Source: a virus. From it: DNA of 36,266 bases. The stretch is taken from positions 1 through 36,266 of IMG/VR virus record IMGVR_UViG_3300037261_000024. One strand, written 5' to 3'. The translations under genes and the position numbers were made by a program. A model generated the notes under the pieces. The model was not told the origin of the DNA. It made no database searches and was given only the letters and a program-made list of their open reading frames with translations. Shown piece after piece: positions 1 through 36,266 of the stretch (position 1 is its first letter; each line of letters opens with the position of its first letter).

Positions 1-433
1 GGCACATCGCCACTGGTTGCAGCCGGTTGTGCCAGGGGATGCTCCAGGTCGGTGGGATGCCCACGCCCTCGATCGGGACGTAATGGAACGCCGGGAAGCC
101 TTTGGGGATCACCCGGATCAGGTTGCTGCGGATGATCGAGGCCGGGTCGCCCACCACGATCGTCGAGTCGGGCAGCCAGCCGTCGCGACCTTGCGTGAAA
201 ATCAAACCCAGGGTATCGAACATCGCACTCGCCTCGGCTTCGGTCCCGAGCCAGCCATCGGGCACACCCAGCGAGAGCGTCCGACCGGCGAACGGCTCGG
301 GTAGCGGACCGCTCGTTTCGTTGATCGAGAGGAAGCGGACATCCTCGCCCCGCGCCACCATCGCCGCGCCGAGATCGCGGGTGACCGTGCCGAATCCGGT
401 CGCCGCCATATCGCCCCAGAGGAGCGTCCTCAT
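1..433 (-). CDS. glycosyltransferase, N-terminal part (truncated by window edge)
   Basis: About 144 residues are visible; the C-terminus lies beyond the left edge. The protein begins MRTLLWGDMAATGFGTVTRD, the hydrophobic strand plus glycine-rich turn typical of the first Rossmann half of GT-B (GT4-like) glycosyltransferases, where donor or acceptor sugar binds. A second strand (DSTIVVGDP) and an FHYVPIEGV segment fit the same fold. The ATG overlaps the stop of the preceding gene (ATGA). It is the last visible member of a run of three transferase-like genes after an FkbM methyltransferase. The sugar and target cannot be read from sequence; the family call is good, the substrate unknown. Confidence 0.7.
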   Translation of the reverse strand, partial: MRTLLWGDMAATGFGTVTRDLGAAMVARGEDVRFLSINETSGPLPEPFAGRTLSLGVPDGWLGTEAEASAMFDTLGLIFTQGRDGWLPDSTIVVGDPASIIRSNLIRVIPKGFPAFHYVPIEGVGIPPTWSIPWHNRLQPVAMC

Positions 434-1416
434 ACCGGGACCAGCCCGATCAACTCGGCAACCTGCTCCGCGTCGCGCTGCCAGTCCGTCTCGCGATCGA
501 ACACGGCCCGGATCGCTCGGCACATCTCGGCATGGCGCGCTGGATCGGCGCTGATCTCGCGGATGAGCCCGACCGTCTCGGGGACCGAGTGCTTGTCGAG
601 GTCGATGCACGTTTCGAGGTCGCGCCAATAAGTCCAACCGAGCTTCTCGCGGTAGTGACTGCCGTGCCCGATCAGGGGTCTACCGATTGCCGCCCAGTAG
701 TGGAGGACGTGGCCGTAGCCGTCGCCGTGCTCCTTGTCGTGCCAGCCCCACTTGGAGAACCGCATCTTACCGGAGAGATGCGAGATCGGCTTGACCACAC
801 CATCTGGTCCACCCTCGCCGAATACGCTCCAGGTGATGTCCGGCGCAAGGCTCATCGCCTCTTGGAGCGATGGATAACAGGCGATCGAGGGCATGCAGTT
901 GACGAACGACGTAACGGAGTCGGGCATCCCAAGCCAAGGCTCCGTGTACCCGAACAGCCCGTCCGAGTCGAACTCCTCACCGATCCGGACGCCGCCGGGC
1001 ATCTCCGACGCGTTGAGGATCAGTGGGTTGAGCTGGTGGTCGATGTACTGGTTGGTGTTGCCGACGTGAACGGCGTAGCGGGCGCCGTGCTCATCCGCAA
1101 ACCGCCTGAAGCCTGCCTGGTTCTCCTGGACCGTGGCCATGATGAGATCCCAGCTCATTCCTTGAGCCGCTTCGAGCGTGACGCCGCGGATCAGCCGGTC
1201 GGGGAACTCCTCGTCCCGCATCTCCGGCTCGCCGTGGCTGAGATACTGCTGCGCCAACCGATCGTCGCCGTAGACGATCCCGAACTGCCAGTACCAGCGA
1301 TCCCACCACTCATGGCTGATCGGGGTGTAGATCGTCCAACCGAGCCGATCGCCGAGAAGCTGGAGCGAGTAGAAGAGGCCGGCGTGGTGACGATCGATCA
1401 AGACATTGGTTGTCAA
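430..1416 (-). CDS. probable GT-B-type glycosyltransferase
   Basis: 328 residues if started at the TTG at 1416, which overlaps the upstream stop as TTGA. The longer frame to 1458 would run 45 bases into the preceding gene and has no better start. The N-terminus (NVLIDRHHAGLFYSLQLLGD) looks like the first strand and helix of a GT-B fold; the Trp-rich HEWWDRWYWQFG segment follows. The C-terminal half (ITWSVFGEGG, HYWAAIGRPLIGHGSHY) resembles the nucleotide-sugar half of GT-B enzymes, with RPLIGHG where the usual G-x-P-(V/I) lies. I know no characterised homologue. Context between two glycosyltransferases supports the assignment. Confidence 0.55.
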   Translation of the reverse strand: MTTNVLIDRHHAGLFYSLQLLGDRLGWTIYTPISHEWWDRWYWQFGIVYGDDRLAQQYLSHGEPEMRDEEFPDRLIRGVTLEAAQGMSWDLIMATVQENQAGFRRFADEHGARYAVHVGNTNQYIDHQLNPLILNASEMPGGVRIGEEFDSDGLFGYTEPWLGMPDSVTSFVNCMPSIACYPSLQEAMSLAPDITWSVFGEGGPDGVVKPISHLSGKMRFSKWGWHDKEHGDGYGHVLHYWAAIGRPLIGHGSHYREKLGWTYWRDLETCIDLDKHSVPETVGLIREISADPARHAEMCRAIRAVFDRETDWQRDAEQVAELIGLVPV

Positions 1417-2459
1417 GCGGCTACCGCCTTCGACGCTGAGCCGAGGAAGTCGGCCCACTGAGCGCCGATCGTCTCGATCCCGAACATCTCGATCGCCAGA
1501 TCGCGCAGCGCGGCGCCATGACGTCGAGCTCCGTCCATATCCCGCCCGCTGAGCAGGTAGGCAAGCTCCGCCCTGGCGTCCTCCGGATCGATGTAGCCGC
1601 CGCCTGAGCGCAGAATGTCCGGACCCTCGAACAGATCCCCGATCCAGTCGTCGGGGTACTTTGCGATCGAGAGGACGGGCGCGCCAGTCATCATCGCTTC
1701 GATCAGGCCGAGGGTATAGGACGCCGGGACCGTGCCGGTGTAGAGGTAGGCGCGGATGTCCCGCAGGTACTGGCGCATGGCATCGTAGCCAAGCGTCCCG
1801 ATCCCCCCAGGCAGCAGCTCAGACTTCGGTCCGGCGGGCCGAGCCGCAAGCCCGTCCGTCGCCGCAAGGTAGAAGCCCAAACCGCAGTGCTCGCCACGGC
1901 CGACCATATCCTGGGTCACATTCCCCACGACCGCATCGGTGCCCATCCAGCCGTACCAGTCGGCCGGGTACTTGCCGAAGCGGATCAACGCGTCCTGGCC
2001 GGCGAACACGCCAACGTACTCGAAGGCACGCTGCTCCTTGGGTGAGTAGCGCACGATCTGGAGGCCCTGGGCGTGGAGTGGCGCCATCAGCGCTTCGAGC
2101 CGTGGGTCGGACTGGCCACACGTCCGCCAGATGACCCGCTTGCTCTTGATCCGGTCCCACTGCGGCACGATCCAGCGATCGAGATAGTGATGGCAGATGA
2201 TGGTGTCTGCCCAGTCCAGCACCCGATCCGGGATGTGGCATTTGGCAGCTTCTAGGTTGTTCCGCGTAGGCAGCGCATCGACGGCCGCCTGGAGCTCCGG
2301 GTGGCTCGGAACCTGCGGCAGGGCCGGGCGCTTGTCGTCGTGGGGATGGGCCGGGTCGATGTAGCCATCGAGGTTGAACACTTCGTAGCCGAGGTCGTGG
2401 AACATCCGCACGTCGTCATACGCGGCGATGGAATGGGCGGTGAGCAGCAGGATGTTCAT
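1413..2459 (-). CDS. glycosyltransferase (GT4-like)
   Basis: 348 residues from the ATG at 2459, which overlaps the methyltransferase stop (ATGA). The open frame continues upstream but only as an Arg-rich shadow of that gene. The N-terminus MNILLLTAHSIAAYDDVRMF is a GT-B Rossmann strand. Near residue 250 the segment SYTLGLIEAMMTGAPVLSI is the E-x7-E-like donor-sugar motif region of GT4 enzymes (IEAM..G.PV). The expected role is transfer of an activated sugar onto a protein or glycan. It sits in a four-gene cluster directly downstream of the capsid gene, suggesting virion or receptor glycosylation. Function is inferred from fold only. Confidence 0.75.
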   Translation of the reverse strand: MNILLLTAHSIAAYDDVRMFHDLGYEVFNLDGYIDPAHPHDDKRPALPQVPSHPELQAAVDALPTRNNLEAAKCHIPDRVLDWADTIICHHYLDRWIVPQWDRIKSKRVIWRTCGQSDPRLEALMAPLHAQGLQIVRYSPKEQRAFEYVGVFAGQDALIRFGKYPADWYGWMGTDAVVGNVTQDMVGRGEHCGLGFYLAATDGLAARPAGPKSELLPGGIGTLGYDAMRQYLRDIRAYLYTGTVPASYTLGLIEAMMTGAPVLSIAKYPDDWIGDLFEGPDILRSGGGYIDPEDARAELAYLLSGRDMDGARRHGAALRDLAIEMFGIETIGAQWADFLGSASKAVAA

Positions 2460-3190
2460 CGGCGCACCGCCCGGAAGATCCAATCGCCGAGCATCGTTAC
2501 GGTGTGCGTCTTGCCCAGTACCTTCGCCATGTCCGAGGCCACATGCCCACGAACCGGGTGTGCCTCGCCGACGATCTCCGGCAAGCGGCGCAGTGCTGCC
2601 AGCGTTGCCGTCTCGAAGAACGGCCATTCGCCGCCTTCGCAGTCGATCTTCATGAAGCTCGGTTCGCCGATCTTGAAGCGGTCGAGCAACGCGGCGAGAC
2701 CGAGCGTCTCGACGTCGGCTGACTCGCACTGGACACTGCCGCGGCCGTCATAGGCAAGCGACGTATTACCGACGAAAGCGTGGTGCTCCAGGTTGCCGTC
2801 GCCGACGTAGCGGAAGCGGATCTCACTCGTGCTGGTGCCCTTCGGTCCGATCGCGCCGTGGAAGACGGTCACCCGATCGCTCACGCCGTTCAGCGCCGCG
2901 TTGCGCTCGATCAAGGCCGCATTGTCCGGAACCGGCTCGACGATCAGCACGCGCGCATCAGGATGATCAACCGCGATCGTGATCCCGACCGAGCCGACGT
3001 AACCGCCGATGTCCACAACATCGCCGTGCAGTTCGCGCCCGTGCAGGCCGTACTCGTCATTGGTTCCCAGGCATGAGCTGATCGTGTTCCAGTCGTTCGT
3101 ATCCGCTCGGTACAGGAAGCCAATCGACTTCCCACCGGGTGTCTGCCAGACGCCGGTCTGTTCTTGATAGCTGATCGCTGCCAGAGTCAT
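2456..3190 (-). CDS. FkbM-family SAM-dependent methyltransferase
   Basis: 244 residues. Residues 58-70 (VVDIGGYVGSVGI) form the glycine-rich SAM-binding motif I, E85-P86 ends the second strand, and residues 181-189 (KIDCEGGEW) are the hallmark D-x-E-G-x-E block of FkbM methyltransferases. The family usually O-methylates sugars or polyketides, so in this cluster a sugar hydroxyl is the likely substrate. The ATG at 3190 is preceded by AAGGAGAG. The gene follows two hairpins after the capsid gene and overlaps the next glycosyltransferase by four bases, so the two are translationally coupled. Confidence 0.85.
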   Translation of the reverse strand: MTLAAISYQEQTGVWQTPGGKSIGFLYRADTNDWNTISSCLGTNDEYGLHGRELHGDVVDIGGYVGSVGITIAVDHPDARVLIVEPVPDNAALIERNAALNGVSDRVTVFHGAIGPKGTSTSEIRFRYVGDGNLEHHAFVGNTSLAYDGRGSVQCESADVETLGLAALLDRFKIGEPSFMKIDCEGGEWPFFETATLAALRRLPEIVGEAHPVRGHVASDMAKVLGKTHTVTMLGDWIFRAVRR

Positions 3191-3214
3191 TGCCCCGACT
3201 CTCCTTGTATTGGT

Positions 3215-3246
3215 GCCCCGGCCGAGTGGAGGCTCCCGGCCGGGGC
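3215..3246 (-). terminator. perfect 10-bp stem hairpin, possible terminator
   Basis: GCCCCGGCCG at 3215-3224 pairs perfectly with CGGCCGGGGC at 3237-3246 around a 12-nt loop. It lies just after the stop of the 57-residue gene and before the methyltransferase start. There is no T-run after the stem, so it may be a weak or attenuating terminator, or an mRNA-stability or processing element, rather than a classical intrinsic terminator. Confidence 0.5.
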
Positions 3247-3253
3247 GATGCGG

Positions 3254-3427
3254 CTACTTCTTGGGCGGCTTGCTCGCGGCCGGTGTGCCGGTCTGCGACT
3301 TCGGCGCGGTGCCCTTGATGCCCTGCTGGTCAGTGGCCGGCGGGTTCGGATGAGCGGTGCCGGGAAGATCGGACGTGGGGAACGCCTCGCCGGTTGAGGT
3401 CGGGTGCGTTCCGGTTGGTTCTGCCAT
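3254..3427 (-). CDS. small Thr/Pro/Ser-rich disordered protein
   Basis: 57 residues with no recognisable fold; roughly half are Thr, Pro, Ser, Gly or Ala, and it ends in a basic tail (SKPPKK). The ATG at 3427 has a good ribosome site (AAAGGAACC). It stands alone between two near-identical hairpins, directly downstream of the capsid gene and upstream of the glycosylation cluster. Possible roles are a capsid decoration or linker protein, or a mucin-like acceptor for the neighbouring glycosyltransferases; both are inference from composition and position. Confidence 0.65.
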   Translation of the reverse strand: MAEPTGTHPTSTGEAFPTSDLPGTAHPNPPATDQQGIKGTAPKSQTGTPAASKPPKK

Positions 3428-3449
3428 CGTGGTTCCTTTCGCTGTTAGT

Positions 3450-3477
3450 GCCCCGGCCCGAGGGGCCGAGCCGGGGC
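3450..3477 (-). terminator. 8-bp stem hairpin after the capsid gene
   Basis: GCCCCGGC at 3450-3457 pairs with GCCGGGGC at 3470-3477 around a 12-nt loop. It begins about ten bases after the capsid stop. Stem and loop length match the hairpin at 3215-3246. No T-run follows, so partial termination or protection of the capsid mRNA 3' end are both possible. Confidence 0.5.
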
Positions 3478-3486
3478 GGTGGATGC

Positions 3487-5025
3487 TTACGGGATGACGC
3501 TCGTGTAAAGCTGGGCAGCTCCCACGTTCACGCCGGTCGCGGCGTTGAACCCGATTTCCTCTTCGCCACGGAAGCCGATCAAGTTCAGGTCCCAACGGGT
3601 ACCAGCCTGGTCGCTCGTGTCGATCCGGAACTCCATGCCCCGGAAGAGCTTGAACACGTCCCACTCGGCGCCGATCACGATCTTGGTCGTGGCGTTCGTG
3701 CCGAGGTTGGTGTCGTAGTAGACCGGGACGCCCCAGTACGACAGGCCGCCCGAAGGCGTCCGGCCGAAGCCCGGCTGCATCCCTGCGCGGACCGGACCCT
3801 CTGGCGTGTTCCAGAAGCCCGCGGTGTCAGAACCTTCCCCGATCCCGGTGAAGTAGGTCGTGTGGTCGGTGACGTACGCCGTCGGGTTCCGGTTACGGCC
3901 CGCCAGTGAACGCTGGACCTGGAGCAGCGCGTTGGCGAGCGACCCGGCCAGTGTGGAGACTGACGCAGAGCTGAACGCCGTGCTGTAGGACAGGAAGCTC
4001 GAAGCCGCCGCCAGCGCCGTGTAGACGCCGTACGTTGGATCGCCTGCGCCAACCGTCTGGCCGACGCCGCCCGTTCCCGAGCCGCCGACTGCGATGTAGT
4101 AGTTCTCGCCGAGGATCGCGGCCTTGGCCAGCTCGTCCATGACATCCTGCTCAGCAGAACCGGCAGAGAAGCGGGCGTACTGCTTGCTGATGTCGTAGAT
4201 GGCTGCCAGGGTGCCGAGGTACGCGGTGTACGAGCCGTAGGACTCGTTGAGGTTGGCCTTAGAGACGCCCCAGTCAGAGAACGTCATCCGCGACGGCGCG
4301 TTGAGGCGGTAAGGCATGTCGACTCCCCGGACGTTCACGCCGTTGCGCACCGTCACGAGGTTCTGATAGACCACGCCCTGCGTGGCCGGCTTGACCAGCG
4401 TATCAACGAGGTTGTTCGGCAGCACGTAGCCGCCGGTCGCGCCCGTCGCGCCGAGGGTTGCCTTGCCATCCGATCCGATCATCGAATACGCCTGGCTGTC
4501 GTCCGGCACGCCGCCGAAACGAACGCCGAGGTCGATCAGCGCGGCCTTGCCCGCGTTGATCACGTCGATGTCGATGCCCTGGAGGCCGATACCCTTGAAG
4601 TTCATCAGCCCAAGGATGAACTCGCCTGCTCGGTAATCCCGGAAGGCGGCCTTGAGCGCGGTGTGCGGTTCGAGCGCCCGGCTACCGATGTAGCGAGACG
4701 AGTCGTCTGGCGTCGGTCCCTGCCCGATCGCAGCCGCGAGGCTGGGCGTTCGGACGTTCTTGAGCGCCGCCTTGACGGCCGAGTCGATCTCGGCCTTGCG
4801 CTCGGCAGCTTCGTCGCGCCCCGCCTGGAGCACGTGGTCCTGCTTGAGCGAAGTCAGCCGGGCATCGAGTCGCGCCGCCTCATCGGCGAGCTCCTTGATC
4901 CCGTCCGTCTCCGGAGCGGCTTGCGTGGCGCCATCCGCCTTCTTCGCATCCTTGCGGGCACCGACCTCCCTGATGGCTCCGATGAGCTGGTCGATCTTCT
5001 CGCCCAACTCCTTCTCTTCAGACAT
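3487..5025 (-). CDS. major capsid protein (HK97 fold)
   Basis: 512 residues. The start is the ATG at 5025, preceded by AGGAGATCA and overlapping the protease stop by eight bases. Residues 1-90 are charged and predicted coiled coil (KELGEKIDQLIGAIREVGA), as in the delta/scaffold region cleaved from HK97-type capsid proteins. Residues near 190-240 (GGYVLPNNLVDTLV, then VNVRGVDMPYRL) are the typical N-arm and P-domain entry; the C-terminal half carries the A-domain. It follows the prohead protease directly, the standard order. Family assignment is strong; the cleavage site cannot be fixed by eye. Confidence 0.88.
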   Translation of the reverse strand: MSEEKELGEKIDQLIGAIREVGARKDAKKADGATQAAPETDGIKELADEAARLDARLTSLKQDHVLQAGRDEAAERKAEIDSAVKAALKNVRTPSLAAAIGQGPTPDDSSRYIGSRALEPHTALKAAFRDYRAGEFILGLMNFKGIGLQGIDIDVINAGKAALIDLGVRFGGVPDDSQAYSMIGSDGKATLGATGATGGYVLPNNLVDTLVKPATQGVVYQNLVTVRNGVNVRGVDMPYRLNAPSRMTFSDWGVSKANLNESYGSYTAYLGTLAAIYDISKQYARFSAGSAEQDVMDELAKAAILGENYYIAVGGSGTGGVGQTVGAGDPTYGVYTALAAASSFLSYSTAFSSASVSTLAGSLANALLQVQRSLAGRNRNPTAYVTDHTTYFTGIGEGSDTAGFWNTPEGPVRAGMQPGFGRTPSGGLSYWGVPVYYDTNLGTNATTKIVIGAEWDVFKLFRGMEFRIDTSDQAGTRWDLNLIGFRGEEEIGFNAATGVNVGAAQLYTSVIP

Positions 5026-6055
5026 TGATCTCCTCATCGCTCGCAGGCAGCAGCGCACCTTGGGCAATGAGGTCGCCCAGGAGTGTGATCGCCGCCTCAA
5101 GCTGGCTGATTGTCTTGGCCGATAGAACGCGCCCAGCCTTTGCCACTTCGTCGCCGGTTGGAGCGGAAGGATTAGCCGCCGCGTCCAACGAGGTCAGGAG
5201 GAGGTCCGCCTGGTTTGCGTCAAGCCCGACCAGCAGCGCTTTGAGCGCCTCGGCCGGAAGCTCGTCAATGGTAGGGGCCGTCAGAAACGCCTTGAGTGGC
5301 GGCAGGACGGCGTAGGTGTTCTGGGGTGTCGTGGTGATCGTGTGTCGGATCATCGGCCAGACGTCGATGTGGCCATTGTCGGAGGCTTTCTTATACGCCG
5401 CCTCGGAGCTGCCGTAGAGCGGTACGCCGCCACGCTCAAGCCTCGCGATAAGCTCGCGTCGCTTCTCGCCGGCATTGGCCCAGAAGTCGGCCCAGATACC
5501 TTCATCTTCCGGGGTTGCGTCCATCAGGACGTGGCCCAGGATCGCGCCTTTCATCAACCCCGTGGGGTCTTGGCGGTGGTGCCAGTCCACGACCCGTTCG
5601 CGGCTGTCCATCAACGCCTTATGACCGTCGATGAGGTCGGTCGTCTCGTCGAACCACTCACCATCGAGATCGACGCCACGCGGAGCGCCGGCCTTTGGGA
5701 TCGGACCACCGAACGGCAGGACGAGAATGCGCCGCGGGATCTTGCCACTCAGCCAACGGTCGAGCTGCGGCGTGTCCATCGGCTCGGCTTTCAGCTCGCC
5801 CAGCCCCTTGCCGGCTGGTTCGCCGATGCCCAGCTTCTTCGCCGCGGCTTCGACCTTGGCTCGGGCCTTGTCGCCGAACGGGCTCTGAGAAAGGCGCGCC
5901 AGGGCGTTGCGGACGTGGGCCGCATCCTGGAGCGGGAAATGGCGCAGGCTGCGCGGGACCGTTCGTCCTGAGCCGTCCTTGGTGCCTCCGGGCTCGATGT
6001 AGCCGAAGTCCGAGTCCGGCAGATCGTCAATCGAAGCAGCGGTCAGTTCAGCCAT
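5018..6055 (-). CDS. prohead (capsid maturation) protease
   Basis: 345 residues. The first 75 (LPDSDFGYIEPGG, RSLRHFPLQDAAHVRNALAR) form a ChaB-like/DUF6582-type segment often fused to phage proteases. The central part has a candidate catalytic His in VDWHHRQDPTG (about residue 159) and a candidate nucleophile in VPLYGSSEA (about residue 214), followed by DVWPMIRHTITTTPQN, the conserved strand and turn of herpesvirus/HK97-like S78 proteases. A Leu/Ala-rich C-terminal tail may act as scaffold. It lies immediately upstream of the capsid gene. The active residues are inferred by family pattern. Confidence 0.8.
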   Translation of the reverse strand: MAELTAASIDDLPDSDFGYIEPGGTKDGSGRTVPRSLRHFPLQDAAHVRNALARLSQSPFGDKARAKVEAAAKKLGIGEPAGKGLGELKAEPMDTPQLDRWLSGKIPRRILVLPFGGPIPKAGAPRGVDLDGEWFDETTDLIDGHKALMDSRERVVDWHHRQDPTGLMKGAILGHVLMDATPEDEGIWADFWANAGEKRRELIARLERGGVPLYGSSEAAYKKASDNGHIDVWPMIRHTITTTPQNTYAVLPPLKAFLTAPTIDELPAEALKALLVGLDANQADLLLTSLDAAANPSAPTGDEVAKAGRVLSAKTISQLEAAITLLGDLIAQGALLPASDEEINV

Positions 6056-6321
6056 CAGGCAGCCCTCGGTAGATCAATGAGGCCAAGTAGCCAAAGCTCT
6101 TCTTCGTCGTCACGGTTGAAGTCGATATGCGTGAGCACCTTGTCCGGATAGAGCGGGCCGTGGGTACGTCCGCGGCGTCGAGGCGGCTCTGCGTCGATCG
6201 CTCGCCAGCCCTTGGGCGGATCGAGGAACAGGCCACCGTGATGCTCGTCTGTGACTGGATGCGCGCAGTCGTTCTGAAAGACGTTCAGTTGGAAGACGTT
6301 GCACTGGAAGACGCCAGCCAT
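6055..6321 (-). CDS. small structural-type protein with VFQxN repeats
   Basis: 88 residues. The N-terminus holds three copies of a five-residue unit (VFQCN VFQLN VFQND), encoded by imperfect 15-nt DNA repeats. The rest (HHGGLFLDPPKGWRAIDAE, EEELWLLGLIDLP) is unlike anything I recognise. Similar FQ-x-(D/N) repeats open many small phage proteins next to structural genes. The stop overlaps the protease start (TGATG); the start is directly after the stop of the Gly-rich gene. The role may be a virion accessory, but this is inference. Confidence 0.7.
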   Translation of the reverse strand: MAGVFQCNVFQLNVFQNDCAHPVTDEHHGGLFLDPPKGWRAIDAEPPRRRGRTHGPLYPDKVLTHIDFNRDDEEELWLLGLIDLPRAA

Positions 6322-7353
6322 CTAAAAGCTCACCACGAGCGCGTAGCCGTCGCCGCCGTTCCCGCCAGCCCCGCCGCCGCCGGTATCGGTGCCACAACCT
6401 CCGCCGCCACCTGCTCCGCCGGGGAAGCCACCGTTACCACCGGCTGCGCCTGACGTGTTGCTGGTGACCGTTCCCCCACCGCCGCCGCCACCAGAGCCAG
6501 CGCTGACACCGAGCACGCCATCAGGACCATTGGCTCCGGCCGTTGGCGAGGCCCCGTCTGTGCCAACCGCCCCGCCGCCGCCACCAGAGCCATAGGTGGT
6601 TCCCGTGCCGCCGCCAGCCTTGCCGGCGACGAGTCCGGGTGTCGCCGTGGCACCCGTACCTACGCCGCCTCCGCCGCCACCGTAGATAGATTGGCCACCC
6701 GGACCGTTGGCTGGGGTATTGGTGTGGCCACCGCCGCCAGCGCCGCCCCATTCGGCCATGTTGCCGGCAGCAGCGGAAATGGTCCCGGCACCACCACCAC
6801 CGCCAACCTGTTGCGTGATAAGGCCAGTCCCAGGGAAGCCGCCCTGGGCGACCGCCGTGTTCGGGTTGGGGGCCAGGCCGACACCGGCCGTCCCACCCCC
6901 ACCGCCACCGCCGCCAGCAACCGCTGTAATGGCACCGAACCCGCCTCCGCCTCCGCCATAGGCCGCGACATACGGAGCCGTCGATGGACCGAACAACGTG
7001 TTGCCGCCGGGGTTGCCGACGATCCCGACCGCACCGGAGCCGCCCGTCGCCCCGCCAATCGCACCGACCCCGACCGTGATCGGAACCTGACCCGGAAGCT
7101 GCGAGGCGAGGATCATCCGCGAGTTACACGCTCCCCCCCCGCCACCCGCGCCGCCCATACGAATCACGGCACCCGTCGTAGAACCGCCACCGCCGCCAGA
7201 ACCGCCAGCGCCCACGAGATAGACGTAGACGAGCTTCGCCCACGGCGGTTTGGCCCAGACGCCCGACGGTGTGGAGCCGCCAAAGGAACGGAACTCCTGG
7301 ACATCGATGAGCCCCGTCCCTGGAAAGAAACCGCGCTCCATGCCGGGGTTCAT
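6322..7353 (-). CDS. glycine-rich adhesin/tail-fibre tip protein
   Basis: 343 residues, extremely glycine-rich from about residue 45 on, with runs such as GGGGGSTTGAV and many GG-x-G units. The N-terminus (IDVQEFRSFGGSTPSGVWAK then KLVYVYLVGAGGSG) matches the start of phage glycine-rich domains, where W-x-x-P precedes a strand ending in VGAGG. Such proteins form polyglycine-sandwich fibre tips or adhesins. The ATG at 7353 is taken, although a second ATG at 7341 is possible. It sits in a block of fibre-like genes between portal and protease. Confidence 0.7.
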   Translation of the reverse strand: MNPGMERGFFPGTGLIDVQEFRSFGGSTPSGVWAKPPWAKLVYVYLVGAGGSGGGGGSTTGAVIRMGGAGGGGGACNSRMILASQLPGQVPITVGVGAIGGATGGSGAVGIVGNPGGNTLFGPSTAPYVAAYGGGGGGFGAITAVAGGGGGGGGTAGVGLAPNPNTAVAQGGFPGTGLITQQVGGGGGAGTISAAAGNMAEWGGAGGGGHTNTPANGPGGQSIYGGGGGGVGTGATATPGLVAGKAGGGTGTTYGSGGGGGAVGTDGASPTAGANGPDGVLGVSAGSGGGGGGGTVTSNTSGAAGGNGGFPGGAGGGGGCGTDTGGGGAGGNGGDGYALVVSF

Positions 7354-7354
7354 C

Positions 7355-7741
7355 CTAGAACGAGCCGCCGAACGCGCTGGCCGTGATGAGTTGGTTTGAC
7401 GCCCAGGACGTGGCGACGAGAGTGTGAGTGGCGGCCAGGATCAGGTTCGCGTAGGTACGGCTGATCCGGAACGGCGCGATCGTGGTCGAAGGCGTGACCA
7501 CTGGCACAACGAAGTTATCGATGAGCCAGTAGGAGCTCGTGTCATAGTAGAAGATCGCCACGACGCCCGCCACGGTCACGCCGGCGCCGACGAGATCGAT
7601 CTCCTCGACCTTCCCGCCGTTCCCGCCGGCGGTGAAGATCGTCACGCTGTGAGACGGCGCGGTGTAGCTGGTATCGGCCGTCGCGCTGAGCTGGGCCGAG
7701 CCTCGGGTAGGGGTGGCCGCAAACGCTGGAGCAGTTGCCAT
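7355..7741 (-). CDS. conserved phage structural protein, function unknown
   Basis: 128 residues beginning MATAPAFAATPTRGSAQLSA. The middle (SVTIFTAGGNGGKVEEIDLV, VVAIFYYDTSSYWLID) looks like an all-beta sandwich and ends in a Phe, as many virion proteins do. I recognise the general pattern from phage structural regions but know no function. It is joined to the upstream fibre gene without spacing (TAGATG) and is followed by the Gly-rich adhesin gene one base after its stop. Confidence 0.7.
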   Translation of the reverse strand: MATAPAFAATPTRGSAQLSATADTSYTAPSHSVTIFTAGGNGGKVEEIDLVGAGVTVAGVVAIFYYDTSSYWLIDNFVVPVVTPSTTIAPFRISRTYANLILAATHTLVATSWASNQLITASAFGGSF

Positions 7742-9382
7742 CTAGCGATACCTCGTAAATAGGAACAGGTTCAGGGCGGCAGCGGGATTGGCGGGCATCC
7801 CGTGCACATGATTGGTCATGGCCGCCGCAGGCCCGGTGCCGATGGCAGCCGCATCCCCAAACGCCTGGGTGACCGGTGTCCCGGCTCCGGTGGCATGGAT
7901 GTGATCGTCGTTGGACTTGGTGATGCTCGTCCCGGCCGCTGCCGTTCCGACCGCTTGCGGTGTGGCGACCGATGGTGCCTCGCCCTTCAGTTCGGCGAAG
8001 ACGATCGACGACACGTTCAGGACAATCGTGCCCGAGGTCGTCTGCTGCCACGCCGTGCCGATGTTGACGGTGCCTTCCTCGATAACCGTGAACGTGCCTT
8101 CGAAGATATCGACGGACTGGTCATAGTCGGTGGCGCGGGTCAGGACGTAGTTGATGAGGCTTGTCCCGACGACGGTCACGGTATAGATGCCGTTCTGCTT
8201 CGGGTCGGCCTGCGTCTTAACCAGCACCCGGTCGTTCGCCGCAACCGCGACGCCATCGATCGTCAGGACGCCGAAGCCGACTTCGGTCAGCGTCGCCCCG
8301 ACTCCCGCGGTGCCGTTGACGTAGTTCGGCGAGCCCGACAGAACGGCGGTCGTCGCCACGCGGCAGGAGGCGCGACCGGATGCTCCCGAGACCGTCAGCA
8401 CGTCGGCCCACTTCACGCCCGCCGTCTGGGACGAGTCGGCCGTGAGGACCTGATTATCCGCACCAACGCCAAGTCGGGCCGCCGTGGCTGAGGCGGTCGC
8501 TGCGATAAGGTCACCCTTGGTCGTGAGGAGTGACAGGAGCACGGCCGTATTGAGCGGCTGGCTCGCGGCTTGCGCTGCTGCTGCTGCTCCGGCGACGTCA
8601 TAGGTACCAGAGATCGCCACCCAGCGCGGATAGCCCGATGCATCGGCGATGAGGGCCATGCCCGGCGTGGCAGGTGTGCCGTTGGGACCGATACCTGTCC
8701 CGTCGTCGAAGCCAGCATAAGCACCAGCCACATCGGCGTAGGTGCGCCAGCCGGATCGGTTCGTGCCTGCGATCGCATCGTAGTAACCCTGCGCGTTGCC
8801 GGCAACCGGCACACCGACCTCGGAATGGACATCAACAAGCGCCTGGCCGTCGACGGTCACCGAAGCGGAGTTGCCGGCAATAGCATTGCCCGAACCAGTC
8901 ACAAACGCGTTCGGGTTAGAGACCGCGTTCCCGTCCGCGATGGTATCCACTCCTTGGTTCGCGCCTGCCGCTACGACCGGCAGGCCCCCGATCTCACCGA
9001 AATAGACCCAGTAGACGCCCGTGCTCTCGACGATTGTCGAGAAGCTATCGCCCGGATCGTTGAACGGAATGCTTGGGTCATCTGTCCCGGTCGTCCCTGC
9101 AACGTTGACCTGCCAGACGTGGGTCCCACTGGCGATCTGGTAGCCCTGCGCGACGACGGTCGTGGCCGCCCAGGCGTGGCCCGGGTCGGCGATCAGACCG
9201 CTATTAGCGACGAACGCTACCCCACCTGCGCCATCGGGTGAGAGGACGAGCGTCGTGTCGGTGGCTGCGGTCGGTAACTCTTCGACTTCGGGCAGGACAT
9301 GGCCGGCGTTCCACTCATCTGTCCCGACCGGACTGGAGTGATCGTCAGGGACGACAACGACAGTGCTGTGGGTAATCGGCAT
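7742..9382 (-). CDS. tail fibre protein
   Basis: 546 residues. The N-terminus (THSTVVVVPDDHSSPVGTDE, then WNAGHV) is the usual opening of phage fibre proteins. Around residue 280-325 is a module KGDLIAATAS ... DNQVLTADSSQTAGVKWADV that recurs in the fibre at 30530-31618. Residues about 340-460 carry an NDRVLVK ... NGIYTV ... YVLTRATDYD domain common in fibre stalks, and the C-terminus has two histidine-containing turns (HIHATG, NHVHG), a metal-binding pattern of trimeric fibre tips. It probably mediates host attachment. It is directly downstream of portal. Confidence 0.8.
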   Translation of the reverse strand: MPITHSTVVVVPDDHSSPVGTDEWNAGHVLPEVEELPTAATDTTLVLSPDGAGGVAFVANSGLIADPGHAWAATTVVAQGYQIASGTHVWQVNVAGTTGTDDPSIPFNDPGDSFSTIVESTGVYWVYFGEIGGLPVVAAGANQGVDTIADGNAVSNPNAFVTGSGNAIAGNSASVTVDGQALVDVHSEVGVPVAGNAQGYYDAIAGTNRSGWRTYADVAGAYAGFDDGTGIGPNGTPATPGMALIADASGYPRWVAISGTYDVAGAAAAAQAASQPLNTAVLLSLLTTKGDLIAATASATAARLGVGADNQVLTADSSQTAGVKWADVLTVSGASGRASCRVATTAVLSGSPNYVNGTAGVGATLTEVGFGVLTIDGVAVAANDRVLVKTQADPKQNGIYTVTVVGTSLINYVLTRATDYDQSVDIFEGTFTVIEEGTVNIGTAWQQTTSGTIVLNVSSIVFAELKGEAPSVATPQAVGTAAAGTSITKSNDDHIHATGAGTPVTQAFGDAAAIGTGPAAAMTNHVHGMPANPAAALNLFLFTRYR

Positions 9383-12022
9383 TTAGGCGTCGTCAGGATC
9401 GTGGTCGGGTTCAGCGTCCATCGGCGTCTCGATGGGCGTCGTCAGGACCGTGGCAATGCGATTGTTACTGTCGCGCTGAACTGTCTTGACCGTTGGTTTC
9501 TGGCGCAGGGCTTCGGTCTGGACGTTGATCGCGTCGGTGACGCCGCTGATATCGAGCGGTGGGACGTTGATGTTGTACACGTCAGGATCTGCCGGCAGGA
9601 CGTTGACGATCGGCGCCTCGATGTTGTGGATGGCCGGCGGAGTGTTGCGGACGGCATCGGCAAGATCAGACGTGGCACGGGCGTGGACGCCGATCTGGTC
9701 GAGCGCCGCCTGGGCGAGTTGCATGCCCGAGACGCGCTCAAGGGCCGAGTTGGCCTTTTGGGCATGATCCGCCGCGAAGGCGAGCACGTCGGCGGTATCG
9801 ACCGGGATGATTGGCCGGAACGGCTCGCTGGTTGCCTTCTGGCTGTCATCGATCACCGGCACCCAGTCCAGCGTGCCGTTGGGATGATCCTCGATGCTGT
9901 CGGCGTCGTCGCTGGCATAGATCTGGCCGTCCCGCGCTGCGCACTCCGGGTCTCCATCGCCGTCGATCGCCTGGACGTACTCGATCCCGGCATCGGTATA
10001 GGACGCGATGGCGCTGGAGTTGTAGGCATCCATCAGTTCGGTCCGGGCGATCATCTCAGCGCGGTACTCGTCAAAGAGCGAGCCGAGGTCAAGGCCGCCG
10101 ATCGTGACTGCGCCGATGCCTTCGATCGAGTCGGCCACGTCGTTGATCGTCGAACCGGCTTCGAGCCCACGAATGATCGCGTCCTGGATCTTGGCTCGCG
10201 TCGTCTCGTTGATCTTCGTAACTCTCGCAGCACCGCGGGCCATCACCCGCTCAACCGCACCAGCGGGGGCAGCCTTGCCGGGTTTGGCCGGGAGTACGTC
10301 GTGGATCTGGGCGTTGACGCTCGTTGCCATCACGTCGAGATGCGGCGCCAGAGCCGCGCTGAGCTTGGTATCGAAGGACCGCGGGAACCAGATCGAGCTA
10401 TCAGCTGGCTTCTTGGCGATGTGGGCGGCGTTCTCGCGCAGGCTCGTGGCGATCTCGTGGCGCTGGGCGGCCAAAACGGTCGCCACCGAGCGCTTGATAA
10501 TCGGCGTCTTAGCTGCGGCGATGCGGTTACGCAGGCTCACGAGTGCCGTGTGGAGCGGCTTGATCGTCGGATGCAGCGCCGGAGTTACGCGAGCCTTGGC
10601 GTTGGCAACGGCACTACCGCCTTGCGTCGTCTCGCCGGCCGTGAGGCTTGCACTGTCCATCTCGCCGGTCGGCGGAGGCGTGGCGATCGCCTGCGGTGCG
10701 GGGGCGGGCTTGTTGATAATCCCGACGGCCTGGGTGAAGCTGTAGACCTGCGTCGCGGGCATCCAGACCTCATCGCCCAGCGGACCGCCGGACTCACCGA
10801 TGACGGATGGGTCGATCGGGTCGAGCCCAAGGATATTGAGGCGCTGGTTATTGGAAAGCGGCTGGCCGAGCGCCTGGGCGGCGTTGACGTAGGTCAGGCT
10901 GTTGTCATCGAACGTCTGGTAGTCAAGGACCAGCGTGAACGTCTCACCCTGACTCTGGTACGGGTCCAGGAGACGAGCCTGCAGGTTCTCGCGGAACGGT
11001 TCAGTGCGCGGCTTGACGGCGTGATCGAGGAGCGTCTGGTCATCGCTCTCGGTGACCTTCGCCGCGCCCGCCGACATGGCCGAGCCGCGCTCATGGATGC
11101 CGATCGCGGTCAGCGGCACGCCCCACAAGCCCATCAGGCTGTCGCGCTGGTAGGTCATCATCTCGATCAGCAGCAGCTCGGACGGCGTGAGCGTCGTCTT
11201 CTGGAAGTCGACCGGCGCGTTGACAATCTGGAGCCGCTTCGCGGCGTCGCTGGTATCGACGATCGTGCGCCAGTCGCGCTCGACCTGGAGGCTCTGCTCC
11301 GGTCCGACGACGCCGGACTTGGGGCTGAGGATGCCGCTCAATCGCCCGCCGGAGCCAATAAGCATCGAGGTATGGCGGTCGAGCCCCTGCGAGTTCGCGA
11401 TCCAGAGCGTCGCCGACTCGACCAGTCCTGTGCCGAAGTGGCCGATATCGGGTGGATCGAGGACGAAGTGGATGCTCTCCTCGAGGCTGATCGTCAGGCC
11501 CGGGTTCGTCGCGGTCTTGTCGAGCTGCCAGGAGACGAGATTGCCGTTGGCGTCCTCGTTCGGGCTCATCCGGTCCGGGCGGATATACAGGATGGCATTC
11601 GGCTCGCCGAACGTGTTCAGCCCATCGAGGTACCAAAACGAGTTGCCGCACAGCCCGATGTGCCGACAGGTCAAGCGCCACAGCGCGGTCCGGAACATCT
11701 GCTGCCCGACCGGCAGGTTCGCCATCGGCTTCTCAAGGAGCGTCCGGATGTCCTGCGCATCCGTGCCGGCGTAGTCGTCATCGACCGTATCGCCGTCACC
11801 GTCCTCGATGTGCCACGGCAACCCTTGGACCTTGCCCGCGATCACGAGCTCAGCCGCGCGGACCCAGGGCACCTCAATCCCGAGCTTCCACGCCTGGCGC
11901 ATCTTCTGTTGCGGACTCTGCTGGCCACCGAGACTCGACAGCGGGAACTCGGTCATCAGCACGCCCGCCCCCGGACCGATTGGGCCGGCCTTGGCTGGAC
12001 GGGTCGGGATGTACAGGCTCAC
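9383..12022 (-). CDS. portal protein fused to MuF head morphogenesis domain
   Basis: 879 residues starting with GTG. Residues about 30-430 are a portal of the HK97/SPP1 group (VPWVRAAELVIAGKVQGLPW, LILEKP-like TLLEKPMANLP, GNSFWYLDGL, YQRDSLMGLWGVPLTAIGIH). Residues about 560-720 are a Mu gpF-like domain with RTELMDAYNSSAIASYTDAG near 660 and CAARDGQIY ... HPNGTLDWVPV near 690-720. After that comes a roughly 150-residue tail ending VKTVQRDSNNRIATVLT. The portal ring forms the DNA entry and tail docking site; MuF domains assist head assembly or enter the head. Two proteins usually made separately are one chain here. Confidence 0.87.
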   Translation of the reverse strand: MSLYIPTRPAKAGPIGPGAGVLMTEFPLSSLGGQQSPQQKMRQAWKLGIEVPWVRAAELVIAGKVQGLPWHIEDGDGDTVDDDYAGTDAQDIRTLLEKPMANLPVGQQMFRTALWRLTCRHIGLCGNSFWYLDGLNTFGEPNAILYIRPDRMSPNEDANGNLVSWQLDKTATNPGLTISLEESIHFVLDPPDIGHFGTGLVESATLWIANSQGLDRHTSMLIGSGGRLSGILSPKSGVVGPEQSLQVERDWRTIVDTSDAAKRLQIVNAPVDFQKTTLTPSELLLIEMMTYQRDSLMGLWGVPLTAIGIHERGSAMSAGAAKVTESDDQTLLDHAVKPRTEPFRENLQARLLDPYQSQGETFTLVLDYQTFDDNSLTYVNAAQALGQPLSNNQRLNILGLDPIDPSVIGESGGPLGDEVWMPATQVYSFTQAVGIINKPAPAPQAIATPPPTGEMDSASLTAGETTQGGSAVANAKARVTPALHPTIKPLHTALVSLRNRIAAAKTPIIKRSVATVLAAQRHEIATSLRENAAHIAKKPADSSIWFPRSFDTKLSAALAPHLDVMATSVNAQIHDVLPAKPGKAAPAGAVERVMARGAARVTKINETTRAKIQDAIIRGLEAGSTINDVADSIEGIGAVTIGGLDLGSLFDEYRAEMIARTELMDAYNSSAIASYTDAGIEYVQAIDGDGDPECAARDGQIYASDDADSIEDHPNGTLDWVPVIDDSQKATSEPFRPIIPVDTADVLAFAADHAQKANSALERVSGMQLAQAALDQIGVHARATSDLADAVRNTPPAIHNIEAPIVNVLPADPDVYNINVPPLDISGVTDAINVQTEALRQKPTVKTVQRDSNNRIATVLTTPIETPMDAEPDHDPDDA

Positions 12023-12025
12023 GGT

Positions 12026-12084
12026 GTTACACCCGCTGCGTAACTGTTACGATGCACGCGTAACTTCGTAACAGGAGCCGTTAC
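12026..12084. promoter_or_regulatory. cluster of six GTAAC/GTTAC motifs between divergent genes
   Basis: GTTAC at 12026, GTAAC at 12040, GTTAC at 12046, GTAAC at 12060 and 12068, and GTTAC at 12080 fall within 59 bases; 12040-12050 is the inverted repeat GTAAC-T-GTTAC. It fills the gap between the GTG of portal and the ATG of the plus-strand gene, whose ribosome site (AGGAG, 12074-12078) lies inside it. A dimeric DNA-binding protein acting on both genes is the simplest reading. Related motifs precede the terminase genes at 14425-14459. Confidence 0.5.
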
Positions 12085-12378
12085 ATGAGCCGAGCCGAGT
12101 ACATGCGCGAGTACCGGGCCAAGCGAACCGCCGCCGAACGGGACGCGACCGTAAGGATGGTCGGCCTTGTCGGCAGTTCGACGAGCGAAGGCGACGTGGC
12201 CGTAATCTTGGGTCAGTCCAAGCGCATCGCCGAACTGGAGACCGAGGTCAAGCACCTGAAGGCTGAACTGGCGAAGCGCGTGACGACGTTCGAATACGGC
12301 GGCGGAATGATCGCCGGCTCGTTCAACACCCGCCCGTTCACGCCGGTACCGCGCGAGCGCGACAAGCCGAAGAAATAG
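12085..12378 (+). CDS. small coiled-coil protein, only plus-strand gene
   Basis: 97 residues. It opens MSRAEYMREYRAKRTAAERD, a basic helical start seen in many short phage proteins, followed by a predicted coiled coil (RIAELETEVKHLKAELAKR) and a basic Pro-rich tail. The ATG has a clear AGGAG seven bases upstream. It is oriented against every other gene here and converges on the TM gene at 12381, two bases apart. A regulatory or DNA-binding role is conceivable from the basic N-terminus plus coiled coil but is not shown. Confidence 0.75.
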   Translation: MSRAEYMREYRAKRTAAERDATVRMVGLVGSSTSEGDVAVILGQSKRIAELETEVKHLKAELAKRVTTFEYGGGMIAGSFNTRPFTPVPRERDKPKK

Positions 12379-12380
12379 CC

Positions 12381-12524
12381 TCACGGCGTCCGCCGATCGT
12401 GCACGACCACCAGCGCCACCATCCAGGCAGCAGCCACGATCAGACCCAACCACCACACGATCGCAGCGCCACCGGCCACGGCGAACACGAAGCCGGCGTC
12501 GAGCGCTGACAGGCTGGCGGTCAT
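12381..12524 (-). CDS. 47-residue single-pass membrane protein
   Basis: ATG at 12524 overlaps the upstream stop (ATGA). The product is mostly one long hydrophobic stretch (FVFAVAGGAAIVWWLGLIVA, continuing AAAWMVALVVV), long enough for one or two short helices, and ends in HDRRTP. It could be a holin-like or other inner-membrane phage protein. It follows the terminase genes and a 54-residue gene and ends two bases before the stop of the convergent plus-strand gene. Confidence 0.6.
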   Translation of the reverse strand: MTASLSALDAGFVFAVAGGAAIVWWLGLIVAAAWMVALVVVHDRRTP

Positions 12525-12685
12525 TTATTCCGTCCCGGCGATGGGATGATAGCTTCGCCTGTCACTTTGACCGTCGCGTCGTAGATATCGGCCAAGAGAA
12601 ACAGCATGGCGCGATAGCTCTTATACGGCTCGGGCAGTGAGGCATCCTTGGTCGGCCCCCATGTCCGGTACTTGCGCCGCTTCAC
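12521..12685 (-). CDS. small protein of unknown function after terminase
   Basis: 54 residues from the GTG at 12685, which overlaps the terminase stop (GTGA). It begins VKRRKYRTWGPTKDASLPEP and ends VTGEAIIPSPGRNK; the middle (YRAMLFLLADIYDATVKV) is a probable amphipathic helix. No motif is recognised. Coupling at both ends (GTGA and ATGA) supports it as a translated gene. Confidence 0.6.
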   Translation of the reverse strand: MKRRKYRTWGPTKDASLPEPYKSYRAMLFLLADIYDATVKVTGEAIIPSPGRNK

Positions 12686-13998
12686 GCCACGCCACCCACA
12701 CGCTGCCCAGCAAGCTGCGCCCACGGGTTGTCCTCGAAGCTGCGATCCAGGGCCACGACGGCATAACGCAGTGCGTCGGCGGCGTCGTCATTGATCTCGA
12801 TCGGGACCTCGCGGAAGCCGCCGGTGCGATCCTTGGCCCAGGTATAACCGGGCAGTTCACCGAGCAACCCGGTGCAGGACGGTGCGACGGTCATGCCCCG
12901 GGCAATGGCAGTGGCAACCGCACCGATGCCCGGTCCTACGGCGTTGTTCGCAGGTTCCATCGGGATACCGGCACGCTGGCACTGGAGGATGTAGGCAGGC
13001 TCGGACGGATCGGCGTAGAACGTCGTGACGTGGTGCGTCTCCTGCACGAAGCGCAGCGCTGGGATGATCCGGTCGATCGTCTGGCCTTTCTCGTAGACCT
13101 CATCAATCACGGCCAGCCTGCCTGTCCCGGACTGCCCGACCACCTCGCAGGCGAAGGCGTGCACGAAACCCCAATCCACTCCTGCGATCACGCGCTTGAA
13201 CTCACGCGTCTCGGGCTCGCGGATCTGGCCATCTGGCAGCGTCCAGATCGTGCCTTCGGCCGCTTCCCACTCGCCGTAGAAGTAACGGCGTTTCAGGTAG
13301 TCGTCGGCCTGGCTGTGGGCGTCGTTGACGTAATCCTCGGGCAGCAGCGGGTTGTCGAACGTCGAAGCATGAAGGTAGACGCGAGCCGCTGACGGCGGCG
13401 TAAACCTCACCTTCAGCCAGTGCTTTGGGCTGGCGGGGTTGGTGGCTGCGGCGATCTGGTGGTACGGGATGCCCGGCCAGCTTAGTCGGCCCTTGACCAT
13501 GCTCCAGTCCATCTCGGTGACCTCTGCCGCCTCATCGACAAACGCCCAGCCGAGTTCCACGGAGCCCACCTTGGAAGGAAGGCCGGTGATCGGGTCAGGG
13601 TCAAGGCCGAACAGCCAGATACGTGAGCCGTTCGCCAGCTCGTACCAGTGCTGGCTTAGGTTGTGCCGAGCGATCGCCCAACGCGGGATGACATCGACCA
13701 ACAACGTACGCTCAGTCGAGGCATCGAGACTACGACTCGTCTTGCGGAACAGGCCGATCGGAATGCCTGGGTAGTGCTTGGCGAGCCAGTACGCCTTCTC
13801 GCAGCCGATGCGCGACTTGCCGGCGCGGTAGGCCCCCGAATACAGGAGCTCTGGAGCCTCGCTATTGAAGAACGTTCGCTGTTGCTCGTTGGCGAACGCC
13901 ACACCGCGCTCGTCCTCGTTGCGCGTCTTCTCCTGACGGGCTCTCACGCGCAGAACGCCCATCGCTGCAGCGGTTTGGAGCGGTGTGGCGAAGGTCAT
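12682..13998 (-). CDS. terL: terminase large subunit
   Basis: 438 residues, the ATPase and nuclease of the DNA packaging motor. Walker A is SGAYRAGKS at 54-62 with K61 and S62; Walker B is WAFVDEAAE at 151-159 with D155-E156; the coupling motif is AAATNP at 183-188. The RNase H-like nuclease has D275 (IAGVDWGF), D330 (FYADPSEP) and D404/D408 (INDDAADALRY). Length and motif spacing fit T4-type/PBSX-like TerL. The start overlaps the small subunit stop (ATGA). Confidence 0.93.
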   Translation of the reverse strand: MTFATPLQTAAAMGVLRVRARQEKTRNEDERGVAFANEQQRTFFNSEAPELLYSGAYRAGKSRIGCEKAYWLAKHYPGIPIGLFRKTSRSLDASTERTLLVDVIPRWAIARHNLSQHWYELANGSRIWLFGLDPDPITGLPSKVGSVELGWAFVDEAAEVTEMDWSMVKGRLSWPGIPYHQIAAATNPASPKHWLKVRFTPPSAARVYLHASTFDNPLLPEDYVNDAHSQADDYLKRRYFYGEWEAAEGTIWTLPDGQIREPETREFKRVIAGVDWGFVHAFACEVVGQSGTGRLAVIDEVYEKGQTIDRIIPALRFVQETHHVTTFYADPSEPAYILQCQRAGIPMEPANNAVGPGIGAVATAIARGMTVAPSCTGLLGELPGYTWAKDRTGGFREVPIEINDDAADALRYAVVALDRSFEDNPWAQLAGQRVGGVA

Positions 13999-14423
13999 GC
14001 GCCGGCCAAAATGCGCTCTGCTTCAGCCAGCGCTTCGGAGTAATCCACGCCCATCTCCTCGGATAAGCGCCGGACCTCGGCCTCAAGTTCGATATGAACA
14101 TCGACCCGCTCACGCCAGCGGTCACCGAACCTTCGGGCGGCGATTGCCAGCGCATCTGTCGTCGTTCTGATCTTCTTGACTGCCGTTGCGATTAATGCCG
14201 ACTCGGCCTGAAACTCAGCCGCTCGGATCGCGTCGGCAAACTCGGCATAGATCGGGAGCATCGGACGAACCGGGTCGCGAGCCTCGCCTCGCGCCACCCA
14301 CTCGAAGAACGTGGCCCGGTCGACGCCGAACGCACCAGCCGCCACATCGGGATGCACGCCGTACTGCACGAGCGTTACGATCCCGACATGGATCTCCGGC
14401 GTGAGCTTCGTCGGCCGCGCCAT
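13995..14423 (-). CDS. terS: terminase small subunit
   Basis: 142 residues. The first 60 contain a helix-turn-helix (TPEIHVGIVTLVQYGVHPDV, then GVDRATFFEWVARGE) as in the DNA-recognition domain of small terminases, followed by helices and a charged C-terminal coil for oligomerisation and TerL contact. It would recognise the packaging site and activate TerL. The ATG at 14423 lies against a tandem repeat rather than a standard Shine-Dalgarno site, which is unusual here and may mean control at this start. Confidence 0.85.
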   Translation of the reverse strand: MARPTKLTPEIHVGIVTLVQYGVHPDVAAGAFGVDRATFFEWVARGEARDPVRPMLPIYAEFADAIRAAEFQAESALIATAVKKIRTTTDALAIAARRFGDRWRERVDVHIELEAEVRRLSEEMGVDYSEALAEAERILAGA

Positions 14424-14424
14424 C

Positions 14425-14459
14425 TTACGTAAGGGTTACGGGTTTACGTAAGGGTTACG
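14425..14459. repeat. tandem 19-bp repeat before the terminase genes
   Basis: TTACGTAAGGGTTACG occurs at 14425-14440 and again at 14444-14459, a period of 19. Each unit contains the palindrome TTACGTAA and the inverted pair GTAA-GGG-TTAC. The right copy overlaps the stop of the upstream gene and the left copy ends one base from the terS start. Candidate roles are an operator for terminase expression or a packaging recognition site. Confidence 0.6.
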
Positions 14460-14913
14460 CGGCTGGCTTTGGATTGCCGTTCTGATCGACCGGATTGCCG
14501 CTGGCGTCGACCATCGGCGTCCCGTCGGCGTTCGTGCCCTGGACGAAGGCAGGCGGAGTGACGACAGCCGGTGGATTGGCGGCCTTAGCTGCCGCGTCAA
14601 CGGCCTGCACCGCCGCGTCAGCTGCGGTTGCCTGCGCCGTCAGGGTGTCGATTGTGGCCTGGCTGATCTGGCCTGCGGTCAACGTGGCAATGGTCGCCTG
14701 AAGCGCCGCAAGCGCGGCTTCGGTATCGGTTGCCTCTGCAGCGATGTCGGTACCGATCTGGTTCAGAGCGGCGGTAAGTCCGGAAAGGTCTGCCATTTCG
14801 TTCTCCCTGTTATCTGCGATTTGCTGCTTGATTTCGCCAAGCTCTTCGATGATCCAGCGGAAGGCCCGGTGCTCGGCTCGATCCGGGTCCAACGCTTCGA
14901 GGATTTCCTCCAT
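14455..14913 (-). CDS. helical/coiled-coil phage protein with possible internal start
   Basis: 152 residues. Residues 1-39 are charged helix (MEEILEALDPDRAEHRAFRW). From residue 40 an Ala/Thr-rich helical region (MADLSGLTAALNQIGTDIAA) resembles coiled coils of phage virion or lysis-region proteins, and the end is a Pro/Asn-rich tail (PVDQNGNPKPAA). The ATG at 14913 has AAGGAGG, but the internal ATG at 14796 also has AGGGAG at good spacing, so a shorter 113-residue form is likely made too. Function unknown. Confidence 0.7.
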   Translation of the reverse strand: MEEILEALDPDRAEHRAFRWIIEELGEIKQQIADNRENEMADLSGLTAALNQIGTDIAAEATDTEAALAALQATIATLTAGQISQATIDTLTAQATAADAAVQAVDAAAKAANPPAVVTPPAFVQGTNADGTPMVDASGNPVDQNGNPKPAA

Positions 14914-14922
14914 TACGCCTCC

Positions 14923-14949
14923 TTAGGCGGGGTCCGGTCCTTCGCCCAT
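14923..14949 (-). CDS. 8-residue mini-ORF with perfect ribosome site
   Basis: ATG at 14949 follows AGGAGG at ideal spacing and encodes MGEGPDPA. Its TAA begins the AAGGAGG of the next gene. It may be a leader that hands ribosomes on to the 152-residue gene, or only a fortuitous frame; no product function is implied. Confidence 0.3.
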   Translation of the reverse strand: MGEGPDPA

Positions 14950-14959
14950 CACGAACCTC

Positions 14960-15121
14960 CTAGCCGAAGATGAACGCGGCGGCGAAGAACGCCAGCCCGA
15001 GATCGACGATATCGATGCCGAGCTTGCTCCCGACGCCAAACGCCGCCAAGAGGAAGGCCACGATGGCGAGGATGATCAACAGCAGGCTGACGCCGTTCCG
15101 ACTGACGACGATGTTAGTCAT
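14960..15121 (-). CDS. 53-residue two-helix membrane protein
   Basis: The ATG at 15121 overlaps the stop of the holin-like gene (ATGA). Residues 12-29 (SLLLIILAIVAFLLAAFGV) and 40-52 (LGLAFFAAAFIFG) are hydrophobic, separated by a short GSKLGIDIVD loop. Small two-helix proteins of this type are frequent in the lysis region of phages infecting high-GC hosts. It may assist the holin; function is inferred from position. Confidence 0.65.
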   Translation of the reverse strand: MTNIVVSRNGVSLLLIILAIVAFLLAAFGVGSKLGIDIVDLGLAFFAAAFIFG

Positions 15122-15435
15122 GGCTTGGTCGCTCCCTTGGCTACAGGTGGCGTGGGCGGTGTCGCAACGGGCGCCGGATCAGCCGCAGGCGGAACGGCAA
15201 CAGTCGTGACGTAGTTCGGCTGACCGCCCGGTGACGTGACGTTGAACGTGGCTCCGGGGTTGAGCGTCGGCGGCTGGTAAGCGATCAAGCCAATCAGCGC
15301 CGCTGCGGCGATGTTGATCCCAGCCACGATCGAAGCGTCGATGGGGTGGCCCTGACCGTTGAGCGCCAGGACCACAACGTTGAAGACCGCCGTAAACGCA
15401 CCGAGGATGAGGTTGGTAGGACGGCCCAGGATCAT
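15118..15435 (-). CDS. holin-like membrane protein
   Basis: 105 residues with two transmembrane stretches (LILGAFTAVFNVVVLAL at about 9-25, IVAGINIAAAALIGLIAYQ at about 36-54) and a Pro/Ala/Thr-rich soluble C-terminus ending KGATKP. Two helices, a short loop and a polar tail fit class II holins. It lies in a membrane-protein cluster near a possible peptidase at 15917. Both neighbours overlap it by four bases. The assignment rests on topology and context. Confidence 0.6.
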   Translation of the reverse strand: MILGRPTNLILGAFTAVFNVVVLALNGQGHPIDASIVAGINIAAAALIGLIAYQPPTLNPGATFNVTSPGGQPNYVTTVAVPPAADPAPVATPPTPPVAKGATKP

Positions 15436-15920
15436 GGCCGCACCGCTCCCGGCCCGGTGTACGGGTCGTCATTGTTGAAGCCCGCTGCCAGTCCGAAGGC
15501 GAAGTCCCAGCCGGCAGCCGGAGGCGCGTCAAGCGTCTCGGTCAGGGCGCCGTCGCGGAAGACGCCGTACTTGGAGGTAGCGCTGTCAGCCGCAACGCCC
15601 GAGAAGCCAAACTCCTTGGCTGCACCGGGTGCAGGGTTGGTATCGGCGCCGGTCGTGTTTCCGAGACTGGCCTGGAAGACAAAGCCCGCGTCAAGCTCGG
15701 CGGCGGTGTACTGGGTCATCGTCGGCGCGGCGGTTGTCGTCACGGGTACGGCGCTGGTCGTGGTTGTGGCCGGCGGCGCGGCGGCTGCGCCGACAAGTTC
15801 GAAGGCATAGCCCGATGCTCGGTCGAGCCAGAACGTCGGATCCTTGCCCGCCTTGACGAGGCCCAGGGCGTACTTGATGTCCTGGCTGATCGCCATCGTA
15901 AGATCGCTGGTTCTGCTCAT
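15432..15920 (-). CDS. unknown protein, Thr/Ala/Pro linker, possible virion protein
   Basis: 162 residues from the ATG at 15920 (AGGAGG six bases upstream, ATGA overlap with the preceding gene). The N-terminal third is helical (AISQDIKYALGLVKAGKDPT). A low-complexity Thr/Pro/Ala linker follows (PPATTTTSAVPVTTTAAPT), then a beta-rich segment with DAGFVFQASLGNTTGADTNP. The layout suggests a structural or surface protein. No family recognised. Confidence 0.65.
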   Translation of the reverse strand: MSRTSDLTMAISQDIKYALGLVKAGKDPTFWLDRASGYAFELVGAAAAPPATTTTSAVPVTTTAAPTMTQYTAAELDAGFVFQASLGNTTGADTNPAPGAAKEFGFSGVAADSATSKYGVFRDGALTETLDAPPAAGWDFAFGLAAGFNNDDPYTGPGAVRP

Positions 15921-16486
15921 GTAGTGCCTCCTACTGGTTGGTTGACAAGATACCCCACGGTGATGTTGTGAGCGCCGCCACTCTCGATGAACTTCCGCAC
16001 GACCGCGGCCGGAACCCACTGGCCGTAGCCGGACGTGTCGGGGTTCATCGGCTGATAGAACCGGACGCCTGATTTCAGCGAGCGATAGCAGGCGAATACG
16101 TCGTGGAGGAAGTGGTTCGGGCCGGCCTGGTACTGGAGCGCGTCCGGCAGGCTGTCACACCAGCCCTGGATGATCAAGCCCGTTCCGTTCATCAGGTGGA
16201 AGCTGCATTCGCCCCACGCCCAGCCGGTCGGCTGGATCAGCGTGAGTCCTGCAACGGCCTTGATCTCGAGGGCCAGCTGACCGAGGGTGATCCCGTCGGG
16301 ATCCTTCGTCACGGCCCGGTAGACGCTGCCATCCTTGTCCACCCTGCCGTTCGTCGCCCAGGCGACAGCCCGACCAGCTGAGGTATCACCACAAGTGACG
16401 TAGGCACCGTTCGCGCCGGGCGTGTGGTCGTCAACCTCGCTGTCGGAATGAGGGATCAATCGCCCGAAGGCTTTGGGCTGGATCAT
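15917..16486 (-). CDS. papain-like/C39-like protein, candidate lysis or cell-wall peptidase
   Basis: 189 residues. C32 in YVTCGDTSAGRAVAWATNG sits at a helix start as the catalytic Cys does in C39-type folds. H128 in NHFLHDVFACY and N148/D150 in RFYQPMNPDT fall where His and Asp/Asn are expected. GLIIQGW ... LPDALQ and a terminal QWVPAAVVRKFIE match a pattern I have seen in phage lysis regions. It could act on cell wall or on host or phage protein. No signal peptide. Neighbouring holin-like genes favour lysis, but the activity is unproven. Confidence 0.45.
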   Translation of the reverse strand: MIQPKAFGRLIPHSDSEVDDHTPGANGAYVTCGDTSAGRAVAWATNGRVDKDGSVYRAVTKDPDGITLGQLALEIKAVAGLTLIQPTGWAWGECSFHLMNGTGLIIQGWCDSLPDALQYQAGPNHFLHDVFACYRSLKSGVRFYQPMNPDTSGYGQWVPAAVVRKFIESGGAHNITVGYLVNQPVGGTT

Positions 16487-17736
16487 GGATTCGGCGTAAT
16501 CACGGCTGAAGTACAGTCGGTGTCGGACACGAGCGAGCCCGAGCTCAAGCCTTGGGTATTGTGCTGAACGGTCAGGCCGTCGATATGAGCGAACGTCAGG
16601 ACCGGACCGGCTACCGAGGCGGCGGTGCTTGTGTTGCCGCTGAACGTCACGTTGAGCATCCGGCTCGTGTTGCCGTTATCGCAGACGGCTTTGAGGGAAC
16701 CGCCGCTGATCGTGTTGCCGGTGACGAAGACGCCGTTGATTGGGGCACCAGTATGGCTGCCTTCGAGGGCGAAGAACTCCTGGCCCCATGTGCCTGCGGA
16801 GTTATTGCGGAAATAGCCGTTGGTGATCGCCTCCGTGTTGTTGTCCGGCTCGAAGTCGCAGGTAACGTAGCCCGACACATCGAACGCGGACAGTTCGTTG
16901 ATGATCCGCGTCCCGCTGATGATCGAGACACCGTTCCGCCCCGACGTGGGGAAGTGGCAGTTGTGCGCCCAGCCATCGGTGACCGCCTCCCAGAAGATGC
17001 CGTCGCCATAGGCAGCGGAACCAGTGATGTTGTAAACCTCGACCCGCGTCGTCCCGACCAGGATCAGGCTGCTCTGCCCCTCCGTGCCTGGAATGTAGAC
17101 GCCCGGCGTTGGTGAGTTGCCGGTGACCACGAAGTCGTGGATCACGATATCGGAGTTGGTGCCCCAGGAGCCACCGTAGGTATGGCCCACGACGAACGGG
17201 CTGCATAGTTGGTCGGAGCCAGACGCACCAGCGCTCACCTTCAGCGTCACGCCGCCGCCAGAAAGAACGAGGTTATTGCGGCCGCCCAGTTGGATGCCCT
17301 GGGAGAGCTGATAGATGTAGGCGGGATTGGGAGGAAACGCGATGATCAGGCCGTTCGCCTGGGCAGCGATGAACGTGTTGAGGGCAGCCGATACGTCGGT
17401 CGCGCCGGTGTGGTCGATCGAGAGCGGAACGTAGACCGTACCCGTCGTGACCGGGGGCGCGAATGGCCGACCCGGTGGCGGCGGGAACGGTGGTGGTCCC
17501 GGCGGCGGGTTCGGTGGCGGGGCCGGTGACGGCGGCGGGGTGACCCCAGGTGCGCCAACGGCGACCGGCGTCGCGCCGATAGCAGCCGACAAGACGCCCT
17601 CGATACCGTTGACCGTCTGGCTAACGGCGTAGGTATAGAGCGTCCCGTCCGTCAGCCCGGTGTCGACATAAGAAGTCGAGGTCAGGCCCGACGCGATCTT
17701 GGAGCCATTGCGGTAGACGTTGTAGGTCGTGCTCAT
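16483..17736 (-). CDS. beta-helix tailspike/depolymerase-like protein
   Basis: 417 residues. Residues 1-55 (TTYNVYRNGSKIASGLTSTS, YVDTGLTDGTLYTYAVSQTV) are the second part of a fibronectin III domain. Residues 60-95 are a Pro-rich linker. From about 100 on comes a right-handed parallel beta-helix with repeated short strands and N/G turns (IVIHDFVVTGNS, VEVYNITGSAAYGDG, NGVFVTGNTISGG, LNVTFSGNTS). Such proteins bind or cleave surface polysaccharide. The first part of the FN3 domain is encoded in the preceding gene in another frame. Confidence 0.75.
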   Translation of the reverse strand: MSTTYNVYRNGSKIASGLTSTSYVDTGLTDGTLYTYAVSQTVNGIEGVLSAAIGATPVAVGAPGVTPPPSPAPPPNPPPGPPPFPPPPGRPFAPPVTTGTVYVPLSIDHTGATDVSAALNTFIAAQANGLIIAFPPNPAYIYQLSQGIQLGGRNNLVLSGGGVTLKVSAGASGSDQLCSPFVVGHTYGGSWGTNSDIVIHDFVVTGNSPTPGVYIPGTEGQSSLILVGTTRVEVYNITGSAAYGDGIFWEAVTDGWAHNCHFPTSGRNGVSIISGTRIINELSAFDVSGYVTCDFEPDNNTEAITNGYFRNNSAGTWGQEFFALEGSHTGAPINGVFVTGNTISGGSLKAVCDNGNTSRMLNVTFSGNTSTAASVAGPVLTFAHIDGLTVQHNTQGLSSGSLVSDTDCTSAVITPNP

Positions 17737-17999
17737 GCCCAGCTCAGCGTAACGGTGTGATCGCCCGGAAGGGCCGTCAGATGCGGGGCAGCCGGCGCAA
17801 CCGGAGCCTCCAGCGCCGCAACCCGCAGCGTCAGCGCGGCGATCAGCGCGGCGTTCGCAACGTCACCGGCCTTGCGAGCCGCGATCTCCGCGTTCAACTG
17901 GCTGGTCGAGACGCTCATGTTGGGCAGGATAGCAGCGGCGAAGAAGGCCCCGATGCCCAACAGGACCGAGCGGCGTGTCTGGGGTTCCTCACGGAGCAC
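17733..17999 (-). CDS. membrane-anchored coiled-coil protein ending in half an FN3 domain
   Basis: 88 residues from the GTG at 17999. Residues 7-26 (QTRRSVLLGIGAFFAAAILP) form an RR-preceded hydrophobic segment, like a signal anchor. Residues 30-65 are a coiled coil (STSQLNAEIAARKAGDVANA). The last residues (PHLTALPGDHTVTLSWA) are the A and B strands of a fibronectin III domain that then stops. The domain continues in the next gene after a -1 shift at the ATGA overlap. It is either the N-terminal piece of a tailspike broken by one base or a separate chain. Confidence 0.6.
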   Translation of the reverse strand: MLREEPQTRRSVLLGIGAFFAAAILPNMSVSTSQLNAEIAARKAGDVANAALIAALTLRVAALEAPVAPAAPHLTALPGDHTVTLSWA

Positions 18000-18002
18000 T
18001 AG

Positions 18003-18533
18003 TCATGGCTTGATCGCCGCGATGATGTAGCCAACGGCCGCGATCACCCCGACCGCCGCCCCGATGATCGAGAAGACCACGGTCCTTGTATCGAGCGAAC
18101 CGCGCATCCGACCGACCTGCTCGTCGCTGCGGGTCTGGAGCTGGCTGAGCGAAGGCGGACCGACGTCGAGCCGACTGCGCAGGCCGGTGATGACCTCGGC
18201 CTGCGCCGCGATCAGACCGCGCAGTTCGCGGATCAGGTTCTCCGCCTCGATCCGGGGCATGAGCCTCTGGGCCTGATCTCTGAGCGTGCCCCGAAACTCG
18301 TTCTGTCCGGCATTGACCCCGGCCTGCGCGACCTCGGCCTTGGTAACCGCCTTCTCCGAGGACGCGAGCGCCGCAGCGACGGCTTCCTTGGCTGCCGCGA
18401 GGGCCGCCTGAACGGCGGTCTCCTGCGCCTTCAACAGGCCATCCACCCGACGCGTCTCCGCCACGGCCAACTGGTCCACCCGGTCGATATTGGCGTAGGC
18501 CGTAGAGAGTTTCTGTTTGCTGGCCGAACTCAT
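18003..18533 (-). CDS. long coiled-coil protein with C-terminal membrane anchor
   Basis: 176 residues. Residues 5-75 are an Ala-rich coiled coil (STAYANIDRVDQLAVAETRR), then NEFRGTLRDQAQRLMPRIEA, a signature common in phage lysis-region proteins, a second coil, and a terminal transmembrane segment (VVFSIIGAAVGVIAAVGYII). Proteins of this layout are found near endolysins and may act as holin or spanin-like partners. The ATG at 18533 overlaps the preceding stop (ATGA). Confidence 0.7.
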   Translation of the reverse strand: MSSASKQKLSTAYANIDRVDQLAVAETRRVDGLLKAQETAVQAALAAAKEAVAAALASSEKAVTKAEVAQAGVNAGQNEFRGTLRDQAQRLMPRIEAENLIRELRGLIAAQAEVITGLRSRLDVGPPSLSQLQTRSDEQVGRMRGSLDTRTVVFSIIGAAVGVIAAVGYIIAAIKP

Positions 18534-18661
18534 TCGTGGCGACGACTCCGGGGGCCGTGCGGCGCCGGCGTGAATAGCTCGGCGCCGCTAAGGGCCTCCT
18601 GGTCAGACGCCGCGGCCGTGCCCATGAAACACGCGGCGGCCATCTGATCCACGGCTCGCAT
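18530..18661 (-). CDS. 43-residue hypothetical protein
   Basis: Begins MRAVDQMAAACFMGTAAASD and ends HGPRSRRHE; the stop overlaps the coiled-coil gene start (ATGA), which is the main reason to accept it. An alternative start is the ATG at 18643. No Shine-Dalgarno is evident before 18661. No motif is recognised. Confidence 0.45.
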   Translation of the reverse strand: MRAVDQMAAACFMGTAAASDQEALSGAELFTPAPHGPRSRRHE

Positions 18662-18684
18662 CGTGGCCCGTTCTGGGCGAACCG
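18656..18684 (-). promoter_or_regulatory. possible sigma70-type promoter
   Basis: On the minus strand TTGACG lies 17 bases upstream of CACGAT, immediately after the stop of the 57-residue gene. It would drive the coiled-coil, tailspike, lysis and terminase genes. The -10 match is weak, so this is only a candidate. Confidence 0.3.
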
Positions 18685-18858
18685 TCAATATGGCTTGTGC
18701 CGCTTGTCCCGCCACGATCCGCCACACACGGCGCACGAGTCGTCGTTGATTTCGCGCCGCGGTAGGTACTCATGGAGCTTCGCCGGGTCCAGTCGCTCAC
18801 GGACCGCCGCGTTGCGTCGGTATTCGGGCTCGGCCTTGCGCCAGTACCGCTCACTCAC
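18685..18858 (-). CDS. 57-residue protein with CxxC motif
   Basis: GTG at 18858 overlaps the preceding stop (GTGA). The product starts VSERYWRKAEPEYRRNAAVR and ends DSCAVCGGSWRDKRHKPY: one CxxC, with a His pair near the terminus as possible further zinc ligands. Similar short zinc-knuckle proteins are scattered through this early region. Function unknown. Confidence 0.6.
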   Translation of the reverse strand: MSERYWRKAEPEYRRNAAVRERLDPAKLHEYLPRREINDDSCAVCGGSWRDKRHKPY

Positions 18859-19097
18859 CGCAGCCGCCGCCGCTTCACGATCGCCCGCTTCGGAATGATC
18901 GCCACCCCGCCGACTCTGCTCCCGTGGATGCTCCGGGCGAGAACGAGGACCCCCCGATCCGAGGCTAAGACGTAGCCGACCGAGTGAACGAGCACAAGGC
19001 CTCGGGCCTTCTTGGCGAGGACGGCCTCGATGTCATCCCACGGCCCCAGAAACGCCGCGGCATCCTGCCAGGTGACCTCGAGCTTGCGGCGCTTCAT
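18855..19097 (-). CDS. conserved small phage protein
   Basis: 80 residues: EVTWQDAAAFLGPWDDIEAV, then HSVGYVLASDRGVLVLARS, then GGVAIIPKRAIVKRRRL. The order W-x-D, S-V-G-Y, V-L-A-x-S and a final I-P-x-x-x-(V/I)-x-x-x-R-R-L is a pattern I know from many phage genomes, without known function. The ATG at 19097 overlaps the previous stop (ATGA). Confidence 0.7.
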   Translation of the reverse strand: MKRRKLEVTWQDAAAFLGPWDDIEAVLAKKARGLVLVHSVGYVLASDRGVLVLARSIHGSRVGGVAIIPKRAIVKRRRLR

Positions 19098-19282
19098 TTC
19101 TTCCGCAAGTCGTCCAGCACGACCGCCAGGTACTCATCGTAGGACAACACCGCCGCGTCATCCTCAGTCCGCCGCAGCGTCGAGCGGACCTGCTCGCGCT
19201 GGCCAGCGCTGTAGCCGGCGAGGTAGGCGACGAAACCCAGGATGACGGTGACGGCGGCGAAGATGAGGATCGTCATCTTCAC
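19094..19282 (-). CDS. 62-residue single-pass membrane protein
   Basis: Starts at the GTG supplied by the junction repeat at 19280-19305; the ATG at 19276 is a less well spaced alternative. Residues 3-24 are a transmembrane helix (MTILIFAAVTVILGFVAYLA) followed by GYSAGQREQVRSTLRRTEDD, a charged cytoplasmic tail with SYDEYLAVVLDDL. Role unknown. It is the last gene served by the repeat family. Confidence 0.65.
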   Translation of the reverse strand: MKMTILIFAAVTVILGFVAYLAGYSAGQREQVRSTLRRTEDDAAVLSYDEYLAVVLDDLRKK

Positions 19283-19680
19283 TCTCTGGCTCCTGTGCTG
19301 TCGGGATGGGCGAGGATGCTGCGGACGCGGCGGGCGAACTCACGAAACCGGGAGTCCAGATGGCTGTGCTCCAAGTCGCTCATCTCGTCGTTGCGCAGAT
19401 CGGCGAGGGCCTTGGCTACCGCCGCAACAATCTCCATCGCCATTGCTCGCTCAGACACAGCAGCGTCCCGAGCCACCTCCATCTGAACGATGTACGTCTC
19501 AGCCCGCGCCAGAGCTCGGGCCTCGATCTGCTCCATGAGTTTGTGCGGGAGGTGAACGGCGTACCCATTGAAGGGCTCCATCGTCCAGGCTGTGACTCCT
19601 GGCACGTCGGCCCGGATTACCGGGAGCGTGTCCTGATATGCCTGCGGGTCCATGTCCGACTCGTCTACGTCTCTGCTCAC
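19279..19680 (-). CDS. helical early protein ending in the repeat tail
   Basis: 133 residues from the GTG at 19680 in a junction repeat; the longer frame upstream only reads the repeat and preceding gene out of frame. It contains LPHKLMEQIEARALARAETY and a long helix (VARDAAVSERAMAMEIVAAV), then RFREFARRVRSILAHPDSTG. The last residues PDSTGARE are encoded by the next repeat copy. No family recognised. Confidence 0.65.
   Translation of the reverse strand: MSRDVDESDMDPQAYQDTLPVIRADVPGVTAWTMEPFNGYAVHLPHKLMEQIEARALARAETYIVQMEVARDAAVSERAMAMEIVAAVAKALADLRNDEMSDLEHSHLDSRFREFARRVRSILAHPDSTGARE
19280..19305 (-). repeat. start-associated repeat, copy 1
   Basis: Minus-strand core CCGACAGCACAGGAGCC followed by AGAGAGTGA. 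It contains AGGAG seven bases before a GTG and encodes PDSTGARE of the upstream gene. Joins the genes at 19279 and 19094. Confidence 0.9.
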
Positions 19681-19913
19681 TCTCTGGCTCCTGTGCTGTC
19701 GGGCTGGGCGCCGTCCCTGAGGATGAAGTTGCGTGGGAATGTCATCATCTCGTACTCCCCGAGATAGTCGTCCGGCATAAGTGACGACCCCGCGCCGGAC
19801 GAGTCCCACGCATAGCCGCGAACGAACGGCTCGCCGTCGATCTCGATGTCCTCGGCGTTCGACAACCAGACAGAGCCGTGTCCGGGCTCGATGCACAGAA
19901 CGTCACGCTTCAT
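19677..19913 (-). CDS. 78-residue early protein ending in the repeat tail
   Basis: Begins MKRDVLCIEPGHGSVWLSNA and contains DGEPFVRGYAWDSSGAGSSL; beta-rich and acidic. The ATG at 19913 is set by a junction repeat, and the terminal PDSTGARE by the next copy. The GEPF-V-R-G-Y pattern suggests a small beta barrel; function unknown. Confidence 0.65.
   Translation of the reverse strand: MKRDVLCIEPGHGSVWLSNAEDIEIDGEPFVRGYAWDSSGAGSSLMPDDYLGEYEMMTFPRNFILRDGAQPDSTGARE
19678..19703 (-). repeat. start-associated repeat, copy 2
   Basis: Same core and AGAGAGTGA ending as copy 1; joins the genes at 19677 and 19279. Confidence 0.9.
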
Positions 19914-20155
19914 GGCTTGGCTCCTGTGCTGTCGGGGGTGAGGACTAGACGAGCATCGAGCAGTCGCAGGACGAGTTCCCGGTCGATGAGCGTCTCGTGG
20001 TCACAGACGTTTCCGAGGGCATCGACCTCCTGGTTTAGGTCGTCGTAATGGCAGTTCGCGCACTCCCACTCGTACCCGCCGATCGAGTGGACGGGCAGCG
20101 CATCTATGGCCGCCCGGATGAACGCGAGTCGCTCGCTCGACTTCAGGTCACTCAT
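19910..20155 (-). CDS. 81-residue zinc-ribbon-like early protein
   Basis: The ATG at 20155 overlaps the preceding stop (ATGA). The start MSDLKSSERLAFIRAAIDAL is helical; CANCHYDDLNQEVDALGNVC plus DHE gives C-x2-C and a later C-D-H, a possible zinc site. It ends LTPDSTGAKP, a variant of the shared tail. Possibly nucleic-acid binding; not shown. Confidence 0.6.
   Translation of the reverse strand: MSDLKSSERLAFIRAAIDALPVHSIGGYEWECANCHYDDLNQEVDALGNVCDHETLIDRELVLRLLDARLVLTPDSTGAKP
19911..19936 (-). repeat. start-associated repeat, copy 3
   Basis: Same 17-bp core, but the end is AAGCCATGA, so the next gene starts with ATG and the tail reads PDSTGAKP. Joins the genes at 19910 and 19677. Confidence 0.9.
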
Positions 20156-20397
20156 TCGGGCCACGCTCGCGGTGTCCCGCCATCGAACCCGCCATGCCGG
20201 TATGTGCTCGCGGTGAACCGGCCATGAACGCCACACCGAAGCGTCCAATAGTGGTTCGAGCCGGAGCCGTAGTCTTCGTCGCAGGTCAGGACTTGATTGC
20301 AGACCGGGCAGTAGAACGGATCAGGCATCCAGCAGTCCCGCTCATCAATGCCGGGGGGCGCGTTAGTTCCCGCAAACTCAATCGGTGGATGCCTCAC
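20152..20397 (-). CDS. 81-residue zinc-ribbon early protein
   Basis: Starts at the GTG of the junction repeat at 20395. Contains FYCPVCNQVLTCDEDYGSG and a later WTLRCGVHGRF: C-P-x-C, a third C, then C-G-x-H, consistent with a zinc ribbon. It lacks the repeat-encoded tail, ending GTPRAWPE, because the following junction has no repeat copy. Confidence 0.65.
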   Translation of the reverse strand: MRHPPIEFAGTNAPPGIDERDCWMPDPFYCPVCNQVLTCDEDYGSGSNHYWTLRCGVHGRFTASTYRHGGFDGGTPRAWPE

Positions 20398-20681
20398 TCT
20401 CGGGCTCCTGTGCTGTCGGGATGGGCCGTGATGTGGTCGAAGTAGGACTCGGGTGCTGGCCCGACCATGTGGCCGCAGGAGCATTCCACCCAGCTATCCA
20501 CGTCGTCACCGCGGACTTCCGGCTCGTGCTTCGTCACATCCGGGATGAACAGGCCGGTGGTGCCGAGGATCGCCAAGTGGCAATCGTCCCCGGTGTTGCA
20601 ATGGACGGGCGAGAACGGTTCCTGTTCCTCGTTGTGGCGATCCACCGCCAGTCCCAGCGCCTTCGCGCCGCGATCACTCAC
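20394..20681 (-). CDS. 95-residue Cys-containing early protein with repeat tail
   Basis: GTG start at 20681 within a junction repeat. It contains FSPVHCNTGDDCHLAILGTT and WVECSCGHMVGPAPESYFDH: C-x5-C-H and C-x-C-G-H arrangements that could bind zinc. It ends HPDSTGARE from the next repeat. Function unknown. Confidence 0.65.
   Translation of the reverse strand: MSDRGAKALGLAVDRHNEEQEPFSPVHCNTGDDCHLAILGTTGLFIPDVTKHEPEVRGDDVDSWVECSCGHMVGPAPESYFDHITAHPDSTGARE
20395..20420 (-). repeat. start-associated repeat, copy 4
   Basis: Same core, end CGAGAGTGA; joins the genes at 20394 and 20152. Confidence 0.9.
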
Positions 20682-20953
20682 TCTCTGGCTCCTGTGCTGT
20701 CGGGGGTGGCCTTCTCAACGATGTCGTCGCCGACGACCGGCTCACGCTCTGCCGCTGCTATGGCGAGGGCCGCAACCTGCACCAACCTGATGTACCGACT
20801 GGCACCCGGTTTCGTCAGGCGCTCCGTGACGAGCGCGTTCCATTCGTCGTCTCGCAGGAGCGCATCGGCGTGCCAGCCCCAGCGTTCAAGTTGCATGGCT
20901 CGTTCGGCTTGAACGTGGGCCAACACCGTGATGGTCGTCCGGCTCTCACCCAT
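20678..20953 (-). CDS. MazG-like all-alpha protein (tentative)
   Basis: 91 residues from the ATG at 20953 in a junction repeat. The layout HVQAERAMQLERWGWHADAL, then EWNALVTERLTK, then YIRLVQVAALAIAAAEREP resembles a common phage family (R-x2-Q-x3-WG, then (E)LVQVAA-x-A-x3-E) that I associate with MazG-like NTP pyrophosphohydrolases. The metal-binding E-x2-E motif is not clean, so it may be inactive or only similar in shape. It ends in PDSTGARE. Confidence 0.45.
   Translation of the reverse strand: MGESRTTITVLAHVQAERAMQLERWGWHADALLRDDEWNALVTERLTKPGASRYIRLVQVAALAIAAAEREPVVGDDIVEKATPDSTGARE
20679..20704 (-). repeat. start-associated repeat, copy 5
   Basis: Identical to copies 1 and 2; joins the genes at 20678 and 20394. 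Confidence 0.9.
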
Positions 20954-21254
20954 CTCGGGCTCCTGTGCTGTCGGGATGCCACGTCTTGCCCTGAGCAAGT
21001 CCGGCCCGGAAGATGCGTTCGAGGTTCAGCCAGAGCGTTGCTGGAATATGCGTTCCCCATTCGAGGCCCTTGGCAATGTCCTCGGTGATCGGCACCGTCC
21101 CAGCCTCGATCCCTTCGTAGAGTTCGCGAGACATCCTGCCGCAACTACTTGCCGCAGCCATGACTGGCAAGTGGTTCTCCTCTCGCCATTCGTGCAACGT
21201 CTCGCCGGGATGAACGACCCAATCAGGGTTGAAACCGAACCGCTTATGGCTCAC
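20946..21254 (-). CDS. HigA-like XRE antitoxin/regulator
   Basis: 102 residues from the GTG at 21254 in a junction repeat. NPDWVVHPGETLHEWREENH at 9-28 and the helix-turn-helix followed by GTVPITEDIAKGLEWGTHIP and ATLWLNLERIFRAGL match the HigA family (W-V-x-H-P-G-E, then P-I-T-E-x-I-A, then W-L-N-L). No HigB-like toxin is next to it. It may neutralise a host toxin or regulate transcription. It ends in the shared tail with an extra DG. Confidence 0.75.
   Translation of the reverse strand: MSHKRFGFNPDWVVHPGETLHEWREENHLPVMAAASSCGRMSRELYEGIEAGTVPITEDIAKGLEWGTHIPATLWLNLERIFRAGLAQGKTWHPDSTGARDG
20951..20975 (-). repeat. start-associated repeat, copy 6
   Basis: Same core, end CGAGATGGGTGA; here the next gene starts with ATG five bases before the upstream stop, giving a tail ending ARDG. 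Joins the genes at 20946 and 20678. Confidence 0.9.
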
Positions 21255-21331
21255 TCTCTGGCTCCTGTGCTGTCGGACTGGCAATGCGGCCATTCGCGAC
21301 TGACCTCCGAGTCGTAGTCACGGCTGCTCAT
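21251..21331 (-). CDS. 26-residue mini-protein carrying the repeat tail
   Basis: ATG at 21331 begins MSSRDYDSEVSREWPHCQ and ends SDSTGARE from the repeat at 21252; it overlaps the preceding gene by 14 bases. No clear ribosome site. It may only bring ribosomes to the HigA gene, or be the remnant of a longer gene that ended with the repeat. Confidence 0.4.
   Translation of the reverse strand: MSSRDYDSEVSREWPHCQSDSTGARE
21252..21276 (-). repeat. start-associated repeat, copy 7
   Basis: Same core preceded by T instead of C (tail reads SDSTGARE), end AGAGAGTGA; joins the 26-residue ORF and the HigA-like gene. Confidence 0.9.
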
Positions 21332-21608
21332 CCAGGAGGGCGAGGACGGCGGTGAGGCGAACCCACGGCACTAGAGTCCAGCCATTCGGTCCGGTTGGGT
21401 CGGGCTGTCCGACGTAGGTAACATCAACCGGCGGCTCCAGCCCCTCCACCTTCTCAGCCAGCCTGGCTCGCTCGCGCTCGATGGCTTCGGCTTCGATGGC
21501 GTCGAGCCGGTCCGCGATGAACGAGTAGGCGTAACGCGCACCAGGAAGCGGGCTCTCACTTAGTTCAGCGAGCAGTCGCTCGCGGGCGCTCTGGGTGGGG
21601 GCGGTCAC
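21318..21608 (-). CDS. 96-residue helical early protein
   Basis: GTG at 21608 overlaps the preceding stop (GTGA). It has a strong helix or coiled coil (IADRLDAIEAEAIERERARL, AEKVEGLEPP), then a segment with VGQPDPTGPNGWTLVPWVRL. No family recognised. Confidence 0.6.
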   Translation of the reverse strand: MTAPTQSARERLLAELSESPLPGARYAYSFIADRLDAIEAEAIERERARLAEKVEGLEPPVDVTYVGQPDPTGPNGWTLVPWVRLTAVLALLDEQP

Positions 21609-21985
21609 GAGGGACGGCCCTTGGCTTCTGCGACCGGGATTACCTGGACCGTAACGGGAATAGCCCTGCCAGTGCCCACGATCTGGTGAGGCGCGACAAC
21701 CATCGGGTCGTCAATCTGGCCAATGAACACCCAACCATTGAAGGTCAAGTTCGTCTGGATCAGGGACAGGACCGGACTGATCTTCGCCGCCAACGCCTCG
21801 TTGATCCGTTCATCGCTGAGACCGACCGGAAGTTGGCCCGTCCGCCAACCAAATGCAAGCGTCGTATCGACCATGTTGCTCCCGAGCAGGTGCCCGTCCG
21901 GGAGTTGGATGGCAGCCGAGACGTTCACTTCGACCCGCACCACCGGGAAGTCGATTACCGGATCGTCTGTCTCCGGCTCAGCCAT
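21605..21985 (-). CDS. 126-residue early protein, beta-rich, unknown
   Basis: Begins MAEPETDDPVIDFPVVRVEV, followed by NVSAAIQLPDGHLLGSNMVD and later FNGWVFIGQIDDPMVVAPHQ. Alternating hydrophobic strands suggest a beta barrel. The start overlaps the stop of the preceding gene by eight bases. No function can be given. Confidence 0.6.
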   Translation of the reverse strand: MAEPETDDPVIDFPVVRVEVNVSAAIQLPDGHLLGSNMVDTTLAFGWRTGQLPVGLSDERINEALAAKISPVLSLIQTNLTFNGWVFIGQIDDPMVVAPHQIVGTGRAIPVTVQVIPVAEAKGRPS

Positions 21986-22547
21986 GCGTCACCACCACTT
22001 CGCATATTCCCTTCCCTGGATCGCCGCACAGCGCGGCCCAGTCGTTCACGTCGAGGTCGATCAGCCTTCCGGGGATCAGGCTCGACTCGTAGTCGGTTAG
22101 TTGCACGCGGAGGCAGCGCTTGTAACTGCCGTCGCTCTGGGTTACACAAACGTCAACTGTCATCCCGCGCCAGTCCGGACCGAGAAACGCCCGCAGACTG
22201 GCAGCCGCGGCGGCTTGGCCCCGGTGGTAGGCGTAGTACGTCCCGATCCCCGCGATGCCCTTCTCGGCGACGAACGGCGGAATGAGGCCGCCAGTGGGCT
22301 GGGCGCTCGGGAGGATGCTGGGGCCATCGGTTCGGAGCCCTTGCGTCAGAGGGGCTTGACTCTCGAGAGGGCGACCAGCATCCACCGGAACGTCCGGCCA
22401 CGGTGAGAGTAGCGTCGCCGGCACCGGCCGCCACGCCAACGGACTAGCCGAGCGGACGGGCTTCGGCCACGTCGCCACTTCTGCCACGAGGACCAGCAAG
22501 CTAATCAGGAGCAACCCAACGAGCAGGATGGCAATGCTCCGCGTCAC
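21978..22547 (-). CDS. membrane-anchored RlpA/expansin-like double-psi barrel protein
   Basis: 189 residues. Residues 4-25 are a signal anchor (SIAILLVGLLLISLLVLVAE), followed by a Pro-rich spacer to about residue 95. The C-terminal domain (AGIGTYYAYHRGQAAAAASL, GPDWRGMTVDVCV, CLRVQLTDYESSLIPGRLID, LDVNDWAALCGDPGKGICEV) has the double-psi beta-barrel order of RlpA-like proteins, with a candidate Asp in LTDYE. These bind or cleave peptidoglycan glycan strands. It would face the cell envelope, an odd cargo among early nucleic-acid genes. GTG start at 22547 (GTGA overlap). Confidence 0.55.
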   Translation of the reverse strand: MTRSIAILLVGLLLISLLVLVAEVATWPKPVRSASPLAWRPVPATLLSPWPDVPVDAGRPLESQAPLTQGLRTDGPSILPSAQPTGGLIPPFVAEKGIAGIGTYYAYHRGQAAAAASLRAFLGPDWRGMTVDVCVTQSDGSYKRCLRVQLTDYESSLIPGRLIDLDVNDWAALCGDPGKGICEVVVTHG

Positions 22548-22996
22548 ACGACGGCCTTCCTGGGGCGCCGATGTGCATTCTCACAAGCACGGCAGTGGCG
22601 GTGGTTTGCGTCTCGGCGGACATTAGCCTCGGTGTATTCGTGTCCGTGAGGGCAGTGCGTCGGAGGATTGCTGATGTATCGATTCGTGTACCGGCCCTTG
22701 GCCCTCATGTCCGCCATATTGTCGAGGTGGGTTCCGAGAAACAGATGGCTCGGGTTGACACAGAGCGGCACGTCGCAGTGGTGGAGGACTTGCAGCCCGT
22801 CGGGGACTGGGCCGTTATGAAGTTCCCATGAGAAGCGGTGCGCGGACTGCCAACCACCACCCGGAAATGCCAACTTGCCGTAACCCGTGCTAGTCGGAGC
22901 ACCCGACCAGAGCCAACATTCAGGCCCTTTGGCGACATGCGCCCAGAAACGATCTACCGGAGGAGTGATCGGCCGATAGTTGCCGGTGCGGCTCAC
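22544..22996 (-). CDS. HNH homing-type endonuclease
   Basis: 150 residues from the GTG at 22996. Residues 50-92 (SAHRFSWELHNGPVPDGLQV, LHHCDVPLCVNPSHLFLGTH) give the HNH motif: H72-H73, N81 and H84, with C74 and C79. A second zinc site follows: CPHGHEYTEANVRRDANHRH then CRAC. This is the HNH_3 plus C-terminal zinc-loop layout of phage HNH enzymes, which cleave DNA site-specifically. GTGA overlaps on both sides place it inside the early operon rather than in an intron. Confidence 0.88.
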   Translation of the reverse strand: MSRTGNYRPITPPVDRFWAHVAKGPECWLWSGAPTSTGYGKLAFPGGGWQSAHRFSWELHNGPVPDGLQVLHHCDVPLCVNPSHLFLGTHLDNMADMRAKGRYTNRYISNPPTHCPHGHEYTEANVRRDANHRHCRACENAHRRPRKAVV

Positions 22997-23331
22997 TTCA
23001 ACGCCTGCTCAATCACCTGGAGGGCTGCGCCGCTGGTCACCTGTTCGGGGAGGAAGCGCAGGCACTTATACCCGAGCATGGTCATGGCATTGTGCTTCTC
23101 CAGATCACGACGAAAGCCGGGCCCCGAGGTATGCCGTCCACCCGAGAACGCGCCCCCGTCCACCTCCACGAGGATGGGCATACAGGCCGTTCCGACGTGG
23201 GTGGCGTGCTTGCAGTTGGTCACCGCGAAATCGGCCCGGAACCTGCGCTCCGGCCAAAAACGGAACTCTCGAACGAACGGGATGCCGACGGCCTTGAGTT
23301 GCCAGGCCAAAAGGTCTTCAGCGTCACTCAT
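22993..23331 (-). CDS. PD-(D/E)XK (Vsr/DUF559-like) endonuclease
   Basis: 112 residues. Q11 to E22 (WQLKAVGIPFVREFRFWPER) followed by D34 in FRADFAV and E56-x-D58 in ILVEVDGGAF give the D-x(n)-E-x-(K/D) core of restriction-like folds. GGRHTSGPGFRRDLEKHNAM, then GYKCLRFLPEQV, matches a common phage nuclease family. A likely role is branched- or foreign-DNA cleavage during replication or recombination. It is adjacent to the HNH gene. Confidence 0.75.
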   Translation of the reverse strand: MSDAEDLLAWQLKAVGIPFVREFRFWPERRFRADFAVTNCKHATHVGTACMPILVEVDGGAFSGGRHTSGPGFRRDLEKHNAMTMLGYKCLRFLPEQVTSGAALQVIEQALK

Positions 23332-23540
23332 CGGGAGGCACGACGCGCTCGAATGGAAGTTAGAACGTCAGTCAGCGGCTGGAGCAGCTCGGCCACCGCC
23401 GGATCGGCCGCCTTCATCCCATTGGTGACCTCGATCGCCGCGAGGCTCATCTCCATGTAGTCGTCCAAGGTGTCCGCCAGACGACGCAGACTCCGCGCCA
23501 CGTCCCCACTCGGGTCTTCGATGAACGCCAACCGGCTCAC
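23328..23540 (-). CDS. 70-residue helical early protein
   Basis: GTG at 23540 lies in the junction sequence shared with 23744. It begins VSRLAFIEDPSGDVARSLRR and contains ADTLDDYMEMSLAAIEVTNG; helical throughout. The longer upstream frame is a shadow. No family recognised. Confidence 0.6.
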   Translation of the reverse strand: MSRLAFIEDPSGDVARSLRRLADTLDDYMEMSLAAIEVTNGMKAADPAVAELLQPLTDVLTSIRARRASR

Positions 23541-23746
23541 GGCGCAACCTCGGCGTCGTTCCTGACGAGACGAAAGCCCATGGCCGGAAGACTCACCTTG
23601 ACGCCGCCCTGGTTGCTGAGGACTGGGAAGCTGATATAGGGCGGCGTTGAACCGGTCTCCATCTGGACGGTGTGAAACGGCTCGGGCTTGGTCCTCAGAA
23701 GGAGCTCGGCCGTCAGCGCCCGTTCCTTCCACTGGCGCTTCTTCAC
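23537..23746 (-). CDS. 69-residue early protein, paralogue of the gene at 29319
   Basis: GTG start at 23746. The part PEPFHTVQMETG ... YISFPV ... GGVKVSLPAMGFRLVRN matches REPIFRTVDFVTG ... MISVPF ... GRIKIDLPAMGYKLVKV of the 78-residue protein at 29319-29555. It ends EVAP, as does the preceding gene. Function unknown, but the duplication suggests it is useful to the phage. Confidence 0.65.
   Translation of the reverse strand: MKKRQWKERALTAELLLRTKPEPFHTVQMETGSTPPYISFPVLSNQGGVKVSLPAMGFRLVRNDAEVAP
23538..23551 (-). repeat. second junction repeat, copy A
   Basis: Minus-strand GAGGTTGCGCCGTGA: GAGG ribosome site, GTG start of the next gene, and EVAP tail of the upstream gene. Confidence 0.75.
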
Positions 23747-24036
23747 GGCGCAACCTCCCCGAGATAGCGGCGGCGCGATGGACGAACGTATTTCACATAA
23801 CGTTTCGCCCAGAACACCATTTCGACCTCGTAGGTAAAATCCATGCCCGTGCTTTCATGGACCGGGCCGATCTCGCCGAACGGCACGTAGGCCCCACCAC
23901 GCGGTCCTCGGAGGAACGGAAGGCTCAGCTCCCGAATAACGGCCTCGGCCGCCATTGCCCGGGCCATCTCTGGGTCTTGGCGCAGGAACTCACCCGACAC
24001 TTTGACCGCGCCCGTGAAACGCTTGATGCAACTCAC
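23743..24036 (-). CDS. 97-residue early protein, unknown
   Basis: GTG at 24036 overlaps the HNH gene stop (GTGA). It begins VSCIKRFTGAVKVSGEFLRQ, with a helix DPEMARAMAAEAVIRELSL, a GGAYVPFGEIGPVHES segment and a basic end (RYVKYVRPSRRRYLGEVAP). Possibly nucleic-acid binding by charge. No family recognised. Confidence 0.6.
   Translation of the reverse strand: MSCIKRFTGAVKVSGEFLRQDPEMARAMAAEAVIRELSLPFLRGPRGGAYVPFGEIGPVHESTGMDFTYEVEMVFWAKRYVKYVRPSRRRYLGEVAP
23744..23757 (-). repeat. second junction repeat, copy B
   Basis: Same GAGGTTGCGCCGTGA as at 23538, again at a GTGA overlap, encoding EVAP at the end of the upstream gene. Confidence 0.75.
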
Positions 24037-24350
24037 GACACAGTCTCCAGGTAGGTGCGCAGCTCCGGCCGATGCGACGTAGCCCAGCCCGACTCCAAGT
24101 GGTGCCATTCACACAAACTCACAAGGTGAGCCATATCGGATGGAGCACGCTTTCCCATCATGGGTTCGTCCCGTACGTGGTCGAGGGTGAGGCGGCCGTG
24201 ACAGAGCTCGCCTTCCCATGAGTCGATGATCCGGGCCGCCACGCAGCCCCCATCCCGCTCCAGCACGGCCAACCGCAACTCCGGCGACACTGGGTCCTTC
24301 CGGCGGGAGCGGCGGAGCGGTTGGTGGCGCTGGAGCTGGCCGGGGTTCAC
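24033..24350 (-). CDS. HNH endonuclease, second copy type
   Basis: 105 residues from the GTG at 24350. LERDGGCVAARIIDSWEGEL then CHGRLTLDHVRDEPMMGKRA, then SDMAHLVSLCEWHHLESGWA gives C-x(n)-C, the H of LDHV, and C-x2-H-H, the McrA-like HNH pattern frequent in phages of high-GC hosts. It is distinct in sequence from the HNH at 22544. The wide zinc loop replaces the second CxxC. GTGA coupling at both ends. Confidence 0.85.
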   Translation of the reverse strand: MNPGQLQRHQPLRRSRRKDPVSPELRLAVLERDGGCVAARIIDSWEGELCHGRLTLDHVRDEPMMGKRAPSDMAHLVSLCEWHHLESGWATSHRPELRTYLETVS

Positions 24351-24646
24351 GTGAACTCCACCACCGCAACGAGCTCAAAGTCCGTGAGTGTTGGGTCCCA
24401 CTTATTTGGGCCAATAGGTCGGATCGTCTCGGTGATTAGCCTTCCATGCGTGCCGTAAGGCTCGGGGTGACGCCAGCCGGGGCCAGTCTGTTCGGGCAAC
24501 GTCTGGGTTCCAACGGTGTAGTACTTGATGGACTGCACGAGTTGTTCACCGAGGAGCTTATGCAGGTCTTCGAGGGCCGCCCAAGAGGCTAGTTCGAGAT
24601 ATTGATTGGCTAGTCCCTGGGTGCAGATTATGGTCTCGACTCTCAT
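24347..24646 (-). CDS. 99-residue early protein, unknown
   Basis: Begins MRVETIICTQGLANQYLELA; contains a helix (ALEDLHKLLGEQLVQSIKYY) and ends with a strand FELVAVVEFT. The ATG overlaps the stop of the small gene upstream (ATGA). No family recognised. Confidence 0.6.
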   Translation of the reverse strand: MRVETIICTQGLANQYLELASWAALEDLHKLLGEQLVQSIKYYTVGTQTLPEQTGPGWRHPEPYGTHGRLITETIRPIGPNKWDPTLTDFELVAVVEFT

Positions 24647-24802
24647 GCCACATCCTCCATACCGGCCAACCGACGAGCCATATCAGCTGCCCATTCGCGT
24701 CGGGCAGAGTTTTCCGCACTACGACCAGTTGAGTAGGCGAACGGCGCCCCGTACTTGGGCGAAGATTTGGGCGATGCGAGAGTGTCTCTTGGGGGTGCTC
24801 AC
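24643..24802 (-). pseudogene. small gene disrupted by one extra C
   Basis: The 160-base interval begins with GTG overlapping the upstream stop and ends with TGA overlapping the next ATG, as its neighbours do, but 160 is not a multiple of three. The GTG frame stops after 27 codons. The frame that ends correctly reads SPKSSPKYGAPFAYSTGRSA ... REWAADMARRLAGMEDVA with no start. Deleting one base in the C5 run (24791-24795) joins them into a 52-residue protein. It may be a real frameshift, a programmed slip or an assembly error. Confidence 0.55.
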
Positions 24803-25290
24803 AGCTTGACTCCCGTCCGTCGCTCCTGGGCTTTGGCGTAAGCCTCGGTGTGTTCCTCCGGGGTCATCTTCTGGGGGTCGATCAAATCTTCCGGTCTAGG
24901 GACTGGTGTTGGTCTGGTCTGGTCTGGTCTGGTCGCGCCCGCGTAGGCATTGCTCCCGGCACTGCTACTAGCACTGCCCGTAGCATTGCTCCGAGCATAG
25001 CGGGCAATGGCCGCATTCTGGGCCTTCTCGAATCTCGCCGTACGCTCCACCTCGAAACCTTTGACGCTGTAGCCGTAGGGCGGGACGATGCTGATGAGCG
25101 TGGATTGTGCGAGATGGTCCACCATCGGCCGCTTCACAGAGCGTGGGATCTCCGGTGTTACCGGCCAGGTCGTGTCGGCCATCGACAAGAGCCGAACGTA
25201 GTTGGCGAGGCTCGCATCGTCCGTCCAAATCTGGGGGTAATCCCGCGCCAGATCGACGTAGTAAATGCGGGCAAATGGGCGGTCTGCCAC
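24799..25290 (-). CDS. conserved phage protein, possible replication-linked
   Basis: 163 residues from the GTG at 25290, chosen for the AGAGGA seven bases upstream; an ATG at 25317 would overlap the preceding gene. It begins VADRPFARIYYVDLARDYPQ. The globular first 90 residues (DDASLANYVRLLSMADTTWP, VTPEIPRSVKRPMVDHLAQS) look like a winged-helix fold, followed by a low-complexity region with TRPDQTRP encoded by a GGTCT repeat, and a helical end. I know the pattern F-A-R-(I/V)-Y-Y-x-D-x3-D-Y-P from phages, without assigned function. Confidence 0.6.
   Translation of the reverse strand: MADRPFARIYYVDLARDYPQIWTDDASLANYVRLLSMADTTWPVTPEIPRSVKRPMVDHLAQSTLISIVPPYGYSVKGFEVERTARFEKAQNAAIARYARSNATGSASSSAGSNAYAGATRPDQTRPTPVPRPEDLIDPQKMTPEEHTEAYAKAQERRTGVKL
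24911..24934 (+). repeat. GGTCT pentanucleotide repeat inside a gene
   Basis: Four and four-fifths copies of GGTCT on the plus strand, coding TRPDQTRP in the minus-strand protein. Five-base units change the frame with each gain or loss, so slippage could switch the C-terminus of the protein. Confidence 0.6.
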
Positions 25291-25301
25291 GTCGCAATCC
25301 T

Positions 25302-25415
25302 CTAGAAGTCGGGGCATTTCTGCTCCAGGATGGGCGGTTCGGCCGGGCCGAGGCTTCTAGTCCCCGACCCGCCCGAGTCCGCGTTGGTTAGCCAGCCGTC
25401 GCCGACCAACCTCAT
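25302..25415 (-). CDS. 37-residue mini-protein
   Basis: ATG at 25415 overlaps the preceding stop (ATGA) and has AGGTGG six bases upstream. It begins MRLVGDGWLTNADSGG and ends ILEQKCPDF. Too short for a family call; retained because of its start signal and coupling. Confidence 0.5.
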   Translation of the reverse strand: MRLVGDGWLTNADSGGSGTRSLGPAEPPILEQKCPDF

Positions 25416-25549
25416 TTTATACCACCTGCCAACCCCCAACGGCGCAACAGCGCACCCGTCAGCCAACCGCCAAAGCGGCCCGCGCAACCGTGGCACAGTG
25501 CTCGGTGCGTCCGGACGGCGAGGCAGCGCCGACAGAGGTTGAGGGTCAT
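25412..25549 (-). CDS. 45-residue zinc-knuckle protein
   Basis: MTLNLCRRCLAVRTHRALCH then GC: two C-x2-C pairs 10 residues apart, with a basic linker, a typical small zinc ribbon. The C-terminus is basic (ALLRRWGLAGGIK). ATGA overlaps at both ends. Possibly nucleic-acid binding. Confidence 0.6.
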   Translation of the reverse strand: MTLNLCRRCLAVRTHRALCHGCAGRFGGWLTGALLRRWGLAGGIK

Positions 25550-25716
25550 CGTTTCGCCCAGTCCGCTTGGGTTTGTTCGATCATTCCACCCAGGGCCAAC
25601 GACTCCACTCCCACCAACGCAAGACCGAACCAATGCGTGAACCCATCGGCAGATCCGGCGTCGTAAATGCCTAGCCCAACCATGGCCAACGCAAACACGA
25701 AGATGAACGCCCTCAC
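25546..25716 (-). CDS. 56-residue membrane protein
   Basis: GTG at 25716 overlaps the upstream stop. Two hydrophobic stretches (AFIFVFALAMVGLGIY and FGLALVGVESLALGGM) are separated by DAGSADGFTHW, and the end is QTQADWAKR. Small two-helix topology; role unknown. Confidence 0.6.
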   Translation of the reverse strand: MRAFIFVFALAMVGLGIYDAGSADGFTHWFGLALVGVESLALGGMIEQTQADWAKR

Positions 25717-25994
25717 GCGGCCATCCTTTTGCGTTCCAGGTAGTGCCGCCGATAGGCTGCCTCTCTCACCGAAAGCGCCAACCCGCCACGCTTGCGCCGG
25801 TCAGCCATCTGTGCCGTGTTCTCGGCCGTCCAGCAGGCCCGGCAACGACGCAACGCTCCCGGCCGCCGCAGGAACCAGTAGTCCTCGGTGAGCGGCCAGT
25901 ACGAGGTGCTGCGGTGGCGGGCGTGGCAATCGTCACAGCGCAGGACGGGGATGCCACCCTGGACGCGGACGTAGCGGCGGATGAGGGGGGTCAT
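25713..25994 (-). CDS. 93-residue zinc-binding protein
   Basis: ATG at 25994 (ATGA overlap); the longer frame is a shadow. It contains VLRCDDCHARHRSTSYWPLT and ALRRCRACWTAENTAQ: two C-x2-C pairs about 30 residues apart, followed by a very basic helix (EAAYRRHYLERKRMAA). The layout suggests a zinc-ribbon DNA- or RNA-binding protein. Confidence 0.65.
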   Translation of the reverse strand: MTPLIRRYVRVQGGIPVLRCDDCHARHRSTSYWPLTEDYWFLRRPGALRRCRACWTAENTAQMADRRKRGGLALSVREAAYRRHYLERKRMAA

Positions 25995-26227
25995 CGACGT
26001 ACAGCCTTGACTCGGCCGGACCACGGAACGCCGCACTGGTGAACGCCGTGCCACGTCCCAACGAAGTCGATCCGCCAACCGGCCAATCCATCCCCACAGG
26101 CCGGGCAGGTGACGCACCCGTCGCTGATCCGCGGCACGAGCGCGCGGCCGCAACTGATGCAACCCGAGCGCATGAGCATCGAATCCGGGTGGATCGGCAC
26201 CTGAGCGTAGGCATGCCGGTGGGTCAT
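25991..26227 (-). CDS. 78-residue zinc-ribbon protein
   Basis: MRSGCISCGRALVPRISDGC then VTCPACGDGLAGWRIDF: C-x2-C, a further C, and C-x2-C, a rubredoxin-like ribbon, ending HQCGVPWSGRVKAVRR. Coupled on both sides by ATGA. Likely nucleic-acid or protein binding. Confidence 0.65.
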   Translation of the reverse strand: MTHRHAYAQVPIHPDSMLMRSGCISCGRALVPRISDGCVTCPACGDGLAGWRIDFVGTWHGVHQCGVPWSGRVKAVRR

Positions 26228-26592
26228 CGCCGCCCCTTCGGCCGCATCTCGCGCAGGAGAACCGGATCGCCGAATACGGGCGCTCGAGAGGGAGCTGGAA
26301 CGGGTCCTGACGAGGGTACCAGATCGTCATTAGCCCATCGCCCGTCGGCGACTCCAGCTCCCACCGGAGCGTCCGGCTCGCTTGTCATTGCCCGGATAGT
26401 CGTAGGCTCCCCGAGCAGCCGGTACTGCGCCACGCCATTCGGGAGCCGTGTCGTCGTGATGAGGTAACCTGCCGCTCGCAAATCCCAAACTTGCTTCGGG
26501 ACGTGCGTCGCGTACAGCTCGGCTTGCAGCTCGATCGTCGAAGCCGGGCCGCGCCGGAGGCGAGCCAGGACAGCCGTGGTAGCGCGGTCCAT
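26224..26592 (-). CDS. winged-helix DNA-binding protein
   Basis: 122 residues from the ATG at 26592 (TGATG overlap). Residues 5-60 (TTAVLARLRRGPASTIELQA, then THVPKQVWDLRAAGYLITTT and NGVAQYRLLGEP) are a clear winged helix: three helices with the recognition helix PKQVWDLRAAG and a two-strand wing. The rest is Pro-rich and disordered, with a basic end. Probably an early regulator or replication accessory. Confidence 0.65.
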   Translation of the reverse strand: MDRATTAVLARLRRGPASTIELQAELYATHVPKQVWDLRAAGYLITTTRLPNGVAQYRLLGEPTTIRAMTSEPDAPVGAGVADGRWANDDLVPSSGPVPAPSRAPVFGDPVLLREMRPKGRR

Positions 26593-26750
26593 CAACGTCG
26601 GGCCTCAGCTTCGACTCGGGCACGGATGGCGTCCAAATGCGCCTGCCGACGTCCAGCATCGGGGGAGACCTTCCACGCCATCGCTAGGTCGGCAGACATC
26701 TCCGCCGCTCGGCGTTGGGCTCGGGCCTCGGTGTCGGCGTCGCGGTCCAT
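26592..26750 (-). CDS. 52-residue charged helical protein
   Basis: ATG at 26750 overlaps the upstream stop (TGATG). Highly charged helix throughout (DADTEARAQRRAAEMSADLA, HLDAIRARVEAEARR). No family recognised; it may be a small adaptor or antidefence-type protein, but nothing shows this. Confidence 0.55.
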   Translation of the reverse strand: MDRDADTEARAQRRAAEMSADLAMAWKVSPDAGRRQAHLDAIRARVEAEARR

Positions 26751-27163
26751 CAGGGTAGCTCATTGTTGGCGAAGGACTCCCGGTCGCTCTCCACCGTCGC
26801 GTAAAGATGAGAGTCGTAGTGCATTTCCGAATAGTTGAGCATGAGGGCGATGTGGTTCGGGCTGCTCGTTTCCGACTCGGACATGTGCTCTCTTTCCCAG
26901 TCATGACCAGCCCAACCATAGATCGGGCACTTGAGGTGGTAGGTATGAACGGGCCGACCGTTCCGAACGTCGAACCCCGGCGCCTCACGGAACCAGCGGA
27001 CCTCCGAACCGCAGCGCGAGCAGTTGTGCATCCGGCGAGGCGGCAGGGTGTTGAACCGATACCGGGTGTGTTCAATCTCCCCGAGGGTAATGCGGCGCCC
27101 GTAGTAGGCCCGGTCCGACGGACGAATAGTCTCGGGCTTAGGCTTAAACGGCCACACGTCCAT
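26750..27163 (-). CDS. 137-residue protein with CxxC
   Basis: ATG at 27163 with AAGG five bases upstream; longer frames are shadows. It contains MHNCSRCGSEVRWFREAPGF and HTYHLKCPIYGWAGHDWERE: C-x2-C with a later C and H, a possible zinc site, then an acidic C-terminal part (MSESETSSPNHIALMLNYSE). TGATG junctions at both ends. Unknown function. Confidence 0.6.
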   Translation of the reverse strand: MDVWPFKPKPETIRPSDRAYYGRRITLGEIEHTRYRFNTLPPRRMHNCSRCGSEVRWFREAPGFDVRNGRPVHTYHLKCPIYGWAGHDWEREHMSESETSSPNHIALMLNYSEMHYDSHLYATVESDRESFANNELP

Positions 27164-27282
27164 CACGCCTTCACACTCGCCAACAGGACCCCAAACACCA
27201 CGATCAGCAGCAGGACGGCCATCTCGGCCGCTGCGCCGATCCACATGCGCCAGCGCGGCTCGGGCTCGATTCGGTGAGCCAT
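27163..27282 (-). CDS. 39-residue single-pass membrane protein
   Basis: ATG at 27282 overlaps the preceding stop (TGATG). MAHRIEPEPRWRMWIGAAAE then MAVLLLIVVFGVLLASVKA gives a basic N-terminus and one transmembrane helix. Function unknown. Confidence 0.6.
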   Translation of the reverse strand: MAHRIEPEPRWRMWIGAAAEMAVLLLIVVFGVLLASVKA

Positions 27283-27707
27283 CAGGCGTGCCACTTGCAC
27301 CACTCTTCGTTCTCCATCCTGGTCGGGCAGTAGAGGCCACGGCTATTGGTCTTGAGTGGGTTGTGGCCGTTCTGGTGGACCATGCCCGCCTGCCAGTTCG
27401 GGGTCATCGCTGGGAACGGAGCTTGCGGGACCGGAGCGCTGGGAGCCAGCACGGGCACAGGGTACGGCGGTTCTGGGTCGGACGGCCCGTTCTGGGCCGC
27501 TCGTGGCTCTGGGGCCGTTCTAGGGGCACTGGCGTGGAACGCGGCGAGATCCGACGGCATGAGCTGGAGGGCCAGTTGCTCCAGCGCCGTGGCGATCCGC
27601 TCCAGGGCAGCCGTCTGCCGGACCGTCTGCATGTCCTGATCGAGCTCGGGCTGGTTGGCGTACTTACCGCCGACGATATCGGGGTAGTCGCGGGTTCCGG
27701 CGGTCAT
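27282..27707 (-). CDS. 141-residue Pro-rich protein with terminal Cys motif
   Basis: Residues 1-55 are helical (TAALERIATALEQLALQLMP), residues 56-105 a Pro/Ala-rich linker, and the end GLYCPTRMENEEWCKWHA is a Cys-His motif (C-x9-C-x2-H) like the zinc knuckles seen at the tail of phage accessory proteins. The ATG overlaps the ParB-like gene stop (ATGA). Confidence 0.6.
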   Translation of the reverse strand: MTAGTRDYPDIVGGKYANQPELDQDMQTVRQTAALERIATALEQLALQLMPSDLAAFHASAPRTAPEPRAAQNGPSDPEPPYPVPVLAPSAPVPQAPFPAMTPNWQAGMVHQNGHNPLKTNSRGLYCPTRMENEEWCKWHA

Positions 27708-28588
27708 GCGACGCCTTCCTTCTTGTGATAACGAGCAGCGTCGTTATCACGAGCGGCGGCGTTTGTCACTGCATTGCGGCGCCGGGTGAACTCGGCTTCA
27801 GACTCCGCCACACGGGGCCAGAACTCGCTCAGGACGAGGCGGCTTGCCGTTCGACCTTCCAGACAGAGGTTCAGGGCACGGACGAGGATGGTCCAGTCAT
27901 CACTAAGTTGTCGGCGCTTGCCCCGGTGTACCTGCTTGCGGAAGCGATCCGCCAGAAGTCGGGCCGGATCAGTGGGATCGAGGTTGACCGGATCTTCAAT
28001 GCTCATGACGAATGCCTCGACCTGCTCCTGGTACCCAAAGTCGAAGGCGATGGCATAGGCAGCGAGCGAGACGGAAACCGGGATGCTCGTGTTCTCATAC
28101 GTCGTCCGCGCCCACACGAGCATGGCGTCGAATGAGGCTTGCCGACGCTCCACCTCGGCCATCACTTCGTGAAGATCAAAGGTGAGTGCTCGGGGCTGAA
28201 GTGGTCGCTCGAACCGCTTCTCATACCAGAGCGTCACCCGAGCCGCGGAGGCCCGCGCCGTGGCGTCCGTTGCCGTGATGAACTGGTAGGCACTCCGCTT
28301 GCGGCCGATATCGATCAAGTCGAAAGTCGCCGGGTCGGCATCCCATGAGATCATCACAGGGATGGAGCGGTGGGCTGCGATTACGGCCGCACAACGATGT
28401 GCACCGTTGAACATCTGGCCCTTGCTATCAACGAGGATCGGATCCCCAACAAGGCGCCAACGCCCCTCTTTGATCGCCCTCGCATACATGTCCACGGTCA
28501 CACGAGCGGGTCGCCGCTGCTTCTCGTAGGGGTTCGCCAACAGTTGTGCTGCCAACTCGGGCGTCAGTTCGGTCGGTTCCAGTTTCAT
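27704..28588 (-). CDS. ParB/Srx-like domain protein
   Basis: 294 residues from the ATG at 28588, preceded by GGAGGAGACAGC. Residues 30-100 carry the ParB-N order: VTVDMYARAIKEGRWRLVGD, then PILVDSKGQMFNGAHRCAAV (box with G-x-H-R), then DPATFDLIDIGRKRSAYQF. The rest is helical (about 100-290). Phage proteins of this type bind or cleave nucleotides or DNA and sit in replication/regulation regions. The G-A-H-R motif fits the nucleotide-binding box; activity is not certain. Confidence 0.75.
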   Translation of the reverse strand: MKLEPTELTPELAAQLLANPYEKQRRPARVTVDMYARAIKEGRWRLVGDPILVDSKGQMFNGAHRCAAVIAAHRSIPVMISWDADPATFDLIDIGRKRSAYQFITATDATARASAARVTLWYEKRFERPLQPRALTFDLHEVMAEVERRQASFDAMLVWARTTYENTSIPVSVSLAAYAIAFDFGYQEQVEAFVMSIEDPVNLDPTDPARLLADRFRKQVHRGKRRQLSDDWTILVRALNLCLEGRTASRLVLSEFWPRVAESEAEFTRRRNAVTNAAARDNDAARYHKKEGVA

Positions 28589-29322
28589 GCTGTCTCCTCC
28601 AACTCCCATGCCTTCGCGGCGTGATAGGTTTTGACCAACGTCAGAAAGTGCCGCCGATCGGCCGAAGTCACGGCCAGCGGCACCAGCTCGTACGATCCCT
28701 CCCGCAGGAGCAGGACGTAGAAGTCCTTGATGCGGGGCAGCGGGTACTCCGTCGGATCGTCCGGCTTGCCGATGAAGTCAGCCGCGGCGTAGCCGGCGAG
28801 CTGGAGGCGGTGGCTGGCCTTGAGCTTGCCGGTCTTGATATCGCACAGCGCGATCCGGCCGCCGATCTTGGCGATGAAGTCGAACCGCCCGCCGTAACTG
28901 CGGCTCGGACTTAGGACCACCTGCTCCGAGTAGATGAACTCCGGATGGTGCTGGGCCATGAACAGGCTGTAGCCGTCGAGGTAGAGCCCTGTCTCGGGGG
29001 TCCGAGTCCAAGCCTTGCCAGCCAACAGATCGGCCACCTTGCCGTGAACCGATGAGCCGATGTTGCGCTGACGGTTGATCGCGGTCATGGCAGTCGCAAC
29101 GGCGTCGTCTAGGTTGCCGGGGTTCATCCACACAGCCTCAGCGGCGATCTTCGCGGCCCAGGTGGTGAGTCCGCCGGATCCGTTGATGCCGTCCTGCCAG
29201 CCGGTGATCCCCGTAACGCTCGGCCACGGGCCGGCTCCTTGCCAGCCGTACTTGTGGTTATCGTCGGTCATGCCGAGCGGCTTGGTCGCCTCCATGAACT
29301 GCAACTCCAGCGCTGCCGTCAT
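28585..29322 (-). CDS. RecB/Cas4-like PD-(D/E)XK exonuclease
   Basis: 245 residues. The nuclease core is complete: E133 (SEQVVLS), D148 in GGRFDFIAKI, D161-I-K163 in LCDIKTGK, and the RecB signature Q174-x3-Y178 in HRLQLAGYAAA; H93 in GSSVHGKVADL is a further typical residue. It is likely a 5'-3' exonuclease for recombination or replication repair. It is coupled to the ParB-like gene by ATGA. Confidence 0.85.
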   Translation of the reverse strand: MTAALELQFMEATKPLGMTDDNHKYGWQGAGPWPSVTGITGWQDGINGSGGLTTWAAKIAAEAVWMNPGNLDDAVATAMTAINRQRNIGSSVHGKVADLLAGKAWTRTPETGLYLDGYSLFMAQHHPEFIYSEQVVLSPSRSYGGRFDFIAKIGGRIALCDIKTGKLKASHRLQLAGYAAADFIGKPDDPTEYPLPRIKDFYVLLLREGSYELVPLAVTSADRRHFLTLVKTYHAAKAWELEETA

Positions 29323-29555
29323 GGCACCTTCACGAGCTTGTAGCCCATCGCCGGAAGGTCGATCTTGATCCGGCCGGACATCGCCCAGCGATAGGGCTCG
29401 AACGGGACGGAGATCATGGCGGACGAGCCATCGAAGTTCTCCAGCCCAGTCACGAAGTCAACCGTCCGGAATATCGGCTCGCGGTCCAGCATTTCGCGCT
29501 GCTTGCCAGCCGCGACGGCCTCCTCGATCAGGCGCGCTCGCTTCTTGGCGTTCAC
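29319..29555 (-). CDS. 78-residue early protein, paralogue of the gene at 23537
   Basis: GTG at 29555 overlaps the upstream stop (GTGA). Helical N-terminus (AKKRARLIEEAVAAGKQREM), then REPIFRTVDFVTG and GRIKIDLPAMGYKLVKV, which match the 69-residue protein at 23537-23746. Not recognised as a known family. Confidence 0.65.
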   Translation of the reverse strand: MNAKKRARLIEEAVAAGKQREMLDREPIFRTVDFVTGLENFDGSSAMISVPFEPYRWAMSGRIKIDLPAMGYKLVKVP

Positions 29556-29773
29556 TCGCCCGTCTCCTCGATCCGACGGCGACGCTCGGCCAGCCACGCG
29601 CCCCGCGCTTCCACGGCCATATCCCGGACCACCTGCTTCTGGTTCTCCTCCAGCGGCGGGATGCCGCGGCGCCGTTCGTCCTCAAGCTCGTGGCGTCTGC
29701 GACGGAGTGCGGCCCAATCCACGCTGTCCTCCAGGGGTTCGTCGTAGGGTGGGGCGTCTTCGCGGCTACACAC
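29552..29773 (-). CDS. 73-residue charged protein
   Basis: GTG at 29773, overlapping the preceding gene by eight bases. Acidic start (SREDAPPYDEPLEDSVDWAA) and strongly basic helices after it (LRRRRHELEDERRRGIPPLE, AEARGAWLAERRRRIEETGE). No family recognised. Confidence 0.55.
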   Translation of the reverse strand: MCSREDAPPYDEPLEDSVDWAALRRRRHELEDERRRGIPPLEENQKQVVRDMAVEARGAWLAERRRRIEETGE

Positions 29774-30020
29774 GGGGATCCCACTTTCCGACCGCGATGT
29801 AGGCGGTTGCTCGGTCCACCACGTCGGGGTGGAACAGGAGTTCATCGGTCCGTTTCGTCGTTGTATAGACAACCTCGCCGCGCGGCCCATCCTCGGCAAT
29901 CTCACTGACCGCAACATTCATGTGGTGAGTGAGGACGTATTCCATTTGCCCCAACGCCGGCCCATAGGCGAACTCACATTCGAGCACACCATTCATGGGT
30001 AGAAGCAGCGAGACGTCCAT
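29766..30020 (-). CDS. 84-residue early protein, unknown
   Basis: Begins MDVSLLLPMNGVLECEFAYG and contains TTTKRTDELLFHPDVVDRAT; mixed alpha/beta. No obvious ribosome site before the ATG. The codon choice is coherent and the downstream gene overlaps it. Confidence 0.55.
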   Translation of the reverse strand: MDVSLLLPMNGVLECEFAYGPALGQMEYVLTHHMNVAVSEIAEDGPRGEVVYTTTKRTDELLFHPDVVDRATAYIAVGKWDPRV

Positions 30021-30041
30021 AATCGGCGGAACGGGCTTTAC

Positions 30042-30143
30042 CTATGCCCAGGCGGCAGCGACTAGCTGGCGCGTATGATCATCGCAGTAGGCCCATCCAG
30101 GCCGCGGCTCGCGCGAGCATCCCGCTCGTCGGCATGGACCCAT
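30042..30143 (-). CDS. 33-residue zinc-finger mini-ORF overlapping another gene
   Basis: MGPCRRAGCSREPRPGWAYC then DDHTRQLVAAAWA: C-x4-C-x10-C-x2-H, a plausible zinc finger of a type common in phages. It runs out of frame through the last 82 bases of the 73-residue gene at 30062. No clear ribosome site; translation could follow a frame change. Confidence 0.4.
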   Translation of the reverse strand: MGPCRRAGCSREPRPGWAYCDDHTRQLVAAAWA

Positions 30144-30283
30144 TCGTTCAGCCAGCGGGTCGCCTGACTCCGGGCGATCGAGGTCGCCGCAGGGTCGTTC
30201 GCCTCCTTGGCCCGATCCAACCGCCTCTCGGCTTGGCAGTACTGGTACCAGCACTCCGCCGCCGATGCCCCGTACGCTCCCAT
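30062..30283 (-). CDS. 73-residue helical early protein
   Basis: ATG at 30283 with GGAGGAG at good spacing. Helical (ECWYQYCQAERRLDRAKEAN, then SIARSQATRWLNEWVHADER). It follows the XRE gene directly. No family recognised. Confidence 0.6.
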   Translation of the reverse strand: MGAYGASAAECWYQYCQAERRLDRAKEANDPAATSIARSQATRWLNEWVHADERDARASRGLDGPTAMIIRAS

Positions 30284-30295
30284 CGTTCTCCTCCA

Positions 30296-30490
30296 TCAGG
30301 CCACATCCAGGTAGAACTGGCGCAATGCCCGCGCCTGTTCCGGAGTCGGCGGCAGGCCCCGCTCGATGAGGCTCAGGTGGCCGCGCTTCGCCCAGCCTAG
30401 TCGGCGCTCTACTTCGCGCTGAGAAAGCCCAGCAGAGAGGCGCAGGGTGAGCCACGGAGTGACCGGCTGCTCCTTGGTGGTCTGTTCCAT
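30296..30490 (-). CDS. XRE-family helix-turn-helix regulator
   Basis: 64 residues, essentially one HTH domain: TLRLSAGLSQREVERRLGWA (helices 1-3, with S-Q-R-E-V-x3-L-G) and HLSLIERGLPPTPEQARALR. It lies first in the early operon, behind a strong promoter whose inverted repeat reaches into its start codon, so autorepression is likely. It could control early gene expression or immunity. Confidence 0.8.
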   Translation of the reverse strand: MEQTTKEQPVTPWLTLRLSAGLSQREVERRLGWAKRGHLSLIERGLPPTPEQARALRQFYLDVA

Positions 30491-30525
30491 AGCGCGACTC
30501 TAGCGGGTGCTAAGCGCTATGTCAA
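30488..30525 (-). promoter_or_regulatory. sigma70 promoter with overlapping inverted repeat before XRE gene
   Basis: On the minus strand TTGACA (30525-30520), 17 bases, TAGAGT (30502-30497), then six bases to the ATG at 30490. This places the transcription start at or next to the start codon, giving a leaderless message. CATAGCGC (30521-30514) and GCGCTATG (30495-30488) form a perfect 8-bp inverted repeat with an 18-bp gap covering the -35 edge and the start codon, a candidate operator. Confidence 0.75.
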
Positions 30526-30529
30526 GCCC

Positions 30530-31618
30530 CTAGACTTGCACGTCGAAGTAGTCGGCGGTCAGGCGGCCGGAGTAGGTGCTCCCCGTGTTGTAGAGCAGGC
30601 CGAAGACGATCTGGCTGACGGTGATCGAGTCCGCCCGAGTCGCGAACGTGTGGTCCCAAACCCGGCCCGAGGCGCTCATGTAGGCCGTCCAGGTGCCCGA
30701 TACCCGCTTGAGTCGGAACCAGTACGGCGCGCTGAGCTCGCCGGAGTTTGTGTTCCAGCCGGCACTAACCCATTGAGCGGAGTTGCCTGCGTACTGGTAC
30801 GTGGTGATCGTGACCAGATAGGCGTTGCCATCGGTGTAGGACACGACCCCAACCCCGGTCCCCGACGAGTCCAGCGCGGCGATCCCGAACATGCAGGAAA
30901 CGCCAATCGAGACGTTCTGTGCCTGCATCCCGCCAGCCGAGAAGTCCAGATCGGTATTGGCATGGGTGCGCGAGAGCAGGCCCATCTGGGCGGAGAACTG
31001 CATCTCGATCGAGGAGCCCATCCACTCCACGCCCTGGGTCATGCAGTCAGCCGTCGCGAACGTCCCACCCGAGGAATGGGCCGACCATGCCCCAGCAAGG
31101 GCGACCCCGTTGAAATCGTCCGTCGGAGTGGCAGGTTTGAGCGCCGGGTACTGGACGGCGAGGCTGGCCCCACCACCGCCAACCGTCGCCCACTTCAGGC
31201 CGAGGGTTTGGGTAGAATCCGCGACGAGGACGAGCCCATCTGATCCGATCGGCACCCGAGCGGGGAGGGTGCTGTAGCCCGCTAGGTCGCCCTTGGTTGT
31301 CTGGACTCCGGCGGATGGGGTCGCCCAGAGCAGCAGATGGGTGGTCGGATCGACCGTCAGGACCTGCCCATCGGTGCCCTTGGCCAGGCGCACAGGCGCT
31401 CCGGCGGTGCCACCTACGATGATATCGGCGGGCGTGGTCATCGGGTTGGCAAAGCCGACGGGAGGAAGGAGCGCCAGAGCGGGAGTGGCCGCGACGTAGG
31501 TCAGGACGTTGCCATCGGTTCCGGTGAGTGGTGGGGTCGCGATGCCGCCCACGGCGGACGTATCGGCGGCGGTCGAGACGAGCTGGGTAAACTTCGTCTC
31601 GGGCTGGGTGATCTTCAC
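30530..31618 (-). CDS. tail fibre with C-terminal lectin-like domain
   Basis: 362 residues from the GTG at 31618 (GTGA overlap). Residues 1-165 hold repeated fibre modules (GTDGQVLTVDPTTHLLLWAT and GLVLVADSTQTLGLKWATV), similar to the fibre at 7742. Residues 175-362 (DDFNGVALAGAWSAHSSGGT, YWFRLKRVSGTWTAYMSASG, RLTADYFDVQV) have the beta-sandwich pattern of concanavalin/laminin-G-like lectins, likely binding host glycans. It closes the tail module. Confidence 0.75.
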   Translation of the reverse strand: MKITQPETKFTQLVSTAADTSAVGGIATPPLTGTDGNVLTYVAATPALALLPPVGFANPMTTPADIIVGGTAGAPVRLAKGTDGQVLTVDPTTHLLLWATPSAGVQTTKGDLAGYSTLPARVPIGSDGLVLVADSTQTLGLKWATVGGGGASLAVQYPALKPATPTDDFNGVALAGAWSAHSSGGTFATADCMTQGVEWMGSSIEMQFSAQMGLLSRTHANTDLDFSAGGMQAQNVSIGVSCMFGIAALDSSGTGVGVVSYTDGNAYLVTITTYQYAGNSAQWVSAGWNTNSGELSAPYWFRLKRVSGTWTAYMSASGRVWDHTFATRADSITVSQIVFGLLYNTGSTYSGRLTADYFDVQV

Positions 31619-33549
31619 GCCAGCGGCCACTCGCTTATGAACGTATAGTGACTGTTGCTATCGGGATCGCCCACGTACAGGCTCGTCGTTTCGCCTGCCC
31701 CCACACAGCGCATGCAGATTGATACCTGCCAGTGCGGGAGGTACGCGCTGCCGTGGCCCTCGGAGCTGAAGTCCGTCAGGGTGTCATCCATGCGGGCGCT
31801 AGCCACCAGTACCCATCCGGTCGGTGCGCTGATGGCAGCGGTCGTTACGTTCCACTTTGTTACCTCGCACATGACGAGGATGTTGCCCGCGGTCGGGGCG
31901 CCCGGTAGGGTGAAGTTTCCGCTACGAAAGAGCTCGTAGCTATGCGCGAACTGCACCGGCGCGGTAGCAGCGGTATTGATTGCGGCTCCGAGAATCCGGC
32001 CGACGCCCCGCCGGACGTAAACACCTGGCCAACCGAATGTCGCGGAGCTAGCGCCGCTTGAATAGGCGACGCCCGCGATATCACGGACGTAATCGAGCGA
32101 ACCACGCGGCAAGTCGTCCGTCAGCGCAACGTCCATCATCGTCCAAGCACCGTCCACGGTGAGATCGTTGCCCAGATAATCCCAAGGGCCGTTGATGGCG
32201 CAGAATGTCAGCAGGGTGGCCGAGGCAGCCGGGATGGTGGCCGCGATCGGGGTATAGGTGTAGAGGGAGTCCCCGCTGTCAGAGAGGTAGGCAACCGAGC
32301 CAGTCGAGCAAGTAAACGTGGTCACCGATAGCTCAAGGTCGATCCAGTAGTAGAACGGGGTGTCCTGGTCCATTCGGATCGTGCGCTGCAGGACCCGGCA
32401 CCAGGTAAACCCGCCATTCACCAGCGGCAGGTGGGTCGCGTGGACCTGCACCCGCATCCCCTCGCGCAGCAACGTGACCGCCGAGCTTGGCAGTTGCACC
32501 GTCAGGGTGAGCCGGTTGTCCTCGGTCGAGTTGTCCATGAGATAGCGGTCCGCCAGGGCATTCGCTTTAGCCAACGACTTGACCGCCACCGACGGTGCCA
32601 CCATGTCGCGCCAGGCGAAGGTATGGGCCGTGCCGGGCAGCGTCTTGTACGCCGTGCCACCGGTATAGGGCAGGTAGACCGCCGACACGACCCGGGATGG
32701 ATCGAGGGTCATCACCGCGTCCGGCTCGATGATGAACGTCGTACCACCCGTACCGACGTACCAGGCCAGCGTGACCTCGGTATCGCCCGGCGTCGCAGTG
32801 AGCAGGATCGCGGCGTTGGCCGACGCCTCGGAGAGGACGTTGGTCAGGCTCAGCGGTGAGTCGTAGACGATCGTCGCGGTCCCATCCGTCGTCCACTTGT
32901 CATACCACAGGACGTACTTACCAGTCGCTTCGTCGTACAGCACGAAGTAGTTGCGGCCCGAGGCTTGCGCACAACTGTTCAGCACGTCGCCCGGATGGGA
33001 GCCCGTGTAGTCGTTGGCGTCCATCAGGATCCCGCCGGTGTCCGGGATGTAGCCGATGTCAAAAAGCGTGTCGGAGAGGAAGTCCACGTTGGTCAGCAGC
33101 GCCGCGATCCGCGCCAGGTCTGTCTCGGCCGGACGGACGAAACTCGATGTCGCATCGAGCTTCACTGGAGCGAACACCCGGAACGCGAGGAACGAGTTGA
33201 TGTCGTACAGCGTCGCGTCGATCACGCGGGCGGCTCCGGTGATGAGTGAGTCGCTCGTACCACGGTGGTAGCGCCGGTCCCCGATGTAGCCGGTGAACAG
33301 GCGTTGCTGGCCCGACGGCCCGTCCGTCTCGATCATATGGAACTGCTTGAGCCCCACAACGCCGTCGCTGCTATGTCCGATCGAGGAGGTCGGGTCATCG
33401 AGGACGATGTTGCCCGCGCCAACCGCACCCGCCTCGGCCTCAGCGACAAGACCGGTGATCGAAGCGAGCCGGATCGCGCTGCTCACTTCGACTGACCAAC
33501 CCGCCGCGCCCGGCGTCGTGGGACTCGTGTAGTAGGCGAAGATCGTCAC
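31615..33549 (-). CDS. minor tail protein / baseplate hub-like
   Basis: 644 residues following the tape measure. NIVLDDPTSSIGHSSDGVVG and DGPSGQQRLFTGYIGDRRYH near the start are typical of distal-tail or hub proteins. The middle has GDVLNSCAQASGRNYFVLYD and a fibre-type C-terminal half (APTGWVLVASARMDDTLTDF, SHYTFISEWPLA) with beta-sandwich strands. The likely role is tail-tip assembly and host contact. Both ends overlap neighbours by four bases. Confidence 0.7.
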   Translation of the reverse strand: MTIFAYYTSPTTPGAAGWSVEVSSAIRLASITGLVAEAEAGAVGAGNIVLDDPTSSIGHSSDGVVGLKQFHMIETDGPSGQQRLFTGYIGDRRYHRGTSDSLITGAARVIDATLYDINSFLAFRVFAPVKLDATSSFVRPAETDLARIAALLTNVDFLSDTLFDIGYIPDTGGILMDANDYTGSHPGDVLNSCAQASGRNYFVLYDEATGKYVLWYDKWTTDGTATIVYDSPLSLTNVLSEASANAAILLTATPGDTEVTLAWYVGTGGTTFIIEPDAVMTLDPSRVVSAVYLPYTGGTAYKTLPGTAHTFAWRDMVAPSVAVKSLAKANALADRYLMDNSTEDNRLTLTVQLPSSAVTLLREGMRVQVHATHLPLVNGGFTWCRVLQRTIRMDQDTPFYYWIDLELSVTTFTCSTGSVAYLSDSGDSLYTYTPIAATIPAASATLLTFCAINGPWDYLGNDLTVDGAWTMMDVALTDDLPRGSLDYVRDIAGVAYSSGASSATFGWPGVYVRRGVGRILGAAINTAATAPVQFAHSYELFRSGNFTLPGAPTAGNILVMCEVTKWNVTTAAISAPTGWVLVASARMDDTLTDFSSEGHGSAYLPHWQVSICMRCVGAGETTSLYVGDPDSNSHYTFISEWPLA

Positions 33550-35840
33550 TGCGCACCGGCATTTGCCGGCGAGCCCGGCCCAAACCGACCCTTGATGATG
33601 ATGGCTGCGTTCGTATCGCGAATGGGGATGGAGGGATGATGGGGTAGATTCAGATGGATCGGCACCGGCGGCCCGAGCTTCGGGTTCGGTTTGGCTGGGA
33701 CTTCCTTGTAGTTGCTGATCTGATTGACAGTGAGTCTGATTCCTCCGACGGCGGCCGTCGTGGCCGCGACGAGTGCTTGGAGCTTGAGTAGATCGGAGTT
33801 GATCGTGGCCTTCTGGGCGTTCGTCGCGCCGACCAGATCGCGCTTTAGCGCGGCTTGGTCGTTCTGCAGGCCGCGGAGATAGACGGCGGACTGCTTCTGC
33901 TGCGCGCTGGCCGTCTCCAGATAGGTGAGATGCTTGGGGAAGTCCTTGATCGCCACCGTCGCGCCGCCAGAACGGAGCGCCGTCAGGAAGGCCGCTGGAT
34001 CACCGAGCGCCTTCTTGGCGTCCTGGTGGGCGAAACGCTGGAGCATTGCCGCCTCGACCCGAAGCTGGGCCGCGTTCAGGTGGTTGACGCCTTCCTTGAT
34101 CGCCGTAAGCTCATCGACACTCTTGTAGCCCTGTTCCTTGATCGCGGTCAGGTCGTTGGTGGACGGACCGGCAGTTGAGCCGCGGCCAACGTAGCCAGGG
34201 GCGTTAGGATCGATGTATTTCTGGGCGTTCTGGTAAAAGATCGTCGCGGGGTTATTTGGATTGTTCTGGGCCGCCTTCGTCGGGTCGGTCAGGACCATCA
34301 GCGGCAGCGCAATCTCAAACACGGGCAGGATCTTTGTGAGGCCCACGCCAATCCGAGAGAGGGTCGCCAGTATCCCTGTTCCGGCCGCCACCTCCGGGGC
34401 AACCTGTGAAACGTCATTGGCCACGTTCGAAGGATTACTAAGCAGGTTCTGGACACCAGCCCCGCCTGCGACGTTCACTACCGCGCCGTCCACGTTGACG
34501 ACGGGCGTGGCGATCGTCTTGCCGAACAGGCTACCAAAGGCGTTCTTGAGTAGCCCGCCGACGGCCCCGCCGACTGCACTCTCGACCGAGCCCATGATGT
34601 TGATCCCGAAGACGGTCTTGATTACCTTGTTCCCGACGAGTGCCTCGATGAGCAACGTCTGCAAGGGTCCGGGGATTGCACCCCAGGCCGTCTTGGCGAC
34701 CCTGCCGAAACCCTCGAGCGCCGGGATGACGGTGCCGGTCACGACGCTAGCCACGCCGCGCCCGACATCCACTACCTGACCGAGGAAGCCGACGATCTCT
34801 TGCGTACCGCCGCCCTGTAGGAAGCTGGTAAAGCCCTTGGCTAGTTCACTGACTACCGGGATCAGCTTCATCCCGATCTGGAGCTGCAGGCCACCCATCG
34901 TCGAGCCAAGCTCGCGCATCGTCGCGCCGTAGTTCTTCAGGTCGCCGGCGTTCTGGGTGGTCAGCGTCTCGCCCAGCTTGGCAGCAGCAGCCTCGGCGTC
35001 GAGGATGCCCTGCGAGCCGAGCGAGAGGATCGGGATCAGTGCGGAGTAGCCGCGACCGAGCAGGGTGGCAGCGAGGGCCGCCTTCTGGCCGGCGGTGGCG
35101 CCGCTCTTGTAGTAATCGGCGATCCGCAGCAGCTCGGTCTGGTAGTCGACAGCCGCACCCTTGGAGTCGGTCAGCTTGATCCCGTACTGCTGCTCCAGCG
35201 CGGTGAGCTTGGTGATCGTGCCCATCGATCGAGCGCGGATCTCATCAAGTCCGGTCTGCTTGACGATCGCGGCATCGATCGCCTTGACCGAACCACCCTT
35301 CGCTTCGAGGTTCTGCTTCTGCATCTCCAGGTTCAGGCTCGCTTGGCTCTTGACGGCCTTGCCTGCTGTCTCGGCGAGCTTACCTAGCGTCTTCTCAGCA
35401 AAGCCCACGCTCGTCGCCATGGTATCGGTGCTGATCCCGTACTTGCCTCCGACCGCGATCAGGGCCGACAGGCTCTCGTAGCTCATCCCGGTCAGGGCGT
35501 TGAGCTTGAATAGCGTGTTACCGAGGTTCGTCACATCGCCAATGGCCTTGCCGAACTCGGCACCCACCCCACCGACGGCCACGCCCATCCCAAGGAGGCC
35601 GAGCGGCCCGGTGATCAGGTTGGAGAGGAAGCCCTTGGCGTGGTTCAGCGCGTTGCCCATCCCGGTCGCCACGGTTCCTACCCGGCTGAGCGCCGTCGAC
35701 GCTGTTGCCGCGCCGGCCCCGGTCCGGCTTGTCGCGGCATTCAGGCTTGACAGGCTGGCCTCAGCCTCGGCAGCCGGACCTGAGAGGCCGTTCTGCAGCC
35801 GAAGCAGGACGGCAAGCTCGGCCGTCTGGGCGATGCTCAT
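33546..35840 (-). CDS. tail tape measure protein
   Basis: 764 residues. Ala/Gly-rich helices and coiled coils (LLRLQNGLSGPAAEAEASLS), hydrophobic segments (FLSNLITGPLGLLGMGVAVG, and FEIALPLMVL), and the MRELGSTMGGLQLQIGMKLI region are typical of tape measures, which set tail length and help form the DNA channel. At about 1.5 angstrom per residue the tail would be near 115 nm. The stop overlaps the next gene (ATGA), and it follows the frameshifted tail assembly chaperone, as expected. Confidence 0.85.
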   Translation of the reverse strand: MSIAQTAELAVLLRLQNGLSGPAAEAEASLSSLNAATSRTGAGAATASTALSRVGTVATGMGNALNHAKGFLSNLITGPLGLLGMGVAVGGVGAEFGKAIGDVTNLGNTLFKLNALTGMSYESLSALIAVGGKYGISTDTMATSVGFAEKTLGKLAETAGKAVKSQASLNLEMQKQNLEAKGGSVKAIDAAIVKQTGLDEIRARSMGTITKLTALEQQYGIKLTDSKGAAVDYQTELLRIADYYKSGATAGQKAALAATLLGRGYSALIPILSLGSQGILDAEAAAAKLGETLTTQNAGDLKNYGATMRELGSTMGGLQLQIGMKLIPVVSELAKGFTSFLQGGGTQEIVGFLGQVVDVGRGVASVVTGTVIPALEGFGRVAKTAWGAIPGPLQTLLIEALVGNKVIKTVFGINIMGSVESAVGGAVGGLLKNAFGSLFGKTIATPVVNVDGAVVNVAGGAGVQNLLSNPSNVANDVSQVAPEVAAGTGILATLSRIGVGLTKILPVFEIALPLMVLTDPTKAAQNNPNNPATIFYQNAQKYIDPNAPGYVGRGSTAGPSTNDLTAIKEQGYKSVDELTAIKEGVNHLNAAQLRVEAAMLQRFAHQDAKKALGDPAAFLTALRSGGATVAIKDFPKHLTYLETASAQQKQSAVYLRGLQNDQAALKRDLVGATNAQKATINSDLLKLQALVAATTAAVGGIRLTVNQISNYKEVPAKPNPKLGPPVPIHLNLPHHPSIPIRDTNAAIIIKGRFGPGSPANAGAQ

Positions 35841-36266
35841 CCGAACGCCTTACCGAGCGCGGCCGAGGCGGCATCCTGCTGGTCGCCGATCGCCTGAACC
35901 GCGGCGCGCTGAACCGAGCCGATCCGTTCCTCAGCCATGAGTTGGAGCGTAAGCTGAGCTTCCTTCCAGGTCATCGCGCCGGGACCGCGGACCGCTTCCC
36001 AGCCCGAGCGTTGGGCGAGGATGGCTTGGAGGGCGTCGGGGACGATGGACCAGAGGGCGGGCTGGCTGATGTCGAGGTGGCCGTCGGCCCAGGCGCCGAG
36101 AGCTTCTCCAGCCGCCGGAGAAAAGGGGCCATGAGCTCTGGAGCGTAGAGACGATCCGCCTCCTCGGCCACCTCCATTCCGCCGTTGCTCCAGGGGATCA
36201 GCCGCTCGACGGTCTCAGCCGTGATCGGCTCGGACTTGCCGTCGGCATCGAGGAAGGACCAGCGCG
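35837..36266 (-). CDS. tail assembly chaperone, long (-1 frameshift) form, partial
   Basis: After a -1 slip at 36121-36127 the frame continues SPAAGEALGAWADGHLDISQ, PALWSIVPDALQAILAQRSG, WEAVRGPGAMTWKEAQLTLQ, and ends SAALGKAFG at 35837, overlapping the tape measure start (ATGA). The extension has no start of its own before 35974 (MTWKEAQ), yet its sequence is clearly coding. This is the classical gpG/gpGT arrangement of siphophages, where the long form binds the tape measure. The N-terminus lies beyond the right edge. Confidence 0.8.
35971..36266 (-). CDS. tail assembly chaperone, short form, partial
   Basis: Zero-frame product, N-terminus outside the window. Visible part: WSFLDADGKSEPITAETVER, LIPWSNGGMEVAEEADRLYA, PELMAPFLRRLEKLSAPG, then a Ser/Pro/Thr-rich low-complexity tail ending GKRSAVPAR. 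Such a tail in the short form is common in these chaperones. The ATG at 36177 is internal, since the frame is open to the window edge. Confidence 0.78.
   Translation of the reverse strand, partial: RWSFLDADGKSEPITAETVERLIPWSNGGMEVAEEADRLYAPELMAPFLRRLEKLSAPGPTATSTSASPPSGPSSPTPSKPSSPNARAGKRSAVPAR
36121..36127 (-). promoter_or_regulatory. -1 ribosomal slippery heptamer CCCTTTT
   Basis: On the minus strand GCC CCT TTT CTC gives C-CCT-TTT in the X-XXY-YYZ register, with full re-pairing of both tRNAs after a -1 slip (CCC TTT). The frame entered by the slip is the one that stays open to 35837. Downstream GC-rich sequence (CGGCGGCTGG) could stimulate the slip. Confidence 0.8.

Follow-up and report, generated by a model that had tools for sequence, protein, structure and literature searches.

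Recognition of the bZIP type is usually considered eukaryotic. The fungal bZIP protein Pap1 contacts TTAC through the motif NxxAQxxFR, and its Arg82 contacts the flanking G (PMC7261193). A repressor of E. coli defence islands, RptR, has been called bZIP-like by its authors (PMC12255303), and Omega (ParB) of pSM19035 is a small oligomer that binds cooperatively to arrays of 7-bp sites, direct or inverted, that cover promoters including its own (PMC9499535). For packaging sites, the anatomy of lambda cosB and gpNu1 is used for comparison (PMC4856287).

The locus compared here with these systems lies in the 36,266-nucleotide virus record IMGVR_UViG_3300037261_000024, the whole of which is referred to as the window. 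It encodes P0001, a 97-residue protein (12085..12378, plus strand) proposed to be a DNA-binding autoregulator, whose closest functional parallels appear to be RptR and RHH array binders. The likeness to each is partial. RptR has a four-helix fold, TAGCTA sites and a type I restriction gene context, whereas P0001 combines a basic N-terminal helix, a coiled coil and a tail with GTAAC sites in a phage packaging context, and searches of Pfam, NCBIfam and the PDB returned no sequence match for it. As with Omega, P0001 is a small protein with a site array that includes its own gene, binding to which is proposed from sequence; however, the Omega heptads are contiguous and the P0001 sites irregularly spaced, and P0001 is predicted to have two long helices with no RHH match, the RHH fold being found instead in proteins that replace P0001 at its locus in relatives L022-L024.

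The two GTAAC clusters of the window

The initial annotation had placed six GTAAC/GTTAC pentamers between the portal gene and the lone plus-strand gene, and they are indeed there: half-sites at 12026(-), 12040(+), 12046(-), 12060(+), 12068(+) and 12080(-), in the order < > < > > <, form a putative operator array of 59 bp (12026..12084). In mixed orientation they fill the 62-bp gap between the portal gene start at 12022 and the P0001 ATG at 12085, a gap shared with the divergent portal gene, whose 879-residue product (9383..12022, minus strand) is a fusion of a portal and a Mu F-like head protein. The 80 bp upstream of the P0001 gene hold 6 GTAAC against 0.05 expected; the count across the whole window is 38 against 23 expected. 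A palindromic core, CGTAAC-T-GTTACG, occupies 12039..12051, a Shine-Dalgarno-like AGGAG of the P0001 gene (12073..12077, plus strand) lies between the last two half-sites, and the last of these (12080..12084) abuts the ATG. A promoter scan of 11950-14600 found no E. coli-type sigma-70 promoter.

The second putative operator (14425..14459) abuts the start of terS and consists of TTACGTAAGGGTTACG in tandem with a period of 19, the copies lying at 14425-14440 and 14444-14459. It contains TTACGTAA twice and starts with the upstream gene's stop codon; the terS ATG ends at 14423. The description of this element as a tandem 19-bp repeat next to a terS that lacks a standard ribosome site was confirmed, as no Shine-Dalgarno sequence is visible ahead of the terS ATG. 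The inverted pairs described for both clusters likewise hold, in the form of a common palindrome, CGTAA-N3-TTACG, which occurs exactly three times in the whole 36 kb, once in the first cluster (at 12039) and twice in the second (14428-14440 and 14447-14459), against an expected count of 0.003 in Markov-1 simulations. Both clusters are far beyond chance, and a chance origin was rejected.

The adjoining terS (13995..14423, minus strand; 142 aa) is assigned by PHROG to the terminase small subunit and has an HTH-like N-terminus; terL (12682..13998, minus strand; 438 aa) belongs to Terminase_3. As a proposed second target, terS is probably under P0001 control in the window phage. In L003, the nearest relative with this type of terS, whose TerS is 84% identical to that of the window, the repeats upstream of terS are absent, so this branch of control would be peculiar to the window phage.

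A phage protein family linked to its arrays

By sequence, P0001 is a member of a phage protein family absent from the libraries searched. The 20 distinct members, collected from IMG/VR in scans that started from terminases, portals and the family itself, share a layout of basic N-terminal helix, coiled coil and conserved tail. In P0001, the corresponding plus-strand segments are MSRAEYMREYRAKR (12085..12126), the proposed DNA-reading helix; RIAELETEVKHLKAELAKRV (12223..12282, approximately residues 47-66), also given as RIAELETEVKHLKAELAKR; and SFNTRPFTPVPR (12319..12354), a tail that reads FNTRPFTPVP. An AlphaFold2 model predicts, at high local confidence, two helices (residues 3-28 and 35-66), with a break at 29-34 and a disordered tail. 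Across the family, the linker that joins the basic segment to the coiled coil ranges from a few to more than 60 residues, often with prolines, and the family profile aligns with the GCN4 zipper (E 3e-4) in the coiled coil only, over positions 26-62. Given this coiled coil, it is plausible that P0001 acts as a dimer. One member, that of L006, has neither the coiled coil nor the site at the start codon described below. Proteins of L048, L049, L051 and L052 matched through the coiled coil alone and were excluded; they form a different small-protein family with the N-terminus MTTAEFAKANLAALEEPVKIRRYTKAVGTYYPEGY and have only the coiled-coil stretch in common with P0001.

None of the families of Pfam, NCBIfam and PHROGs covers P0001. 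Protein searches with P0001, L016 and L010 returned no true relative, PDB sequence searches gave coiled-coil matches only, and a fold search with the P0001 model among solved structures gave no match. A nucleotide search with positions 9000-16000 of the window against 50,697 phage records was also without a match, and the family profile produced a single, spurious coiled-coil match among bacterial genomes, with no host indicated.

When up to 80 bp upstream of the 20 family genes were pooled, GTAAC emerged as the top 5-mer with no prior choice of motif (80 copies). The pentamers are kept in related phages, with at least three GTAAC half-sites ahead of the start codon in 17 of the 20 loci carrying a P0001 relative, where approximately 0.03 are expected per locus. 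A cluster, defined as at least three GTAAC/GTTAC within 70 bp, accompanies the gene in 17/20 loci and is found in 0/91 terminase relatives without the gene, a comparison uncorrected for common descent. A search for conserved spacing had also been proposed as a check, and such spacing holds for one element, a half-site or one-base variant 0-3 nt ahead of the start codon in 19/20 loci, but not for the remaining half-sites, whose orientation and spacing vary. On the coding strand, the site at the start codon reads GTTAC in some loci and GTAAC in others, which argues for recognition of DNA rather than RNA, and the lack of a fixed orientation or distance among the others points to double-stranded DNA that would be read half-site by half-site.

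In L056, a perfect GTAAC-G-GTTAC (7652-7662; GTAACGGTTAC ahead of the gene) precedes the ATG of a GDP-mannose-dehydratase-like (gmd-like) gene by approximately 10 bp; this gene is perhaps a further target with a second operator. A GTAAC-N4-GTTAC pair at 3937 in L054, inside a Val/Thr/Pro-rich coding stretch, was taken as chance.

The letters of the arrays covary with the N-terminus of the protein. Base 6, directly after GTAAC, is C in 30/32 sites of members with RDRAAYM, A or T in 28/35 sites of those with SRA[AE]YM, and G in 10/13 sites of those with SNAERQ (permutation p 5e-5, relatedness being only partly handled). Base 5 is altered in three loci, to GTAAA (with GTTAA) in L003, GTAAG in L004 and GTAAT in L136, the last from an array of only two sites with the half-site assigned by eye. 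At position -7, counted from the invariant YR, every GTAAC locus encodes R or N, whereas exactly these three have Q, D or T, and this is the sole column among 19 to separate them. In the protein tree, where most forks are weak, L003, L004 and L136 branch apart from one another in nearly all bootstrap replicates, so three separate changes would be needed. Binding of P0001 to the GTAAC sites ahead of its own gene is, on this evidence, very probable.

At the same locus and in the same orientation as P0001, antisense with terL on one side and portal on the other, L022, L023 and L024 encode small RHH proteins, and those of L022 and L024 carry a P0001-like tail (FNTRPFTPVPKGK and EYRPAPKPGKGK). The N-terminal part of P0001 consequently occupies the place of the DNA-binding domain of its relatives. 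The leader of the RHH gene in L022 (3850-3960) contains apparent CCACGT/ACGTGG repeats, as read by eye.

The genomic setting of the P0001-type gene varies. It is divergent from the portal gene in the window, L003-L006, L012, L055, L056 and L062, from terL in L059 and L060, from a terS read by eye as P27-like in L054, and from a small gene preceding terS in L057, and it is co-directional before terL in L058, L061, L070, L071, L073, L136 and L137. As the nearby terminases belong to different Pfam families, gene and array would act as a compact cassette bordering the packaging genes. The earlier idea that the motifs separate packaging genes from their neighbours was half right, in that the gene sits at the packaging-gene edge in many unrelated phages. 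Two of these genomes have further features of their own. The terL of L006 contains an in-frame insertion (948-1784; ACLVAGTMI...VLTHNC, just before DALRYAV) with Intein_splicing and Hint matches, a terL intein, and in L062, positions 2452-2871 and 6446-8383 match overlapping portal residues (583-724 and 10-674), which suggests that the portal/head gene is split or partly duplicated.

Operators, packaging sites or RNA elements

We favour, with a probability of about 0.72, the reading that both clusters are double-stranded DNA operators of P0001, through which it represses its own gene and probably terS too. That the motifs might serve one regulator had been suggested from the window alone; this is now well supported, with P0001 as the regulator, by the co-occurrence of array and gene and by their covariation. 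From the computational results we infer a mechanism in which the basic N-terminal helix would read GTAAC/GTTAC half-sites, while the coiled coil would join two or more such helices through the variable linker; it is proposed that the half-sites can take any orientation and varied spacing because this linker is variable. As the sites extend into the space that separates Shine-Dalgarno from start codon and occupy it fully, bound P0001 should block its own transcription start, amounting to autorepression. Through the tandem repeat, the terS of the window would come under P0001 control as well, the P0001 array could possibly also act on the divergent portal gene, and the conserved tail probably serves to bind a common partner.

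The arrays could instead be cosB- or pac-like packaging sites, with P0001 a small-terminase-like factor that tethers the terminase through its tail, but we consider this unlikely. The P0001-type gene does always have terS, terL or portal as a neighbour, a pattern seen with several unrelated terminases, and a DNA-binding domain followed by coiled coil and tail is a TerS-like layout. Moreover, many independent contigs of one terL clade, that of L061, have, within a few hundred bases of terL, a nearly identical start of approximately CCTnnCCGCGAG (positions 1-20 in L071, L073, L077, L080, L085, L087, L090, L120, L136, L137, L142, L145 and others), which resembles a conserved cos end and, if taken as the physical end, gives an order of end, array, gene and terL comparable to lambda cosN, cosB, Nu1 and A. 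However, contig ends lie near the array in this one cos clade only, the combination of sites near a genome end with a gene before terL is limited to L058, L061, L071, L073, L136 and L137, and most phages of the clade have the ends and terL but neither array nor gene. The first site lies at a variable distance from the cos end (approximately 18-62 bp), whereas lambda cosN-cosB spacing is critical (PMC4856287). Nor are the sites conserved with the terminase: none of the 91 gene-free terminase relatives, many of which have the same ends, carries an array, so the arrays are not needed for packaging. The window already encodes a separate canonical terS and the terS of L003 is free of the repeats, for which reasons packaging is kept as a minority reading; the cos/pac role originally offered for the 14.4-kb set is not supported and was rejected, in view of the same repeat-free relative and of arrays that track the regulator gene, not the terminase. 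Packaging also leaves unexplained why a site occupies the Shine-Dalgarno/start-codon gap in nearly all family loci (19/20). As a separate observation on contig ends, the 42-kb contig G001 has one and the same AAGGCC-GGGCCGCC-type repeat at its two ends (L065:1-200 and the last 200 bases of L066), which probably means that it either joins up with itself or breaks off inside a repetitive gene.

It is very unlikely that the operators belong to another host or phage regulator with P0001 a mere neighbour, since the presence of array and gene coincides across unrelated terminase backgrounds and the array letters covary with the P0001 N-terminus; it counts for this reading that the HTH-like TerS was the only other DNA-binding candidate tested. 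An action as RNA, through leader hairpins or protein sites that hide the ribosome site, seems highly improbable, and the hairpin was rejected. GTAAC-AGGAGCC-GTTAC would be able to pair around the P0001 Shine-Dalgarno, but the single-orientation arrays of L054, L061 and L071 cannot form such a hairpin, orientation differs among phages, and the strand-independent conservation favours the double-stranded DNA operators preferred here.

Resemblance to fungal bZIP recognition

The P0001 family resembles fungal Pap1/Yap bZIP proteins in having a basic helix before a coiled coil and a GTTAC/TTAC half-site (PMC7261193, PMC6545440), the GTTAC form being identical to the half-site of yeast Pap1. A Pap1/Yap-type TTACGTAA is present in the terS repeat of the window and GTTACGTAAC in L006, and position -7 of the family aligns with Pap1 Asn86. 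In four members, SNAERQxxYR has the N, Q, aromatic residue and R of Pap1 NxxAQxxFR, whereas SRAEYMRxYR has only the aromatic residue and R in common with it. A leucine-zipper coiled coil is likewise present, as seen from the GCN4 match and the predicted helix 35-66. Pap1/Yap prefer TTACGTAA. However, the TTAC sites of the P0001 arrays are fixed in neither orientation nor spacing, and the uninterrupted basic-zipper helix and fixed spacing of bZIP proteins contrast with the variable, often proline-containing linker of the P0001 family. No bZIP profile matched the basic part of the family, and Pfam bZIP_2 matched one member, in the coiled coil only (E 0.29). P0001 as a true bZIP was rejected on account of the variable linker and of helices that are not continuous with the zipper, and its resemblance to Pap1 is a lead rather than a sign of membership.

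It is possible, if doubtful, that the family represents a class of phage DNA-binding proteins absent from the libraries searched, in which a flexible basic helix with a coiled coil reads GTTAC by Pap1/Yap-like contacts, of independent or common origin, with base 5 set at the Asn86 position and a reading part that can be swapped for RHH while the tail is kept. With its residue-base covariation and RHH swap, the P0001 family may offer a compact, testable system for how a DNA-reading helix shifts its specificity, and P0001 itself is a candidate switch of packaging genes in abundant uncultured soil phages.
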